A DNA stretch of 64,000 bases from Pedobacter faecalis. Its GTDB lineage: Bacteria; Bacteroidota; Bacteroidia; Sphingobacteriales; Sphingobacteriaceae. Position 1 is the stretch's first letter. Each line of letters starts with the position of its first letter. A model generated the notes under the pieces. That model searched no databases, was not told where the DNA came from, and saw only the letters and a program-made list of their open reading frames with translations. Position numbers and translations under genes: made by a program. Location of the stretch: positions 186,001-250,000 of the forward strand of contig NZ_JARXOW010000001.1 in NCBI RefSeq assembly GCF_030182585.1. Direction: 5' to 3'. Of the stretch, positions 1-64,000 are shown in pieces.

Positions 1-2903
1 ACAAGCATCCAAAGTTCCCAGTGGGCGCCAAGCCCTTGTATTTGTCCGTGAGCGCCCAGGTTTACCTTGGTATTTCCACCGTCGGCAATCTGTTTTACAG
101 CTTTGGAAACCTCAATATGTCCGTAATCGCCATACTCTGAAGTGGTACGCCTGCGGGCGCGCGAATCAATGATCGGCCTCGGTGTAAATGCCATCAGCCG
201 CTCGTTCTCCCAGACATTGGTGCGGTCGTACCAGTAATTTTCGCCCCACTGGGCGCCATAGCTTACAATAAGGGTTGGAGTGTAGGCCACCGTGGTATTG
301 TTCCAGAAAGATACCACATCTTTATATACAGGAGCTACCGGGATACTATGCTCTATCCCCGTATGGCCGTCGGCCACCATGTTCATGTTATGAAAAAACG
401 TAGAACCACCTTCGGGCACAACCATCATTTTCAATCTGCGCGCAGCCTCCAGGATTTGCTGGCGCTGATCGCGGCGGGGCTGGTTGTAAGACTTTACAGA
501 GAATGCACCCACAGATTTTAACCTGCGCAGATGGGAAAGCGCGTCGTCCAGACTGTTGATTACCACTTTAAAGTCGCCATCGGCACCATACAGGATAGAA
601 CCGGTGGAGTAAAGACGCGGCCCCACAAGTCGGCCAGCCTTGATCATTTCAGCCTGACTGAATACCATTTCTGTGTTGCTCGACGGGTCGTGCGCTGTAG
701 TTACCCCAAAGGCAAGATTGGCCAGGTACGACCAATCGTTTTGAGGACTGATCCCGTCCGGACTCGTGCGCAGGTGTGCGTGTACATCGACAATTCCGGG
801 CATAATGGTTTTGCCTGTCACGTCAATCACCCTTGCAGCCTCGGGAATGGCGACCTCGGACGCTTTACCTACAGCGATGATCTTATTGTTTTCAATCACG
901 ATGGTGCCTTCTTCAATGACCTGATTGCCCTTTACGGTGATGATCCGTGCACCCTTAAGTGCTGTAAGGCCAGTGGGCATATCGCTTTTCAGCTTAAGGT
1001 CCATGGTGATGCCGAGCGAGTCGGCCGCCACTGGTTTGGCGCCACTGCCCTGGTCAAAATGGTTCTTAATTTCGGTGCTGAAATACTGCTCGCCGAGTGT
1101 CCAGTACAATTTGCTGGCATCGTTGCTCCAGTGTACATAGGTTCCTGCGTCTTTAGATACCCGGGTCAGGGGCACTGACTTGTTGCCGGCCGATAGATCA
1201 AGTGCGCTTCCGGTGGTGACCATCGGCGTTATATATACATTAAACAGTTCGGTAAAAGCCATCCATTTGCCGTCCGGGCTCGGACAGAATTGTGTGGCGT
1301 AAGTAGAGGTGTAATGCGTGCGTTCGTTGCCGCCGTTCAGGTCTACGCTTTTAAATGCCTTCTTACCGCCTTCGCTGCCCTGAAAATAGATCCGGGTATC
1401 GTCTTTGTTGAACTGCGGACGGATGCCTGATTCGGAGATCAGTGTTTTTGCACCTCCGCCGGCTGGCATCACAAAGATGCCGGTGTTGCGGCCAAAGGCA
1501 TAACCTAGTACATCGTTCCCAATTCCCTTTCGGAATACGATGCGGTCGCCCTTGCTAGAGAACCTCGGCGAATAGTAAAAGCCTTTTTCATCGGTGAGCG
1601 ACACAATTTTACCTGTTTTAAGGTCGGCCTTTTTTATAGCACCTTTAAACTCATCGCTCCAGGTAGCAAATATCACAGACTTGCCGTCGGGACTTATCTG
1701 TGGTTCAAACTCAAAGTCCAGTCCCTCAGTAACCCTCACCGCTTTACCTTCGGGCAGGTCCTTTTTGTAAAGGAACCCGGCGGCGTTAAACACCACAAAC
1801 TTGCCGTCGGGAGAGGTGGTGAGTTGCCTGATCATCTTGGCGGTAAACTCGGGCACGAATGCTTTTTGAGGAAAATGCAGGGCATCCTGAACGGTTTGCT
1901 TGCTGGATACCTGAAAGGGTATATCGCTAATAACCAATGAAGCTACCTCCATTTTTTTAATTTTCCCTTTACCATAAAAAACGATGTTTTTGCTGTCGGG
2001 CGTCCATGCAAAATTGGGGTAGACGCCGAAAATAGCCCAGGTTTCCTGCTGGTCGTGCGATAAATCATCTGTTAAAGGCCATTCTTCGCCGGTTTGCATG
2101 TTCTGGACGAACAGTACTGATTTTAGTCGCACCCTCCGTACATAAGCCATCATCTTGCCATCAGGCGAGATCTGCGGACGTGCCGCACCGCCCTGAACGG
2201 CAATCAGGTTACTCAGTTTGCCGGTGGTCATGTCGAGCTGCCGTATGGCATAGATCATCCCGTTAGGGTCTTTGCTGTACTCAAAATTAGGACCGGGGGA
2301 GACGTCTTCACTGAAATACAGGTAGCGGCCATCGGGCGATACATTGGGCTCACCGGCGTCCTGCTGGTCGTTCTTCCTTTTGGTAAGCTGTACACCCTCG
2401 CCACCATAGATGCTGTACATCCACATTTCGCCTGCGCCGAGCGAACGGCTGCCTGTAAAGTGTTTTCTGGCAATGAGGTATTCGCTGTTTGGTGTCCAGG
2501 TGGCGTTATTAAGCAATCGGAAGGTTTCTTTGGTGACCTGCCGTTTACCTGATCCGTCGCGGTTCATGATCCAGATATTGTCTGCACCGCTTTTATCGCT
2601 TGTATACGAGATGAATTTGCCATTTGGGCTGAAGCGCGGCTGCACATCCCAGGCTATGCCGCCGCTGAGGAGCGTGGCGCCGCCGCCGACAATGGGCATG
2701 ATATAGATGTCGCCAAGAAGGTCAAAAACGATATCCTTGCCATCGGAGCTCACGTCGAGGTTCATCCAGGTGCCCTCGTCGGTTAAAATGGTAAAGGTTT
2801 TAGTTGCACCCTGATATTTTTCAATATCCCATTTGTCTTGCGAAAAAGCGACCGGATGTATGAATGAAAACAATGTTGACAGGAGTAAAAGTATTTTTCT
2901 CAT
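1..2903 (-). CDS. Exported PD40 beta-propeller / amidohydrolase fusion, 3' end outside window
   Basis: The reading frame is open on the minus strand from the ATG at 2903 to the window edge, giving about 967 residues with no stop. Residues 1-22 form a Sec signal peptide ending FSQ. Residues 30-640 contain repeated WD40-like PD40 blades of the type SPDGKxxxF. From about 660 an amidohydrolase domain begins, with the metal-binding HxH (VDVHAH) at about 706-710, a later EHS histidine and GAHG near the edge. In the amidohydrolase superfamily these ligate the active-site metal; imidazolonepropionase-like enzymes are the nearest type. The protein is probably a periplasmic hydrolase of unknown substrate. 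It is divergent from recQ, with 92 nt between the starts. The C-terminus is not visible, so completeness of the active site cannot be judged. Confidence 0.88.
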   Translation of the reverse strand, partial: MRKILLLLSTLFSFIHPVAFSQDKWDIEKYQGATKTFTILTDEGTWMNLDVSSDGKDIVFDLLGDIYIMPIVGGGATLLSGGIAWDVQPRFSPNGKFISYTSDKSGADNIWIMNRDGSGKRQVTKETFRLLNNATWTPNSEYLIARKHFTGSRSLGAGEMWMYSIYGGEGVQLTKRKNDQQDAGEPNVSPDGRYLYFSEDVSPGPNFEYSKDPNGMIYAIRQLDMTTGKLSNLIAVQGGAARPQISPDGKMMAYVRRVRLKSVLFVQNMQTGEEWPLTDDLSHDQQETWAIFGVYPNFAWTPDSKNIVFYGKGKIKKMEVASLVISDIPFQVSSKQTVQDALHFPQKAFVPEFTAKMIRQLTTSPDGKFVVFNAAGFLYKKDLPEGKAVRVTEGLDFEFEPQISPDGKSVIFATWSDEFKGAIKKADLKTGKIVSLTDEKGFYYSPRFSSKGDRIVFRKGIGNDVLGYAFGRNTGIFVMPAGGGAKTLISESGIRPQFNKDDTRIYFQGSEGGKKAFKSVDLNGGNERTHYTSTYATQFCPSPDGKWMAFTELFNVYITPMVTTGSALDLSAGNKSVPLTRVSKDAGTYVHWSNDASKLYWTLGEQYFSTEIKNHFDQGSGAKPVAADSLGITMDLKLKSDMPTGLTALKGARIITVKGNQVIEEGTIVIENNKIIAVGKASEVAIPEAARVIDVTGKTIMPGIVDVHAHLRTSPDGISPQNDWSYLANLAFGVTTAHDPSSNTEMVFSQAEMIKAGRLVGPRLYSTGSILYGADGDFKVVINSLDDALSHLRRLKSVGAFSVKSYNQPRRDQRQQILEAARRLKMMVVPEGGSTFFHNMNMVADGHTGIEHSIPVAPVYKDVVSFWNNTTVAYTPTLIVSYGAQWGENYWYDRTNVWENERLMAFTPRPIIDSRARRRTTSEYGDYGHIEVSKAVKQIADGGNTKVNLGAHGQIQGLGAHWELWML

Positions 2904-2951
2904 ACGCTTCGGGTTATATGGGTGCAATTTACTAATATTGGTTCATTTTTA

Positions 2952-2959
2952 TAGTTTTG
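2952..2959 (+). promoter_or_regulatory. Candidate -7 promoter element for recQ
   Basis: TAGTTTTG matches the Bacteroidota -7 consensus TAnnTTTG exactly and lies 36 nt before the recQ ATG. No TTG sits at the expected -33 distance, so only half of the promoter is supported. Confidence 0.38.
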
Positions 2960-2995
2960 ACCGTATATAGTGGGTGCAAATTTTGAGCGGAACGA

Positions 2996-4888
2996 ATGAA
3001 CGAACTGGAGGTTTTAAAGCAATACTGGGGATTTGATCATTTCAGGCCTTTGCAGGACGAGATCGTTGCCTCGGTTTTAGCAGGTAGTGACGTTTTAGCA
3101 CTCTTGCCTACGGGTGGTGGCAAGTCGGTCTGTTTCCAGGTACCTGCTATGGTTATGGAGGGCATCTGCATCGTTGTTTCGCCACTTGTGGCGCTGATGA
3201 AAGATCAGGTGGAGAACCTGAAGCGAAAGGGAATTGAAGCCGTTGCGATCTATGCGGGTATGGGAAAGCGGGAAATTGACATTTTGCTGGACAACTGCAT
3301 ATACGGCCCGGTGAAGTTTTTGTTTTTATCGCCAGAACGCCTGATGTCTGACCTGGTGCGTACGCGCATCTCCTACATGAATGTTAACTTGATTGCGGTA
3401 GACGAGGCGCATTGTGTGTCGCAATGGGGCTATGATTTCAGACCGCCTTATCTGCTGGTGGGCGCCATACGCGAACTGCACCCGGAAGTTCCGCTTATTG
3501 CGCTGACGGCTACTGCTACCGATCGGGTTCGGGAAGATATTCTGGAAAAGCTGCAAATGAAGCAGGCCCGGATTTTCGTGCAGAGTTTTGCGAGAAAGAA
3601 CCTGAGTTATGTGGTTCAGCAGGACCAGGACAAATACAAGAAGCTTCTGCGGATAGTTGGAAATATTAAGGGAAGCGGACTTGTTTACGTACGAAACAGG
3701 CGCGAGACGACTGAAGTGGCACTTTTTTTAAAGCGGAACGGTGTGTCGGCTGATTTCTATCACGCAGGCGTTGAAAAAGTCGAGCGTTTCAATAAACAGG
3801 AAAACTGGACGCGGGGGCGCACAAGGGTTATGGTGGCTACAAATGCTTTTGGTATGGGTATAGATAAGCCTGATGTGAGATTTGTCGTGCATTTAGATCT
3901 TCCCGAGAGCCTGGAGGCCTACTATCAGGAGGCTGGTCGCGCAGGCCGGGATGGCAACCGCTCATATGCTGTGCTGCTGGCAAACCAGTCGGACGAAATG
4001 ACGCTGCAATCGCGCTACGAACACAGTTTCCCGTCGGTAGACGAGACGAGAAAGGTATATCATGATTTGGCCAATTACTTTCAGCTGGCTTTTGGTGCAG
4101 GGGAGGGCGTAGCTTTCAGTTTTGACCTGGCCGATTTTTGTAAGCGATTTAATATCAGTGTGATCAAAGCGATGGCGGCGCTGAAATTCCTGGAGCGGGA
4201 AGGTTACCTGACGCTCTCTGAACATATTTTTCTTCCTTCGAGACTGATGTTTCTGGCCAGTCACGAAGATGTATACCGTTTTCAGATTGAAAATGCCGGA
4301 TATGATCGTCTCATTAAAGCGATACTGCGCTCGTACGGCGGGGCTTTCGAACAGTTTGTGAAGATCAGCGAGTCGGACCTGGGCAACCGGACGGCGAATT
4401 CTTATGATGATGTGGTGAGGCAGCTCACACAGCTTCAGCAGTTTGGCCTGATCTCTTATTTGCCGCAAAGCGATCAGCCACAGCTGCAGTTTGTAAGGCC
4501 AAGAGTCGACTTTACGCATCTGGACATAGATGCTAAATATATTGAGCTCCGTAAAAAGATCTATCAGGACCAGATTTCTTCGGTGCTTGGCTATGTGCAG
4601 ACCTGGAAATGCAGGACCATTCAGCTGCTCGCTTATTTCGGTGAACAGGAGGCGGCAAAATGTGGGGTTTGCGATGTTTGTCTGGCCGAAAAGAAGGCAG
4701 ATGACACCGCACAGCTTGCGGACAATATAGATTACGCGATCATTACCCGCCTGCAGCTTGGAAATGCCAGTCTGGACGAACTTATGGCCGAACTACAGGC
4801 AGGAACGGAGCAGGAGCAACTGGAGCGTGTGCGTGAATTGCTTGATGCGGGAAGGATTAAAACAGATGGCAAAAATTATTACCTTTAG
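2996..4888 (+). CDS. recQ: RecQ-family ATP-dependent DNA helicase
   Basis: This is a 3'-5' DNA helicase of 630 residues acting in recombination and repair. The superfamily 2 core shows Walker A (TGGGKS, residues 39-44), DEAH at 136-139 followed by the RecQ aromatic loop (CVSQWGYDFRP), and motif VI (QEAGRAGRDG, about 312-321). The RecQ zinc-binding region has one cysteine near 538 and a CGVCDVC cluster near 556-563, which gives the usual four cysteines. No clear HRDC domain follows; the tail resembles a short winged-helix segment. Bacteroidota commonly carry more than one RecQ, so this may be a secondary paralogue. The ATG at 2996 is the first in frame and fits the RecQ N-terminus (FRPLQDEI). 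Confidence 0.95.
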   Translation: MNELEVLKQYWGFDHFRPLQDEIVASVLAGSDVLALLPTGGGKSVCFQVPAMVMEGICIVVSPLVALMKDQVENLKRKGIEAVAIYAGMGKREIDILLDNCIYGPVKFLFLSPERLMSDLVRTRISYMNVNLIAVDEAHCVSQWGYDFRPPYLLVGAIRELHPEVPLIALTATATDRVREDILEKLQMKQARIFVQSFARKNLSYVVQQDQDKYKKLLRIVGNIKGSGLVYVRNRRETTEVALFLKRNGVSADFYHAGVEKVERFNKQENWTRGRTRVMVATNAFGMGIDKPDVRFVVHLDLPESLEAYYQEAGRAGRDGNRSYAVLLANQSDEMTLQSRYEHSFPSVDETRKVYHDLANYFQLAFGAGEGVAFSFDLADFCKRFNISVIKAMAALKFLEREGYLTLSEHIFLPSRLMFLASHEDVYRFQIENAGYDRLIKAILRSYGGAFEQFVKISESDLGNRTANSYDDVVRQLTQLQQFGLISYLPQSDQPQLQFVRPRVDFTHLDIDAKYIELRKKIYQDQISSVLGYVQTWKCRTIQLLAYFGEQEAAKCGVCDVCLAEKKADDTAQLADNIDYAIITRLQLGNASLDELMAELQAGTEQEQLERVRELLDAGRIKTDGKNYYL

Positions 4889-4903
4889 CGCCTGACTTGA
4901 ACT

Positions 4904-6217
4904 ATGCAGAAAAACGATAAAAGCGTCATCCGTTCATGGGCTTTCTTTGATTGGGCTAACTCGGCCTATAACCTGGTGATTACTTCTACGATTTTCCCAG
5001 CGTATTATACGATCATTACTACTACCGAGGCTTTTGGCGACCAAGTCACTTTTTTTGGTCGCACCTTTACCAACACGGCTTTATCCAATTACGCTTTGTC
5101 TTTCGCTTACCTTGTTATGGTAATCCTGCTGCCGGTACTTTCTTCAGTAGCCGATTACCGGGGCAATAAAAAAACATTCATGAAATTCTTCACCTATATG
5201 GGCGCTGCAGCTTGTATGGGTCTCTATTTCTTCAAACTAGAAACGCTGGAACTGGGCATTATTTGCTTTGTCATAGCAGCGATGGGGTATATTGGAGGTA
5301 TACTGTTCAATAATTCTTATCTGCCCGAGATTGCAACGCCCGACCAGCAGGATCGTGTGAGCGCGCAAGGCTATGCCTATGGCTATGTCGGATCTGTTCT
5401 ATTACAAATTATATGCTTTGTTTTTGTACTGAAGCCTGAAATCTTTGGTATTACTGATCCGTCCTTCCCTCCGCGACTTTCTTTTCTGCTGGTAGGTATC
5501 TGGTGGATCGTTTTTGCACAGATTCCTTTTCGCCGCTTGCCGGGCTCGGGCAGAAACCGTGAGGCTATGGTGAGAAGCCGGGTAAAGAGCGGTTTTGAAG
5601 AGTTGTCTAAGGTTTGGACGCAACTGAAAAATATGGCTTTCCTGAAGCGGTATCTGGTAGCTTTTTTCTTTTATTCGATGGGCGTGCAAACCATTATGCT
5701 GGCAGCAGCCGGATTTGGTGAAAAAACCTTGCATCTCGGCACGTCGAAATTGATTGCAGTGATCCTTATTATACAACTGGTGGCTATTGCCGGCGCAATG
5801 CTTATGTCTCGTGCGGCTGTAAAATGGGGTAATGTAAATGTCCTTATTGCGGTCGTACTGGTATGGATAGCCACTTGTATATGTGCGTACTTTATCAACA
5901 ATGAGTTTCAATTTTATGGGCTGGCAGTCATTGTAGGCCTCATTATGGGGGGTATCCAGTCCTTGTCCCGTTCTACCTATTCCAAATACCTGCCTGCAAA
6001 CACTCCGGATACAGCTTCTTTTTTTAGTTTTTACGATGTTACGGAAAAACTGGCCATCGTGATCGGACTCTTCAGCTTTGCGCTGATTGAGGAAGCTACC
6101 GGAAGCATGAAGAACTCTATTATTGCGCTTGCGTCCTTTTTCATCGTTGGTTTAGTATTTTTGCTGCTGCTCAGGAAGAGCAGCCGGAATCCATACGCAG
6201 CTGCCGATTTGCATTAA
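4904..6217 (+). CDS. MFS transporter of the Atg22/UMF1 type
   Basis: This is a 437-residue integral membrane protein with about twelve hydrophobic segments. The N-terminal signature (WAFFDWANSAYN) and the later SLSRSTYSKYLP segment are characteristic of the bacterial Atg22-like (UMF1) branch of the major facilitator superfamily. In yeast Atg22 exports amino acids from the vacuole; the substrate of the bacterial members is not established and cannot be read from the sequence. It starts 15 nt after recQ and is followed 13 nt later by the LutA-like gene, so the three may be cotranscribed, but no functional link is evident. Confidence 0.88.
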   Translation: MQKNDKSVIRSWAFFDWANSAYNLVITSTIFPAYYTIITTTEAFGDQVTFFGRTFTNTALSNYALSFAYLVMVILLPVLSSVADYRGNKKTFMKFFTYMGAAACMGLYFFKLETLELGIICFVIAAMGYIGGILFNNSYLPEIATPDQQDRVSAQGYAYGYVGSVLLQIICFVFVLKPEIFGITDPSFPPRLSFLLVGIWWIVFAQIPFRRLPGSGRNREAMVRSRVKSGFEELSKVWTQLKNMAFLKRYLVAFFFYSMGVQTIMLAAAGFGEKTLHLGTSKLIAVILIIQLVAIAGAMLMSRAAVKWGNVNVLIAVVLVWIATCICAYFINNEFQFYGLAVIVGLIMGGIQSLSRSTYSKYLPANTPDTASFFSFYDVTEKLAIVIGLFSFALIEEATGSMKNSIIALASFFIVGLVFLLLLRKSSRNPYAAADLH

Positions 6218-6230
6218 CCGTTATTTGTCC

Positions 6231-6968
6231 ATGAAAGTCGAATTATTTGTCCCATGTTTTGTAGATCAGTTGTCGCCCGAGACTGCATTTAATACCATTA
6301 AGTTATTGGAGAAAGCTGGCTGTGAGGTCAGTTACAATGCTGATCAGACATGTTGCGGGCAGCCGGCTTATAATGCCGGATATTGGGAGCAGGCAAAGGT
6401 GGTCGGCAATAAGTTTCTGACAGATTTTTCAGACAACAATTATATTGTTGCACCTTCCGCGTCGTGTGTGGGTATGGTTAAGGGCGGGTACAACGATTTG
6501 TTTACCAATTCTATCGTGCATAACAAATGCCGGAGCATCCAGGCAAACATTTTTGAGTTGTCTGACTTTTTGGTGAACGTACTGAAACGCGACTACTTCG
6601 GGGCAGAATTGGAGGGTAGGGCAGTGTATCACGACTCATGTAGCGCCTTAAGAGAGTGTAAAATCAAGGATGAGCCGCGCCTGCTTCTTTCCAAGGTGCA
6701 CGGTTTGGAACTTGTGGAAATGAAGGACACAGATATGTGCTGCGGTTTCGGGGGTACTTTTGCTGTAAAATTTGACGCCATATCTTCTGCAATGGCTGAG
6801 CAGAAAGTTAACCACGCGCTTGAGCAGGACGCCGAGTATATTATTTCAACCGACCATTCCTGCCTGATGCATCTGCAGGGCTATATCGACAAAAATAACA
6901 TTCCGCTGAAAACGATGCATCTGGCGGATGTTTTAGCAAACGGGTGGCTTGAAAGTACAGAATATTAG
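6231..6968 (+). CDS. LutA/YkgE-type (Fe-S) protein with two CCG motifs
   Basis: The product has 245 residues from the ATG at 6231; a TTG two codons upstream (6225) is a weaker alternative. Two cysteine-rich CCG modules are visible, TCCGQPAYN near residue 43 and MCCGFGGTF near 169, as in LutA/GlcF/heterodisulfide reductase subunits that bind iron-sulfur clusters. In Bacillus LutABC this family takes part in L-lactate oxidation. Here lutB and lutC are not adjacent, so the physiological role is inferred only from the family. Length matches LutA (about 240). It lies between the Atg22-like permease and the thrS promoter, and the -33 element of that promoter overlaps its 3' end. Confidence 0.85.
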   Translation: MKVELFVPCFVDQLSPETAFNTIKLLEKAGCEVSYNADQTCCGQPAYNAGYWEQAKVVGNKFLTDFSDNNYIVAPSASCVGMVKGGYNDLFTNSIVHNKCRSIQANIFELSDFLVNVLKRDYFGAELEGRAVYHDSCSALRECKIKDEPRLLLSKVHGLELVEMKDTDMCCGFGGTFAVKFDAISSAMAEQKVNHALEQDAEYIISTDHSCLMHLQGYIDKNNIPLKTMHLADVLANGWLESTEY

Positions 6969-6977
6969 CTAGCTTTG
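6949..6977 (+). promoter_or_regulatory. Bacteroidota sigma-ABfr-type promoter for thrS
   Basis: TTG at 6949-6951 is followed after 18 nt by TAGCTTTG at 6970-6977. This matches the TTG / TAnnTTTG consensus of primary-sigma promoters in Bacteroidota with typical spacing. The -33 half lies inside the end of the upstream gene. The predicted transcript leader before the thrS ATG would be about 60 nt. Confidence 0.65.
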
Positions 6978-6987
6978 CCTTTAAGCA

Positions 6988-7006
6988 GATCGCATCGTAA
7001 GCGATC
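6988..7006 (+). other. Hairpin in the thrS leader
   Basis: GATCGC (6988-6993) and GCGATC (7001-7006) form a perfect 6-bp stem with a 7-nt loop inside the predicted thrS leader. In Escherichia coli ThrRS represses its own translation by binding hairpins upstream of thrS. Whether this stem does anything similar is speculation. Confidence 0.3.
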
Positions 7007-7045
7007 AGAAAACACAATTTATTTAATTTAAAATCATAGTTGTAG

Positions 7046-8971
7046 ATGATTAATATCACGTTGCCTGACGGCTCTGTCCGTCAGTATGAAAAGGGTGTAA
7101 CTGCCCATGAAATAGCGCTCTCAATTTCTGAGGGCCTTGCCAGAAATGTCTTAGCAGCTGAAGTTAACGGAGACGTCTGGGATTCTTCCAGAGGGATTGA
7201 CACAGATGCTACAGTAAAACTGCTTACCTGGAATGATGAAGCAGGTAAAGCAACGTTCTGGCACTCTTCTGCGCACTTAATGGCCGAGGCACTTGAGGCC
7301 TTATATCCGGGTACCAAGTTTGGTATCGGACCGGCTATTGAGACTGGCTTTTATTATGATGTGGATTTTGGCGACAGGGAGTTTTCTTCCGACGATTTCA
7401 AGGCTATTGAGGCCAAGATGCTTGAGTTAGCGAAACAGAAATCAGTATTTGAACGCAAGGCGGTTTCTAAGGAAGAGGCGATAGCTTACTTTGATGAGAA
7501 AGGCGATGAATATAAGCTGGATCTTTTGGATGGACTGGAGGATGGTAAAATTACGTTCTACACACAAGGCGCATTTACGGATTTGTGCCGCGGTCCGCAT
7601 ATCCCAAATACCGGATTTATCAAAGCTATTAAACTGATGAACGTTGCCGGGGCCTATTGGCGCGGTGATGAAACCAGAAAACAGCTTACCAGAATATATG
7701 GAGTGACTTTCCCTAAAGCCAGCGAGCTGACTGAGTATCTTCATATGATTGAAGAAGCGAAGAAGAGAGACCACAGGAAACTGGGTAAAGAGCTGGAATT
7801 GTTTGCTTTCTCAGAAAAGGTGGGTATGGGTTTGCCTTTGTGGCTGCCTAAGGGTGCAGCACTGCGGGAGCGTCTGGTTCAGTTTCTGACCAAGGCGCAG
7901 GTTAAGTCGGGCTACGAGCAGGTGGTGACGCCGCATATCGGGCATAAGAATCTTTATATTACTTCCGGCCACTACGAAAAATATGGCAAAGATGCGTTCC
8001 AGCCTATAAAGACCCCTCAGGAGGGCGAAGAGTTTTTCCTGAAGCCAATGAATTGTCCGCACCATTGCGAGATATATAAGACCAGGCCAAGATCATATAA
8101 AGATCTGCCCCTCCGTTTCGCAGAATTTGGGACTGTGTACCGTTATGAACAAAGCGGGGAACTGCACGGGCTTACGAGGGTGCGTGGCTTTACACAGGAC
8201 GATGCGCATCTTTTTTGCCGGCCTGACCAGGTGAAGGAGGAGTTCAAGAAAGTGATTGATCTGGTTCTTTATGTGTTTAAGTCGCTCGGCTTCGATAACT
8301 ATATTGCCCAGGTTTCTCTCCGGGATCCGGATAACCGTGCCAAATATATTGGTAGCGACGAGAACTGGAAACTTGCTGAAACTGCAATCATTGAAGCGGC
8401 GCAGGAAAAAGACCTTCCAACTGTTGTTGAGTATGGCGAAGCGGCATTTTACGGTCCGAAACTAGACTTCATGGTAAAAGATGCCTTGGGCCGTAAGTGG
8501 CAGCTGGGTACTATCCAGGTCGATTATAACTTGCCGGAACGCTTTGAACTGGAGTATACCGGAAGCGATAACCAGAAACATCGTCCGGTGATGATACACA
8601 GGGCGCCGTTTGGTTCATTGGAACGTTTTATTGCCGTGCTGATCGAGCACTGTGCGGGGAATTTCCCGCTGTGGTTATCGCCCGAACAATTCATCATTCT
8701 TCCGATCTCTGAGAAGTATGAAGATTATGCAAAAAAAGTTTCAGATGAATTAAATAATTACGATATTCGCGGGCTGATTGACTTCCGTGACGAGAAGATT
8801 GGAAGGAAAATCAGGGATGCAGAGGTCAAAAAGATTCCTTACATGCTGATTATCGGCGAAAAGGAGAGTGCCGAAGGAAAGGTCTCTGTGAGAAAGCATG
8901 GTGAAGGAGATTTAGGGGAAATGACCCTGCAAGCGTTTAGTGAATTATTAATAAAAGAAATAACAGTTTAA
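7046..8971 (+). CDS. thrS: Threonyl-tRNA synthetase
   Basis: This cytoplasmic class II aminoacyl-tRNA synthetase (641 residues, normal length) charges tRNA-Thr. Domains in order are TGS (1-62), the editing domain with HSSAH near 73-77 and DLCRGPH near 179, the catalytic core with the zinc-binding cysteine of MNCPHHC near 336, motif 2 (FGTVYRYE...[12 protein letters not shown]), and a C-terminal anticodon-binding domain from about 540. It has its own promoter and begins the classical thrS-infC-rpmI-rplT cluster; infC follows 13 nt after the stop. The ATG at 7046 directly precedes the TGS domain (INITLPDGS). Confidence 0.98.
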
Positions 8972-8984
8972 CGGAACTAAAAAT

Positions 8985-9554
8985 TTGGCATTAGGCAGAC
9001 CAGGATTTAATAGGGGACCACGTCCTCCTTTTAAGAAAAAAGAAGCAGAACATAATATTAATCAGTTCATCAAAGCTCCTGAAGTGAGATTGGCTGGCGA
9101 TAATGTTGAACAGGGGATTTATCCTTTGTCAAAAGCTTTGGCCATTGCTGACGAACTTGAACTGGACTTGGTTGAGATTTCTCCTAATGCGAACCCGCCT
9201 GTATGCCGTGTAATGGACTACAGTAAGTTTGTGTATGAGCAGAAGAAAAAGCAGAAGGAAATTAAAGCCAACGCCAAGCAAACTGTTATAAAGGAGATCA
9301 GATTTGGCCCTAATACCAGCGATCATGATTTTCAGTTTAAACTTAAGCACGCGATCAGTTTCCTGGAGAATGGGGAAAAGGTTCGCGCTTATGTTCATTT
9401 CAAAGGGCGCGCTATTGTTTACAAGGAGCAGGGAGAAATTCTTTTGCTTAAGTTTGCTCAGGCCCTTGAAGACTATGGCAAGGTTGAATTGCTTCCGAAA
9501 CTGGAAGGAAAGCGTATGTTTTTAACGCTTGCTCCAAAAGTTGCAAAAAAATAG
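8985..9554 (+). CDS. infC: Translation initiation factor IF-3, TTG start
   Basis: IF-3 binds the 30S subunit, discriminates against non-cognate start codons and prevents premature 50S joining. The 189-residue product has the usual N domain ([13 protein letters not shown] at about 60-72), the lysine-rich linker ([12 protein letters not shown]) and the C domain (IKEIRFGPN onward, residues 98-189). No ATG, GTG or ATT occurs in frame before the conserved N-terminus, so the start is the TTG at 8985. A rare infC start codon is known in other bacteria, where it underlies IF-3 autoregulation through codon discrimination. It sits 13 nt after thrS and 26 nt before rpmI. Confidence 0.96.
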
Positions 9555-9580
9555 ATAAATTAAATAAATAAACACAGGTT

Positions 9581-9781
9581 ATGCCAAAAATGAAAACCAA
9601 TTCCAGTGCCAAAAAGCGTTTTTCGCTTACTGGAACAGGTAAAATCGCAAGGAAGAACGCATTCAAAAGCCACATCTTGACAAAGATGTCGACTAAACGT
9701 AAGCGTAACTTAGGGCACACTTCAATGGTGTCAGATGCTGACATGGGCAACGTTAAGCGTATGCTCGCAATCGGTAAGTAA
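9581..9781 (+). CDS. rpmI: 50S ribosomal protein L35
   Basis: This is a 66-residue, lysine/arginine-rich protein of the large ribosomal subunit. It begins [14 protein letters not shown] and includes [14 protein letters not shown], both typical of bL35, and the length is normal. It follows infC by 26 nt and precedes rplT by 74 nt in the conserved order infC-rpmI-rplT, so it is almost certainly part of the same transcript. Confidence 0.98.
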
Positions 9782-9855
9782 TTAATTTTTTAACCAGGTA
9801 TCCGGTAGTAAGTTTGCTGTAAAACGCAACGCCGTTTATCAAAAACAACAACAAC

Positions 9856-10200
9856 ATGCCACGTTCGGTAAACGCAGTAGCTTCGAGAAGAAGAAGAAAA
9901 AAGGTTCTTAATTTAGCCAAAGGCTATTGGGGATCAAGAAGCAAGGTATTCACCATTGCTAAGAACACAGTCGAAAAAGGTTTGCAGTATGCATACCGCG
10001 ACCGTAAAGTAAAGAAAAGAGAGTTTCGTGGATTGTGGATCCAGCGCATTAACGCCGGAGCCCGTCAGCACGGTATATCGTACTCACAACTGATTGGTAA
10101 ATTAGCTGCTAAAAATATTGGTTTGAACCGTAAGGTACTTGCTGATCTAGCAATGAATCATCCAGAGGCTTTCAAAGCTGTAGTTGATGCAGTAAAGTAA
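9856..10200 (+). CDS. rplT: 50S ribosomal protein L20
   Basis: The 114-residue product matches bL20, an early 50S assembly protein that binds 23S rRNA. It begins [16 protein letters not shown], contains AKGYWGSRS and [14 protein letters not shown] segments, and has normal length. In several bacteria L20 represses its own operon by binding mRNA; the 74-nt gap after rpmI leaves space for such a site but no specific structure was recognised. The gene is closed by the strong terminator at 10215-10243. Confidence 0.98.
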
Positions 10201-10214
10201 GACATACATTTAAT

Positions 10215-10243
10215 AAAAAAGGGAGCCAAAAGCTCCCTTTTTT
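10215..10243. terminator. Bidirectional intrinsic terminator between rplT and bioD
   Basis: GGGAGC (10221-10226) pairs with GCTCCC (10232-10237) across a 5-nt loop, and A6 before the stem pairs with T6 after it. The A and T tracts make it usable from both sides, fitting the convergent rplT (plus) and bioD (minus). Confidence 0.93.
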
Positions 10244-10257
10244 ATTTTACAGACTTT

Positions 10258-10866
10258 TCATATTGTAATGTATTTGCCTGCTTCTGCAATTGTTTCTTTA
10301 GTGATGACATTTAAAGCCGGTACTTTTCCAAGAATCTTCACGCCACTGTATTTTTCAATATATTCTTCCGTCTCTGAATTGCTCTTACCATTAAAAATCA
10401 GGCCTTCTACAGGAATTTGGTAATGCTTCAGAACCTCCAGGGTGAGTAGTGTATGATTGATGCTACCCAAATAGTTCTGTGAGACGACGATAACTTTAAC
10501 ACCTAAGGATTTGATAAGATCCAGGATCAGGTCACGATCGTTCAACGGCACCATTAGCCCTCCGGCACCCTCAACTATAAGTGTGTTTGCTTGCGCTGGT
10601 AACTGAATAAGATCTTTATCGATTTCGATCCCATCAAGCCGGGCAGACAGGTGGGGAGATAAAGGTTGTCCAAGCCGGTATTTCTCTGGATGAATCGTTG
10701 TTTTTGTATTGCTGATCAGTTGCCCCACAAGCAGACTATCGCTAACATCCAGATCGCCCGATTGAATAGGTTTCCAGTAATCGGCATTAAGCTTTTCTGT
10801 TAAGATGGCACTGATGATTGTTTTTCCTATCCCTGTACCTATTCCGGTGATAAAATATTTTTTCAT
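10258..10866 (-). CDS. bioD: Dethiobiotin synthetase
   Basis: BioD catalyses ATP-dependent closure of the ureido ring of 7,8-diaminopelargonate to dethiobiotin, the penultimate step of biotin synthesis. The product has 202 residues, slightly short but in the family range. The P-loop GIGTGIGKT is at residues 8-16, and the conserved EGAGGLMVPL segment is near residue 99. Its start overlaps the end of bioF by 4 nt (ATGA type), so the two are translationally coupled. bioA and bioB are not in the window. Confidence 0.94.
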   Translation of the reverse strand: MKKYFITGIGTGIGKTIISAILTEKLNADYWKPIQSGDLDVSDSLLVGQLISNTKTTIHPEKYRLGQPLSPHLSARLDGIEIDKDLIQLPAQANTLIVEGAGGLMVPLNDRDLILDLIKSLGVKVIVVSQNYLGSINHTLLTLEVLKHYQIPVEGLIFNGKSNSETEEYIEKYSGVKILGKVPALNVITKETIAEAGKYITI

Positions 10867-11990
10867 ACGTTAAGTTTTGATAATGCATTGACTAAGCCGC
10901 TAATCTCAGGGTCGGTATTGTATAGATGAAGACATATTCTTAGTCGTTCATAGCCAACCGGAACGGTAGGGCTTAAGATAGCCCGTACGTCGAAGCCCTG
11001 ACTTTGAAGTTGTGCTGCTGCATTCCTGCAGCTGTCGTTTGACGGACAGATCAGGGTTTGAATAGTACTTTCCGTCGTTATTATATGTGGCATCTCAGCC
11101 TGCATTCTGGCGGTATATAGCTTGATTGTGTTGGCTATTGCTTCTGTGTAGTTGGTGTCGTTAAGCAAATGATAACCGGCGCTGACCATCGCAATTCCGT
11201 GTACCGGAGCTGCCGTGGTATAAATGAAACTTCTGGCAAAATTGATGAGGTAGTTCCTCAGAGTATTGCTTCCGATCACAGCGGCCCCATGAGAACCAAG
11301 GGCTTTACCGAAGGTCATGATGCGTGCAAACACTTTTGATTCCAGTTTAAGCTGTGACACCAAGCCTCGGCCATGATCTCCAAAAAGACCCGTGGCATGC
11401 GCTTCGTCGACAATCAATGCCGCGTCATAGCGTTCACATAACGTACTTATGGTGAGTAGAGGTGCCAGATCGCCGTCCATGGAATAAACGCTTTCTACGA
11501 CCACGTAGATGTTTCCTGACGCTTTCCTTAGTCTGGACTCCAACTGGTCGACATCGTTATGTTTAAACGTAAACCTGTTTGCGTGCGATAAGCGTGCTCC
11601 GTCTTTGATGCTGGCATGAACGAGTTCATCAGAAATAATGGTGTCACCGCGCTGAGGTAGGGAAGATAAAAGCCCGACGTTGGCATCATAGCCTGAATTG
11701 AAAATTAATCCGCTTTCTGCCCCATGGAATGCTGCAATGTAAGCTTCTGTTTCTTCTGTAAAAGCGTGGTTGCCCGATAGTAGTCGCGATCCGGTGGCGC
11801 CATGTTTATAATTGCCGAGCGAATTTAATATGCCCTCAGCCCGCTCTCTCAGCGCGCCAGACCGTGCAAAACCGAGGTAGTCATTAGAAGAAAAGTCTAT
11901 CAGAGCGCCCGGCTGCTCCAGCCTCCTTAGCGAACCGGCTAAAGTACGCTGCTCTAGTCTGCTTTGCATAAATTGCTCAGCTCTGGTCAT
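10863..11990 (-). CDS. bioF: 8-amino-7-oxononanoate synthase
   Basis: BioF is a PLP-dependent enzyme that condenses pimeloyl thioester with L-alanine, the first committed step of biotin ring assembly. The 375-residue product shows DEAHATGLFG, the probable PLP lysine in FGKALGSHGAA near residue 228, and the substrate-binding NDYLGFA and TGSRLLSGN segments near the N-terminus. Close relatives include 2-amino-3-ketobutyrate CoA ligase and serine palmitoyltransferase, but the adjacent bioD supports BioF. It starts only 5 nt after the XRE/S24 repressor gene, suggesting a shared transcript with the regulator. Confidence 0.93.
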   Translation of the reverse strand: MTRAEQFMQSRLEQRTLAGSLRRLEQPGALIDFSSNDYLGFARSGALRERAEGILNSLGNYKHGATGSRLLSGNHAFTEETEAYIAAFHGAESGLIFNSGYDANVGLLSSLPQRGDTIISDELVHASIKDGARLSHANRFTFKHNDVDQLESRLRKASGNIYVVVESVYSMDGDLAPLLTISTLCERYDAALIVDEAHATGLFGDHGRGLVSQLKLESKVFARIMTFGKALGSHGAAVIGSNTLRNYLINFARSFIYTTAAPVHGIAMVSAGYHLLNDTNYTEAIANTIKLYTARMQAEMPHIITTESTIQTLICPSNDSCRNAAAQLQSQGFDVRAILSPTVPVGYERLRICLHLYNTDPEISGLVNALSKLNV

Positions 11991-11995
11991 GAACC

Positions 11996-12772
11996 CTAGT
12001 TTTTATTAAGCTGAGAGATAGATTTTTGCATTTGTGACATCATGTGGGTCAGCGTTTCGATGGTTGGTTCAGGCGTCGGGTCAGGAAGCGCAGAGGAAAT
12101 AAATGCTTTTGCTTTCCATATTTCCAGAATGTCTTCGGACGATATGTTATAGGGGTCGTAAGCTTTATTGTCTGAGACGAGTTTCAGTTCTTTGTTCTCT
12201 CTGAATTTGTTTCCGGCCCTTTTGTACACTATACCTTCATTTCTGCTGATAACGATATAGGTGTCGCCAGCTTTTATATCATGCCAGTTGTCCAGGTACT
12301 CGGCAAGAATAATGCTTCCAGGTTGAATAGGCAGCATGGAATCGCCCATAATCTCGAATGCCCTGAAGGTGCCGTTTCTGAGAAAAGGTAATGGCAGATG
12401 AAATTTTGGAAGATCTTTAATGTATTCCGGATCAGACAGACCATTTAAATAACCTGCACTGGCCTTAACCGGAACGAGTTCGATGTTCTCATTCTCATCT
12501 TTGTCTACCGAGATGCTTAATATCCTGAGGTTAGATCCCTGACTTTTTGGTTTTGGCTTCCAGTTATCATTGATGTTTTCATTAATGAATTCATCTATCG
12601 TCAACTCAAAATATTCTGCTATCTTTTTTAGCAGGTCATATTTAGGTTCTGCCCGATCTTCCTCATAAGCTCCGATCAGCGATCGCTTAATTTCCATAAT
12701 ATCAGCGAACTGCTGCTGTGTAAGACCTTTTTTCTTTCTAAGGTACTTCAGGTTAGAGGAGATATTTGCCAT
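11996..12772 (-). CDS. XRE-family repressor with S24 (LexA/CI-like) C-terminal domain
   Basis: The 258-residue product has an N-terminal helix-turn-helix (about 5-62, KKGLTQQQFADIM) and a C-terminal S24 domain. The likely catalytic serine is Ser145 in GDSMLP, the likely general-base lysine is Lys184 in IVYKR, and an Ala-Gly pair sits at 106-107, where LexA/CI-type proteins are cleaved. It may therefore inactivate itself on a stress signal. The gene is divergent from the GIY-YIG-like gene, and the shared intergenic region holds three copies of an inverted repeat that are good candidates for its own operators. It lies 5 nt upstream of bioF, an unusual partner for this regulator type. Confidence 0.88.
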   Translation of the reverse strand: MANISSNLKYLRKKKGLTQQQFADIMEIKRSLIGAYEEDRAEPKYDLLKKIAEYFELTIDEFINENINDNWKPKPKSQGSNLRILSISVDKDENENIELVPVKASAGYLNGLSDPEYIKDLPKFHLPLPFLRNGTFRAFEIMGDSMLPIQPGSIILAEYLDNWHDIKAGDTYIVISRNEGIVYKRAGNKFRENKELKLVSDNKAYDPYNISSEDILEIWKAKAFISSALPDPTPEPTIETLTHMMSQMQKSISQLNKN

Positions 12773-12801
12773 AAATAAAAAAGTTAAAATAAATTTGTTT
12801 G

Positions 12802-12884
12802 TACTAAAATTGTTAGTATTATTGTACCAATAAAGTTAGTATTAATAATTGATTTCTGCAATAAATATACTAATTAAATTAGTT
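12802..12884. promoter_or_regulatory. Three-copy inverted-repeat operator between repressor and GIY-YIG gene
   Basis: Three sites share the architecture TACTAA-N5-TTAGTA. Site 1 is 12802-12818 (perfect arms). Site 2 is 12825-12841 (left arm TACCAA). Site 3 is 12868-12884 (right arm TTAGTT; its core 12869-12883 is a perfect 7-1-7 palindrome). Centres lie 23 and 43 bp apart. Dyad sites of this kind in a divergent promoter region next to an XRE/S24 gene point to repressor binding; the assignment is inference. Confidence 0.65.
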
Positions 12885-12906
12885 TAAACAAGTAATAGCA
12901 AGCATC

Positions 12907-13257
12907 ATGAGAAAATTTGTTTATATCGTTACAGACCGCAACCGTACAAGTTTACACGTAGGAATTAGTGCCGACCTTATCAAAACGCTTGATTTTTATA
13001 AGAAGATGCCTTGCCTGTTTTTTGATAGTGCACATCAACTGACAAGACTTGTGTATTTTGAGGAGTTTAAAACCGAGGCGCAGGCGCTGAGCAGATTCAA
13101 ACAGATGAGTAGGTTTACAAGGGCTCAAAAGGAGCGTATTGTAAGATCTTGTAATCCCGACTGGATTGATCTTACAATAGGCCTTGATTTCGAACATATC
13201 ATGATGGCGAAGAAGATTTCTACTCAGGTAAATCTTCAGTTCGGCATCCTCTCCTAG
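12907..13257 (+). CDS. Degenerate GIY-YIG (URI-type) nuclease-like protein
   Basis: The 116-residue product resembles small URI-type GIY-YIG endonucleases over its whole length: FVYIVTD at 4-10, RLVYFEEF at 47-54 and NPDWIDL at 83-89. The key positions are altered. The YIG triplet is replaced by HVG (17-19), and where the family has its metal-binding glutamate in AxxRExxIK the sequence reads ALSRFKQMS, placing Phe64 at that position. Nuclease activity is therefore doubtful and a binding role is possible. It is transcribed divergently from the XRE/S24 repressor across the three operator-like repeats, so it is probably controlled by it. Confidence 0.78.
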   Translation: MRKFVYIVTDRNRTSLHVGISADLIKTLDFYKKMPCLFFDSAHQLTRLVYFEEFKTEAQALSRFKQMSRFTRAQKERIVRSCNPDWIDLTIGLDFEHIMMAKKISTQVNLQFGILS

Positions 13258-13267
13258 TTAATCCGGC

Positions 13268-16200
13268 TTACCACCCTGGGGCAAATGTAAGTCCAAATAC
13301 GCCTGCCGATACGTCCTTACGCTGAAAAGGGAACGCGTAATATGGCTCCAGAACAAAATAGCCAAACACGTTAACCCGTAGGGAAATGCCTGCACTAAGT
13401 GCAGGAACACGTTCATTGGTGAAACTTGTTGTAATTGGGTTTCCGTTTTCATCAACTACTGGCTGACCTGCTGAATTAAGCACAGGTACCGTCTGATAAG
13501 TGGGCTGTCCTTTAAATACGACCTTTTGCCCCTCATTCCAGGCTACACCGGCATCAAAAAATAGATTGAGGTCAGAAAAGAGCAAACCTGATGGGATCTG
13601 GGCAAGTTTTTTAGGCCCTGTAAATGGTAGTCTGAGTTCAAAATTGAATACTGCCATTTTACTCCCTGACAACTGATTAATGTCGAAGCTTCCGTTTTGT
13701 GATTGGTTGCGGTACAGGGAATTTGCCTCATATCCACGGATGAAGTAAGGATATCCAATGAACAAGGGGTAAAGGTTTTCGCCGTCTTTGCCAATTCTCA
13801 AATAATTGTAAGTTCTTGCAGCAAAGGTGACAGGTTTAACCCGGAGATACCTTCTGGCATCAAGCGTAACTGCCGAAAACTGGTAATCGCCAAAGTATTT
13901 CTCTGCGCCTACGCGATAACGGAATCCATCTAATGGCCCGGTTATCCCATTGATTGTATTGTCGCCTACAAAAGATGCGTTGGTTTGGAAAATAGAGAAA
14001 GCATTAAAAGGCATTCCATACTCGTTTGTAGCCTGGTCAGTGGCTACCTTATTTCGGTCGGAACCAATATAGTAGCCATCGTAGGTATAATAGTTGCTTA
14101 TCCGGTCTATCCGGTAACCATAATGGGAAAAAGCCCCGCCAGCTTCAAATCTGTGGACTTTATTAAAAGGGTAGGCGCCAAACACCTGCACCTGGTCTTC
14201 AAAAGTCCTGATCAGGTTTGTACGGTCGTTAATCACTTCTTCAGTATTTCCGTTGTAGCTGATCTGGTCCGGAACAACCTCCCTGAAACCTGTTATATAC
14301 GGGATGTGAGATACCGCAACGCCCCAGTTTATACGGCTTTGCTGATTGATATACCCCACCATACCTCCAAAGTCGTAGATTTCCCCGTTTATGGATACGT
14401 TTGCCACAATTTGATTTCTGCCAAGGATATCACTGAACATGCCTACGATGCCACCCTGCACACCAGTTCCAAACCGGCTGGCGGAAACGCCAACACCGCT
14501 ATTAGCAAGATAATCCAGGCGGAATTTCGGTTTGTACGGAACGAGCCGCATGGAGTCGGCACTAGTCTTTTCAAAACGTTCGAAATTGCCAAGATTGGAG
14601 TTTACGATGTCTACCCCAGCATTCTCCATTGGAGGTAAAACCGCCGCATCGAAGTTAACTTCGTTTGGATCAACATCCACAGCCCTGAAGTTAGCGAGCG
14701 GGGAGTTGTACAAGGTATACCGTTGATACCTATAATAGCTGTATACGATGTCGTCGTTCCTGGAAACTGAGATAGCAGGAGAGAATTCAGTAATACCGCT
14801 TATCCCGGTGAAGTAGTCTGTTAGCTGTTTTACGGACTTGTTGCCTAGGTTATACTCATACAAATTTCTGAATCCATCACGGTTAGACAGGAAGAACAGT
14901 CTCTTGCTGTCGCCCGAAAACTGCGCATTCAAATTATTGGCACCAGGGAAAACAGGAATGTTGCTTAATGACTTTGAGGCGAAATCGTATACCGTCAGGT
15001 TAATCGGATGAACGGCATTTGTGCCGCCCTGACTCATTGAGGCTCTGTCAGACGAGAATACCAGCATTGTGCCGTCAGGGGAATAGCTCGGTGCGTAATC
15101 AGAATACGTGTCATTCGTAATTTGGGTGATTTCCTTTGTTCTGATATTGTAAGAGAAAATATCACTTTGACCTTCAACCATTCCTGAAAAAGCGATTACT
15201 TCGCCGTTGGGCGACCATGTTAGGTTGCCGAACTGCTCCACCTGCTTCATGTCGGTTCTGAGTACCACCTTTCCATTGCTGATGTTAATGATCATCAGTT
15301 GATTTTTGCCCTTGCTGAAAATGCTAAAAGCGAATTGCTTGCTGTCTGGCGACCAGGCACCGGCAGACTCAAGAAAGTTATAGTCGTCTATATGTGAGTT
15401 GGCCACCTGGCTGCTCAGTTTTCTAATGATCTGCCCGGTCTTGGCGTCGGCCAGAAACAGATCTATGCCGAAAAGATCTTTCTCCGATAAGAATACCAGG
15501 TATTTACCATCCGGACTAAGGGCAGGGGCCACGTTCATATTCCCCGCGTTCTTATTATCTATAATCTTCGTTCCGGTTATTTGTATCTGTGAGCTATCGG
15601 GTTTCAACATCGGACGGTAATGTGTTTCGATGGCGTTTTTCCAAAGCCCTGAAAGCGTGTTGTCGTCATAACCGAAAGTGTACCTTAACCCGTTCTCGTA
15701 CCCATAACGTGCAGTGGCCTTAAACAGGGGGACTATTGTAGTATCCCCATAGCGGGAGCCAATGAAAGTCCAGAATGCTTGTCCATACCGGTATGGGAAG
15801 TATTTATTGGAGTTCGTTAAATCTTTCAAAGAAGGGATATCCCTGTTCAGCAAAGCATCACGCATCCACATGGAAGTGAAGGCATCTACTTTTCCTACCG
15901 ACAGGTACTCGGCCATACCTTCAATCATCCATAACGGGATCTGACTGATGTTTTCCAGCCCCATAGAGTCTTTTTCCAACAATATATGATACTGAAAAGC
16001 GTGCACCAGCTCATGCCCTAAAACATGGCGGGTCTGGTTGTTCAGTTCCATCACAGGCATAATAACCCTGTTCTTGAAGGCCTCGGTAACACCGCCGGTC
16101 CCAACGCCAACTTCTCCCTGAAGCGCCGTTGTCTGCTGAAAATCCGGGTGGTTGTTATACAGAATGATGGGATTCTTTTTAAAGAAAGTATCTCTGAAAA

Positions 16201-16435
16201 CCTCCTGATGCATCTTATACCATGTCTCCGCATCTTCCGCAAATTTCTTCACCATCTTCTCATTCTTCAGATAATAATAAAGCTCAAAATGCGGTGTTTG
16301 AAGGACTTTGAATTTCTCGTTTTTATAGCGTACCCTGTTCTGTCCGAAATATTGTGCATTAACGGTGAACGCGGAGAGTACAACGATGACAACCATCAGA
16401 ATCAACCGTTTCAAAGATGTAGCGCTTTTTATCAT
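13268..16435 (-). CDS. Exported gluzincin-like metalloprotease / PD40 propeller / outer-membrane barrel fusion
   Basis: The 1055-residue product starts with a signal peptide (1-27, ending VNAQ). A zinc peptidase-like module follows with HELVH at 141-145 and an EGMAEY segment at 172-177 that supplies a third ligand. Residues about 300-570 hold PD40/TolB-type propeller blades (SPDGKYLVF, SPDGTMLVFSSD). Residues about 640-1055 look like a BamA/surface-antigen-type beta-barrel, with alternating hydrophobic strands, an F-D-A-G-V-A-W strand and a C-terminal Trp. The whole suggests an outer-membrane protein with a periplasmic or surface protease and propeller; its substrate is unknown. The PBP1A gene lies 86 nt upstream on the same strand. 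Confidence 0.83.
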   Translation of the reverse strand: MIKSATSLKRLILMVVIVVLSAFTVNAQYFGQNRVRYKNEKFKVLQTPHFELYYYLKNEKMVKKFAEDAETWYKMHQEVFRDTFFKKNPIILYNNHPDFQQTTALQGEVGVGTGGVTEAFKNRVIMPVMELNNQTRHVLGHELVHAFQYHILLEKDSMGLENISQIPLWMIEGMAEYLSVGKVDAFTSMWMRDALLNRDIPSLKDLTNSNKYFPYRYGQAFWTFIGSRYGDTTIVPLFKATARYGYENGLRYTFGYDDNTLSGLWKNAIETHYRPMLKPDSSQIQITGTKIIDNKNAGNMNVAPALSPDGKYLVFLSEKDLFGIDLFLADAKTGQIIRKLSSQVANSHIDDYNFLESAGAWSPDSKQFAFSIFSKGKNQLMIINISNGKVVLRTDMKQVEQFGNLTWSPNGEVIAFSGMVEGQSDIFSYNIRTKEITQITNDTYSDYAPSYSPDGTMLVFSSDRASMSQGGTNAVHPINLTVYDFASKSLSNIPVFPGANNLNAQFSGDSKRLFFLSNRDGFRNLYEYNLGNKSVKQLTDYFTGISGITEFSPAISVSRNDDIVYSYYRYQRYTLYNSPLANFRAVDVDPNEVNFDAAVLPPMENAGVDIVNSNLGNFERFEKTSADSMRLVPYKPKFRLDYLANSGVGVSASRFGTGVQGGIVGMFSDILGRNQIVANVSINGEIYDFGGMVGYINQQSRINWGVAVSHIPYITGFREVVPDQISYNGNTEEVINDRTNLIRTFEDQVQVFGAYPFNKVHRFEAGGAFSHYGYRIDRISNYYTYDGYYIGSDRNKVATDQATNEYGMPFNAFSIFQTNASFVGDNTINGITGPLDGFRYRVGAEKYFGDYQFSAVTLDARRYLRVKPVTFAARTYNYLRIGKDGENLYPLFIGYPYFIRGYEANSLYRNQSQNGSFDINQLSGSKMAVFNFELRLPFTGPKKLAQIPSGLLFSDLNLFFDAGVAWNEGQKVVFKGQPTYQTVPVLNSAGQPVVDENGNPITTSFTNERVPALSAGISLRVNVFGYFVLEPYYAFPFQRKDVSAGVFGLTFAPGW

Positions 16436-16521
16436 AATATGATAGGTTAGTATAATTTAAATGTACGAAGTTTTACATAAACAAGTTTAAACGGCAAGAT
16501 GTTACACGCGACTAAAAATAT

Positions 16522-18984
16522 TTAGCTCTTATTGCTGTCGTCCTGCTCTTTTTCTTCCTGCCGCTGTTTCCTTCTTAGCTGTCTTTCTTCGCGTCTGGTT
16601 AGGGGCGCTGGTTGTACGGCCTCCTGTTTGGCCGGCTGTGATGCAGGAGCGGCCGGTTTTACTTCAGCTGGCTTTTGCTCCTCCTGCTGAGTCTTTTCGG
16701 GCTGCTCACCCTCAAGCAAAGGCACCTCGAAATCTGTTGAGTCGACCGCCAAGCTATCCGTTTCGGTAGTATCCCTGACATACCTTGGGGTGGGGCAGTA
16801 ATATTCTCTCTCGATTTTTACTTTTGGTTTAGGGAAGCGGCCTTTCGTATAACCGGTACTGGGATCCTTATACACCTTGTCCATAAATTTGGCAAAGATG
16901 GGGAGCGCTGTTTTCGAACCTTCCCCTGTTTCACCGTTTTTAAAGTGCGCCGTCCGCTCATCGCAGCCCACCCAAACACCTGTGACAAGGTCTTTGGTAA
17001 CACCCATATACCAGGCGTCCACATAGTCGGATGATGTTCCGGTTTTACCACCTATTTCGTTGTTATGCAATACTTCTCCGTACGACCAAAGTGCCTGAGA
17101 CGTACCTTCAGGCTCCTCCACGCCGCCTCTGAGCATATAGAGCATCAGCCAGGCGATTTCTTCACTCAGCACACGCTTAGTTTTAGTTTTAAACTCTTCG
17201 ATCAGGTTGCCGTCCTGATCCGTAATACGTTCAACCAAAATCGGATCTGTACGCACGCCCTCGTTCAAAAACGTACCGTAGGCACGCACCATTTCATATA
17301 CCGACACGTCATTTGGTCCCAGACTTACAGAGGGCACGGTGGCCAGCTTGCTCTCGATGCCGCACTCATGCGCCCATTTAACTACATTCTCTGCGCCTAC
17401 GGCTTCAGTTACCTGGGCCGTAATGGTGTTTACCGATTTGGCCATTGCCCAGCGAAGCGACATTTCGCGGTAGGTAATGTTCCAATCGGCGTTTTTAGGC
17501 TCCCAGTATTCAGTTTTTCCCTTTTCCTGGTAAGCTATACGCACTGGCTTATCTGTAAATTTGTCGCATGGACTCATGCCTTGCTCCAGCGCGGCAAGGT
17601 AAGCGAAGGGTTTGAAAGTAGAGCCCGCTTGCCTTTTCGCCTGACTCACATGGTCATATTTAAAGAATTTATGGTCGATACCACCCACCCACACCTTAAT
17701 CTTTCCGCTGAAGGGGTCCAGCGTCATCATACCAGTATTTAGGATTTTTCCATAGTATTTAATGGAGTCCATGGTGGAGAACAAGGTATCGCGGTCGCCA
17801 TTCCAGGTAAATATTCTCATCCTCTTTTTACGGTTAAAATAGGCTTCTACAGAATCAGGCTGATCCTTGAACTTTTTTTCAAGCATAGCATATACCGGCA
17901 GGTTCTTCATAGCACGTCCCGGATAGTCAACCTTATTGTCTTCAGAGTCGTACCAAGGGTCCTGGTTACCCCATACGTTGTAAAATCTACGTTGAAGTAC
18001 CTTCATCTGTTCAGAAACGGCCTCTTCCGCATACTTCTGGAGTTTGGAATCAATGGTGGTGTAGATTTTTAGCCCGTCCTCATACAAGTCATAGTTATTC
18101 TCCTCACACCATTTTTCAAGATATTTGTCGACCGCCGTACGCAGGTAAGAATCACCCTCACTGCCGCCGTCCATCATACCTTCACGTAAATTAAGACCGG
18201 TACGTTTGAACGTGTCGAGTTGGGCAGCCGTCAGGTAATTATATTTATTCATCTGTGTGAGGACTACATTTCGTCGTTCCAGCGCACGCTCCGGATTTCT
18301 AACAGGGTTATACATGGAGGTGCCTTTCAACATGCCCACCAGCAATGCTGATTCCGGGATTTCCAGTTTGTCGGTCGTTTTATCGAAATATATCCTCGCA
18401 GCAGTCTTGAGCCCGTATGCATTGTTACCGAACGAGACGGTATTGAGGTACATCGTCAGGATATCGTTTTTTGAGTAGTTGGCTTCAAGTTTCACCGCTG
18501 TAAGCCATTCCTTAAGTTTAGGAACGATTGTTCTGAGCAAGGGTATTTTGCTTAGAAGGCCCTGCGATTTATTGTAACGCGTCCGGTAAAGGTTTTTAGC
18601 GAGCTGTTGAGTAATGGTACTTGCTCCGCGCCGGTCGCCCGTAGCGGTCGATATACTGCTTGAAAGCAAAGAACGAAAGTCGATCCCCATATGCTGGTAG
18701 AAGCGTACATCTTCGGTGGCAACCAGTGCTTCAATAACGCTGGAATCAATCTCTTCGAAACTTACCGGGGTACGGTTTTCCTTAAAATAACGTCCTATCA
18801 ACTGTCCGTCTGAAGTGTATAATTCAGAACCTACACGAAGCGTAGGCGATTTAATGTCTTTGTAAGAGGGCGAATAGCCAAATAACCAGAGAAAGTTAAG
18901 TTGGAGCGCACAAAAGAAGATAATAATGCAATAAATGAATATGATTGAGTAACGGATAAACTTATTCCGGATTTCTTTAAACAT
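16522..18984 (-). CDS. Class A penicillin-binding protein (PBP1A type)
   Basis: This is a bifunctional peptidoglycan glycosyltransferase/transpeptidase of 820 residues. A single membrane anchor (about 12-33) precedes the GT51 domain (about 60-240), which shows EDVRFYQHMGID with the catalytic glutamate, and RRGASTITQQLAKN. The transpeptidase domain shows the SxxK serine in AGSTFKPF near 455, SVN near 515 and KTGT near 647. The C-terminal tail (about 725-820) is low complexity, rich in Pro, Glu, Gln, Ala and Lys, and probably disordered. It acts at the inner membrane facing the periplasm. Length and motif order are normal for PBP1A. Confidence 0.95.
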   Translation of the reverse strand: MFKEIRNKFIRYSIIFIYCIIIFFCALQLNFLWLFGYSPSYKDIKSPTLRVGSELYTSDGQLIGRYFKENRTPVSFEEIDSSVIEALVATEDVRFYQHMGIDFRSLLSSSISTATGDRRGASTITQQLAKNLYRTRYNKSQGLLSKIPLLRTIVPKLKEWLTAVKLEANYSKNDILTMYLNTVSFGNNAYGLKTAARIYFDKTTDKLEIPESALLVGMLKGTSMYNPVRNPERALERRNVVLTQMNKYNYLTAAQLDTFKRTGLNLREGMMDGGSEGDSYLRTAVDKYLEKWCEENNYDLYEDGLKIYTTIDSKLQKYAEEAVSEQMKVLQRRFYNVWGNQDPWYDSEDNKVDYPGRAMKNLPVYAMLEKKFKDQPDSVEAYFNRKKRMRIFTWNGDRDTLFSTMDSIKYYGKILNTGMMTLDPFSGKIKVWVGGIDHKFFKYDHVSQAKRQAGSTFKPFAYLAALEQGMSPCDKFTDKPVRIAYQEKGKTEYWEPKNADWNITYREMSLRWAMAKSVNTITAQVTEAVGAENVVKWAHECGIESKLATVPSVSLGPNDVSVYEMVRAYGTFLNEGVRTDPILVERITDQDGNLIEEFKTKTKRVLSEEIAWLMLYMLRGGVEEPEGTSQALWSYGEVLHNNEIGGKTGTSSDYVDAWYMGVTKDLVTGVWVGCDERTAHFKNGETGEGSKTALPIFAKFMDKVYKDPSTGYTKGRFPKPKVKIEREYYCPTPRYVRDTTETDSLAVDSTDFEVPLLEGEQPEKTQQEEQKPAEVKPAAPASQPAKQEAVQPAPLTRREERQLRRKQRQEEKEQDDSNKS

Positions 18985-19113
18985 GTGATAAAGATCAAAA
19001 AATCGTAAAACTCCTTATGTTAAATAGTGTTAAAACCCACGGTACAAATTAACGTAATAAATTCCCTTAAATTTTATTCTATGTTCAAATAGGGCTGATT
19101 ACATGAATTTAGT

Positions 19114-19121
19114 TACATTTG
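19114..19121 (+). promoter_or_regulatory. Candidate -7 element of the B12 locus
   Basis: TACATTTG matches TAnnTTTG exactly and lies a few bases before the first riboswitch helix, as expected if transcription starts near 19127. No good TTG is found at the -33 distance. Confidence 0.5.
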
Positions 19122-19126
19122 CCTCG

Positions 19127-19300
19127 CTTTTGGTTTCTTTATGATGAATAAAGAATTAAAAGGGAATACGGTGTAATTCCGTAACTGTCCCGCAGCTGTA
19201 AGCTCTGTAACGGTGTTCAAATCACGCCACTGAATTGTCGACAGGCAAATTGGGAAGGCAGAATATCCGGGAGTAAGTCAGAAGACCTGCCTTTAGCCAT
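19127..19300 (+). ncRNA. Cobalamin riboswitch
   Basis: The leader contains the conserved core of a cobalamin aptamer: AGGGAATACGGTG followed by AACTGTCCCGCAGCTGTAA (about 19161-19201), GCCACTG at 19226-19232, GGGAAGGC around 19252, and the B12 box GAGTAAGTCAGAAGACCTGC at 19271-19290. The aptamer is complete. It lies upstream of the BtuB-like receptor gene, which it should shut off when cobalamin is abundant. The stretch from about 19300 to the ATG at 19459 would hold the expression platform; no clear intrinsic terminator was seen there, so translational control is possible. Confidence 0.95.
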
Positions 19301-19458
19301 ATGATTTCATAGCTTTCGGGGATTGAAGCTAGGAGTGAGTGCTGTATTATTATTGTATTTCATTTCCTTGATCTAACTGTTTGCTGTGGGTAATACTCAC
19401 AACAAAATTATTGTTGTTGTTTATTGTGTTTTGCAAATGATTAAACAAACAATACAGA

Positions 19459-21324
19459 ATGAAAATTAAGAACAAAGTGTGGATGGCAGCCGGATTCGGC
19501 GTTCTTCAACTCGGTATCGCTGGTGCCGCATCAGCGCAGGACGCCATCAGGCTGGATAGCGTGGTCATCTCTGCGACCAAAAACGACCAGAAGCAGTCGC
19601 AAACCGGAAAAGTGGTCACGATAATCGGAAGCGAGGTACTGGAGCGCAGCCATGGCAAGAGCCTGGTCGAACTGCTCAATGAACAGGCAGGCATTGTGGT
19701 AGGCGGGGCAACAGGAAACGTCGGGTTAAATAAAAGTCTTTTCTTTAGGGGAGCAGCGAGTGTTCACGCCGTTGTTCTGATCGACGGAATCCTGGCAAGC
19801 AATCCTTCTGGGACCGGTTCATCATTTGATCTCAGAATGTTTTCTATCGACCAGATCGATCACATTGAAATCATCAAGGGCGGACAATCTACCATCTATG
19901 GATCGGATGCGATAGCCGGTGTAATCAACATCATCACCAAAAAAGGTACTAAAGCTGGCAACAGTGTGTATGGTGTAGCCAGCTACGGCAGCTATGAAAC
20001 TTATAAGGGAACCATTGGCATCAGTGCCAACGTAGAACAGTTTTCTTACAACATCGCATTCACACAGGGCAAGACAGATGGCATTTCCGAAGCCGCTAAC
20101 CCGGTCGGCAATACCGATGCGTTCGATAAGGATGGCAATAAGACGGGCGCCGTTAACGCAAACTTTGCGTTTCAGGCGACAGATAAGTTCAGTGTAAGTC
20201 CCTTTTTGCGCTACTTTTATGGGCATTACGATTTTGACGCCGGTTCATTTGCCGACAATCCGTCGAACAATTTCAAACTTGAGCGGTTCAACGGGGGGTT
20301 GAACACCAAGTACGATTTCGGCCGGGGTAAAATAAATCTCAATTACAGTCACGAGAAATCCAAGATCAACACACTGAATCAGTACGGAACAAGCAATTCA
20401 GTAGGGTTTATGGATCTGGTCGATCTGTTCTACAATCAAAAGGTTGGTCAGAAGGTTGATGTTCTTGTGGGTCTGGACAACCGGGCTACAAGGTTAAACG
20501 CAAATTCCAAGGCTCAAACAAATCTCTTCAGTACCTATGCCTCTGTGTTTTTGCACGATCTGAGCATCTTTAATCTCGAAGTAGGCGGAAGATATAATAA
20601 GCACAAAGAATACGGCGAGAACTATACCTACAACATCACACCCTCAGTAAACGTATTGGAAGGTGTCAAACTCTTTGGTACCGTTTCCACATCGTTTAAG
20701 GCGCCAACGCTTGAAAACCTTTTCGGTGCTTTTGGAGCCAATCTGGATCTGGTACCGGAAAAGTCGAAAAACTATGAGGCGGGTTTTAACCTCAGCTTTG
20801 TTGAGGATCGCTACAGTTTGCGCGCAGCAGGTTTTAAGCGCGACTTAACCAATGCCATCGTATATGGAAATGTTGGCTATGTGAACCAGGCCAACCAGGA
20901 AGTAAAAGGATTTGAGATTGAGCCGGCGGTCAGATTGTCTGTGTTTAATATCAACGGATATTATGCCTTTGTTGAAGGTACAGAGTTCAACTTCATCACC
21001 AACCAGGTTTCCGATTATCTGTTGCGCAGGCCAAAACACATTTTTGGAATTAATGCTGGCGTTCAGGCCACTAACGCACTGTATCTGAGTAGCTCATTCA
21101 AATACAACGGTGCCCGTACCGACGGAAATTTTAGCGATTATGTGATCGAAGATCTGCCGGCGTATAAAGTTTTAAATTTCTACGGTGAATATGCGTTATT
21201 GAACAAACGCCTGAAAATATTTGCCGACCTGAAGAATATCCTCGATGAGCAATACCAGGAGTTTTACGGGTATAACAGCATGGGCTTTAATATGAATGCC
21301 GGTTTAAGTTTTTTTATTAAGTAA
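19459..21324 (+). CDS. btuB: BtuB-like TonB-dependent cobalamin receptor
   Basis: This is a 621-residue outer-membrane receptor. The signal peptide ends at ASAQ (residue 27), followed by a TonB-box-like DSVVISATKN, a plug domain (about 45-150, with IEIIKGGQSTIYGSDAIAGVINI) and a beta-barrel ending in a C-terminal FFIK strand. The length is close to E. coli BtuB (about 600), much shorter than SusC-type receptors. The cobalamin riboswitch directly upstream and the BtuF-like gene downstream identify cobalamin or a related corrinoid as the likely cargo. DUF6580 follows 34 nt after the stop. Confidence 0.92.
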   Translation: MKIKNKVWMAAGFGVLQLGIAGAASAQDAIRLDSVVISATKNDQKQSQTGKVVTIIGSEVLERSHGKSLVELLNEQAGIVVGGATGNVGLNKSLFFRGAASVHAVVLIDGILASNPSGTGSSFDLRMFSIDQIDHIEIIKGGQSTIYGSDAIAGVINIITKKGTKAGNSVYGVASYGSYETYKGTIGISANVEQFSYNIAFTQGKTDGISEAANPVGNTDAFDKDGNKTGAVNANFAFQATDKFSVSPFLRYFYGHYDFDAGSFADNPSNNFKLERFNGGLNTKYDFGRGKINLNYSHEKSKINTLNQYGTSNSVGFMDLVDLFYNQKVGQKVDVLVGLDNRATRLNANSKAQTNLFSTYASVFLHDLSIFNLEVGGRYNKHKEYGENYTYNITPSVNVLEGVKLFGTVSTSFKAPTLENLFGAFGANLDLVPEKSKNYEAGFNLSFVEDRYSLRAAGFKRDLTNAIVYGNVGYVNQANQEVKGFEIEPAVRLSVFNINGYYAFVEGTEFNFITNQVSDYLLRRPKHIFGINAGVQATNALYLSSSFKYNGARTDGNFSDYVIEDLPAYKVLNFYGEYALLNKRLKIFADLKNILDEQYQEFYGYNSMGFNMNAGLSFFIK

Positions 21325-21358
21325 GAATTGATATTTTTACAACTCAAAAGCTATACAT

Positions 21359-21949
21359 ATGTCATTAGAAAAATTCAACATCAGAAATTCTATCTTGATC
21401 CTGATCGTTATTGCTGCGGCAGCTACACGGTTTCTCCATCTGGATAGTTTTACAAGTTGGTTTAATTTTACGCCGATTGGCGCTATAGCGATGTTTGGCG
21501 GCGTTTATTACGCAGATAAACTTAAGGCATACTTTATTCCCTTTATAACCCTGCTGGCCAGCGATCTTATCTTGAATTATACCGTCTACTATCATATCGA
21601 CGGCAAATTCGACGCTGCAGTGTGGACATACATCAGCTTTATGCTGATGGTAACAGTCGGCCGCTACATGAAACAGGTGAGCGTTCTGTCGGTTGTTGCC
21701 GGGTCCTTTGCATGTGTTTTTATTCACTGGATTGTTTCGGATATCAGCGTGGTCATGATGGAGGGTTCTATGTACCCAAGGACTTTCAACGGTTATCTGC
21801 TGGCCCTGTGGAATGCGATTCCCTGGGAACGCAACCTGCTGGTAAGCACACTTGCCTACAGTGCGGTGATGTTCGGCGGATTTGAGTATGCTAAAGCAAA
21901 GTTTCCTTCACTGAGGTATGCTCCGGGTGCCGGATTGCAGCATGCTTAA
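21359..21949 (+). CDS. DUF6580-type membrane protein, candidate B12 transporter component
   Basis: The 196-residue product has about five hydrophobic segments (near 10-27, 38-57, 62-80, 87-105 and 112-135, with another near 158-178) and no signal peptide. It resembles the family called DUF6580, a putative transport protein in Bacteroidota; I recall the family but could not search it. The size and helix count recall S-components of ECF vitamin transporters. It is 34 nt downstream of btuB under the same riboswitch, and no BtuC/BtuD permease genes are present here, so inner-membrane corrinoid transport is an attractive but unproven role. A terminator follows at 21970. Confidence 0.75.
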   Translation: MSLEKFNIRNSILILIVIAAAATRFLHLDSFTSWFNFTPIGAIAMFGGVYYADKLKAYFIPFITLLASDLILNYTVYYHIDGKFDAAVWTYISFMLMVTVGRYMKQVSVLSVVAGSFACVFIHWIVSDISVVMMEGSMYPRTFNGYLLALWNAIPWERNLLVSTLAYSAVMFGGFEYAKAKFPSLRYAPGAGLQHA

Positions 21950-21969
21950 CATAATCTTATTCGTGTTAC

Positions 21970-22001
21970 AACCCCTTTTGCAAGTCGCAGAAGGGGTTTT
22001 T
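21970..22001 (+). terminator. Intrinsic terminator after DUF6580 gene
   Basis: AACCCCTT-TTGC (from 21970) pairs with GC-GAAGGGGTT (ending near 21998) and is followed by a T run, TTTTT. It ends about 12 nt before the BtuF-like ATG, so it either ends the btuB transcript or attenuates readthrough. Confidence 0.82.
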
Positions 22002-22012
22002 AATTCCAAGTT

Positions 22013-22948
22013 ATGAAAGTCGTCTCATTTTTACCCGCTGCTACCAAGATGATCTACGATATGGGTTTGGAGGAATATCTCTGTGGGGTTACCTTCGAGT
22101 GCCCCAAAGAGGCGTCTGCCCAGCCAAAGATCGTCCGCTGCGTGCTCGAGGGCAACAATTACTCCAGTGCCGAAATTGATCGTATCTTCTCGGCATCAAA
22201 AGCGCAGGGCAAAAGCTTGTATTGGGTCGACGAAGAGTTGCTCGAGCAAATACAGCCCGATGTGATCTTCACCCAGGACACCTGCGAGGTCTGTCTCATC
22301 GACACCGCCTGCACCTTGTCTTCCATTGCCAACCTCAGCAAGCAGCCTCAGCTCGTTACCTTAAGTCCGGATAGCCTGAACGATGTGTTCGACTGTGCAT
22401 TAAAAATCGGCCAGACACTCGGGAGGGAAGAAGTGGCGCTTCGCTATCTGGCCGCGTTAAAAAGCCGGATGGACGATATTATCGACACGTTGAGGCTTCA
22501 CCGCGCTCCTCTAAGAAGGGTTATGCTCATGGAGTGGATCGAGCCCATTTATAACTGCGGGCACTGGATTCCTTTCCAGATTGCAGCAGCCGGAGGCGTA
22601 GATATGCTGTCTAACCCCGGGGGCGATTCGATTGTCAACAAGTGGGAAAAGATACAGCAGTACAATCCTGAAGTTTTGGTTATCGCACCCTGCGGTTTCG
22701 ATGTGCAGCGCAGTTTTCAGGAAATGTCGCTCCTAACCTCAAAGCCAGGCTGGGATGAACTCGAGGCTGTCAAGAACCAGGCGGTCTACCTGGCCGACTT
22801 TGATATGTTCACTCAGCCTAGCGTAGGCACTTTGGTTCAGGGCATCGAATCCCTTGCCGAAATGTTTCACCCGGAGATCTTTGGCGGCGATCCATCCGCT
22901 GAAAAGCGGTTTGTTAATTTTTACCACCAGGAACTTGTTCTCCGATAA
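22013..22948 (+). CDS. BtuF-like corrinoid-binding protein without signal peptide
   Basis: The 311-residue product has the fold signature of ABC-type cobalamin-binding proteins: VVSFLPAATKMIYDMGLEE at the start, QPDVIFTQDTCEVC near 84-97, and a W-E-K-I-Q-Q-Y-N-P-E-V-L-V-I-A-P segment near 211-226. It starts directly at the first strand and lacks both a Sec signal and a lipobox, unlike E. coli BtuF, so it may remain cytoplasmic. Its position in the B12 locus supports corrinoid binding. The next gene begins inside its 3' end. Whether it serves transport, salvage or sensing cannot be told from the sequence. Confidence 0.83.
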   Translation: MKVVSFLPAATKMIYDMGLEEYLCGVTFECPKEASAQPKIVRCVLEGNNYSSAEIDRIFSASKAQGKSLYWVDEELLEQIQPDVIFTQDTCEVCLIDTACTLSSIANLSKQPQLVTLSPDSLNDVFDCALKIGQTLGREEVALRYLAALKSRMDDIIDTLRLHRAPLRRVMLMEWIEPIYNCGHWIPFQIAAAGGVDMLSNPGGDSIVNKWEKIQQYNPEVLVIAPCGFDVQRSFQEMSLLTSKPGWDELEAVKNQAVYLADFDMFTQPSVGTLVQGIESLAEMFHPEIFGGDPSAEKRFVNFYHQELVLR

Positions 22949-23639
22949 GCCGCAAATAACCAAAAGCGTTTTCAACTGGAGCGGGGGCAAAGACAGCACA
23001 CTTGCGCTTCACTATGTGTTGCAAGACCCAACCATACAGGTCGACTGCCTCCTCACGACGGTTAATGATGGTCTCGACCGTGTATCCATGCATGGGCTGC
23101 GGACCTCCTTGCTGATCAGACAGGCAGAAAGCATTGGAATCAGACTTCATCAGGTCCGCCTCCCGGAAATGCCTGGGATGGATGTCTACGAACGGGAAAT
23201 GCGCCTTCACTTGAATCGTTTGCGGTCAAGCGGCATCGGACAGGCCATTTATGGCGATATATTTCTGGAAGACCTGAAAGCCTATCGGGAGAAGCAACTG
23301 GCTGAATTGAACATAACCGCGAAATTCCCTTTATGGAAGCAAGACACCAGGACCTTGCTGGAAACCTTTATCAATCTTGGCTATAGAACCATCGTTGTTT
23401 GTGCGCAGGAGCGACTGCAGGATTTTTGCGGGCGGGTGATCGACCATGATTTTCTAAATGAACTACCCGCTGATATTGATCCCTGTGGCGAGAACGGCGA
23501 GTTCCATACCTTCGTTTTTGATGGCCCGATTTTTAAAGAGCCCATCAGGTTCCGCACAGGCGAACGAGTGTTCAAGAGCTATGAAACGGCAACGGTAAAG
23601 AATGCCGGATACTGGTTCCTAGATCTGCTCGAGTGCTAG
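22935..23639 (+). CDS. DUF71/COG2102 PP-loop ATPase, probable B12-salvage enzyme
   Basis: The family converts substrates by adenylation; the PP-loop SGGKDS is near the N-terminus (NWSGGKDSTLALHY) and the C-terminal half contains GENGEFHTFVFDGP, typical of diphthine-ammonia ligase (Dph6) relatives. Bacteria do not make diphthamide; comparative genomics has proposed a B12-salvage role for bacterial members found beside btu genes, and this context fits exactly. No ATG lies close before the PP-loop. The TTG at 22935 gives 234 residues and a 14-nt overlap with the BtuF-like gene; the ATG at 22854 would overlap by 95 nt. The 3' end overlaps the convergent STN gene by 21 nt. Confidence 0.82.
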   Translation: MFSDKPQITKSVFNWSGGKDSTLALHYVLQDPTIQVDCLLTTVNDGLDRVSMHGLRTSLLIRQAESIGIRLHQVRLPEMPGMDVYEREMRLHLNRLRSSGIGQAIYGDIFLEDLKAYREKQLAELNITAKFPLWKQDTRTLLETFINLGYRTIVVCAQERLQDFCGRVIDHDFLNELPADIDPCGENGEFHTFVFDGPIFKEPIRFRTGERVFKSYETATVKNAGYWFLDLLEC

Positions 23640-25286
23640 GGTAAGCCCTACATTCCAGCCCAACCAGCCTTTCACTTTTGAGGAAAAGTCGTGCCGGCGA
23701 TCGGGATACACCTGTTGACTGTAGTTTTTCGCAGCACCGCCAACCGGCGCATTGCTCACATAGACCGAGTAAGCCGGGCCCGCCACAACAGCAAGACCTT
23801 TAATAACCTGATACTGTGCGCTCAATCCAAAGCGGTTCAGAATGTTCGAGTAATCCCAATTGCCCAGATACAGGTACTGTGAGGTCAGTTCCATTGCTGC
23901 CGAAAACCTCGGTCCGAAAATGAAGTCGTGACCAAAACCCAGTCCGGCGCTGAGCACCTTGGCCGTATCCGAGAAGTTTTTGCCGGCCAGCAGAATATTA
24001 TACAATTTAGCATTGCCCAGTTTCAGCGCCAGGTTCGCGTTTATGATTTCGTTGGCCGACACACTGATCCGGTGATAACCGTGATGTACGTAATTGAGCA
24101 GGCCGATGCTGTAGCCTTCATTGCGACTGGAGATATTCAGCAAGCCGATCTGCAGGCCGCTCACATCAGTCGCGTAATTGACCAGACCAGCTATCTGGAC
24201 TCCGTCCAGTTTCTTCACGGTAAGGTTAACCAGGCCCGCCACCTGTGTCCCTTTCATGTCTTTCTGCACAGCGTTGACCAGTCCCGCTACCTGGACGCCT
24301 GAAACGCCTGTCCGCACATCGTTGATCAGACCGGCGACCTGCACGCCCCTGACCGAACCGCCAACGCCGTTAAACAAGCCTGCTACCTGCACCTTATTTA
24401 CATCGCCTTTGGTAATGTTGAACAGTCCGCCCACTTCCACGCCATCCACGCCTGCGGTATATCCGCCCAGAACATTTAGTGAACCCTTATTGATCACCTG
24501 TCCGCTCATGCTCCCATGCGAACTCAAACCTGGTATTAATGAAGCCTGAAAGGGCATATTCGCCAGAAAATCCGGGATATTCAGGCTCTGAAGCTTTTGT
24601 TTGGATGACAGGAAAAACCTGCTGAGTCCCAGGTTTTCAATACGGTTTAAAAAGCTGGCCGACTCATCTGCTTCAGTACGGTACCCCTCTGGTTTCACCT
24701 TGATATCTGCCAGAAAGAACAGGGATGTATCCCGGTAGTTCTCCCGGCTGGCAGTGAGAATCACGTTGGAGTGATTGCCCTTAAAGCGTAACCTAAAATA
24801 GCCATCCTCGTCTGTTAAAGCCGACTGCAGTAGCCGCTTTTCATACACGCTGGCTTTCGATAGCCTGGCACCTGTAGATGCATCGACCACGTAACCGCTG
24901 ATCTGGTAGTGCGACTCGTTCTGCGCGATGTTCTCCGGCTCAATCGTCAGCCGGTTTGCCGCATACCTTAAAATAATATGTTCTGCGATTTCCTTGTATT
25001 CCACCGTTCCCTCAAAGAGCCGGTCGAGCACATCACGCACCGGCATCTGATTTACCTGAATGCTCACCAAACTATCGCGGCGGAAAAGGCGTCCGCCATA
25101 AGAGAAGTAAAAGCCGCCCGCCTTGCTCATCTGCTCAAGCACACGTACAACTGGTTCGTTGCTGACATTCAGACTCAGCTGCTTATCCAGGTTGCCACGA
25201 TACCGTACAACAGCCGATTGCGCATGTACCAGCGCCGTAGCCAACAGGGCATAAACGAGCAAAAAAAGCGTCAGGCGTAGTTTCAT
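23619..25286 (-). CDS. Exported STN / carboxypeptidase-regulatory / 16-residue-repeat surface protein
   Basis: The 555-residue product has a signal peptide (1-22), a secretin/TonB short N-terminal (STN) domain (about 30-110, with VLEQMSKAGGFYFSYGG), a carboxypeptidase-like regulatory domain (about 128-205, YQISGYVVDASTG), then tandem 15-16-residue repeats of the type VQVAGLVNxxxxxxxG (about 278-385) and a C-terminal strand-rich segment (about 390-555) resembling an outer-membrane barrel. It is the last gene of the sigma/FecR operon, overlapping FecR by 4 nt. In typical systems this slot is a SusC-type receptor with an N-terminal STN; here the receptor body is replaced by the repeat and barrel. 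The repeats resemble those annotated as LA_2272-type surface repeats. Ligand unknown. Confidence 0.82.
   Translation of the reverse strand: MKLRLTLFLLVYALLATALVHAQSAVVRYRGNLDKQLSLNVSNEPVVRVLEQMSKAGGFYFSYGGRLFRRDSLVSIQVNQMPVRDVLDRLFEGTVEYKEIAEHIILRYAANRLTIEPENIAQNESHYQISGYVVDASTGARLSKASVYEKRLLQSALTDEDGYFRLRFKGNHSNVILTASRENYRDTSLFFLADIKVKPEGYRTEADESASFLNRIENLGLSRFFLSSKQKLQSLNIPDFLANMPFQASLIPGLSSHGSMSGQVINKGSLNVLGGYTAGVDGVEVGGLFNITKGDVNKVQVAGLFNGVGGSVRGVQVAGLINDVRTGVSGVQVAGLVNAVQKDMKGTQVAGLVNLTVKKLDGVQIAGLVNYATDVSGLQIGLLNISSRNEGYSIGLLNYVHHGYHRISVSANEIINANLALKLGNAKLYNILLAGKNFSDTAKVLSAGLGFGHDFIFGPRFSAAMELTSQYLYLGNWDYSNILNRFGLSAQYQVIKGLAVVAGPAYSVYVSNAPVGGAAKNYSQQVYPDRRHDFSSKVKGWLGWNVGLTLALEQI
24130..24455 (-). 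repeat. Tandem 16-residue protein repeats (xQVAGLVN type)
   Basis: At least six consecutive units of 15-16 residues with the core [VT]Q[VI]AGL[VIF]N and a closing glycine are encoded here, about 48 nt each. The regular period suggests a beta-solenoid or stacked strand structure. The DNA copies have diverged while the protein core is kept, which indicates old duplications under selection. Confidence 0.85.
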
Positions 25287-26263
25287 TCTAGAAGTTTAGA
25301 CAACAGGTACTGCTTTCCGTTACGCTCCATCTTTAAGCCCAGGGTCTCGCAAACGATCCGCAGGTTGTCTTCCAAGGGTGTGTCCGGTCGCAAGGTAATA
25401 CTGATCTGTTCCCTGGCCGTAGCCTCATCGCTGATCTCAATCTGTGCTTCATAGGCCTCGTTCAGCACATCAAGGAGTCGCCCAAGCGGTATGTTATCGG
25501 CGACAAACTGCTTACTGCGGTAGTAATTATATAAGGAATCTGTGCTGGCCGATTTGCGTAGTTCGCCCGACGCAGCACTGATCAGCACCTTCTCACCCCG
25601 GCGCAGTTCCAGCTGGCTTTGGCCTCGGGAGACACGCACAATGCCGCTTTCAACGATCACCTCTGTCTCATTTCCCCGGTGCTTCACATTAAAAGAAGTG
25701 CCCACCACCAAAACCGAAACCTTGTCCACATCGATCACAAAAGGCCTCGCCCGGTCTGGCGCTACCTCGAAAAACACATCTCCCTCTTTAAGCCGCACAC
25801 TGCGATTGTCGGCAAAATCGGCCGCATAGCTAAGCGAACTGTTCTTGTTCAAGGTAATTACCGAACCATCAGGAAGTTTTTCCCGGCGCACATCCGCCTG
25901 CGCCACCACATCCGTGTAGCCCGAAGGGCCAAGCAGACTGTAGACAAGCCAAATTCCAACAACTGCAACCAGCGCTGCAGCTACCCGTATCCATGTGCCT
26001 GCAAATGAAGGCCTGACTTTCAGAAAAGGAACTTGTCGCGATTCAGAATTTCCTTCAGTGGCGCGCGACTTAAACCTGATCCATGCTTCATCTGCATCGG
26101 GCCTGGCTGATGCACTTAAACTTTTGCTTGCCGTCCATATCTTTTCAAAGGCAGCAAACCTGGAACGGTTTGCTTCCGATTGCGCAAGCCATTCCTCCAC
26201 TGCGATCCGTTCAGCTTCAGCGGCCTCATTCAGCAGATATTTGATCAGCAATTCATCTTCCAT
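25283..26263 (-). CDS. FecR-family anti-sigma factor
   Basis: The product has 326 residues from the ATG at 26263; an upstream in-frame ATG at 26305 would overlap the sigma gene. It has a cytoplasmic N-terminus that should hold the sigma factor (EELLIKY-like start, WLAQSEANRSRF), one membrane helix (about 92-110), a FecR domain (about 130-230, with LPDGSVITLNKNSSL and VGTSFNVKHR) and a C-terminal DUF4974 segment (about 255-326). In this family the periplasmic part receives a signal from an outer-membrane STN protein. It starts 10 nt after the sigma gene stop and overlaps the STN gene by 4 nt, a typical regulatory unit. Confidence 0.93.
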   Translation of the reverse strand: MEDELLIKYLLNEAAEAERIAVEEWLAQSEANRSRFAAFEKIWTASKSLSASARPDADEAWIRFKSRATEGNSESRQVPFLKVRPSFAGTWIRVAAALVAVVGIWLVYSLLGPSGYTDVVAQADVRREKLPDGSVITLNKNSSLSYAADFADNRSVRLKEGDVFFEVAPDRARPFVIDVDKVSVLVVGTSFNVKHRGNETEVIVESGIVRVSRGQSQLELRRGEKVLISAASGELRKSASTDSLYNYYRSKQFVADNIPLGRLLDVLNEAYEAQIEISDEATAREQISITLRPDTPLEDNLRIVCETLGLKMERNGKQYLLSKLLE

Positions 26264-26273
26264 AGCCCGGTTC

Positions 26274-26843
26274 CTAATTAAAAAAGTCCCTGTAATAAAC
26301 CGCAAAAGCGACCACGAATACCGTTATAAAATCAGCCAGTTTCAGCCTAAGCGTTCTCAGGGCCTTACCCATCTGGTTTTCAACTGTCTTTACCGACAGG
26401 CCCAGTCGCTCGGCAATCTCTTTATATTTCAGATCCTCATAGCGGCTCAACTGAAATATGGTGCGGCAAGCCTCGGGCAGTTCATTCAGGGCTTCGGTAA
26501 GCCGCATCTGCAATTCCGACAGCTCTGCTTTCGCAGAGGCCGGCTCCTGCATCTTGTTCATGCTGTGCGCGGCATAGTCCTGATATTTCAATTTAATCTT
26601 TTCGTGCTTCAGATAATTCATGCTGTCGTGATAAACGCATTTATACAAATAAGCCCGCACTGCCGTCTCAATATTCAGCAGTTCGCGCTTCTCCCAAAAT
26701 TTAAGGAACATCTGCTGCACAATCTCCTCCGCCACATCGCTGTCCTGGAGGATAACCTGTGCATAACTATGCAGCTCCCCGTAATGCTTTTTAAACAACT
26801 GTTCAAAAGCAACATCATCATATACGCTGGCACGCGGATTCAC
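26274..26843 (-). CDS. ECF-type RNA polymerase sigma factor, probable GTG start
   Basis: Region 2 (about 8-85: YDDVAFEQLFKKHYGELHSYA, EEIVQQMFLKFWEKR) and region 4 (about 120-175: LNELPEACRTIFQLSRYEDL, YKEIAERLGLSVKTVENQ) define a sigma-70 ECF factor of the Bacteroidetes FecI-like group. The open frame extends upstream to 27110 but that part overlaps the GIN gene in another frame and has no sigma homology. The GTG at 26843 gives 189 residues, the normal length; a TTG at about 26882 is an alternative. A hydrophobic C-terminal tail (FITVFVVAFAVYY) is unusual. It is directly upstream of the FecR gene that should restrain it. Confidence 0.88.
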   Translation of the reverse strand: MNPRASVYDDVAFEQLFKKHYGELHSYAQVILQDSDVAEEIVQQMFLKFWEKRELLNIETAVRAYLYKCVYHDSMNYLKHEKIKLKYQDYAAHSMNKMQEPASAKAELSELQMRLTEALNELPEACRTIFQLSRYEDLKYKEIAERLGLSVKTVENQMGKALRTLRLKLADFITVFVVAFAVYYRDFFN

Positions 26844-26919
26844 GTCAATTAAATGGGGCTCAAAATATTTAAGCCCCAAATATACCAGTTTCTTTTTATG
26901 CTGATGCCATGCAACAAGT

Positions 26920-27576
26920 TTAGTCGCGGTGCTTAAGCACCTTGCCTGAGCCGCTAACCTCTGCATCAACCTGCGGATTGCCGTTATAATATATCTTTCC
27001 GCTTCCGCTGATGCGGGCCTTAAGGCGGTTGTACACCGTAATCTCCACCTCACCGCTGCCCGAAACTTCCACATCGGCATCCTCGGCACGCAAAGCTTCA
27101 AGGTCGGCATTACCCGAACCGGATACGCTTACCCGCGCATTTTCCGCTTCAATGGTGCGCTCCAGGTCGACCTCCCCAGAACCGCTCACAGACACCCTGA
27201 ACTCATCGACTGCCGGGAAAGCTCCTGTTATATCAATCTCGCCGCTGCCGCTGGCAGATACATGGTCGATAAGCGGGAGGGTTACGGAAACCTGCAGGTC
27301 GTCGTGACGCACGTTCACGTCGTCGTACTGCAGATACAAGATTCCGCCGCGTACTTCCGTTTCGAAATGCGGGATCAGGTTGCTCGAGCCCTTAATAACC
27401 ACCCTGTATTCTGTGCCGTAACTAATCTGTACGTCGGTTGCGCCATTTGCGCTTACGCCGGTAAACTCGTCCAAATTCCTGGTTTCTGAAGTCCGCTCGC
27501 CATTGGCCGTTAGCCTGTCTTTTGTGCATGACATAAGTGATAAACCGATAAATGCTGATAAAAGTAAATGTTTCAT
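26920..27576 (-). CDS. Head-GIN-domain (DUF2807) lipoprotein
   Basis: The 218-residue product has a lipoprotein signal with lipobox LMSC at 13-16. The rest is a putative auto-transporter adhesin head GIN domain, a beta-rich fold with repeated SGSGE/D steps (ASGSGEIDI, VSGSGEVDL, VSGSGNADL, VSGSGEVEI, ISGSGKIYY). Such proteins are probably exposed at the outer membrane; their function is poorly known. It is 28 nt after the repeat protein and 76 nt before the sigma gene on the same strand, so it probably belongs to the surface-signalling operon. Confidence 0.9.
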   Translation of the reverse strand: MKHLLLSAFIGLSLMSCTKDRLTANGERTSETRNLDEFTGVSANGATDVQISYGTEYRVVIKGSSNLIPHFETEVRGGILYLQYDDVNVRHDDLQVSVTLPLIDHVSASGSGEIDITGAFPAVDEFRVSVSGSGEVDLERTIEAENARVSVSGSGNADLEALRAEDADVEVSGSGEVEITVYNRLKARISGSGKIYYNGNPQVDAEVSGSGKVLKHRD

Positions 27577-27604
27577 GATGTTGTATTAAATAGATGAAAT
27601 AATG

Positions 27605-28588
27605 TTAAAACCGTATATGCAAGCCAGCCGTATAACCCAGGTAAAGTGCCCTGAAATCCTCGTCCCAGTCGCCATTCCATTCCTTCAGATAACGCTTGGT
27701 CAGGTTAACCCCCTCGGCCGTATCCGTGCTGATGAAATGAAGGGCGGGGCCGGCAAAAAGCTCTATGCTCTGACCAATCTTAACGGCTGGCATCACCCGA
27801 AACGAGGCCTTAAAATATTCGCCCTCCTCAAAATCCTCCAGCATCCCCGAAACGAGTTCCGTGTTCAGTCGGAAGACCGGCGTACGCAGCAAATGGGCAC
27901 CCAAGCCGGCCTCGAAGGCATACACCGCATCATCGTTTTTGAAGTTATAACCCAGGCCGATGATGCCGTACATCACCTTGCCGCCCGATCTGAAGCCCGC
28001 CATCAGCGTCTGATTCTCGTCGATCGTGAGGCCTACGCTCTTCTCGCCCTGTCTGATGATGTTGATGATCCCGATGGGACAATCGCTGCTGTCGGCAATG
28101 TTCACAAAACCGGCAATCTGCGCGCCCTTTACTTTCCGTGCCACGTTTATAAAACCCGCGATCTGCGAACCATTTACATCACGGGCGGTGTTCACAAAGC
28201 CCGCAACCTGCAGGCCCTTCATATCGCCTGTGGCCACGTTGCCGAAGCCAGCAAATGCCGCATGATCGCCGCCGCCCGAGGTGTTCAGAAAACCTGCGAA
28301 CAAGCCCCCGTTGGCTTTTTTGCCGATATGATTAGAGAATCCGGCAAACTGTGCCCCATTGGCATTACCCCTTACCACGTTCGAAAATCCGGCAAAGGAG
28401 GGGCCCTGTTCTTCGGCCGAAACGCCTGCAAAAAGGTGGATGGAAAGGTTGTTCGTATCCAGCGGCGCATGTGTGCCATTGGTGCTCAAAGGATACACAA
28501 TGCCCAGATGCACCTTGCCAGGAAGCTGATGCTGCGCGGCCGATGTAAATGCGGCCGCCATTAAAATAGATGTTAAGATTGATCTCAT
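27605..28588 (-). CDS. Exported 15-16-residue-repeat surface protein
   Basis: The 327-residue product has a signal peptide (about 1-18, ending SAAQ) and, from about 60 to 175, tandem units of 15-16 residues with the core xxFAGFxN or xQ[VI]AGF[VI]N (for example AQFAGFSN, SQIAGFIN, AQIAGFVN). A strand-rich C-terminal part (about 180-327) ends in HIRF, as in outer-membrane barrels. It is built like the C-terminal half of the STN protein at 23619-25286 but lacks the STN and regulatory domains. As first gene of the operon it may be a partner or alternative form of that protein. Function unknown. Confidence 0.8.
   Translation of the reverse strand: MRSILTSILMAAAFTSAAQHQLPGKVHLGIVYPLSTNGTHAPLDTNNLSIHLFAGVSAEEQGPSFAGFSNVVRGNANGAQFAGFSNHIGKKANGGLFAGFLNTSGGGDHAAFAGFGNVATGDMKGLQVAGFVNTARDVNGSQIAGFINVARKVKGAQIAGFVNIADSSDCPIGIINIIRQGEKSVGLTIDENQTLMAGFRSGGKVMYGIIGLGYNFKNDDAVYAFEAGLGAHLLRTPVFRLNTELVSGMLEDFEEGEYFKASFRVMPAVKIGQSIELFAGPALHFISTDTAEGVNLTKRYLKEWNGDWDEDFRALYLGYTAGLHIRF
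28060..28405 (-). repeat. Tandem 15-16-residue protein repeats (xQIAGFVN type)
   Basis: About seven units with core F/V-A-G-F-x-N are encoded, the same architecture as at 24130-24455 but with Phe instead of Leu after Gly. The two blocks are probably related by gene duplication within the operon. Confidence 0.8.
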
Positions 28589-28639
28589 GTTGTCTTGTTT
28601 TAAACTAAGACAGCCAGATTTCGATCTACCCCTACGCGC

Positions 28640-29851
28640 TTAAAAATTATTTTTTGCTGCCTGCAGGCGGGCGACTTTCTTCCGCCCAAAGTGCAGGATA
28701 AGGAAGGCCGACAAGGTCGTAACGGCCATAATGGTTACCATCGGCACAGCCGAGGTCTGCTCAAAAAAGCCAATACATGCCGAGGCAATGGCACCGATGG
28801 CCATCTGGGATGCGCCCATAAGCGCCGAGGCGCTGCCGGCATTTTTGGTGAAAGGTGCGAGCGATAAGGCGGCGGCATTAGGGTTTGCAAAACCCAGACA
28901 AGCCAGAAAAAGAAAGAGCATGGCAAGTGTGCCGGCCAGCCCGAACCAACCGTTCATGCTGCCGACCAGGAACAGTAAGGCGACGACCAGTTGTCCGCAT
29001 AATGCCGCATAGATCAGCTGCTCGCTGCGGTATCTTCTGAGCATCAGCGTGTTTACCTGACTGGCGCCTATAAAGGCGATGCTAAGTCCGGCGAAGATCC
29101 AGCCGTAGGTTTCTTCGGCTACGTTAAAAACCGACATAAACAGCAGGGGCGAGGCGCCCACATACACAAACAGACCCGCAAAGGCGAAAGCGCCGGTAAA
29201 GGCATAGGTATAAAACTGCGGTACGCGCAATACGGCCGCAAAATTAGTCAGGATTGGCTTGGGTTTTAGGGATAAGGTTGGGTCGGGCGACTGTCCCGCA
29301 GGCAGCCAGAGCCAGCTGGCAAGCAGGTTAAAGACCCCCAATCCGGCCAGGAAAAGAAATATGGCATGCCAGCCAAAGGCGACAGAAACGTAGCCCCCCA
29401 GCGTAGGCGCAATCATGGGCGAGGCGCCCAGCACGAGCATCAGCAGCGCGAACACCTTGGCATTTTCAGATACCGGAAACAGGTCGCGCACCAGCGTAAT
29501 GGAAGCTACGCCCGCCGCGCAACTTCCAACAGCTTGAAAAAATCGCAGCCATATAAAAGAATCAATATCTGCAACAAAGGCACAGGCAACAGAAGTAAGA
29601 ATATAGGCAAGCAGTCCGATATAAAGTGGCATTTTACGCCCGTAGCGGTCAAGCAGTGGCCCGTAAAGCAGCTGTCCGGCCGAGATGCCGATGAAATAGC
29701 TGGAGAGCGACCAGGCAACTTTCGCTTCGCTGGTCTGCAGATCGGTCGCTATGGCCTTAAAACCAGGCAGGTACATGTCGATAGAAAACGGCCCTAAAGC
29801 GGTAAGCGATCCAAGGATCAGAATAAGGAAGAAATAAGTGCTACGTGGCAT
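28640..29851 (-). CDS. Bcr/CflA-family multidrug efflux MFS transporter
   Basis: This inner-membrane drug:H+ antiporter has twelve predicted helices and 403 residues from the ATG at 29851 (MPRSTYFF); an ATG six codons upstream (29869) is possible. LTALGPFSIDMYLPGF near the start and the motif LLYGPLLDRYGRK in the 2-3 loop are characteristic of the 12-TM Bcr/CflA group. Substrates vary (bicyclomycin, chloramphenicol and others) and cannot be assigned. It is divergent from the HMA/AraC pair and lies 51 nt upstream of the surface-signalling operon on the same strand. Confidence 0.93.
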   Translation of the reverse strand: MPRSTYFFLILILGSLTALGPFSIDMYLPGFKAIATDLQTSEAKVAWSLSSYFIGISAGQLLYGPLLDRYGRKMPLYIGLLAYILTSVACAFVADIDSFIWLRFFQAVGSCAAGVASITLVRDLFPVSENAKVFALLMLVLGASPMIAPTLGGYVSVAFGWHAIFLFLAGLGVFNLLASWLWLPAGQSPDPTLSLKPKPILTNFAAVLRVPQFYTYAFTGAFAFAGLFVYVGASPLLFMSVFNVAEETYGWIFAGLSIAFIGASQVNTLMLRRYRSEQLIYAALCGQLVVALLFLVGSMNGWFGLAGTLAMLFLFLACLGFANPNAAALSLAPFTKNAGSASALMGASQMAIGAIASACIGFFEQTSAVPMVTIMAVTTLSAFLILHFGRKKVARLQAAKNNF

Positions 29852-29917
29852 ATGACTAAGAGCATGCAAATATAAGATTTAATCGATATTTTATAACTTC
29901 TAAGCTGAGGCAGGCCT

Positions 29918-29925
29918 TATCTTTG
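29918..29925 (+). promoter_or_regulatory. Candidate -7 element for the HMA-AraC pair
   Basis: TATCTTTG matches TAnnTTTG exactly and lies 40 nt before the HMA ATG. No convincing -33 TTG was found. Confidence 0.4.
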
Positions 29926-29965
29926 TGGTATCATTTTCTAGAACCCACTATTTAAACCGTTTATT

Positions 29966-30172
29966 ATGCATACTTTAGCTTTTAAAACCAATATTAAATG
30001 CGGTGGCTGTATTGCCGCCGTAACCCCGGTTCTTGACCAGATTCCCGGTGACTGGAAAGTAGATACAGAAAGCCCCGATAAAATCCTCACCATTAGTACA
30101 GATGAGCCCCTCAATCCAAAAGAAGTTATCATTGCTCTTGATCAGGTAGGGTACCAGGCAGAGAAAATATGA
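29966..30172 (+). CDS. Small heavy-metal-associated (HMA) domain protein
   Basis: The 68-residue product is a single HMA ferredoxin-like domain with the metal-binding CGGC at residues 12-15 (NIKCGGCIAAVTP) and the closing QVGYQAEKI. CopZ-like chaperones with this motif carry Cu(I), although the GGC variant is also found in proteins of unknown metal. It overlaps the following HMA-AraC gene by 4 nt (ATGA), so the two proteins are likely made together in the cytoplasm. Confidence 0.88.
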   Translation: MHTLAFKTNIKCGGCIAAVTPVLDQIPGDWKVDTESPDKILTISTDEPLNPKEVIIALDQVGYQAEKI

Positions 30173-30738
30173 TCCTCCATATTAAAAATATGGTGTGCGA
30201 CCGATGTAGCCTGATTGTACGTCAGCAACTTACCCAGCTTGGTTTCAGTGTCTCTGAGCTTAGTCTGGGGCGGGCAAACGTTACGCCGGATCCAAGCCCT
30301 GCTCAGCTGCAGGATATATCAGCCGCATTCCAGGTACTTGGCTTTGAATTGATTGATAAAGAAAAAGACAAGCTGGTTGAACAGATTAAGAATGCTGTTA
30401 TAAACCTGGTTCATTACTCAGATCTTGAGGAGATAAACCGAAGTCTGATGCATGTGATCGCCGATCAGCTTAACCGTGACTACACTTATCTTAGCCGGCT
30501 GTTTTCTGACCGGGAGGGAATAACCATAGAGCGCTACATCATTCAGCAGAAAATCGAACGGGTAAAGGAACTTTTAGAATACGGCGAGTTAAACCTTAAT
30601 GAAATTGCTTACAAGATGGGCTACAGCAGTAGTGCCCATCTTTCCGCCCAGTTTAAATCTATCGCAGGGATGTCTCCCTCGAAATACAAGTCGTCCGATC
30701 ACCCTTCCCGCAGACCGCTCGATAAGATATCGAAATAA
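30169..30738 (+). CDS. HMA-like domain fused to AraC-type DNA-binding domain
   Basis: The 189-residue product starts with an HMA-like segment (1-65) that keeps a CxxC (MVCDRCSLI, Cys9 and Cys12) and ends with an AraC/XylS helix-turn-helix pair (about 85-180; YLSRLFSDREGITIERYI, LNEIAYKMGYSSSAHLSAQFK). This arrangement suggests a transcription factor that senses a metal, or docks the metallochaperone encoded by the overlapping upstream gene. No copper ATPase or efflux gene is adjacent; the divergent Bcr/CflA transporter is the nearest candidate target. It ends exactly where the convergent dehydrogenase gene ends. Confidence 0.85.
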   Translation: MILHIKNMVCDRCSLIVRQQLTQLGFSVSELSLGRANVTPDPSPAQLQDISAAFQVLGFELIDKEKDKLVEQIKNAVINLVHYSDLEEINRSLMHVIADQLNRDYTYLSRLFSDREGITIERYIIQQKIERVKELLEYGELNLNEIAYKMGYSSSAHLSAQFKSIAGMSPSKYKSSDHPSRRPLDKISK

Positions 30739-31578
30739 CTACGCCGGAAAATCCGCGCCTGCGCTGGTTTCAGCCCAATGGTCGAAGTCTGTAGCCAGTT
30801 CTTCAATTTTCTTTCTGGCATTCCTAAGCGCAGCCGCACCTAAGAGCAGCCGTAATGGTGGATTTGCAGCTTCGGTGGCCTGAATAATAGCCGCAGCCGC
30901 CCTCACTGGGTCGCCCGGCTGATTGCCGCTATATCCCCGGATGCTGTCGTGGTTTTGCCAAGCGGTAGTTTTATAATCTTCAATAGTCTGCTCTGCCTCG
31001 TTGGCCGATCTGCCCGCCCAGTCGGTGCGGAAACCGCTCGGAGCTATAATGGTAACTTTTATACCCAGCGGCGCAGTTTCCTTAGCTAAAGACTCAGAGA
31101 AGCCGTCAACCGCAAATTTAGTAGCGTTGTAATAGGACAAAGCGGGAAATGCCATGAGCCCTCCGATCGAAGAAACATTAAGAATATGACCGCTTCGCTG
31201 CTTGCGCATCACCGGTAATACTGCGCGGGTCATGTTTGTAAGTCCCCAAAAGTTCACCTCAAACATGCGGCGCACTTCCTGTTTATCACTCTCTTCGGCA
31301 GAACCAAAATAACCTATGCCAGCGTTATTCACCAGAACATCTATCTGACCGAAAATCTCCAGCGTTTGGCGCACAGCCTCGTCTATCTGGTTTTGCTCTG
31401 TTACGTCAAGCCCTACTGCAATCGACGTTTCGGGGTAAGCAGTAATAATATCTTCGATATCTTCAACTTTACGGGCGGCCACTGCTGCACGATAGCCCTT
31501 TTGTAAAACCTGTTTTGCTAGTTCGCGGCCAAACCCTGTTGAGCAGCCTGTTATTAACCATACTTTGTTCATGTTCAT
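30739..31578 (-). CDS. Short-chain dehydrogenase/reductase
   Basis: The 279-residue product is a classical SDR: the NAD(P)-binding TGCSTGFGRE at about 10-19, NNAGIGYFG at about 87-95, catalytic Ser in VSSIGG near 138 and YxxxK (YYNATK) near 151-156. The substrate is not predictable. The stop abuts the convergent HMA-AraC gene with no gap, so the two mRNAs may overlap at their 3' ends. An ATG two codons downstream (31572) is an alternative start. Confidence 0.9.
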   Translation of the reverse strand: MNMNKVWLITGCSTGFGRELAKQVLQKGYRAAVAARKVEDIEDIITAYPETSIAVGLDVTEQNQIDEAVRQTLEIFGQIDVLVNNAGIGYFGSAEESDKQEVRRMFEVNFWGLTNMTRAVLPVMRKQRSGHILNVSSIGGLMAFPALSYYNATKFAVDGFSESLAKETAPLGIKVTIIAPSGFRTDWAGRSANEAEQTIEDYKTTAWQNHDSIRGYSGNQPGDPVRAAAAIIQATEAANPPLRLLLGAAALRNARKKIEELATDFDHWAETSAGADFPA

Positions 31579-31663
31579 CTGATACTTATTTGCTAATTAA
31601 CACCAAGCATTTTCGTTCGGTGTCAGTCAAAAATCATTTTCGTTTTACGGCTTGCATATTCCT

Positions 31664-31671
31664 TATATTTG
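31664..31671 (+). promoter_or_regulatory. Candidate -7 element for the SulP gene
   Basis: TATATTTG matches TAnnTTTG exactly, 23 nt before the chosen ATG. The -33 half is not evident. Confidence 0.4.
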
Positions 31672-31694
31672 CCCGCTTATGAAAATTGCCTATT

Positions 31695-33254
31695 ATGCAG
31701 TTCAACTTCCCTGCCAAAGTCAGGCTCTTCGACTTTTCACAGCCGGTTAATTATAGGACCGAAATATTGGCCGGACTTACCGTAGCTATGACGATGATGC
31801 CTGAATCGCTGTCTTTTGCGATACTGGCCGGATTCCCACCGCTGGTAGGTTTGTACGCCGCATTTATCATGGGGCTGGTCACCGCTATTTTTGGTGGCAG
31901 GCCAGGGCTGATATCTGGAGGGGCGGGGGCCACCGTGATCGTGCTTATCGCATTGATGCGGTCGCACGGAATAGAGTACGTGTTTGCCGCCGTACTGCTT
32001 GCCGGCATAGTGCAGATCCTGGTCGGTTTGTTCAGGCTGGGTAAGTTTGTTCGCCTGGTTCCGCAGCCCGTAATGTTTGGGTTCGTGAACGGTTTAGCTG
32101 TCATTATATTTTTGTCGCAACTTGAACAGTTTAAGACCGTAGTAAACGGTGAAGTAACCTGGCTTTCGGGTACGCCCTTGCTCATTATGGCCGCACTCAC
32201 TGCATTAACGATCTTTATCGTGCTTATCTTCCCTAAGATTACCAAGGCGGTGCCCGCTTCGCTCATGGCCATTATTGTAGTGTTCATAGTCGTATTAGCA
32301 TTCGATATCGATACCAAAACCGTCCGCGATATCGCTTCTGTAAGTGGGGGTTTTCCTCCGTTTCACATTCCTCAAATTCCTTTTACATGGGAAACTTTAG
32401 AGATTGTGCTTCCCTACGGAGTTGTGATGGCAGGAGTGGGACTAACCGAGGGCTTGCTTACGTTGAACCTTGTAGACGAAATTGTAGGTAACAAGGGAAA
32501 AGGCAACAAAGAGTGCCTGGCGCAAGGTTCGGCGAACATCCTGAACGGGCTGTTCTCGGGTATGGGCGGCTGTCCGATGATTGCGCAAACCATGGTCAAT
32601 CTATCAGCCGGAGCTCGGTCCCGTTTATCTGGTATTATCGCGGCACTTACCATCCTGCTTATCGTACTGGTAGGTGCACCTGTGATAGAGCGCGTACCCA
32701 TGGCTGCACTAACCGGCGTAATGATTATGGTCGCTATTGGTACGTTTGAATGGATGAGCTTTCGCGTGATAAACAAAATGCCGAAGCAGGATATTTTTGT
32801 CGGTATTGTTGTAGCCCTCATAACGATTTGGCTGCACAACCTGGCCCTGGCAGTTCTGATAGGCGTCATCATCTCTGCACTAGTTTTTGCCTGGGAAAGT
32901 GCGAAGCGTATCCGGGCGCGGAAACATGTGGATGCGCATGGAGTAAAGCACTATGAAATATACGGTCCGTTATTTTTTGGCTCCGTAGCCAACTTCAACG
33001 ATAAATTCGATGTTGCCGGCGATCCGCAAAGAGTAGAAATAGATTTTAAAGACAGCAGGGTGGCCGATATGTCTGGTATCGAAGCGTTAAATAAGCTTAC
33101 AGAACGCTATCGTTTAGCCGGCAAGTCGCTTGTATTAAGGCATTTAAGTCCGGACTGCAGGCTACTGCTGAAAAACGCAGAGGGGATTATAGAAGTAAAC
33201 ATTGCCGAGGATCCGCAATACAAGGTAGCAACGGAAAAAAACATACCTTCCTGA
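31695..33254 (+). CDS. SulP-family anion transporter with STAS domain
   Basis: This is a 519-residue inner-membrane transporter from the ATG at 31695 (a TTG at 31686 also lies in frame). The membrane part (about 25-395) begins with NYRTEILAGLTVAMTMMPESL and LVGLYAAFIMGLV, typical of the SulP/SLC26 fold. The cytoplasmic C-terminal STAS domain (about 415-510, with DMSGIEALNKL) completes it. SulP members move sulfate, bicarbonate or other anions; this one is of the shorter bacterial type. No carbonic anhydrase or sulfate assimilation gene is adjacent. It is followed by TerC on the same strand. Confidence 0.92.
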   Translation: MQFNFPAKVRLFDFSQPVNYRTEILAGLTVAMTMMPESLSFAILAGFPPLVGLYAAFIMGLVTAIFGGRPGLISGGAGATVIVLIALMRSHGIEYVFAAVLLAGIVQILVGLFRLGKFVRLVPQPVMFGFVNGLAVIIFLSQLEQFKTVVNGEVTWLSGTPLLIMAALTALTIFIVLIFPKITKAVPASLMAIIVVFIVVLAFDIDTKTVRDIASVSGGFPPFHIPQIPFTWETLEIVLPYGVVMAGVGLTEGLLTLNLVDEIVGNKGKGNKECLAQGSANILNGLFSGMGGCPMIAQTMVNLSAGARSRLSGIIAALTILLIVLVGAPVIERVPMAALTGVMIMVAIGTFEWMSFRVINKMPKQDIFVGIVVALITIWLHNLALAVLIGVIISALVFAWESAKRIRARKHVDAHGVKHYEIYGPLFFGSVANFNDKFDVAGDPQRVEIDFKDSRVADMSGIEALNKLTERYRLAGKSLVLRHLSPDCRLLLKNAEGIIEVNIAEDPQYKVATEKNIPS

Positions 33255-33324
33255 CGCTTTTTTTTTACCATTTTTGAAAAAGGTATGAACACACGAACAA
33301 AGAAACGAAAGAATATAACATATT

Positions 33325-34317
33325 ATGGATAATCTGATCAATCATCCCGGAGTAATTACTGGATTTGGCGTAGTAGTGGTAGGGATGTTACTGCTGGACC
33401 TCGGTGTGTTTAACAAAAAAGCTCATGCGGTTTCAAATAAAGAAGCTGCCGTGTGGTCTGTTGTATGGATATCGCTCGCCATGATATTCAGTGGCGTCAT
33501 TTATTATGTTTCCGGCTTTGAGAAATTTACTCAGTTCCAGTCGGCCTATTGGATCGAGAAGGCGCTGTCTGTCGATAACCTTTTCGTGTTTATCCTGGTA
33601 TTCGGCTACTTTAAAGTACCTAAGATGTTGCATCACAAGGTGCTGTTTTGGGGAATTATAGGTGCACTTATCTCCAGAGCGATCTTCATTTTTGCCGGGG
33701 TTGAGCTTATCAATTTAACATACCTTCCTGAGATGAACCTTTTTGGTCATAACCTGCGTATCAATGCAGTGTTATTTATCTTCGGCTTATTCCTGATCTA
33801 CGCAGGTATTAAATCGGGCTTTACGAATGACGATGATGATGCCGAAAAAGACTTTAATAAAAGTGCCGGTGCACAGTTGATTTACCGGTTATTTAAAGTG
33901 AGTAAAGACTTTGATGGCGAGAAGTTCTTCACCGTGGAAAACGGCGTTAAGATGGCCACGCCGCTCCTGGTCGTGGTAGCTGTGATCGAATTTACCGATG
34001 TGCTTTTTGCGGTCGATTCCATCCCTGCTATTTTCGCCATTGCACCAGATGACCCTTTCATCCTATACACTTCCAACATATTTGCGATATTGGGGCTTAG
34101 GGCTCTTTATTTCCTGTTGGCTAACTTTATGTACATGTTTAGCCTGCTTAAATATGGCCTGGCTGTAATTCTGGCTTTCATCGGTGTAAAAATGGTGATT
34201 TCGCCCTTGTACCATATTTCGTCACCCTTATCATTATCTATTGTCGGAGGCGTACTGTTCATTTCAGTCATAGCTTCGCTGATTGTGGCGCGTAAGGCCG
34301 ATCCTAACAACATCTAG
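33325..34317 (+). CDS. TerC/Alx-family membrane protein
   Basis: The 330-residue product has about nine hydrophobic segments and the TerC-family acidic motifs within membrane helices (LLLDLGVFN near 22, ALSVDNLFVFILVF near 84, FTDVLFAVDSIPAIFA near 228). E. coli Alx and relatives take part in manganese homeostasis and membrane-protein metalation; tellurite resistance is the historical name only. No ter operon is nearby. It ends 14 nt before a stem-loop shared with the convergent ompA-like gene. Confidence 0.92.
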   Translation: MDNLINHPGVITGFGVVVVGMLLLDLGVFNKKAHAVSNKEAAVWSVVWISLAMIFSGVIYYVSGFEKFTQFQSAYWIEKALSVDNLFVFILVFGYFKVPKMLHHKVLFWGIIGALISRAIFIFAGVELINLTYLPEMNLFGHNLRINAVLFIFGLFLIYAGIKSGFTNDDDDAEKDFNKSAGAQLIYRLFKVSKDFDGEKFFTVENGVKMATPLLVVVAVIEFTDVLFAVDSIPAIFAIAPDDPFILYTSNIFAILGLRALYFLLANFMYMFSLLKYGLAVILAFIGVKMVISPLYHISSPLSLSIVGGVLFISVIASLIVARKADPNNI

Positions 34318-34330
34318 ACTGCTCTAAAAT

Positions 34331-34363
34331 GATAACGGCCGACAAATAATGCCGGCCGTTATC
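34331..34363. terminator. Stem-loop between convergent terC and ompA-like genes
   Basis: GATAACGGCC (34331-34340) pairs perfectly with GGCCGTTATC (34354-34363), extended by one G-C pair. The hairpin is GC-rich but has no strong T-tract on either side, so it may be a weak terminator or a 3'-end stabiliser. Confidence 0.6.
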
Positions 34364-34387
34364 ATACTGTTCCGTTTGGTTCAGCAA

Positions 34388-35704
34388 TTAGTACAAGGTA
34401 AATTCTACCCTTCTGTTTTTCTGACGTCCATCCGCGGTTTTGTTAGACGCAATGGGTTGGTTAGGTCCGTAACCTGTAGCCTCAATTCTTGAAGCATTTG
34501 CTCCCTGAGATACCAGATATGCTTTTACGGATTCCGCACGGTCTTTCGACAAACGCATATTCAAAGCCATTGAACCGGTATTGTCTGTATGTCCGGCCAG
34601 CTTCAAGCTAAAGTCTTTTTGTACAAGCAATTCAGCCACCTTGTTAAGCGTTGGGTACGACGTAGAACGTATTGTTGCCTTACCTAAATCAAATTCAAGG
34701 TTTTTAATTGCTTCGTCAACAACCCTACGGTCGGCCTCTGTAACAACAACTTTTTCCCTGATGATTTGTGACGGAGCTTTTAGCGGACAACCTGCGCCAT
34801 CTACCACGGTGTTAGCAGGTGTACCCGGGCACTTGTCATATTTATTAGCTACACCGTCACCATCGTCATCGGCCAGTTGCTTCATCAACTCTTCCTTATC
34901 TCTGCGGGCATTCTCTTCGGCCGAAGAAAGTGCTCTCCTTAGCTCAGCGCTTTCGGCTGCGCTTTCTTCACGGATAGCAGCAATGGCGCTATAGTTCTGC
35001 AACTGAGAGGTTCCTTTGCGGCCAAGTGCAATCTCGATACCGGCGTGGGCATAAGAGAACCTGTCGTTGGCACCGCTCGCTACGCCGTCAAAATTGTTGT
35101 CCTTAACAAAGTTCACCTGATATCCAAGATCGATGTTTACCCCTTTAGAGACGCCAATTTTGAAACCTGCACCAATCGGAACAAACCAGTTTTGCTCATA
35201 TCCCGTACTGCCGGCTCCAGTCCCGGTCGCGTTTGTCCGTGCCTGCGACGACATATAGCCCGCACCAGCGGTTAGGTAAGGCGACAATAAGTTACGCTTC
35301 TGATTTAAACTAAGATTGGCGATGGTAAAGTTACCACTTAACGCGGCCGACCACTCGATGCGCGATGTAAATGTTTCACGCTCACCTGTAAATGCGTTCA
35401 TTCTTGCGCCGCGAACTTTACCGGCCAGGAAATCCGCCTGCAAGCCAAAGCCAGGGACGATCTGTTTTTTGATATAACCGCCGGATCCCCATTCTTCGTA
35501 AGGCGTAGAAAAGTCGCCATTACTGCGGTTATTAAATGGCGTGTAGTGGGTAAGCATACCCCCATGCAATCCTATGGACCAGGTACGGAAATACTTTTTA
35601 CCAAATCTGTCCCCTGTTTGTGAGTCTTCTTCCTGAGCGAATACTTGTGATGTAGCACCCATCAGGGCGGCAACCATCATGGCTTTTGTAATTTGTGATT
35701 TCAT
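34388..35704 (-). CDS. OmpA-family outer-membrane protein
   Basis: The 438-residue product has a signal peptide (1-23, ending VFAQ), an eight-strand-like outer-membrane beta-barrel (about 35-235), a short coiled segment (about 245-275), a thrombospondin-type-3 calcium-binding stretch (DDDGDGVANKYDKCPGTP, near 277-294) and a C-terminal OmpA-like peptidoglycan-binding domain (about 325-438, with LAGHTDNTGS and SKDRAESVKAYL). It should link the outer membrane to the cell wall. Upstream lie 223 nt of non-coding DNA. Confidence 0.93.
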   Translation of the reverse strand: MKSQITKAMMVAALMGATSQVFAQEEDSQTGDRFGKKYFRTWSIGLHGGMLTHYTPFNNRSNGDFSTPYEEWGSGGYIKKQIVPGFGLQADFLAGKVRGARMNAFTGERETFTSRIEWSAALSGNFTIANLSLNQKRNLLSPYLTAGAGYMSSQARTNATGTGAGSTGYEQNWFVPIGAGFKIGVSKGVNIDLGYQVNFVKDNNFDGVASGANDRFSYAHAGIEIALGRKGTSQLQNYSAIAAIREESAAESAELRRALSSAEENARRDKEELMKQLADDDGDGVANKYDKCPGTPANTVVDGAGCPLKAPSQIIREKVVVTEADRRVVDEAIKNLEFDLGKATIRSTSYPTLNKVAELLVQKDFSLKLAGHTDNTGSMALNMRLSKDRAESVKAYLVSQGANASRIEATGYGPNQPIASNKTADGRQKNRRVEFTLY

Positions 35705-35927
35705 TTTTCAATTAGTTAGATATATTTTCATTCACATAGCCGTGAACATCTCAACCGGAGAAATAACCCTGCCAAACTTGGATGAGTTGTGTGTACTTTG
35801 ACTTAAAATAGGTTAATAGTCAGCCGAATACACAAGACCTCAAAGTCTTTTGTGAGAAGGTAGGGATCTGCAATCTAACCTGTAAACTGTATAGAAAAAG
35901 CTACATTCGTTCCTGGTCGGAACAAAT

Positions 35928-37313
35928 TTATAACTCAAAGGTCTGACCTTTTTCAGGTAAGTTAACATGGTAGCCAAGATCGTTAAGACTGGTCATAAGT
36001 GCCTGCATGCGGGGTCGATCTCCGTGCACCAAAAACACAGCCTTCAAGCGCGCAGGATTTTGCTGAGTTACCGTATTCACCAGATCTTTATGATCTCCGT
36101 GTCCGCTCAAAAGATCTGTCTTTTTAATGGTGGCGTAGACCATCAGATCACGATTTCTCAGTCTTACGATCGGGTCGCCACGCAAGAGCCTGTCGCCAAG
36201 CGTTCCCTTAGCGCAATAGCCTATAAAAAGTATCGTGCAATAATAGTTTTGTATATTATAGTACAAGTGATCCTGTATCCGGCCCCCTTCAAGCATGCCC
36301 GCCGACGAGATAATAATGCAAGGCTCATGATAGTTGGAGATGGCAGTGCTCTCTTTGAGCGTATGGATATAAGTGAGTTCCGTGAACTCAAACTCGTCGC
36401 CCTGTCTCTTATAGAAATCGCGGGACTCCAAGTTCAGCAAATGCGGGTATTTTCGGTAAACCTCGGTGGCATGATTAGCCAGGGGGCTATCCACGAAAAC
36501 TTTCACCGGCGGAAGTAACCCCTGACTAAAGATCTTGTTTAACGAGTAGACCAAGGCCTGTGTTCGTCCTATACTAAACGCGGGAATGATAAGCCGGCCG
36601 GGGAATTTGATACACGCCTCCTTGATCGTATCGATCAGCGTATCCTGAAGCGTAGCGTCGGTGCTATGGAACCTGCCGCCGTAGGTAGACTCGCAAACAA
36701 GATAATCCACCTGTGGTATTGGCTCCGGATCTACCAGAACCGGGTAGTTCTTACGCCCAATATCGCCTGTAAAAGCGATTTTCTTCTCCTGTCCATTTTC
36801 CTTTATGCAGAGTACCACCGCGGCGGCACCAAGCAGGTGTCCGACAGGTATAAACGTCACCGATACGCTGTCCGTGAGCCTAAACTCTCTATTAAATCCT
36901 ATGGTAACGAAGCGTTCCATGGTGTCGTTCACATGCTTCTGGAGATATAAGGGCTGCGGACCGGAATTCCTTTTGCGGCCGCGGCTCGCCTTGTTTTGCT
37001 TGCCGAGAAAGACGTTTACTGAATCAAGAAGTAACAGCTCAGTCAGGTCGGCAGTAGGGGACGTGGCTAAAATCTGTCCTTCAAAACCCATCCTGACCAG
37101 AGTGGGCAAGTTGCCAGAATGATCTATATGGGCATGAGTAAGGATCACGACATCAACCGAAGCCGGGTCAAAAGGAAAATAAATATTCTCCTCCTGTAAA
37201 GTGCCCTTTTCATAATCGAGGCCACAGTCAATCAGTATGGTATAATCATCAGTCTGCAGTAAATGCATACTGCCGGTGACCTGTTGCGCAGCTCCCCAAA
37301 TGGTCAATTTCAT
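35928..37313 (-). CDS. MBL-fold / beta-CASP ribonuclease-like protein
   Basis: The 461-residue product (ATG at 37313; another ATG two codons upstream) has the metallo-beta-lactamase signature HAHIDH at 60-65, a beta-CASP insertion (about 200-330; RLIIPAFSIGRTQALVY) and a C-terminal RMMBL segment with the SGHGDHKDL histidines (near 405). This is the CPSF73/KH-CPSF-like group of RNA-processing nucleases in bacteria, distinct from RNase J. Family members cleave RNA in the cytoplasm; the substrate here is unknown. The epimerase gene lies 34 nt upstream on the same strand. Confidence 0.9.
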   Translation of the reverse strand: MKLTIWGAAQQVTGSMHLLQTDDYTILIDCGLDYEKGTLQEENIYFPFDPASVDVVILTHAHIDHSGNLPTLVRMGFEGQILATSPTADLTELLLLDSVNVFLGKQNKASRGRKRNSGPQPLYLQKHVNDTMERFVTIGFNREFRLTDSVSVTFIPVGHLLGAAAVVLCIKENGQEKKIAFTGDIGRKNYPVLVDPEPIPQVDYLVCESTYGGRFHSTDATLQDTLIDTIKEACIKFPGRLIIPAFSIGRTQALVYSLNKIFSQGLLPPVKVFVDSPLANHATEVYRKYPHLLNLESRDFYKRQGDEFEFTELTYIHTLKESTAISNYHEPCIIISSAGMLEGGRIQDHLYYNIQNYYCTILFIGYCAKGTLGDRLLRGDPIVRLRNRDLMVYATIKKTDLLSGHGDHKDLVNTVTQQNPARLKAVFLVHGDRPRMQALMTSLNDLGYHVNLPEKGQTFEL

Positions 37314-37347
37314 GCTCAAAATCCCGTAAAGTCGCCCAAGTTAGGAA

Positions 37348-38169
37348 TTAATCCTGTATTAGCCAGTTGTTCCAGTCAGAGATTTTGAAGCTATAATTCA
37401 GTTTATCGGGTATGTGCTTGCTGGTCACTATTTTCCAATCGCACAGTTCCGCTATGAACCGAGGCGGTGGCAAGCCCGACTTCCGTGCGGCCAGCGTATA
37501 GAAGTCAGCTCTGGTAGGGTGATGAGGTGCTACTGCGTTCAGGCGAAGATCCCATACTTCCTGCTCGATAACTGCCCTGGTAATCCCTACGCAATCGTCA
37601 AGGTGGATCAGATTCACCGGCGCGAGGCCGTTACTGATGCTTGTTTTCCCGGCAAAGAAGCGCCCCGGATCGCGGCCTGGACCAACTAATCCGCCGAAAC
37701 GAATAATGGTGGTTTGTCTAGTCACGACCTGCATGACCGCCGTTTCCGCATCAAGAAGTGCTTTCGCGGAAGCCGTAACGGGCGAAGGCGGATTATCTTC
37801 GTTAAGACTGGTATTCAAATCGCCATAAACGGATGTTGAACTGATCAGTATTATACGCGTTACCGACCCGAGGGATGCTGCTTTTAATATGTTCCTGATT
37901 TTAGGAAGATAAGAATCCTGATTGCCCGTTGCGCGTCCGGGCGGAATGCATATCACAAGAATACTGCTATCAAAAAATGCTGGGTCGAACGCCGACGATG
38001 ACGGTTCGAAACTTAGTAGAAAAGGATTTATACCGAGGCTTTTAAGATGTTCCATCTTATCCGGTCTGGTCGTAGACCCCTTCACCAGCCAGCCCTCATC
38101 GGCCAGACTTTTGCCCAGTGCGGTGCCGTACCAGCCGCTTCCCAGTATACTAATCGAGTTTTTTTTCAT
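37348..38169 (-). CDS. YeeZ-like NAD(P)-dependent epimerase/dehydratase-type protein
   Basis: The 273-residue product has an N-terminal Rossmann motif, ILGSGWYGTALGKSLADEG (about 8-26), instead of the usual GxxGxxG, followed by KGSTTRPDKM. VYGDLN and the sequence around it suggest an extended SDR resembling E. coli YeeZ. The typical YxxxK is not obvious, so catalytic activity is uncertain. It precedes the MBL gene by 34 nt on the same strand and is divergent from the small acidic gene at 38245. Confidence 0.8.
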   Translation of the reverse strand: MKKNSISILGSGWYGTALGKSLADEGWLVKGSTTRPDKMEHLKSLGINPFLLSFEPSSSAFDPAFFDSSILVICIPPGRATGNQDSYLPKIRNILKAASLGSVTRIILISSTSVYGDLNTSLNEDNPPSPVTASAKALLDAETAVMQVVTRQTTIIRFGGLVGPGRDPGRFFAGKTSISNGLAPVNLIHLDDCVGITRAVIEQEVWDLRLNAVAPHHPTRADFYTLAARKSGLPPPRFIAELCDWKIVTSKHIPDKLNYSFKISDWNNWLIQD

Positions 38170-38244
38170 CGGTTCTGCAGCGGATTTTTGATGTATGGAA
38201 ACCTAAATCCCCTGTGTTTGTTGTGAATGTGACAAGTAACAAAT

Positions 38245-38466
38245 ATGCGCATTATGGACAAGACAAAAAAGAAACTGCTCGAAACAGAGACCCAGGAAGA
38301 AGCCACAATGGGTCTGGATTCAGATCATTCGTCGAACGGACAAACGCTTTTTCCGGAATTAAACACAGATAATGATACTGGTAACGAAAATGGGGGTAAA
38401 CGCACACCCGGAGACGATTTTGAAGGCGACGGACTGATCGGAAACTCGCCGCTTGAAGACAAATAG
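38245..38466 (+). CDS. Small acidic hypothetical protein
   Basis: The 73-residue product (or 70 from the ATG at 38254) is rich in Asp, Glu, Asn, Gly and Thr, with no hydrophobic core, signal or Cys. It is predicted to be disordered and acidic (TPGDDFEGDGLIGN near the end). It has its own intergenic space and the same direction as the glycine-zipper lipoprotein 62 nt downstream. I do not recognise a family; coding status rests on the intergenic position and lack of a competing gene. Confidence 0.55.
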   Translation: MRIMDKTKKKLLETETQEEATMGLDSDHSSNGQTLFPELNTDNDTGNENGGKRTPGDDFEGDGLIGNSPLEDK

Positions 38467-38528
38467 CTGGAATTGGCATCATTTTTTCTATATCGTATTA
38501 ACACTAACTACATTAAACATTAGAAGCC

Positions 38529-39011
38529 ATGAAAAACGTAATTTTAATTTTAGCAATAGCAACGGGTCTCTCGGCATGTACGTATAATGCAAAGGATGAG
38601 GCCAAAATGAAACAACAGGCAATGGCAGCAGTAAGGGACAGTTTGAAACTCGATAGTTTTAAACGTGCCGAAGCTCAGCGAATAGAAGATGAGCGCGTAG
38701 CAGCCAGGGTAAGACAGGAAACTCAGGCCCGCGAAGCCCAGGAAAAACGTACACTGCTCTTGTCAGAGCGTAACGACCCTGCACCAGCTCCAAGGACTTA
38801 CAGTGAACCTGCTGCGCAACAGAAAAAAGGATGGAGTTCTGCGGCTAAAGGAACTGTGATCGGAGCCGGAGCCGGAGCACTTGGTGGCGTGCTCCTCGAT
38901 AAAAAAGATGGACGTGGAGCCATCATAGGTGGTCTGGTAGGTGCCGGAACCGGTTATTTGATCGGCCGTGACCGTGACAAGAAAAACGGTAGGGTGCAAC
39001 CTAAAAACTAG
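38529..39011 (+). CDS. Glycine-zipper lipoprotein (YMGG-like)
   Basis: The 160-residue product has a lipoprotein signal with lipobox LSAC (13-16), a charged Ala/Glu/Arg-rich helical region (about 20-80) and a C-terminal glycine zipper (about 105-150; VIGAGAGALGGVLL, IIGGLVGAGTGYLIG). Glycine-zipper lipoproteins sit in the cell envelope and are often stress-related. The gene is followed by a strong terminator at 39042-39081. Confidence 0.88.
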   Translation: MKNVILILAIATGLSACTYNAKDEAKMKQQAMAAVRDSLKLDSFKRAEAQRIEDERVAARVRQETQAREAQEKRTLLLSERNDPAPAPRTYSEPAAQQKKGWSSAAKGTVIGAGAGALGGVLLDKKDGRGAIIGGLVGAGTGYLIGRDRDKKNGRVQPKN

Positions 39012-39041
39012 GCTGTTCAATTTGCCACAAGGTAAGGATAT

Positions 39042-39081
39042 AAAAAGGTCGCCACAACTTAAACAGCTGGCGACCTTTTTT
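39042..39081 (+). terminator. Intrinsic terminator after glycine-zipper gene
   Basis: AAAAAGGTCGCCA (39042-39054) pairs perfectly with TGGCGACCTTTTT (39068-39080) around a 13-nt loop, followed by more T. Confidence 0.93.
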
Positions 39082-39192
39082 ATTTTAAAAATGCGCCTCA
39101 CAGAATAATTATGCAGGTATTTCCATAATTTATTATGAAATAATTCGTATGTTCGTTTTACAAAATATTCTAAAATTTCTTTTACAACAGGC

Positions 39193-39582
39193 ATGGCTAA
39201 AAGGCAGATATTGATAGTTGATGACGAAGTCAGCATCCTTAAGTTGTTAAACTTTGTTCTTTCAAGCCAGTACGACCTGATCATCAAGACAAGTGGGGTA
39301 GAAGCTATCAGCTGGCTGGAAGAAGGGAATTCCCCGGAGCTTGTTATTTCTGACCTGGAAATGCCTTATTTCGACGGCAGTTCATTTATTTATAATCTTA
39401 AAATTAGCGGCTATTACCGCGATACACCGGTGATTATTCTATCTGGAGCCAGCAATCTTCCAGAGAGAGTGTCGCAGATGCCTTTTACGCTTGACGACTT
39501 TATCCAGAAGCCCTTTAACCCGGCACAATTAAAGGAGGCTATTTCAAACGTTTTTGCAAAATATGATTCAAACAGAAGCTAA
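39193..39582 (+). CDS. Single-domain response regulator (receiver)
   Basis: The 129-residue product is a complete receiver domain with no output domain: acidic pocket DDE at 11-13 (IVDDEVS), phospho-acceptor Asp in VISDLEMP near 54, the Ser of ILSGAS near 82 and the conserved Lys in FIQKPF near 102. No histidine kinase gene is nearby. The sugar transferase gene starts inside its 3' end (20-nt overlap), so the receiver probably controls or accompanies the initiating step of polysaccharide synthesis, acting by protein contact. Confidence 0.93.
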   Translation: MAKRQILIVDDEVSILKLLNFVLSSQYDLIIKTSGVEAISWLEEGNSPELVISDLEMPYFDGSSFIYNLKISGYYRDTPVIILSGASNLPERVSQMPFTLDDFIQKPFNPAQLKEAISNVFAKYDSNRS

Positions 39583-40645
39583 TTTATCATCGGCAGCTAA
39601 TAAATCTATCAAACTGTTACTCTCAGCTCCGTCATTTGCCGGAGAATTGTTGCCGCAGTTGCAGGCTTCTTTCGATGTGCATCTGGAGGCAAACATTGAG
39701 GGGGTCGATAATTATTTGAAAGACCAGTCTCTTTATTCCCTTCCCGATGTGATATTACTGGAAGTTGCTGATCCGGCTGCATGCTTTAATTACGTTGGCA
39801 AGCTTAAGGAGAATTTACTTCTGCGCGGACTCGTCATCATACTACTTGCGAATAAGCCCGACAAAGCACTACGTGCTCAGGCGATGCAACTTCGCGTGAA
39901 CGATCTTTATTACGCGCCTATCCCGGTAAAAGATCTGTGTGAACGCATATTTTTCCTGGTTAAGTTTAAGCTGATCAAACCTCAGCTTTCTGACCTCTCC
40001 AATATAGATTACACTTATAAGATGCCTTTCCAGAAACGTCTCTTTGATATTGTCGCTTCTGGTTTGGCCCTGCTTATTCTGTCACCCTTGTTGCTTCTTG
40101 TCGGAGTTATTGTTGCCCTGGAATCCAAAGGACCGGTTATATTTAAGAGCAAACGCGTGGGTACCGGATATAAGGTTTTTGACTTCTATAAATTCCGTTC
40201 TATGCGCCAGGGCGCCAGTGATGAATTGAAGCAGCTCTCGGAAAACCTCAACCAGTATGACAAGTCCGAGACCGGAAATACCACATTTGTTAAACTTAAA
40301 AACGACCCGCGCATCACACGGTTCGGTAGTTTTATTCGCAAATACAGTATTGATGAACTGCCCCAGCTTTTCAACGTGCTTATCGGAGATATGTCGCTGG
40401 TGGGAAACAGACCCTTGCCATTATATGAAGCAGAAATGTTAACCTCCAATGAATGGACGATGCGGTTCCTGGGACCGGCCGGACTAACCGGTTTATGGCA
40501 GGTAAGCAGGAGAGGTAAGGCTGATATGTCAGAGCGGGAACGTAAGAAGTTAGATAACTTTTATGCACAGAACCATTCCTTCTGGTTAGATCTTAAGATC
40601 CTGCTAAAAACCCTTCCCGCTGCAGTGCAGAAGGAAAAGGTTTAA
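39563..40645 (+). CDS. Initiating sugar transferase with N-terminal receiver-like domain
   Basis: The 360-residue product (ATG at 39563; a TTG three codons upstream is less likely) has two parts. Residues about 12-140 resemble a receiver fold but have Glu in place of the phospho-Asp (DVILLEVAD) and Ala in place of the switch Lys (YYAPIPVKD). Residues about 155-360 form a bacterial sugar transferase (PF02397 type): an N-terminal membrane segment (RLFDIVASGLALLILSPLLL), KFRSM, YSIDELPQLFNVL and GNRPLP. Such enzymes transfer a sugar-phosphate to undecaprenyl phosphate and start Wzx/Wzy polysaccharides. The exopolysaccharide operon at 48526-60307 lacks its own initiator, so this one may serve it. 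Confidence 0.88.
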   Translation: MIQTEANLSSAANKSIKLLLSAPSFAGELLPQLQASFDVHLEANIEGVDNYLKDQSLYSLPDVILLEVADPAACFNYVGKLKENLLLRGLVIILLANKPDKALRAQAMQLRVNDLYYAPIPVKDLCERIFFLVKFKLIKPQLSDLSNIDYTYKMPFQKRLFDIVASGLALLILSPLLLLVGVIVALESKGPVIFKSKRVGTGYKVFDFYKFRSMRQGASDELKQLSENLNQYDKSETGNTTFVKLKNDPRITRFGSFIRKYSIDELPQLFNVLIGDMSLVGNRPLPLYEAEMLTSNEWTMRFLGPAGLTGLWQVSRRGKADMSERERKKLDNFYAQNHSFWLDLKILLKTLPAAVQKEKV

Positions 40646-40655
40646 AGCAATAGAA

Positions 40656-42779
40656 TTATTTGTCGTTGCAGTTCTGACGGGTTATATTGACGCCGTTCAG
40701 GATCACGTCGAATTCTGTTCTCCTGTTAAGCTGCTGATCTGCCTCCGAACAAGGAACACCGTCGTAGCACCTGTTCACCAACCGGGTTTTACCGTAATAT
40801 TCAACCTTAATTCTTGAAGGTGAAATACCCCTTGATACCAAATAGCTCTTTGAAGATTCTGCTCTTCTGAGCGACAAGCTCCTGTTGTAGGCCTCTGATG
40901 CGCGGCTATCGCAGTGACTGGAGGCGATAATGGTAATTTCCGGGTATTTATTCATAAGCGATACCAGTTCATCCAATGCAGGTCTTGCATCAGGGCGAAT
41001 GTCGGAACGATCCAGGTCGTAATAAATGTTCTGAACCGCAAATACCCTTTTCAAAGAATCACAGTTGTTTAGCACATACTGCTGAATATTCTCGGTCTTG
41101 AACAGATATATATCCCTGTTGATCACACTGTCCTGAGTAATACCGATGGATGAAACAAACCCGATCTGATTAATATATCCGAGTTTTTGCGCCGTCACCT
41201 CATAATCCATCTCGCGAGGCAGCTCGCGTTTAAATTCTCCTTTAGATCCTGCACGTATCGTGTCTGTACCATCCAGATGGTGCATCAGCAGCCGACTTCC
41301 CGCAAGCGGAAGCCTGGTCCGCCCATCCCTGATCGTTCCTTGAAACACGATGGAATAGGTTGATTTTCTGAAGGTATAAATGTCATCGTTTCCACGTCTG
41401 TTGGAACTCAGGAAGCCGCCTTTGCCGTCTTCGTTCACGATCATACCAAAGTCGTCTTTAGACGAATTGATCGGCGCTCCCATATTCTTGGGGTCAGACA
41501 ATGGCCGCATTTCTTTCAACGCCACCTCGAACATGTCAAGGCCACCTAAACCAGCGTGTCCCGTAGAAGCAAAATAGAGTGTGTTATCTTTATCAAAATA
41601 GGGGAACATTTCGTCTCCCTCCGTATTGATCTTCTTACCCAGGTTCACAGGTCTCGTCCACTGCCCATAGCCCGAACGCACGCAGTAATAAAGGTCAGAG
41701 CCACCATAACCACCCGGACGGTCGGATGAGAAGATCAGAATATTTCCATCTTTACTTAGTGTCGGGTGACCAGTAGAAAACTCATCGCCATTGTAGGGGA
41801 ACTCCGTAATCTTACCCAGATTCTTGCCCGAAACGGTATAGAGTTTCAGCTTGTTTATACCTTCTTTGCTAGTTCGGGTACGGCCCTTATAGTAATTGTT
41901 ACGGGTAAAAATAATGGAGCCGTCAGGAAATGCCGCTGCCGAGCCATCGTGAAATTTCGAGTTAAGGGCTCCCTTCAACAGTGTAAGATTAAGCCCCTCC
42001 TCCAGGATCAAGCCCAGGGTATCGCGCTCGAGCGAAGTATTATACTGGCCAAGGGTTTTCGTGTCATTGCTTGTCGGAGCAGTATCATCATCATTGAACC
42101 GGTAAAGCCTGTTGTCCTTATTCTGGGCTATCGCCATAATACTGTCGGGATCTACCACCTTAACGGCAGAAAGGGTAGGGACAACATATAAACTGCTGAA
42201 AGGCGTATTGTCCCATTGAAATATGCGCCGCGATAATTTCTTAGTCTGCCTGTTGCTCGTGAAAATCAATCCGCCATTATAAAAGGCCGGAGAATAGTCC
42301 GAACCCTGGGAGTTCAGGTTAGTAAAACCAAGCTTCCAATTGCCAATATTCTTATTAAGCTGGTTCAGGTTCGAACTCGCAAAAGCAGCAGCGCGCTTGT
42401 CGGTCGGAATCATGCTGAAATATTTCCTGTACCAACCTTCCGAACGTTCATATTGCTGATTATTAGCCAGTGCTTCCGCATAGTGAAGCGCCCATTCCGG
42501 TTTCAGGTTTTTTTGCCGGCTCAACTTTTCGTACCAGAACAAAGATTCCTGGTAATTTTTAATCATCCGGTAGCTATAGGCGATCATTTCCTGCGCCCGC
42601 ACATTACCAGTGTCCGCCTTTAGCACGGAAGAAAGCTCCTTAATTGCCGATATATATCTGAACGCGTTGAATTCCGTGGTTGCTTTACTTAAATTGACAT
42701 TACCAGACTGGGAAAAAACGGACGAACCCGAAACAAGCAGGAATACAAGAAGCAATAATTTATTTAAAGTCAATTTCAT
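40656..42779 (-). CDS. PorE-like T9SS-associated protein: TPR / PD40 / CRD / OmpA
   Basis: The 707-residue product has a signal peptide (1-23), a TPR-like helical region (about 25-150), a PD40 beta-propeller (about 160-470; SKDGNILIFSSDRPGG), a carboxypeptidase-regulatory domain (about 478-560) and a C-terminal OmpA peptidoglycan-binding domain (about 585-700; ASSHCDSRASEAYN). This order matches PorE of the type IX secretion system, which ties the machine to peptidoglycan. It follows the PorP/SprF gene by 3 nt on the same strand. Many paralogues exist in Bacteroidota, so it may be dedicated to the neighbouring adhesin rather than to the core machine. Confidence 0.9.
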   Translation of the reverse strand: MKLTLNKLLLLVFLLVSGSSVFSQSGNVNLSKATTEFNAFRYISAIKELSSVLKADTGNVRAQEMIAYSYRMIKNYQESLFWYEKLSRQKNLKPEWALHYAEALANNQQYERSEGWYRKYFSMIPTDKRAAAFASSNLNQLNKNIGNWKLGFTNLNSQGSDYSPAFYNGGLIFTSNRQTKKLSRRIFQWDNTPFSSLYVVPTLSAVKVVDPDSIMAIAQNKDNRLYRFNDDDTAPTSNDTKTLGQYNTSLERDTLGLILEEGLNLTLLKGALNSKFHDGSAAAFPDGSIIFTRNNYYKGRTRTSKEGINKLKLYTVSGKNLGKITEFPYNGDEFSTGHPTLSKDGNILIFSSDRPGGYGGSDLYYCVRSGYGQWTRPVNLGKKINTEGDEMFPYFDKDNTLYFASTGHAGLGGLDMFEVALKEMRPLSDPKNMGAPINSSKDDFGMIVNEDGKGGFLSSNRRGNDDIYTFRKSTYSIVFQGTIRDGRTRLPLAGSRLLMHHLDGTDTIRAGSKGEFKRELPREMDYEVTAQKLGYINQIGFVSSIGITQDSVINRDIYLFKTENIQQYVLNNCDSLKRVFAVQNIYYDLDRSDIRPDARPALDELVSLMNKYPEITIIASSHCDSRASEAYNRSLSLRRAESSKSYLVSRGISPSRIKVEYYGKTRLVNRCYDGVPCSEADQQLNRRTEFDVILNGVNITRQNCNDK

Positions 42780-42782
42780 AGT

Positions 42783-43712
42783 CTAAAAATATCTTGGAGA
42801 TAGTATTCTGCCGCCGCCAAAACCGAATTCATACCTCAGCATGATTTCGTGGCTACCGGAATTGAAATTTCTCAAAGCAGTTGTACTGTAATCATAGCTA
42901 TATCCAATTCTGATCTGAGGGCTCGCCTGCACTTCAATAAGGCCGGCAATATCTGCACTTGTACGATATTGTGCGCCTATGCCCACCACATCCTTAATCC
43001 AAAGCGTAGCATTGATGTCGGCTTCAACCGGAGCACCCTTTACACCCTTGATCAAAAAAGAGGGTTTAAATTTGAAATCATCATCCAGGTCGAATACATA
43101 ACCGCTGGCCAAAAACAAGTGCATGTATTGCGTGTTTCGGAGATCACTATTGGGCGATTCAAATTCAGTAAGCCGGTTTTTGGCAATATCCTGAGCCGAC
43201 AATCCAACATAAAACCTGTCCGAATTATAGTAAACGCCCGTACCAAAATTGAACAGCACTTTATTGATGTTATAGCTGAAAGCCGGATCATAAGCCCCGG
43301 TGTTCAAATTTACAGAGGTATAATCGGCCCTGTACTGAAGCACATTACCTTGAATACCAAATGCAAGCGTACCCTGATCCATACGAATCCTGTACGCGCC
43401 GCTAAATACAGCCCCGTTTGTTTGCGTTATCCCGAGGCGGTCGGTCACCAGCTGTATCCCCAAACCGATGGTTTTGTCGTACACCGGTGCGTCCAGTGTT
43501 AGCGTGCCTGTTCTCGGTGCGCCTTCAATGCCAGTCCACTGATTACGGTAAAGCGCAGTAGCCGAAACAACGTTCCTGCTTCCCGCATATGCCGGGTTGA
43601 TGGCCAGCGTATTAAACATATACTGCGTGTACATGGGGTCCTGTTGAGCTTTCAGGCCGAGTGTGGCAGCAAGGAGGGTAGCTGTAAATATGGTTTTGAA
43701 AACTAATTTCAT
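42783..43712 (-). CDS. PorP/SprF-family type IX secretion outer-membrane protein
   Basis: The 309-residue product (ATG at 43712, one base after the adhesin stop at 43714) has a signal peptide (1-22, ending KAQ), the family signature QDPMYTQYMFN and INPAYAGS, and a barrel-like strand-rich remainder ending SPRYF. SprF-type proteins are needed for secretion or surface attachment of a specific partner such as SprB, encoded just upstream. The order adhesin - PorP/SprF - OmpA matches that logic. A longer frame upstream to 43808 only overlaps the adhesin and lacks a signal peptide at its start. Confidence 0.93.
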   Translation of the reverse strand: MKLVFKTIFTATLLAATLGLKAQQDPMYTQYMFNTLAINPAYAGSRNVVSATALYRNQWTGIEGAPRTGTLTLDAPVYDKTIGLGIQLVTDRLGITQTNGAVFSGAYRIRMDQGTLAFGIQGNVLQYRADYTSVNLNTGAYDPAFSYNINKVLFNFGTGVYYNSDRFYVGLSAQDIAKNRLTEFESPNSDLRNTQYMHLFLASGYVFDLDDDFKFKPSFLIKGVKGAPVEADINATLWIKDVVGIGAQYRTSADIAGLIEVQASPQIRIGYSYDYSTTALRNFNSGSHEIMLRYEFGFGGGRILSPRYF

Positions 43713-43713
43713 G

Positions 43714-46700
43714 TTATCTGTTAATAGTGATGTATCCAACTTTTCTATCTTTTCCGTCGAGTATAATGACATAGTAATATGTACCTGGAGGAACATCGTC
43801 GCCCACATACAGCCCCTCAGTAGTTTTCCCGTTCCAGTTATTTTGATAATCTGTCGAACGATAAATCCTGTTACCCCATCTATTGAACACCTCGAGCGAC
43901 ACCCGTTTGCCTAGCGCATTTTCAATAACGAAGAAATCATTGATACCGTCATTATTTGGAGAGAAACCTCCAGGAATCTTGAGATCGAGTTTGGTTAGGG
44001 TAACCGGAGTCAGTACAGAAGGAGATACATCGCCCGCAGTTATCGGATCGGGGTTGAAACCGTTTGTCGACTGGTCGCTCACCTGGCTGCCATCGCCGGC
44101 AGATATACCCTCCACGGTAGCAAAGTTATTGAACAAACCTTCTTGCTTATTAAGTACAACACGCACTTCCATATCTACCGTTTCCTTGGTCAGACCCGCA
44201 AGGGTACTTGCCGGAAGCAACATATTGGTCACACTGTTCCCATTATAAGCCTGATTTATTCTCAACGTGCTCGTTCCTGAAGTTGTAATGTTAACAATCT
44301 GGTAGGTAGCATCCGTAAATGCAAGGCTCAGGTTATCGAACAGTCCTACATTATTGACAGTTACATCTCCATAATTCACCATCGTGAACCTGTACCGCAC
44401 GCTATAACTTCCGTCCGCATTTTTTGTGGTCGACACCATAGCCTTGGCCAAACCGATCTTCGCAGGAGCAGTAACCGTAAGGGTCACCGTAGCAGGTGGC
44501 GACTGATTACCGTTCGCATCCACAATCACATAAGTGAACTCATCTGGTCCTGAATACCCCGGGTTCGGTGTATATATAGGCCTACCTGTAGCCGGATCAA
44601 TCGAGATCGTGCCATTTGTTGGCGGATTGGTAATCACGAAAGAACCACCGGTAGGGATCGGGATGTTGATAATAACGTCGTCGTCGGTGGAAACTGGGAT
44701 ATTCAAAGAAGGCGCAAAAAGAAGCACCGCAACCGTTGGGTTAGAAGGGCTCACGTCTCCCGGAGTCGTAGGGTCAGGTGTCAAACCTGTAGTCGATACG
44801 TCTGTCGTAGTTGCCCCGTTATCGGCCGATTGTCCCTGCGCCGTTGCAGAGTTGGTATAAGTACCCGTCTGCTGGTTACCACTCACAGTAATCTCCAGTT
44901 CCACCTGCTCTTTAAAATTAGCCGCAAGTGTACTTGTATTAAGCATTAACTGGGTAACCGTATTTCCATTGTAGTTAGCGTTCGTCCTTAAAGTACCTGA
45001 TCCGTTGATACGGTTCACCGTCACCGTTCGGCCAGGGAACGCCGTAGCCAGGTTGTCGATCAAACTTAAGTTATTTATGGCGACATCCCCGTAGTTCACC
45101 ATAGTGAACAGGTATATCAGTCTGAAACTACCATCCTGATTAGCCACCGTAGAGATCAGCGCCTTAGCCAGACCAATCCTCGCAGCCCTTTTCACCGTTA
45201 GCGTTACCTTGCCTGGAGGCGACTGATACCCATCTTCATCTTCGATTACATAAGTGAAGTCGTCAGGGCCGGTATATCCAGGGTTAGGCGTGTAGATTGG
45301 TTTGCCTGTAACAGGATCAAAAGTTATGGTGCCATTCTTTGGAGGAACAGTAATGATTACCTTACCGCCGGGGGGAATAGGAACGTCGATAACCGTTGGC
45401 GTGCCTGTTGGTGCATCTATAGTAATATCCGGAGCCGGAATTGCAGGGTTAATAGTTACATTTACAGTAATCGGATCAGATTCAACAGCATCAGCAGTTC
45501 TAAGTACATAGGTAAATACATCTGTGCCAATGTAACCGGCCTGAGGGGTATATCTTATTTCGCCTGTCGGTGTTATCGTAACAGTACCCCGGGTTGGATT
45601 GGCATTAACAAGGACTGTTGTTCCCGTTTTATTAAGGTCATTGTCTTTTACAGGTATGGTAACTGCGTTATCACGTAAAGTAGTAACATTGTCGGTCGAA
45701 CCAACCGGCTTTACAGTAACATTAACCAATATCGGATCAGATTGAAGTCCATCCGCTGTCTGCAGAAAATAGGTGAAATTATCCAGACCAGCATAACCTG
45801 TGGCCGGGGTATAAAGCGGCTGGCCTGATGAATTAATCACCACGGAACCATGAGCCGGTTGAGTAGTGCCCGGAACAACAGTGGTCCCAGTACTGCTCGC
45901 GTCATTGGTCTTAACTGGAATAGTTACCGCCGTATTTGCATTGGTGGCGATATTATCAGTGCTACCTACCGGCCTTACGTTTATTGTAACGGTAATCGGA
46001 TCTGAAGTTACACCAGTGCCATTCCGCAGAATGTAAGTGAAGGAATCTTTCCCGCTGAAGCCGGTTTGAGGTGTGTACAGGATTGTTCCGTTGGTATTGA
46101 TGGTGATTGTTCCGTTCGCTGGATCCGTACCTCTTGTTAAAGTTACGCCGGTTTTATCAAGGTCATTATCCTGTACGGGAACAGTAATAGGACTTCCGGC
46201 GAGTGTTGTTGCAATGTCCGGACTTCCTATAGGCTTAGCATTTATTGCGACATTTACGGTGGCGTTGTTACTTTCTGTACCGTTGACGTCTTTTACAGAA
46301 TAGGTGAACGTATCGTTACCGCTGTAGTTGTTGGTCGGAGTATAGGTAATCACCCCAGTGGCATTATTTATCTGGAGCGTACCGTGCTGCGGTGGTGACT
46401 TAATTGTAATCGAACCCACGTTTATTGTTGTATTTCCATCCGGGTCCGTATCATTGCTAAGTACTGACATATCGATTGCCGTATTTAGATTCGTCCGGTA
46501 AGAATCGTCATTTGCAATAGGCGCACTATTTACTATAATCTGCATATCGTCGGTAAGGTCACACCCTGCTCCTGAACTGATCGTCCATCGGAAAATATAG
46601 GTGCCGGCAGTAAGATTGCCAACCGAAGTATTGTTTTGATTTTGGTTTACAAATGTCGCTACGGTAGGGCCACTGATTTGAGACCATCTTCCCGTGCCTG

Positions 46701-48054
46701 ATATTGCCGCGTTTCCACGCATCACATAACTTTGAGGCGTTCCGGAGGCTATGAGGACCTGATCGGGACCTGCATCCGGTGTAGTCGGTGCGCTTACGTA
46801 GTTTACTGTGATCTTAGCAGAGTTGGATAACTTACCGTAATTATCCCTTACTGTGTAGTTCGCCTCCACACTTCCAACGAAAGGTGCATCCGGTACGAAT
46901 TCCACAATCCCAGTGGAAGTCAATGTAAACACCCCGCGCCCCGGCACAGTATAGCTTGTTTGTATGCCAGCTTGATTTGGATTAAGGTCTATTGACGCTG
47001 CGTTTATGGCTCCGTTTGGATTATTGGTAATATCGTTGTTTATTATGTTAACGATGGCACTATTACTGCTACACGACGTTAAGACATCGTTATTAGCTGT
47101 TGGAGGTACCAAACTTGCGTCATCAAATACATCAATATCGACGTTTCTAATCTCATGGTAATTTGTCTGATTTCCGGTTGAAGAAGCCAAGCCGTATCTG
47201 AGAAGAGGCGGTGCGGGTTCATTGTAGTGATAATTGTCAATCACCGTAGTTTCAATGTTTGGAGTTCCCCCTCTAATAATTTTTACAGTGATTCGATATC
47301 CTACCACTGGATCTGGAGCAAGATCGATCTTTACCCTCCTATATCCTGATGAGGCAGGATTAGATTGTCTAGACGTAGCGTTTCCGACAAGGGAGAACGC
47401 ATTGCCAGGAATTGCGGAAGTCTGTACTGTAGTAAGAAACCTATAATTGTTAGGCTCCAAAGCAGCTCCATCACCTTTGCCTCTTAATGTTACTGACCCA
47501 GGTCTCGTGCCAGCAAATCCACCCTGCCTTCCTTCCGTATTATTTGAAAAGTTTCCATATTCGTCTAAACCAATCGCTAGATAACCTTTGCTAACACCGG
47601 GAGAGATGGGCGTGGTAGTCGTTATTTGAGCGTAACCAAGGGACCCACCGAATCCACCGATAACAAAAGGGCTTGCTGTCGCATCAAAAAGAAAAAAACT
47701 TATGCCGTCAGCTCCACTACCTCCGTAAACATAGTATTCTAATTCAACTTTTAGTCCGTTACTTGAAGGAAAATTTGAATTACTATAGATATATCCTTTT
47801 TGATTTCTTGAATTGTTAGTAAGCCTCAGATAACCGTCTCCATCCGGATCTAACGGAGTGCCGGTATGCGTTTGTGTTGGTATGTCAAGTCCACTTCCCC
47901 CAGCTGTCAGGAACGCAGACGGAGCTCCTCCGAAGGTAATTCCCGGCGCGGTTGACCTTCTGAAACTTTCAAGATAGGGAAATTGCGCAAATGTTTTTTG
48001 ACTGAATATTATGCAAACGAATAAGATTATGCTAGTTTGTAAAAATTTAATCAT
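43714..48054 (-). CDS. Giant T9SS-secreted adhesin with lectin-like N-terminus and type B sorting domain
   Basis: The 1446-residue product has a signal peptide (1-23, ending TFAQ), an L-type-lectin-like domain (about 25-310; LKVELEYYVYGGSGADGISF), a cadherin/Ig-like segment (about 320-510), five tandem-95-type repeats of about 85 residues (about 515-948; typical unit ending GxDxFTYxLxxxDG), two DUF11-like modules starting IGLAKA (about 955 and 1203) separated by a further repeat, and a CHU_C gliding-motility-type C-terminal domain (about 1355-1446; PGGFSPNNDGINDFF, FNRWGNRIY). That last domain is the type B T9SS sorting signal, delivered through PorP/SprF partners. It is probably surface-anchored and carbohydrate-binding. 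It is divergent from the exopolysaccharide operon. Confidence 0.93.
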   Translation of the reverse strand: MIKFLQTSIILFVCIIFSQKTFAQFPYLESFRRSTAPGITFGGAPSAFLTAGGSGLDIPTQTHTGTPLDPDGDGYLRLTNNSRNQKGYIYSNSNFPSSNGLKVELEYYVYGGSGADGISFFLFDATASPFVIGGFGGSLGYAQITTTTPISPGVSKGYLAIGLDEYGNFSNNTEGRQGGFAGTRPGSVTLRGKGDGAALEPNNYRFLTTVQTSAIPGNAFSLVGNATSRQSNPASSGYRRVKIDLAPDPVVGYRITVKIIRGGTPNIETTVIDNYHYNEPAPPLLRYGLASSTGNQTNYHEIRNVDIDVFDDASLVPPTANNDVLTSCSSNSAIVNIINNDITNNPNGAINAASIDLNPNQAGIQTSYTVPGRGVFTLTSTGIVEFVPDAPFVGSVEANYTVRDNYGKLSNSAKITVNYVSAPTTPDAGPDQVLIASGTPQSYVMRGNAAISGTGRWSQISGPTVATFVNQNQNNTSVGNLTAGTYIFRWTISSGAGCDLTDDMQIIVNSAPIANDDSYRTNLNTAIDMSVLSNDTDPDGNTTINVGSITIKSPPQHGTLQINNATGVITYTPTNNYSGNDTFTYSVKDVNGTESNNATVNVAINAKPIGSPDIATTLAGSPITVPVQDNDLDKTGVTLTRGTDPANGTITINTNGTILYTPQTGFSGKDSFTYILRNGTGVTSDPITVTINVRPVGSTDNIATNANTAVTIPVKTNDASSTGTTVVPGTTQPAHGSVVINSSGQPLYTPATGYAGLDNFTYFLQTADGLQSDPILVNVTVKPVGSTDNVTTLRDNAVTIPVKDNDLNKTGTTVLVNANPTRGTVTITPTGEIRYTPQAGYIGTDVFTYVLRTADAVESDPITVNVTINPAIPAPDITIDAPTGTPTVIDVPIPPGGKVIITVPPKNGTITFDPVTGKPIYTPNPGYTGPDDFTYVIEDEDGYQSPPGKVTLTVKRAARIGLAKALISTVANQDGSFRLIYLFTMVNYGDVAINNLSLIDNLATAFPGRTVTVNRINGSGTLRTNANYNGNTVTQLMLNTSTLAANFKEQVELEITVSGNQQTGTYTNSATAQGQSADNGATTTDVSTTGLTPDPTTPGDVSPSNPTVAVLLFAPSLNIPVSTDDDVIINIPIPTGGSFVITNPPTNGTISIDPATGRPIYTPNPGYSGPDEFTYVIVDANGNQSPPATVTLTVTAPAKIGLAKAMVSTTKNADGSYSVRYRFTMVNYGDVTVNNVGLFDNLSLAFTDATYQIVNITTSGTSTLRINQAYNGNSVTNMLLPASTLAGLTKETVDMEVRVVLNKQEGLFNNFATVEGISAGDGSQVSDQSTNGFNPDPITAGDVSPSVLTPVTLTKLDLKIPGGFSPNNDGINDFFVIENALGKRVSLEVFNRWGNRIYRSTDYQNNWNGKTTEGLYVGDDVPPGTYYYVIILDGKDRKVGYITINR
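45190..46510 (-). repeat. Tandem Ig-like (tandem-95) repeats within the adhesin gene
   Basis: Five consecutive modules of about 85-90 residues are encoded, each with a D-N-D-x-x-x-T-G-T type core, G-x-I-x-Y-T-P-x-x-G and D-x-F-T-Y-x-L. The middle units share the start VGSTDN and end SDPI-x-V-x-V, which points to recent duplication. Copy number is likely to vary between strains. Confidence 0.8.
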
Positions 48055-48163
48055 ATAATTATAAGAGTGAATCTGAAAGTATACCCAAAAAGGAAGCCAC
48101 TTGATCGAATAGTAGCACTTTAACGTTTTTTTTTAGGAAAGGGCTTGTATACAATAACATACG

Positions 48164-48171
48164 CAAATATA
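48164..48171 (-). promoter_or_regulatory. Candidate -7 element for the adhesin gene
   Basis: On the minus strand the sequence reads TATATTTG, an exact TAnnTTTG match, 110 nt before the adhesin ATG. No exact -33 TTG is present. Confidence 0.4.
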
Positions 48172-48461
48172 AATTTGGTTTGGAGAAAACGCGAATCTGA
48201 TATTTATTTATTTTGATTGTGGAAATATTCCCACTATACGCAAAAAAATCCCCACCAAAATCCACAAACATATTTGGAATACCGGACTTAAGCCAGATTA
48301 ATCAACTATTGTAATCAGAGTGGAGATTTAATCTGCTGAAAACCAGCGTTTTTTTGAAAATCGTATATATAAGTATTTAGTTGGCTTGCGTATGGTATTA
48401 GATTTGGATAGATCAACGTGTCTATTCCCGTTTGCCGTAAAATTTGAAATGACATATTTTT

Positions 48462-48490
48462 TTGGTCTGCAATCAAAAACGTTACCTTTA
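48462..48490 (+). promoter_or_regulatory. Candidate promoter of the exopolysaccharide operon
   Basis: TTG (48462-48464) is followed after 18 nt by TACCTTTA (48483-48490), one base off the TAnnTTTG consensus, with the same spacing as at thrS. It lies 35 nt before the first gene of the operon. Confidence 0.5.
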
Positions 48491-48525
48491 TTTTTTAGTT
48501 TTACTATTATTACTAAGCATTATAA

Positions 48526-49203
48526 ATGATAAGAAAAAGAGCCAATCTGTTACTCATCCTGTTTATTTACACACCATTTTTTGCAGAATCTCAGGAAAGC
48601 ATTCTTAGCGACGTTTCATATCTATACATGGAAAAGTTAATTGCTGCCGCTAAGGAAAATAGTCCACGTAACATTGTTTTCAATGAACAAATTTCTGTAG
48701 CTAAAAATAACCTGGCCCAGCAGAAGACATCCTGGCTTGATCCATTTTCTTTTTCGTATATATATAGGTCAAATACTACATTGGATATCGTAACGGCCGA
48801 TCTACTAAGAGGTTATCAATTGTCTGCCTCGATAAATCCCGGTGTTTTTTTTAAGAAGCCATTTATGGTTAAAGCCGCAAGGGACCAGGTTCAAATAGCT
48901 CAGGCAGAGAAAACCGAGTATGACCTGCAACTCGAGTCACTGGTTAAGCAGCGTTATTTGGCTTACCTTCAGAACCTAAACGTCTTAAAACTGCGCACTA
49001 GGATAGCGTTGGACAACGAGGGCACTTTTAAGTCTGCGCGCGCAAAATTCGAGCGTAATGAGATTTCATTTGAAGATTACAACTCTGTTTCTATAGCTGT
49101 AAATTCAGCATACGAATCCAAAATTATCGCCGAAGCAAATCTAGCAATTGCTAAAGCTTCTTTAGAGGAACTTACAGTTAAGAAGCTTGAGGAAATAAAA
49201 TAA
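48526..49203 (+). CDS. Half-length TolC-like outer-membrane factor
   Basis: The 225-residue product has a signal peptide (about 1-22, ending AESQ) and a long helical coiled-coil-rich body resembling one of the two repeats of TolC-family proteins (about 35-220; ALDNEGTFKSARAKFERNEISFEDY matches in type the TolC helix that follows the strand pair). Typical TolC proteins have about 430-480 residues in two such repeats, so this is half size. As first gene of the exopolysaccharide operon it occupies the place of an outer-membrane export component; no Wza-like gene is present. The stop overlaps the next start (TAATG). Confidence 0.75.
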   Translation: MIRKRANLLLILFIYTPFFAESQESILSDVSYLYMEKLIAAAKENSPRNIVFNEQISVAKNNLAQQKTSWLDPFSFSYIYRSNTTLDIVTADLLRGYQLSASINPGVFFKKPFMVKAARDQVQIAQAEKTEYDLQLESLVKQRYLAYLQNLNVLKLRTRIALDNEGTFKSARAKFERNEISFEDYNSVSIAVNSAYESKIIAEANLAIAKASLEELTVKKLEEIK

Positions 49204-51338
49204 TGGAAGAATTTAGAAATTTTCTGCGCTTATTGAGAAGTCGGATCCTTCTTTTGGTTATGATGCCGGTAATCGCTATCATAATCACATTTTTTCTGGT
49301 AAGAAACATGCCCGATTCCTATAGTGCGCAAGCTCAAATTTCAACTGGGATTGTAGACAATTCCCAACAGTTCATACTCGAAGCAACCGGAGGTTCAAAT
49401 TACATGCAGGTAAGTCAGGAGTTCAGTAATCTTATTGAGATGATGCGCATGAAAAAAATCCTGGATATGGTTTCCTACCAGTTGATTATACATGACTTGA
49501 CACATACCGATACCTACAGATCCAAAAGCCAGGCTATCAACGAAACGAGTACGTACAATATCAATAGAGCGATTGCGGTTTACCGTGCTAAGTATGCTAA
49601 GCGTGAGGGCTTGAATTTATGGGATAAGGATCAAAATGGGATGTATAGGCTGCTTAGGTCTATGCGTTATGATAGCGAAAGTTTAAAAGATAAGTTGCGA
49701 ATAAATCGTTCAGGTGATAGTGACTTTATAAATATCGAGTTTACATCCGAAAGTTCAGAGCTTTCGGCATTCGTGGTTAACACGCTCGCTACTGAGTTTA
49801 TTAATTACTACTCCGAACTGGTGAAAACCAACCAATTTAAGGCAAACACTTTTCTAAAAGCACTCTTAGCTGAAAAGCAGGAGACAATGAATGGCAGGGT
49901 TAGCGCTTTAAGAAATTACAAAATTCAAAACCGTGTATTGAACTTGGATGAACAATCAAGTCAGCTATATCAGCAGATTTTACAGTATGATCAAAAAATA
50001 CAGCAGACAATAGAGAATATTGCCGCCAAAAGCGGTGCATTGAACGAGATTGACCGAAAATTTGACGGTAGGGAGCGCGGATATCTTGAGTCTACACTCA
50101 CGCGGGTTAATCAAAATCTTCTGAGCACAAAGGCAGACCTGAAATCAATGTATGACGTGTATATCCAAAATGATTTCGATCCCGATTACAAACGTTCTAT
50201 AGATTCCCTTCAGACTATTTTAAGTGAACAGATAAATACTTCTACAGATCAATTTATATATAATCCTCTTGTTGCGAAACAAGACTTGGTTCAGAAAAAA
50301 TTGAATCTTGACATCGAATTAGACCTGGCCCGTTACAGTTTGGGATACATGGAGAAAGAACAGGCTAAGCTAAATCAGCAGTTCGATAAGCTGGTTCCCC
50401 AAGAGGCTGAAGTGCAATCTATGGAAAGAGATGTTGATATTGCAAGTAAGGAATACCTTGATATTTTAAATAAGTTTAATGCCAGCAGTCTGGAAGCGGG
50501 CCTGGATATAAAACTTAAGTTTGTCCAGCCAGCGATGCCGGGGCTCCCTCAGGCGTCAAAGAAGATGCTTTTGGTGATATTGAGTGGGATAATTACATTC
50601 GTGTTCTGCCTGTTTATTCTGTTTATACTATTTTTTCTAGACGATTCCGTCAGAACCCCTAAGCAACTGGCTAACGCAACAAAAAGACCTGTTCTGGGAG
50701 TGCTTAAGGGAACCTTTAACGATATTTCTAAATTATGGGAAGGTAGAGAAACCAACAAAGGGTTAACTGAGTTCAAAGATCAACTTAGGTCTATACGCTT
50801 TGAGATTGATAAGCTTGTCTCAGGAAAAATGCTCGCAATAACAAGTCTAAACGAATCAGAAGGAAAAAGTCTGTTGTCCCTAAGCTTAGCGTATGCCTGG
50901 GTTATGACCAAAAAACGAATATTAATTATAGACGGTAACTTCACCAATCCAAACATCAGTAATGTAATTCGCGAGCCTGTGTATCTTGAAGATTTTTTTA
51001 CAGGCAGCGCATCGATTGATATTCCCATCAAGTCAAACATCACCGTATTGTGCAATAAGGGAGGGGACAAGTCTCTCTACGAAGTGGCGGACAAGGCCAG
51101 CATACACAAAGCGTTATATTCCCTATACGATCATTTTGATCTAATCATTGTTGACACTGCATCTTTGAAAGCGCTCAATAAATCTGCAGAATGGTTTGAG
51201 TTTTGCGACCATGTAATTGCTGTTTACGAGGGCGGAAAACCTATAGGCGACGATCGTAAGCAATACATTACATACCTGCACAATCTTGATAACAAGTTTA
51301 TTGGATGGGTGCTGAATAATTCGAAGCGGGTTAGCTAG
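49203..51338 (+). CDS. Wzc/GumC-like polysaccharide co-polymerase with degenerate kinase domain
   Basis: The 711-residue product has a Wzz-type N-terminus with a membrane helix (about 15-33), long periplasmic coiled coils (about 170-430), a second helix (about 447-470) and a cytoplasmic BY-kinase-like domain (about 520-711). The P-loop reads LNESEGKSLL, keeping GKS but lacking the usual leading glycine; ILIIDGNFTNP stands where the Walker A' acidic motif lies, and DLIIVDTASL fits Walker B. The usual tyrosine-rich C-terminal cluster is missing. It probably controls chain length and export of the polysaccharide, with reduced or no kinase activity. Confidence 0.88.
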   Translation: MEEFRNFLRLLRSRILLLVMMPVIAIIITFFLVRNMPDSYSAQAQISTGIVDNSQQFILEATGGSNYMQVSQEFSNLIEMMRMKKILDMVSYQLIIHDLTHTDTYRSKSQAINETSTYNINRAIAVYRAKYAKREGLNLWDKDQNGMYRLLRSMRYDSESLKDKLRINRSGDSDFINIEFTSESSELSAFVVNTLATEFINYYSELVKTNQFKANTFLKALLAEKQETMNGRVSALRNYKIQNRVLNLDEQSSQLYQQILQYDQKIQQTIENIAAKSGALNEIDRKFDGRERGYLESTLTRVNQNLLSTKADLKSMYDVYIQNDFDPDYKRSIDSLQTILSEQINTSTDQFIYNPLVAKQDLVQKKLNLDIELDLARYSLGYMEKEQAKLNQQFDKLVPQEAEVQSMERDVDIASKEYLDILNKFNASSLEAGLDIKLKFVQPAMPGLPQASKKMLLVILSGIITFVFCLFILFILFFLDDSVRTPKQLANATKRPVLGVLKGTFNDISKLWEGRETNKGLTEFKDQLRSIRFEIDKLVSGKMLAITSLNESEGKSLLSLSLAYAWVMTKKRILIIDGNFTNPNISNVIREPVYLEDFFTGSASIDIPIKSNITVLCNKGGDKSLYEVADKASIHKALYSLYDHFDLIIVDTASLKALNKSAEWFEFCDHVIAVYEGGKPIGDDRKQYITYLHNLDNKFIGWVLNNSKRVS

Positions 51339-51342
51339 TGAT

Positions 51343-52551
51343 ATGGATGTGCTGGATATAAGTTGGTTTATTATACAAATATTCGTTGGCTTCAATCTAA
51401 TATGGCCCTTATTACTGTATGTTTTTTGGGTTCTTTTTAGAAGAAAGAGCCGTTTGGTCGTTAAACAGACCACTTTAGAGCCCGACTATGCAGTAATTAT
51501 TACAGCTTACGAACAGATAGAAAATATACCTTTTGTTGTTAGTTCCGTACTGGCGGCTGATTATCAAAATTATATCATTTACGTTGTAGCTGATAAATGT
51601 GATGTCTCTGCCCTTAGTTTCACTGACCAGAGGGTTGTTATTCTTCGTCCTCCTCGGGTATTGTCAAGTAACACAGCCTCACATGAATATGCGTTTGAAA
51701 ACTTTGCCAGGGCACATCAACATATTACTATATTGGACAGCGATAATCTGGTTCACCCAGATTATTTCAGGCAATTGAATCTTACGTTTTCAGAAGGATT
51801 CGAGGCGGTGCAGGGCATTCGTCATGCAAAAAACCTGAACACGACGGTGGCTCGTTTAGACGCAGCAAGAGATATTTATTATCATTTTTATGATGGTATT
51901 TTACTATATGAGACTGGTTCTTCGGCTACGCTTTCAGGTTCGGGTATGGCCTTTCAAACAAAGCTTTACGAAGATTTTCTTACTCGAAATAGTGTTAAGG
52001 GCGCAGGATTCGACAAGGTTTTACAGCACTTTATCGTAAAAAAGGGGCTACGCATTGCGTTCAATAGACATGCAATTGTATACGACGAAAAGACTTCAAA
52101 AGAAGCACAGCTGGTAAACCAACGTTCAAGATGGATAAACACCTGGTTTAAATATTTCAAGTTGGGATTTGATCTTGTTTTCAAAGGTATATTTACATTC
52201 AGCCTGAATCGCCTGTTGTTTGGAATTACTTTGCTAAGACCTCCATTGTTCATATTTTTAATTCTGTCTGTCTTTTGCTTTGTGATTAACTTACTGATCA
52301 GTCCTTTCCTCGCTTTGTTTTGGCTTATTGGGTTATGTATTTTTGTCGGAGGTTTTATTATTGCTCTAAGGTATTCAAATGCGGACCCAGAGATTTATAC
52401 GTCATTAAGAAACATCCCTAATTTTGTTTATCTACAAATAAAATCACTTTTAAAGAGTCCGGGCGCTAACAAGCGCTCTGTGGCCACTAAGCATTATGTA
52501 AACAGTAATAGTGAAAATATTGACAGTGATGAGAACGGATCCAAAGATTAA
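51343..52551 (+). CDS. Processive-type GT2 glycosyltransferase, membrane-bound
   Basis: The 402-residue product has an N-terminal membrane helix (about 5-28), a GT-A GT2 domain with the metal-binding DSD (TILDSDNL, near 130-137), an SGSGMAF segment near 200 and the QxxRW motif (NQRSRWINTW, near 262), then two to three C-terminal helices (about 290-345). QxxRW is typical of cellulose/hyaluronan/chitin synthase-like enzymes that add several sugars. A function in assembling the exopolysaccharide repeat is likely; donor and acceptor are unknown. It follows the co-polymerase by 4 nt. Confidence 0.9.
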   Translation: MDVLDISWFIIQIFVGFNLIWPLLLYVFWVLFRRKSRLVVKQTTLEPDYAVIITAYEQIENIPFVVSSVLAADYQNYIIYVVADKCDVSALSFTDQRVVILRPPRVLSSNTASHEYAFENFARAHQHITILDSDNLVHPDYFRQLNLTFSEGFEAVQGIRHAKNLNTTVARLDAARDIYYHFYDGILLYETGSSATLSGSGMAFQTKLYEDFLTRNSVKGAGFDKVLQHFIVKKGLRIAFNRHAIVYDEKTSKEAQLVNQRSRWINTWFKYFKLGFDLVFKGIFTFSLNRLLFGITLLRPPLFIFLILSVFCFVINLLISPFLALFWLIGLCIFVGGFIIALRYSNADPEIYTSLRNIPNFVYLQIKSLLKSPGANKRSVATKHYVNSNSENIDSDENGSKD

Positions 52552-52663
52552 AAAGCCATCGAGATTTCAGATAACAGCTCGCGAAAATATGTTACGCATT
52601 ATTGCTATAGCTATTTGCTTTGTCATTGGTTATTACTTTTTCATAAAACTACTTTTTCTCTAA
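52529..52663 (+). CDS. 44-residue single-pass membrane protein
   Basis: An ORF of 44 codons fills the 130-nt gap between the GT2 and polymerase genes, overlapping the GT2 end by 23 nt. The product has a basic N-terminus (MRTDPKIKKPSRFQ) and one hydrophobic helix (about 22-44; IIAIAICFVIGYYFF). The charge pattern predicts an N-in, C-out membrane protein. No family is recognised. Its size, position and helix make it a credible small accessory protein of the polysaccharide machinery, but it is too short for coding statistics. Confidence 0.5.
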   Translation: MRTDPKIKKPSRFQITARENMLRIIAIAICFVIGYYFFIKLLFL

Positions 52664-52681
52664 TATTATAAACCGAAAGAA

Positions 52682-54166
52682 TTGGCAAGAGGCTTTCAAA
52701 GAATATCTGGGAATGCGTTTCAAATGTTTAAGCAGGTTTTTCTAGTTGAAAAACTGAATAACACATTTGGCTTTATTTTTTTTGGCGTTCTTGCTTTGCT
52801 TATAGGCTGGTCAATTGCGACACAGAATCAACTAGGCTTGGCGGCAATGGCTATTATAGTTTTGCTTCCGGTTGTCTATTCTATCGTTGTCTTTCCGAAA
52901 TTCGGTATCATTCTATTATTGGTTTCCGCGTATTTCATCATGTTTTTGTTAAGGTTAAACTTGGTCAATTTCCCTCTTGGAACAGTAATGGACATGATAC
53001 AGGCACTGTTGATTCTGGGTTTTTTTATCAAACAGAAATATAACCCCGACTGGAAAATCTTTAGAGATCCAATCGGGATATTAGTATTAATATGGGTAGC
53101 GTATAATGTAATTCAATTTGCTAACCCCACAGCAGAGTCAAGACTCGCGTGGGTGTATACCATTCGATCTACAGCCGCGGTAATGCTGATGTATTTCGTC
53201 TTTGTTTATCACATTCGAGATCTAAGTTTTATTCGACTATTATTTAAAATATGGCTAATACTTGCACTAATTGGTGCCCTGTATGCTTTAAAACAACACC
53301 ACATCGGTTTTTTCGACTTTGAGGAAGCCGAGATAAACAGCCCCCGTCTTAAAAGGCTCCTTTTTATCGGCGGTGTATGGCGTAAGTTCTCGATCTTTTC
53401 TGACCCTGTCGCCTTCTCGTACAATATGGTGACGGCAAGTTTGTTCTGTATAACCCAATTATTGGCAAATATCAGCAAAACAAAAAAAATAGTATATGCG
53501 ATATTGGTAATTACATACGTGTATGCTATGCTGTTATCCGGGACAAGAGGTGCTTATGTCTTGATACCGGCATCTATGTTCCTTCTTGCAGTACTTAATC
53601 TTAATCGGAAAATACTTATCGTTTCCATTTTAACATTTGGATTTTTAGCAGCGCTTATCTATGCGCCTGTCGGGAGCCCGTCTATACGCAGGTTTCAGTC
53701 CGCTTTTAGGCCATCGAATGATGCATCATTTAACGTGAGGGCAATCAATCAGGCAAGACTGCAGCCCTACATCAGGTCCCACCCATTTGGAGGTGGGTTG
53801 GGTGCTACAGGTGGTTGGGGCGTTAGATTTGCCCCTCATTCTTATCTTGCACAGTTTCCTCCCGATAGTGGATACGTGAGGGTTTCTGCAGAATTGGGGT
53901 GGATAGGATTGTTGTTATTATGTACATTATTTTTCATAATTTTAAAAACAGGTATAAACAATTATTTCCTGATACGTGACCCTGAGCTAAAATCGTATTG
54001 CCTCGCAATGATCTTGATTATTTTTGCGTACATGATTGGAAATTATCCTCAGGAAGCTATTGTTCAATTTCCTTCTAATATTTTTTTCTATTTATTTGTA
54101 GCGTTAATAACTGTTACACTAAGATTAGATTATACCAGCCGTAAGCCAGATAAATCTTTAATTTAA
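52682..54166 (+). CDS. Wzy/O-antigen-ligase-like polymerase
   Basis: The 494-residue product (TTG at 52682; the ATG at 52724 would give 480) has about eleven to twelve membrane helices and a large periplasmic loop (about 300-400; SGTRGAYVLIPAS, RLQPYIRSHPFGGGLG), as in the Wzy/WaaL superfamily. In a Wzx/Wzy pathway it would polymerise undecaprenyl-linked repeat units at the outer face of the inner membrane. Sequence alone cannot separate polymerase from ligase; the context with a Wzx flippase and a Wzc-like protein favours polymerase. Confidence 0.87.
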   Translation: MARGFQRISGNAFQMFKQVFLVEKLNNTFGFIFFGVLALLIGWSIATQNQLGLAAMAIIVLLPVVYSIVVFPKFGIILLLVSAYFIMFLLRLNLVNFPLGTVMDMIQALLILGFFIKQKYNPDWKIFRDPIGILVLIWVAYNVIQFANPTAESRLAWVYTIRSTAAVMLMYFVFVYHIRDLSFIRLLFKIWLILALIGALYALKQHHIGFFDFEEAEINSPRLKRLLFIGGVWRKFSIFSDPVAFSYNMVTASLFCITQLLANISKTKKIVYAILVITYVYAMLLSGTRGAYVLIPASMFLLAVLNLNRKILIVSILTFGFLAALIYAPVGSPSIRRFQSAFRPSNDASFNVRAINQARLQPYIRSHPFGGGLGATGGWGVRFAPHSYLAQFPPDSGYVRVSAELGWIGLLLLCTLFFIILKTGINNYFLIRDPELKSYCLAMILIIFAYMIGNYPQEAIVQFPSNIFFYLFVALITVTLRLDYTSRKPDKSLI

Positions 54167-54172
54167 AAACTT

Positions 54173-55033
54173 ATGAGTCTTTCAAATCTCCCGTCATGGA
54201 TTCAGGAAGTTAACTTCTCTTTTGAGAAATACGAAGATGTTCCCAAAGAAGTATTTGATCAGATTAATGATCGTCTAGATCATAAGGATAAAAGCGAGCC
54301 GCTTGTAAGCATCCTGGTTTCAGCATATAATGAGGAAATAAATGTGTTAAGATGCATTGCATCACTTTCAAAAACAACAACTGAAATTCCTTTCGAAATA
54401 ATTGTTACAAACAATAATTCTACCGATAAAACGCAACTCACACTCGATGCGCTGCATATTAGAAGCGTATTCCAGCCGATTCAGGGTTGGGGTCCCGCCA
54501 GGCAAATGGGACAGGAAAATGCCAGGGGAAAATACATCCTATTGGCCGACGCCGATTGCCTTTATCCCCCAGCATGGGTTGACGAAATGATAAAGGTTTT
54601 GTCGAGGCCCGGCGTAGCATGTGTTTATGGCAGATATGCTTTCATACCCGAGCCTGGTTTTCCACGTTGGAAATTAAAGGTTCTGGAGACCTTGAAAAAC
54701 GTTGTTGCGGAATACCGACATCTGTACCGTCCCTATCTTAACACTTATGGCATCAGCATGGGATATGTCAAGGAATATGGATTGAAGATCGGATTCATTA
54801 TGGAGAAGGTTAGAGGAGAAGATGGCAGAATGGCGTTTGACTTAATGACATATGGTAAGATCAAGCAGGTAAAGTCGGAGAAGGCACTGGTGTGGACGGG
54901 ACCGAGGACATTACAGAAAGATGGAAGTTTTGGCGTTGTTATGATAAAAAGACTAACAAAAGAATTAAAGCGCTTCTTTGTTTTATTGACACCCGAGAAA
55001 CCTCATGACACCAAGAAATCCGACAACAATTAA
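54173..55033 (+). CDS. GT2 glycosyltransferase
   Basis: The 286-residue product has a GT-A fold: VSILVSAYNEEINVLRC near 45, TNNNSTDKTQ near 85 and the metal-binding DAD in LLADADCLYPPAW near 122. It is soluble, without membrane helices, and lacks QxxRW, so it probably adds a single residue to the lipid-linked repeat at the cytoplasmic face. Spacing is 6 nt from the polymerase and 14 nt to the next glycosyltransferase. Confidence 0.9.
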   Translation: MSLSNLPSWIQEVNFSFEKYEDVPKEVFDQINDRLDHKDKSEPLVSILVSAYNEEINVLRCIASLSKTTTEIPFEIIVTNNNSTDKTQLTLDALHIRSVFQPIQGWGPARQMGQENARGKYILLADADCLYPPAWVDEMIKVLSRPGVACVYGRYAFIPEPGFPRWKLKVLETLKNVVAEYRHLYRPYLNTYGISMGYVKEYGLKIGFIMEKVRGEDGRMAFDLMTYGKIKQVKSEKALVWTGPRTLQKDGSFGVVMIKRLTKELKRFFVLLTPEKPHDTKKSDNN

Positions 55034-55047
55034 ATTAACCTTTAATT

Positions 55048-56247
55048 ATGAATTTTGTATTTGTCAGTCTCCAGAGAATCAATACAGACAGAGAATCAAC
55101 CTCGACAAGTCTAGCAAAGGAACTGTCTAAAAATCATAGGGTGTTGTATGTAAATCCGCCGATTGACAGACGTACGAGATTAAACGAAACGACCCAGGAC
55201 AAGTTTACTCAAAACCATATCAAAGAAATCAGGTATGGCCTGGAGCCTTTAAAAAAGGTCGACCATAATCTGTGGGCACTAAATCCTCCGACCATGATAG
55301 AGTCGATCAACTGGATTCCTAGCACTATTTTATTCTCTTTCCTTAATTTCTATAACAATAAGCGGCTGGCTGGCGACGTAAAGGAGGCAATTTCGGCAAT
55401 TGGCTTTCAGTCATTCATCATCATTAATGATAAAGACATGTTTAGAAGTTTTTATCTTAAAGAACTCCTCCGTCCCAAATTATATATCTACCTGGATAGA
55501 GACTATACGCTCGGTTTTGATTATTGGAAGCGTCACGGTACTTCGCTGGAACCTAAGTTAATGGCCAAGAGTGATGGTGTGGTTTGCAACTCTCTAGATT
55601 TCAAAAAACGGGCGGCTCGATTTAATCCGAATAGCTATTATATTGGGAATGGTGGCGGTATACAAGAAGACATAGCTCTCACATCGCTTGTCAAACCAGA
55701 CATTCTCAAACAGTTAAAAGGAACGATTATAGGCTATGTAGGTGTGCTTACCGCGCATCGTCTTGATATATCTTTAATTGAGCGATTGGCAACTCACTTC
55801 CGGGATGCTAGTCTTGTCCTGATCGGTCCGGAGGATGATGAATTTAAACGGAGTAATCTCCATAATCTGGAAAACGTAATCTTTATTCCAAAAAAAGATA
55901 AAAACGAAATTCCGGCCTATGTATACTATTTCGACGTCTGTATTAATCCGCAAGTTGTAAACGAAATTACATTAGGCAACTTCCCATTGAAGATAGTTGA
56001 ATATCTGGCAATGGGCAAACCTGTTGTGGCAACCACTACAAACACCATGGAGGAAGTGTTTTCCAGGCATACATATTTAGCAAGTACGCCAGATGAATTC
56101 ATACGAAAGATTCAGGTAGCTTTAAATGAGGATACTCCCCAACGTGCAGACGAAAGAAAAATCTTTTCAAGACAATTTAGCTGGCGAAACGTAACTGATG
56201 AACTTCTGAAAGCAATACACGATATTGAACGCAATGGAAAAAAATGA
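55048..56247 (+). CDS. GT4-like (group 1) glycosyltransferase
   Basis: The 399-residue product looks like a GT-B enzyme: an N-terminal Rossmann-like part (FVFVSLQRINTDRESTS), and a C-terminal donor-binding part with IGYVGVLTAHRLD near 228 and GNFPLKIVEYLAMGKPVVAT near 309-328, the usual nucleotide-sugar segment of GT4 proteins. It should retain anomeric configuration; the sugar is not predictable. The following GT8 gene begins inside its 3' end. Confidence 0.87.
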   Translation: MNFVFVSLQRINTDRESTSTSLAKELSKNHRVLYVNPPIDRRTRLNETTQDKFTQNHIKEIRYGLEPLKKVDHNLWALNPPTMIESINWIPSTILFSFLNFYNNKRLAGDVKEAISAIGFQSFIIINDKDMFRSFYLKELLRPKLYIYLDRDYTLGFDYWKRHGTSLEPKLMAKSDGVVCNSLDFKKRAARFNPNSYYIGNGGGIQEDIALTSLVKPDILKQLKGTIIGYVGVLTAHRLDISLIERLATHFRDASLVLIGPEDDEFKRSNLHNLENVIFIPKKDKNEIPAYVYYFDVCINPQVVNEITLGNFPLKIVEYLAMGKPVVATTTNTMEEVFSRHTYLASTPDEFIRKIQVALNEDTPQRADERKIFSRQFSWRNVTDELLKAIHDIERNGKK

Positions 56248-57121
56248 AAAAATAACAGTGGTAACTGTTTGTGATACGCATTACCTCATTTTACTTGCGG
56301 CATTGGCAAAATCTATTGAGCTTAATCATAAAACAGAAGAAAAAATAGAACTGATCATTGTGGAAGATCGGATCTCAGCGTCGAACAAGCGTAAGTTTGA
56401 GCTCGGAATCGACAATAAGGTTATTAATGTAACCTGGCTCGCGATGTCCGATGCCATCCCCGCTCAAATGCATATGCCGTCCGATAAAAGTTCCTACCCG
56501 CTAAATATATACGTGAGAGTATTCATTCCATGGTTTGTTCGCGAGGATGTATCCCGGGTGATATACCTGGATGTGGACATGATCATGCTGGGTGACGTTA
56601 GTGAACTTTGGCGTATGGATATACAGGGATTTCCACTTGGGGCAGTACAAGATCCGAGGATAAAGACCGCAGATAATCCTTGGGGAGGAATTAAAAACTA
56701 CAAAGAGTTGGGCCTTTCTGCAGATACTAGATATTTCAATACGGGTCTATTAATCATTGATACTGAATCATGGAGAAAGCATGACATTTCACAAAAAGTA
56801 CTCATTTGCGTCCAGCGAAATCAAGCTTATTTGAACTATCCTGACCAGTACGCGCTCAATGTAGTTTTAGCAAACAACTGGTTTAACCTTGCCGATCCAT
56901 GGAATCATTTCGTAACATCGGGTGATCATATACAGGCAAAAATAATCCATTTCGTAGAGCGGAAACCTATATATACCTCCTACAATAACAGTAAACATTT
57001 CCAGAACTTGTTTTATTCGTATCTGGAGCAAACTGCCTGGAAAGGCACGCCCAAAATCGGTGAGGTTTCAAGATATTTAAAAAAAATAAAAAACTTGCTT
57101 AGCAAATTTATAAAAAAATAG
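56234..57121 (+). CDS. GT8 glycosyltransferase
   Basis: The 295-residue product (ATG at 56234, 14-nt overlap with the previous gene) shows the GT8 pattern: DVDMIMLGDVSELW near 113 with the metal-binding DxD, FNTGLLIIDTESWR near 171, and NYPDQYALN near 204. GT8 enzymes are retaining galactosyl- or glucosyltransferases in lipopolysaccharide and capsule synthesis. It belongs to the exopolysaccharide operon and is 9 nt upstream of the flippase. Confidence 0.93.
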   Translation: MEKNEKITVVTVCDTHYLILLAALAKSIELNHKTEEKIELIIVEDRISASNKRKFELGIDNKVINVTWLAMSDAIPAQMHMPSDKSSYPLNIYVRVFIPWFVREDVSRVIYLDVDMIMLGDVSELWRMDIQGFPLGAVQDPRIKTADNPWGGIKNYKELGLSADTRYFNTGLLIIDTESWRKHDISQKVLICVQRNQAYLNYPDQYALNVVLANNWFNLADPWNHFVTSGDHIQAKIIHFVERKPIYTSYNNSKHFQNLFYSYLEQTAWKGTPKIGEVSRYLKKIKNLLSKFIKK

Positions 57122-57130
57122 AACTGTATT

Positions 57131-58483
57131 ATGGGGTTGATTTCCGGGATAGCTGACAGGATACAGCGTTCTCCTTTTTTAAAGTCTGGTTTGGCTGTTG
57201 CGGCGGGTCGGGGCACTGTCATAGCATCCAACTTCCTGATATTCTTTATTCTTGTTCGAATGTGCAGCCCGGAAGATTTCGGGACATGGGTTCTGTTTAC
57301 CACAATTACCACAATATTTGAAGTGGCTAATACAAGTTTTGTGAATAATGCGATTATTAAGTATTATAATGAATATACGGGCGGTAGAAGAGCAGTTTTT
57401 ATTTACAACGCATTTCTTTTATGCCTGTTTCTTATCATTTCCATCGGACTACTGGAACTGGCATCAACCTTTGTACTCGATAAGATATACGATTCTGCCG
57501 AACTTATTAAACTCATGTACTATGCACCTGTATTGCTGATATTTTCAGGACTGATCAATTTCGTGAATTGTTTAGAACAAGGAAATATGCGCTTTTACGG
57601 CCAGCTTATATCGTCCGTTCTGCGTTCAGGAATATTTATCGTCTATTTGGTTTATATTTATCTGCACGGTAAGCAGTATTCACTGCTGAGCTTCTTAACG
57701 GTCAACATAGTTTCTGGCCTGATTGCGGCAATTATAACTATCATCACAACGAGGCAATTTATTTCCGTCGCTAGATTATTTAGGCCAGACATTATGCGAA
57801 AAATAGCCAAATATGGTTTCTTTACATTTGGTATAGAAGTGATAGGGCAGGTATCGAACAACATAGGCCAACTTATATCCGGAGCTTTGCTCTCTCCAGC
57901 AGCCGTTGGTGTTATAAACGTTGCGAACCGAGTACTCCAGTTTATTGAGTTGCCCCTGCAATCCGTGTCAACTGTACTAATGCCAAAAGGAGTAAAAACA
58001 TTGAAGGATGAGGGTATCGACGGAGTAAAAGGCTTGTATGAAAAGTCGTCAGCTCTAATAGTCGCCGTTATGCTACCAGTCTTACTGTTACTCTTTGTAT
58101 TCTCCGACCAGGTAGTCTATTTGATCGCCGGGAGGGATTTCATCCAGGCATCCATATTATTAAAGATTACTGTAGTTTACAGCCTGTTCAAACCATTCGG
58201 ACGTAACGCGGGTGTAATGTTAAACGCAATGGGCAGAACAAAAATTAATTTTTTTATGGTACTAATACCCACCGCCCTAAATCTTTTTTTGAACTATTAC
58301 TTAATTAAACACTGGGGTGTCATAGGATCACCAGTGGCGACTCTAATCGCAACGCTTGTAGGGTTCACTTTCAACCAATATATCTTAGGTAAAATAGCGG
58401 GCGTAAGCATAATTAATATTCTGGCTGAAATCAGTTCTTATTATCAATTTATCTTTAAATTGGGCTCAAAGAGATCTAATTAA
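57131..58483 (+). CDS. Wzx-like oligosaccharide flippase
   Basis: The 450-residue product has about twelve to fourteen membrane helices and the character of polysaccharide-transport proteins of the MOP superfamily (RMCSPEDFGTWVLFTTI near 38, VGVINVANRVLQFIELP near 257). It should turn undecaprenyl-linked repeat units to the periplasmic face for the polymerase at 52682. It lies between the GT8 and GT11 genes with gaps of 9 and 4 nt. Confidence 0.92.
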   Translation: MGLISGIADRIQRSPFLKSGLAVAAGRGTVIASNFLIFFILVRMCSPEDFGTWVLFTTITTIFEVANTSFVNNAIIKYYNEYTGGRRAVFIYNAFLLCLFLIISIGLLELASTFVLDKIYDSAELIKLMYYAPVLLIFSGLINFVNCLEQGNMRFYGQLISSVLRSGIFIVYLVYIYLHGKQYSLLSFLTVNIVSGLIAAIITIITTRQFISVARLFRPDIMRKIAKYGFFTFGIEVIGQVSNNIGQLISGALLSPAAVGVINVANRVLQFIELPLQSVSTVLMPKGVKTLKDEGIDGVKGLYEKSSALIVAVMLPVLLLLFVFSDQVVYLIAGRDFIQASILLKITVVYSLFKPFGRNAGVMLNAMGRTKINFFMVLIPTALNLFLNYYLIKHWGVIGSPVATLIATLVGFTFNQYILGKIAGVSIINILAEISSYYQFIFKLGSKRSN

Positions 58484-58487
58484 ATCC

Positions 58488-59357
58488 ATGGTTATAGCAA
58501 CAATTACAAGCGGTCTCGGAAACCAGTTATTCCAATACGCTTTAGCGAAACATATTTCAGTGAAGAATGGTACTCCGCTGGTTCTCGATACAAGGTTTTA
58601 CCGATCTGACTACGCTAAAGAAAGCCAGCGTGGATTTAAGTTAGATAACTTCAACATACATTACAAGCCCCTGACTAAACAAGTTGAGTATTTCCTGAAA
58701 TTCACTAAATTGTTCAAACGCCAGACACTGCATCCTTTTTTTTCAGCAAAAATTGAAGATTATTACCACTATAATCCCGATGTTTTAAGAAAGTTGAACC
58801 CGCACATTATTATTAAAGGCTATTGGCATTCGGAAAAATACTTTAAAGACATATCAGGTATAATAAGAGATGATTTAAAATTTACAAATACTCCAAGTCC
58901 GGAGTTTGCTCACTTTTATGAAGAGCTTAAACAAGCAGCAGTGCCTGTATCGATACATGTCCGCCGCGGTGATTATGTGAGTCATCCTGAGTTTAGTAAG
59001 ACTTTCGGATTTGTCGGTTTGCCTTATTACGAGCATGCAATTCAAAGCATCAAAGAAAAATATCCTGAAGCGAGATTTTTCATTTTTACGGACGACCAAA
59101 ATTGGGTTAAAGAGAATTTGAAACTGGAATCTAGCGCGATATATGTTGAAAATACTGGTGAAAACGCAGATATAGACGACCTTCATTTGATGAGTCTCTG
59201 CCACCACAACATTATCGCAAACAGTTCTTACAGCTGGTGGGGAGCTTGGCTAAACAGTAATCCAGATAAGACTGTTCTAGCGCCAAAAAACTGGTTTAAG
59301 AACCAGCCAAATTGGAATACGAAGGATCTGTTACCATCAACATGGCAAACCATCTAA
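58488..59357 (+). CDS. GT11 alpha-1,2-fucosyltransferase-like enzyme
   Basis: The 289-residue product shows the GT11 motifs: TSGLGNQLFQYALAKH at 6-21, the donor-binding SIHVRRGDYV near 155 and NSSYSWWGAWLN near 245. GT11 enzymes transfer L-fucose from GDP-fucose in alpha-1,2 linkage (some use other deoxyhexoses). This suggests fucose or a similar sugar in the polymer. No GDP-fucose synthesis genes (gmd, fcl) are in the window, so the donor must come from elsewhere. Confidence 0.95.
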   Translation: MVIATITSGLGNQLFQYALAKHISVKNGTPLVLDTRFYRSDYAKESQRGFKLDNFNIHYKPLTKQVEYFLKFTKLFKRQTLHPFFSAKIEDYYHYNPDVLRKLNPHIIIKGYWHSEKYFKDISGIIRDDLKFTNTPSPEFAHFYEELKQAAVPVSIHVRRGDYVSHPEFSKTFGFVGLPYYEHAIQSIKEKYPEARFFIFTDDQNWVKENLKLESSAIYVENTGENADIDDLHLMSLCHHNIIANSSYSWWGAWLNSNPDKTVLAPKNWFKNQPNWNTKDLLPSTWQTI

Positions 59358-59359
59358 AG

Positions 59360-60307
59360 ATGAAAAAACTAGTGCTAAAGTTTCTTTTCGTAGTGGCAAG
59401 CATCCAGTATCCTAGGATACGAAAGGACTATCGTTATTTCATTAGGGATAACTACTATGCCCGTTTAAGGCAGATTAGATTCTTCTTTAAGGACTATATC
59501 TCAAAAAGCCCATATAAAGAAATTGAGTTTCAAGGTGAGTTTGATCAGGAATTAAGATATGTCATACCTTTTGCCTATTGGCATTATAAAAACGGGACCT
59601 TAAAAAAAACGATATCAAGTAAGAATACCAAGCCTTTTTATTTTTTTAGTGATAACCATGAGGAGAGGCACACCAAGAGGATCTGGGAATTAGGATATAC
59701 TAACTTTGAAATTCCGAATATGACTCATAGTGCTAACTTCAGCTATACGAAATGGACACGTGTACCGTTTAAGTCGCATTACGCCAACAGCCGTTTCAAG
59801 TTCGACAAACCAACTTTGATCATCGCCAATAAGTACAATGTCGAATGGGATCAAGCGCCAATCAATTTTTTCAGCCTAAAAACAATTGAATGGATAGTTC
59901 AAAACTACTCAGCGAAGTATCAAATTGTATATAACAGGCCTCTATCTACACAGATCGTGTCAGACAATAGCGATACACTAGATCTAAAGGAACATTCCTG
60001 GCTGCGGTTAAATTATCCCGAGGTCATTTTAATGAATGATTTGTTTGATACTTATAAAGATGAAGTTGAGAACTTCAATCACCTACAACTTTTGGTATAT
60101 GCAAACTGTGATCATTTTATTTCTGCACATGGTGGAACAGCAGCCTTTGCAAGCTATTTCGGTGGAAAGAACATAATTCTTTCCAAGCGCGGTATTGAAC
60201 ATGAACTTCGTGAATTTGAGACCATATTACCAGCACTATCTGGCTGCAAAATTTATCATGCGAAATCAGAAGAGGAAGTTATTCTTTTGCTATCGGACCA
60301 TTTTTGA
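59360..60307 (+). CDS. Unassigned protein at end of exopolysaccharide operon, possible glycosyltransferase
   Basis: The product has 315 residues from the ATG at 59360, 2 nt after the GT11 stop; further in-frame starts at 59342 and 59312 would overlap GT11. No family is recognised. A basic N-terminal segment (MKKLVLKFLFVVAS) may contact the membrane. The C-terminal half has FISAHGGTAAFASYFGGKNI near 252-271, which recalls nucleotide-sugar binding loops of GT-B/GT61-like enzymes. Its place as last gene of the operon, before a terminator, supports a role in polysaccharide synthesis, perhaps as a glycosyl- or other transferase. Confidence 0.7.
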   Translation: MKKLVLKFLFVVASIQYPRIRKDYRYFIRDNYYARLRQIRFFFKDYISKSPYKEIEFQGEFDQELRYVIPFAYWHYKNGTLKKTISSKNTKPFYFFSDNHEERHTKRIWELGYTNFEIPNMTHSANFSYTKWTRVPFKSHYANSRFKFDKPTLIIANKYNVEWDQAPINFFSLKTIEWIVQNYSAKYQIVYNRPLSTQIVSDNSDTLDLKEHSWLRLNYPEVILMNDLFDTYKDEVENFNHLQLLVYANCDHFISAHGGTAAFASYFGGKNIILSKRGIEHELREFETILPALSGCKIYHAKSEEEVILLLSDHF

Positions 60308-60410
60308 CTCTTATAGGCTTAGTAATTACGTGGAGTGGGGGTAACTTCAGGACCATGCACATATTCGACGTCCATTGAGCGATTATTTCCAAACAGGTTG
60401 TATAGAAGCA

Positions 60411-60436
60411 AAAGAGCCCGAATATTCGGGCTCTTT
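60411..60436. terminator. Bidirectional terminator ending the exopolysaccharide operon
   Basis: AAAGAGCCCGAA (60411-60422) pairs perfectly with TTCGGGCTCTTT (60425-60436). It lies between the operon (plus) and the convergent LruC gene (minus), and can serve both. Confidence 0.87.
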
Positions 60437-60468
60437 GGTATATTAAAAAATCTTGCGGGTCGACCTGC

Positions 60469-62574
60469 TTATCTTGTATAAATCTTAGAGGTATTTCTAT
60501 AGCCAGATGCAGTACTGCTATACCAATCTTTAAAATGCGCGTTGCCAGAATTTGCCCATGGCGTAAAATGCATATATGCTGTAGAAATATTGGCTTCCTC
60601 AACTGGATACTCAAAATTTCCGATGAAATTCAGTGCAAACGGCCTGTTGTCATTTGTAAGATAGTATTTGTTATTAGCCGGGATGCTTTTGTCTTTGCCT
60701 GTACCAAATAAATTCTGGTCTGCTAAATTTGTAGGCTTCTGATTTACAAGGTGAATCTCATTTCCGCGAACTGAATTACCAATAAGGAATGGGTTAAATG
60801 GCACCTGAGCAGTAAAGGCATCAAAGTTCGCCGTTACGAAAGTAAATTTAACTGATACACTCTCGGCTTCATAAGTAGGTGAGCCGGGCTTTGTATTGAG
60901 GAAAGCGCCGTTAGTTTTAAACAGTGTTTTGTGATTATCGAAAGGAATGATAACAGTCGACGTTTGTCCACTTTCAGTGCCGTTGGGAGCAAGAGTTATG
61001 TAAGAAGAAGATGATAACCTTTGGCCTGTAACACTCGCAATTCCGGAGGCGGCGGTATTAAATTGAATTCCGAAACCATTTGTAAACACCGCGCCGGCAG
61101 CCAACGGTTTCAAGTCGCTGATAACATCTTTAACTTTATTGGCATTATCCATAACGAAAGTATATCTGTAACTTAGCACGAGATCGTTAAAGTCATAATC
61201 GCCTTCATTCGGCCAGTTATCCTCGAAAGCGAATGTACCCCAAACGTCCTTACTTGGATAGTATTTTTTGTAAACGCGGGCTGGATCATTTGGATATTCA
61301 TCTACCACATCCGGTACACCATCACCATCAGTATCAGTAATTCTGTCATCGAGATAAGGAATGTCTGTTGGGTCAAGATCAGTTACCGCTTGCGATTGAG
61401 CGAAGAACACCAGGTCATTAAAGTCTTGATCGCACGACGGCATATTTCTTCTGATGTCTTCAAAACCTATCATGAAAATCTTGTTGGCGGTGCCGTTACT
61501 TTGTAAAAGAACATTGTGCCTTTTCAGGTCAAGTTCAGCTTCCGGATTGAACTTTTCATCAGTATAAAATTTAACTGCACCCGTATTTATGCTTTTATCA
61601 TTGTTGAATGCATTTTGTATGAGCACAAATCCTATCGATGTTCCTGGTTTAAAGCGTCCAATCTTAACTCTATCGCCAGTTAACATATTTCCTGCACCAG
61701 TGCCCCCCAATAAAGAAGCATTAGGGAATATCAGATGAACAGAATCAATCTGAGATGCGGTAGTTGGCTGATGTCCGGTAGGATAAGTATAGTAGCCTAA
61801 TGTATTTCTATTGTCAGCACCTTCATGCACAAACGAAATCCACACATCAGATAGTGTAGTAACACGAAGATTTGTAGGTGCTTCTGTGGCAAGGTACTCG
61901 GGGTGAAGCTCAATACCATTTTTTCGCTCTGGTAACGATGTATTGATCTGTTTCATCAACTCCACGAAATCAATATTTGGTGCATTAGGCAACACTCCAT
62001 TCGGTCTGCCTAATGCGTCATAATTTGCAGGATTATATACATATACAGTACCAGTTGGCCCACCGGCAGAAATAGTCTTGTTTCCCACCACAGATAATTT
62101 ATTTATACCTGAAGCACCCAAGTTCGTGAAACTTACAGCGCTGGGTACATAATTTGAGCTCACTCCGTTTTCCCCACCAACTGTTGCGTTGAGGCTGCTT
62201 CCGCTTAATGCAAACTTAACATGTCTTGCAAGTCCTATATATGCCGGATCTACCACCAGTTGCTCCGTATACGATGGTACAACTAGCGTAGTCTTAATAA
62301 AACCGTCCTTGTCAGAAATAGCTTTTGAAATTTCCGATCCTGCTGTAGTGAAATCAGGATTGTAAATGGATACCATAACACCGCTTAAGGGCTTGTTGTT
62401 ACGCGAAAGTAATCGCACAGAGACATCAACCGACTTAGTGGTCGAGTAATCAAAGCCATCTGGAGCGAACTTTTCATCTGCAACTCCGTCCGGCTGCTGG
62501 TCATCTGCATATTTCTTACAACCTGTAACGGCAATCGATGCAACTAGGAAAAAGAGAATTAATCTGTTGGTCAT
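60469..62574 (-). CDS. LruC-domain lipoprotein
   Basis: The 701-residue product has a lipoprotein signal with Cys at about 19 (AVTGCKKY). The N-terminal region (about 50-120) resembles a carboxypeptidase-regulatory fold. Around residue 400 it has a calcium-binding-like DTDGDGVPDVVDEYP followed by the LruC hallmark WNGDYDFND-type segment (NEGDYDFNDLVLSY, near 455), with a second CDQDFNDLVFF near 378. LruC proteins occur in Bacteroidota and some pathogens (named after a Leptospira protein); function is unclear. It is probably surface-exposed, and its gene converges with the exopolysaccharide operon. Confidence 0.87.
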   Translation of the reverse strand: MTNRLILFFLVASIAVTGCKKYADDQQPDGVADEKFAPDGFDYSTTKSVDVSVRLLSRNNKPLSGVMVSIYNPDFTTAGSEISKAISDKDGFIKTTLVVPSYTEQLVVDPAYIGLARHVKFALSGSSLNATVGGENGVSSNYVPSAVSFTNLGASGINKLSVVGNKTISAGGPTGTVYVYNPANYDALGRPNGVLPNAPNIDFVELMKQINTSLPERKNGIELHPEYLATEAPTNLRVTTLSDVWISFVHEGADNRNTLGYYTYPTGHQPTTASQIDSVHLIFPNASLLGGTGAGNMLTGDRVKIGRFKPGTSIGFVLIQNAFNNDKSINTGAVKFYTDEKFNPEAELDLKRHNVLLQSNGTANKIFMIGFEDIRRNMPSCDQDFNDLVFFAQSQAVTDLDPTDIPYLDDRITDTDGDGVPDVVDEYPNDPARVYKKYYPSKDVWGTFAFEDNWPNEGDYDFNDLVLSYRYTFVMDNANKVKDVISDLKPLAAGAVFTNGFGIQFNTAASGIASVTGQRLSSSSYITLAPNGTESGQTSTVIIPFDNHKTLFKTNGAFLNTKPGSPTYEAESVSVKFTFVTANFDAFTAQVPFNPFLIGNSVRGNEIHLVNQKPTNLADQNLFGTGKDKSIPANNKYYLTNDNRPFALNFIGNFEYPVEEANISTAYMHFTPWANSGNAHFKDWYSSTASGYRNTSKIYTR

Positions 62575-62696
62575 GGTTTATATTCAACTATTGTTCACGC
62601 ACATAGTGAAATAATTATTCCAACTGTGGTTAATTTCTGTAAATAATTGATTTACAGTATATTAAAAATTAATAAGCAGTGCAATGTGGTGTCAGT

Positions 62697-62736
62697 AATA
62701 CCCAATGTGTGATAAAAATTTCTCACATTGGGTATT
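62697..62736. terminator. Long stem-loop downstream of the DUF6266 gene
   Basis: AATACCCAATGTG (62697-62709) pairs perfectly with CACATTGGGTATT (62724-62736), extendable by GA/TC after one mismatch. It ends 3 nt from the DUF6266 stop. No T-tract follows, so it may act as a 3'-end stabiliser rather than a classical terminator. Confidence 0.6.
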
Positions 62737-62739
62737 CGG

Positions 62740-63384
62740 TTAGTGCCAATTTATCATTCCAACATACACGCTGTCGGAAATTTGCTGGTGGTCATAACCT
62801 ATAAACGAGCAGTACACATGCAGTTCTGTATTTTTCATCTGCTGAGGCAATTCCATTGTTTCCCCGCCTTGGTGGTTACATGCGCCTCCAATTTTAAACA
62901 TCGACTGATCTATTTCAGGAGCGTAAACCAGCAGCATGATCTGGGCATTTCTTTCATACCAGGAACGGGCATATGGTTGTTCCCAGGTTAGCAAAAGTGA
63001 GCTGCCAACAATCTGAAGAGCCGGGTTAATGGGCTTTGGTAAATTGCCCTGTGTCAGTCTTGCCTTGCTGTAAACCATTTCAATGTTTGGATACTCGCCT
63101 TGCGTCGCATGGAGTAACTGGTAAGACTTAGCTGCATTATTTGCTGTAATACCTTTAAGCTTGCCATCCAATTTAAAGCCCACACGGATATATGGAGTCA
63201 TACTTCCTAAGAATCGACTTATCACCGCCATGCGCCGTCGTGTCGCCGCCTGCTTTGCAGAAGGCCTCTTCGTACTCTTCCTTCTGCGTTTTCTGATGAA
63301 GTATTTACCATTCCTGATATAACCTTCAAAGTCGCCTGCCTTACCCGAAAGGCCTCCCAGCAATCCATTAATTAGACTCGCCAT
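62740..63384 (-). CDS. DUF6266 family protein
   Basis: The 214-residue product has a very basic N-terminal region (about 25-55; KYFIRKRRRKSTKRPSAKQ), preceded by MASLINGLLGGLSGKAGD. This arrangement is typical of proteins I recall as DUF6266, common in Pedobacter and relatives; I could not search. No signal peptide is obvious. The C-terminal half has a fibronectin-III-like pattern (LLLTWEQP near 127). Function unknown. It stands alone, with a candidate -7 element 62 nt upstream and a large hairpin directly after the stop. Confidence 0.8.
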   Translation of the reverse strand: MASLINGLLGGLSGKAGDFEGYIRNGKYFIRKRRRKSTKRPSAKQAATRRRMAVISRFLGSMTPYIRVGFKLDGKLKGITANNAAKSYQLLHATQGEYPNIEMVYSKARLTQGNLPKPINPALQIVGSSLLLTWEQPYARSWYERNAQIMLLVYAPEIDQSMFKIGGACNHQGGETMELPQQMKNTELHVYCSFIGYDHQQISDSVYVGMINWH

Positions 63385-63445
63385 TTTTGTAGAATTAGAT
63401 TTTAAAAAAACTGAATTAATTTTGTTGTCCCGTAAGTCAACTGAA

Positions 63446-63453
63446 CAAACATA
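63446..63453 (-). promoter_or_regulatory. Candidate -7 element for DUF6266 gene
   Basis: On the minus strand the sequence reads TATGTTTG, an exact match to TAnnTTTG, 62 nt before the ATG. The -33 half is not clear. Confidence 0.35.
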
Positions 63454-63775
63454 ATATCAGGAGATGCATAAAAGCGAAGGACCATGAAAATTTGCCGGAG
63501 TTTTCCGTTGATTTTCTGGTTATCCGGAAAAATGTTCAATTGACTTGGTACTGGTTTGGCAGGCCTTGCTGTCCAGCTGCTATCCAGCTATTGAACAGTT
63601 GTTGACCAGTACCCAAACAGACTGAACTGGTTATTCTCTGATGGGTAGCCGTCTGGTATCTGGTTTATATTGTCATTCAGAACAATATCCAACTGCGTGT
63701 TTTCTAATAATATAGGTTTATAGGCCTCCAAATTAATTAGAAATAACCCATCACGGTCGGATCACCGTCGCGGTC

Positions 63776-63822
63776 CCTCCGCATTTGGATCGTCTCAGGA
63801 CGATGCAAACACGATGCGGAGG
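63776..63822. repeat. Nested inverted repeat
   Basis: CCTCCGCAT (63776-63784) pairs with ATGCGGAGG (63814-63822); inside lies a second perfect hairpin, ATCGTC-TCAG-GACGAT (63789-63804). The combination could fold into a branched RNA or mark a dispersed repeat. It is far more GC-rich than its surroundings. Confidence 0.6.
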
Positions 63823-63940
63823 CGGAGAGGAGGCGAAGGGAAGACGAAGAGATGAAGCAATTTCAAGCGTGTATGGTTGTCCTTATATAGGTAATTCTAA
63901 CATACACATTAGCTACAAACAAGCATGTCTCGGGTTAATA

Positions 63941-63977
63941 AAAAAAGGGCTGCAATTAAAGATGCAGCCCTTTTTTT
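63941..63977. terminator. Intrinsic terminator near the right edge
   Basis: AAAAAAGGGCTGCA (63941-63954) pairs with TGCAGCCCTTTTTT (63963-63976) around an 8-nt loop, with A and T tracts on both sides. It probably ends a gene entering from the right on the minus strand, or the transcript of the non-coding stretch. Confidence 0.87.
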
Positions 63978-64000
63978 ATCTGAGTCAGGTTTTCCTGATT

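Follow-up and report, generated by a model that had tools for sequence, protein, structure and literature searches.

Five genes lie in a row on the minus strand of the window (the whole 64,000-nt stretch of Pedobacter faecalis DNA that was analysed), occupying positions 23619-28588 and encoding a repeat protein, a GIN lipoprotein, an ECF sigma factor, FecR and an STN-repeat protein (Table 1). Read 5' to 3', they are separated by 28, 76 and 10 nt, and the FecR and STN-repeat genes overlap by 4 nt, which exactly reproduces the layout given in the original prediction. The sigma/FecR/STN-repeat set recurs in Pedobacter and in many relatives across the phylum. The three genes adjoin one another in 7/7 named Pedobacter loci, in 19/20 further loci of the genus and in 15/17 distant loci; at locus L060 FecR is present and no sigma factor was called. 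Because the same set recurs across the phylum, the operon is far beyond chance.

Table 1. Features of the operon, in window positions
Feature	Position	Strand	Basis
Gene 1: STN-less LA_2272-type repeat protein, 327 aa, signal peptide, predicted C-terminal 8-strand outer-membrane barrel	27605..28588	-	
Gene 1 repeat block, residues ~53-178, solenoid-like in model	28055..28432	-	
Gene 1 predicted 8-strand barrel, residues 180-327	27608..28051	-	structure model
Gene 2: GIN-domain (DUF2807, PF10988) lipoprotein, 218 aa, LSLMSC lipobox	26920..27576	-	Pfam 120.7 bits; lipobox from sequence
Gene 3: ECF sigma factor (TIGR02985), GTG start	26274..26843	-	171.8 bits
Gene 4: FecR anti-sigma factor, FecR + FecR_C domains	25283..26263	-	PF04773 68.6 bits, PF16344 30.6 bits
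FecR_C domain of gene 4, residues 253-319	25307..25507	-	PF16344
Gene 5: STN-repeat-barrel protein, 555 aa, inferred transducer	23619..25286	-	
Gene 5 STN domain, model residues 31-111	24954..25196	-	
Gene 5 CarboxypepD_reg-like domain, residues 129-184	24735..24902	-	PF13715 31 bits
Gene 5 LA_2272-type repeats, residues ~276-388	24123..24461	-	NF047436
Gene 5 predicted C-terminal barrel, residues ~404-555	23622..24077	-	homology to gene 1
Predicted ECF promoter of operon, TAGGGGTA-N14-TGTCTTA	28606..28634	-	exact core match 28609-28633

The STN signalling domain is normally part of a nutrient-import receptor. A plug/barrel TonB-receptor domain in the gene 5 product was looked for, as the kind of domain that would speak against the original prediction that the STN protein of this set is no TonB receptor. 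Neither Plug (PF07715) nor the TonB barrel (PF00593) gave a match at E ≤ 1 in the 555-aa protein, in agreement with that claim. Its STN match reached 23.6 bits, below the Pfam cut-off of 28.4, and CarbopepD_reg_2 scored just under its own (31 against 32.2 bits). Among the gene 5 relatives, STN was over the cut-off in L003 (28.7 bits), L057 (33 bits) and L060 (32.7 bits), under it in L008 (22.0 bits), and absent from the profile results at E ≤ 0.01 in L044, L166 and L171. The closest folds to the modelled STN part were anti-sigma and TonB-receptor signalling domains. The LA_2272 repeat (NF047436) was recognised with 36.6 bits (cut-off 25), and a regular-expression count gave seven AGLVN-type units. 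The structure model of the protein was poor (mean pLDDT 36.9), therefore its barrel is deduced from the homology with gene 1; its placement in the outer membrane is a prediction.

The gene 1 product is a homologue of the half of gene 5 that holds repeats and barrel (hhalign 99.9%, E 3e-34), so that the STN-less homologue proposed for the same operon is indeed present, even if it scores just 14.7 bits against NF047436, under the cut-off of 25. Its model shows the repeats as a solenoid-like stretch ahead of the 8-strand barrel. The original prediction spoke of surface signalling by repeat-barrel proteins that may sense surface contact, envelope state or a non-transported ligand. The repeats and the barrel were found, while a surface position of the repeats is doubtful because the loop lengths in the gene 1 model favour the periplasmic side; the repeats are thus predicted to lie on the periplasmic face of the outer membrane. 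These features bear on whether the operon could be an ordinary cell-surface signalling set, in which the repeats or the barrel loops bind a ligand without transport, as in a VreA-like receptor. The last loop of the gene 1 barrel model, with 23 residues, would suit such a role, and VreA itself is a precedent (PMC2729926). However, neither Pfam nor NCBIfam revealed a ligand-binding domain, the predicted periplasmic side of the repeats does not fit, and the number of AGLVN-type repeats varies from 3 to 11 among gene-5 proteins, which makes a ligand receptor of this kind quite improbable.

The sigma factor (gene 3) was well above the TIGR02985 cut-off of 126.4 bits. It is FecI-like and adjoins the FecR-type anti-sigma factor, which carries a single membrane helix as judged by eye. 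The claim that this sigma factor is distinct from the other ECF sigmas of the genome was borne out, since it groups in one clade with its counterparts from this operon at other loci. In a first tree 21/22 sigmas of such operons grouped together (support 99/97), and in a larger one 40/41 did so, separately from 29 other ECF sigmas of the genome, with support of 94/98 and an unsettled bootstrap. The sigma of L059 falls outside the clade. Distances between FecR proteins and between STN proteins were strongly correlated over 41 loci (r = 0.90; best of 500 permutations 0.34), a value that includes shared species history. Both sigma-FecR (0.68) and sigma-STN (0.77) correlations were below it, with two faulty sigma rows among the data.

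These results also address the possibility that gene 5 is no signalling partner, the sigma factor and FecR following another cue and gene 5 being a merely co-transcribed envelope protein. The STN score of the window member, under the cut-off, would be compatible with this, as would the gene 5 homologue of L044, which has neither sigma nor FecR nearby. Against it, gene 5 directly adjoins FecR in nearly all loci, its STN part has a matching fold, and FecR and STN diverge in parallel; we consider a bystander role very improbable. The FecR_C domain is the putative docking site for the gene 5 STN domain.

As a new feature, the operon is preceded by a sequence, TAGGGGTA-N14-TGTCnTA, that is predicted to act as a shared promoter. 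In the window, its TGTC ends 20 nt upstream of the gene 1 ATG. With a spacer of 14, 36 sense sites were found in 22 of 24 loci, against none in antisense and 0-2 in each of 20 shuffles. With a spacer of 11 there were five sense matches, a number that exceeds the shuffles at spacer 14. In the held-out loci the motif was placed 19-22 nt upstream of an in-frame gene 1 ATG in 12/12 cases. No site was found in L165, L168 and L169 among the further loci of the genus, and both matches of L059 sit within predicted frames. In one sigma subclade the four members that have a site show TGTA replacing TGTC, so the -10 change matches the sigma subclade. The genome itself holds two exact copies, that of this operon, which is the sole one outside any gene, and one within a gene on the opposite strand. 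In relatives the motif precedes STN-less repeat, GIN and STN-less TonB-receptor-like genes, and several of its targets there are envelope-type genes.

The contrast with TonB receptors that had been drawn for this locus holds for gene 5 itself, which has no plug or TonB-barrel match. It is not absolute, as 7/17 distant loci contain a CarboxypepD_reg protein that lacks STN, measures 777-803 aa and matches Plug weakly (21-28 bits against a cut-off of 23.9). The STN-repeat protein could then be an adaptor for a separate STN-less receptor of the TonB-dependent type, the imported or bound ligand being sensed in trans. In six of the seven loci the receptor-like gene lies directly behind the motif (one exact, five with one mismatch), and genome G190 has an unlinked orthologue whose listed start is preceded, at 161 nt, by an exact motif. 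The gene is also found in one Pedobacter paralogue locus (L169), and the L007 and L008 genomes encode full-length homologues elsewhere (753 and 787 bits, vs 1124-1358 for the five best). Such a division of labour nevertheless appears unlikely: none of the 12 held-out type-I Pedobacter loci had a receptor-like gene among its tagged genes, the L003 genome yielded no homologue at E ≤ 1e-20, and the match in the genome studied here was no more than partial (E 1.8e-26, covering positions 1-378 of the 784 in the profile). The receptor-like protein resembles a regulated output more than a required partner.

The reading that we favour, with somewhat better than even confidence, is that of a cell-surface-signalling set in which the STN domain is carried by a repeat protein, predicted to be fixed in the outer membrane by a small closed barrel, and not by a TonB-dependent transporter; the set would therefore report the condition of the outer membrane and not ligand import. 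In this reading a barrel-anchored, non-transporting protein takes the place of the TonB transducer and probably monitors the outer membrane. The STN domain of gene 5 would dock on the C-terminal domain of FecR and protect it from proteolysis, as the FoxA signalling domain is described to protect FoxR (PMC11637429). If the barrel-anchored protein were lost or misplaced, FecR would be exposed, and FecR proteolysis would free the sigma factor. The freed sigma would read the predicted promoter and raise the output of the STN-less repeat protein and the GIN lipoprotein along with that of its own set, so newly made STN protein would turn the response off. Gene 1, sharing the barrel half and the outer-membrane site, could not dock FecR and would thus act as effector and feedback competitor. 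More speculatively, and only as a tentative proposal, the pair may be an envelope-spanning dead-man's switch, where a beta-solenoid mast of variable length on the outer-membrane barrel holds the STN plug onto FecR. When the outer membrane detaches, the spacing is wrong or barrel assembly fails, the link would be lost, and the dedicated sigma would fire and rebuild the outer membrane.

Compared with known systems, the operon shares with FecIRA and FoxIRA the ECF sigma, the FecR-type anti-sigma, a protein with an STN domain (here a match below the cut-off) and a promoter-like motif before its own genes, and differs in that the STN protein has repeats and a small predicted barrel in place of plug and TonB barrel. 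SusC/TonB receptors in ECF-controlled loci also carry STN and CarboxypepD_reg domains, as far as described in PMC7782687, and the STN-first domain order of gene 5 is that of the receptors L009 and L013 of the same genome; unlike gene 5, these receptors have a plug and/or TonB barrel. The gene 5 repeats exceed the family cut-off of LA_2272, whereas the NF047436 model is a repeat of 30 positions with no further name than surface repeat-containing, and no STN fusion or sigma link belongs to it.

Precedents are known for both halves of the design, namely barrel-less STN proteins (VreA) and barrel-bearing anti-sigma proteins (Dma). The PUMA3 system of Pseudomonas aeruginosa (VreA-VreI-VreR) likewise has an STN protein without TonB beta-barrel in a sigma/anti-sigma set. 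VreA is described as mostly soluble, with a probable location in the periplasm and a TolA-like domain at its C-terminus (PMC2729926), whereas the C-terminal half of gene 5 consists of LA_2272 repeats and, by homology, a predicted outer-membrane barrel, not a TolA/TonB-like domain. Dma1 and Dma2 of Bacteroidota, reported with ECF21 sigmas, combine an anti-sigma domain, a membrane helix, a disordered tether and a barrel in one chain (PMC13088901). By that account they similarly tie anti-sigma control to a beta-barrel without transporter in the same phylum; here, in contrast, two proteins from the separate genes 4 and 5 are presumably linked by STN docking.

Taken with the own sigma clade and promoter, the locus suggests that STN-based signalling has become independent of transport in a lineage that is conserved and widespread. 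Next to Dma, it offers a second, testable way in which Bacteroidota may keep watch over the outer membrane, and the defined motif lets target genes be proposed from sequence. By row count, 22 genomes of the genus have at least two separate STN-repeat genes, therefore promoter and partner specificity could be compared within one cell.

The five minus-strand genes (see table) are separated by gaps of 28, 76 and 10 nt and a 4-nt overlap, and the predicted positions and gaps were confirmed in the window. The original prediction described gene 5 as an STN protein without a TonB receptor, which was borne out, as neither a plug nor a TonB-barrel domain was found at E ≤ 1 in Pfam and NCBIfam searches. 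From about residue 250 to its C-terminal end, the gene 5 product aligned with that of gene 1 (hhalign probability 99.9%, E = 3e-34). Since the match is confined to this part, gene 1 is a homologue without the STN and CarboxypepD_reg domains, as had been proposed.

Genes of the studied operon and domain matches of their products
Gene	Position	Strand	Domain matches
Gene 1	27605-28588	minus	no Pfam match
Gene 2	26920-27576	minus	GIN/DUF2807 (Pfam, NCBIfam)
Gene 3	26274-26843	minus	ECF sigma, TIGR02985 type
Gene 4	25283-26263	minus	FecR + FecR_C
Gene 5	23619-25286	minus	CarboxypepD_reg, weak STN, LA_2272 repeats

A plus-strand run (19114-23639) converges on the operon. It starts with a cobalamin riboswitch (Rfam, 110.4 bits), and behind this come a gene that looks like a TonB receptor, a 196-aa membrane protein and two more genes.

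The search of the own genome for STN domains gave 33 matches, 27 of them within frames longer than 1000 aa. Among the six shorter ones, two were in proteins that, judged by their position just ahead of a TonB receptor, resemble FecR, two were in frames matching a plug or TonB barrel, and two had no such match, namely gene 5 and a 487-aa protein at another locus. The 487-aa protein (STN + CarboxypepD_reg) belongs to a second ECF sigma/FecR set, locus L010:2979-6167 (C1:890978-894166 of the genome), whose neighbours are a protein with a CHU_C type IX secretion signal and one weakly matching Phenol_MetA_deg; the sigma of this set falls outside the operon sigma clade.

Gene 1, sigma, FecR and gene 5 were all present in the seven named Pedobacter loci, and the GIN gene in six of them; the gene 5 protein of Pedobacter deserti is 98% identical to that of the window. 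Gene 5 matches at E ≤ 1e-40 were obtained in 65 of the 99 genomes of the genus, with two or more separate STN-repeat places in 22 (counted from rows). Across the phylum, the gene 5 profile matched at least 162 of 394 genomes at E ≤ 0.001, a lower bound because three candidates were scored per genome; many listed matches were STN-less repeat proteins or lay in frames longer than 1000 aa. Sigma, FecR and gene 5 were neighbouring and co-oriented in 15 of 17 distant loci (the best genomes, own genome excluded). Another 20 loci of the genus, 12 of them orthologous and 8 paralogous, showed this arrangement in 19 cases. The exceptions were L044 (gene 5 alone), L060 (FecR present, no sigma call) and L172 (sigma and FecR convergent with gene 5). 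Three weaker STN-less loci added to the distant sample had no sigma or FecR match nearby. Repeat proteins of the LA_2272 type, about 400-540 aa long and with no STN match, occur in L061-L063 and many f24-family genomes, and in the three loci examined (L061-L063) their genes had no sigma or FecR nearby; an independent use of the repeat is possible.

FecR and STN distances ran in parallel over 41 loci (r = 0.90, uncorrected for species history; best of 500 permutations, 0.34), as would fit co-evolution of the two proteins. The correlations were 0.68 for sigma-FecR and 0.77 for sigma-STN, with two faulty sigma rows. In published cell-surface signalling, the outer-membrane partner binds the periplasmic end of the anti-sigma factor through its STN domain; in FoxA this domain protects FoxR from a proteolysis in which Prc and RseP take part (PMC11637429). 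By analogy, the gene 5 product, anchored by its predicted barrel, would keep FecR shielded, and the shielding would end when the outer membrane is disturbed or when the product is displaced, for instance through the STN-less gene 1 product.

VreA of PUMA3 is an STN protein without a barrel (PMC2729926), Dma proteins carry an anti-sigma domain and a barrel on a single chain (PMC13088901), and in ECF-controlled loci with SusC proteins the STN is borne by the transporter (PMC7782687). The operon would work like these systems, but it matches none of them in every defining feature; on this basis it is classed as a new form of cell-surface signalling.

A promoter-like motif, TAGGGGTA-N14-TGTCnTA, was common to the regions upstream of gene 1 in 13/13 loci and was also found upstream of most first-in-operon sigma genes, in some cases with one change. 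With up to one mismatch, 36 sense-strand sites were detected in 22 of 24 loci (212 kb, near-copy L002 left out) and none on the antisense strand. At other spacer lengths, sense sites numbered 0-5 (five with a spacer of 11) and antisense sites 0-1; each of 20 shuffled controls had 0-2 sites. Both matches in L059 lie within predicted frames and are doubtful. Some of these loci had served to define the motif, so 12 previously unused ones were tested as well. All of them contained it, six exactly and six with one mismatch, and its end lay 19-22 nt upstream of an in-frame gene 1 ATG (20 nt in the window). The motif and the frame's first start codon overlap in four of the 12, and in two more the codon comes before the motif. 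The motif was present in 5 of the 8 paralogous loci, and the antisense strand was free of it in all 20 new loci. A second copy was seen downstream of gene 5 at L171:10235 (oriented coordinates), at the stretch edge.

Exact copies of AGGGGTA-N14-TGTC numbered two in the own genome (3.63 Mb), one at the operon (28609-28633) and the other inside an opposite-strand gene. Over 34 genomes 45 were counted. The 17 genomes with a full-length gene 5 protein accounted for 39, including 16 at operon loci, and the 17 lacking a strong match for the other 6; the corresponding counts for the reversed pattern were 19 and 17, so the off-operon number is near background. Six of the 23 off-operon sites in the gene 5 genomes were examined closely, chosen because a gene seemed to follow: one lay inside a gene and five shortly upstream of likely envelope genes, namely an unlinked homologue of the Plug-like protein described below, three similar-looking ~210-aa signal-peptide proteins and a DUF4097 lipoprotein. 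Of the 45 copies, 30 were viewed at 1.5-kb range; the other off-operon sites among these were mostly within genes or had no gene of at least 100 aa within 300 nt.

In relatives the motif also precedes STN-less repeat genes, and in L056 and L058 the GIN gene is directly behind it. An STN-less CarboxypepD_reg/Plug-like protein (777-803 aa) was found in 7/17 distant loci, directly behind the motif in six. In five of the seven named Pedobacter loci (L003, L005-L008), gene 1/GIN and sigma are separated by an additional gene, whose product joins a fatty-acid hydroxylase to DUF4833 (by Pfam in L003, by profile in the others). It was tagged in 10/12 held-out loci, three short, and is absent from the window species; its presence suggests that lipid modification may be an output. 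The resemblance of the outputs to envelope and lipid genes favours envelope sensing as the probable role of the operon.

One clade (99/97) takes in 21/22 operon sigmas, separate from 29 other ECF sigmas of the own genome (of the 49 TIGR02985 matches in this genome the best 30 entered the tree, among them the window's sigma). With held-out and paralogous loci added, 40/41 fell in one clade (94/98; bootstrap unsettled), L059 being the outlier in both trees. In L045, L166, L167 and L170, TGTA replaces TGTC in the motif, and their sigmas cluster with that of the site-less L165 (99/96; L166 and L167 are near-copies), so that the motif seems to change along with the sigma. These five loci represent another type of STN-repeat operon. 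DUF6134 is present in the three on which Pfam was run (L045, L165 and L166), and L166 also carries an epimerase and a short-chain dehydrogenase.
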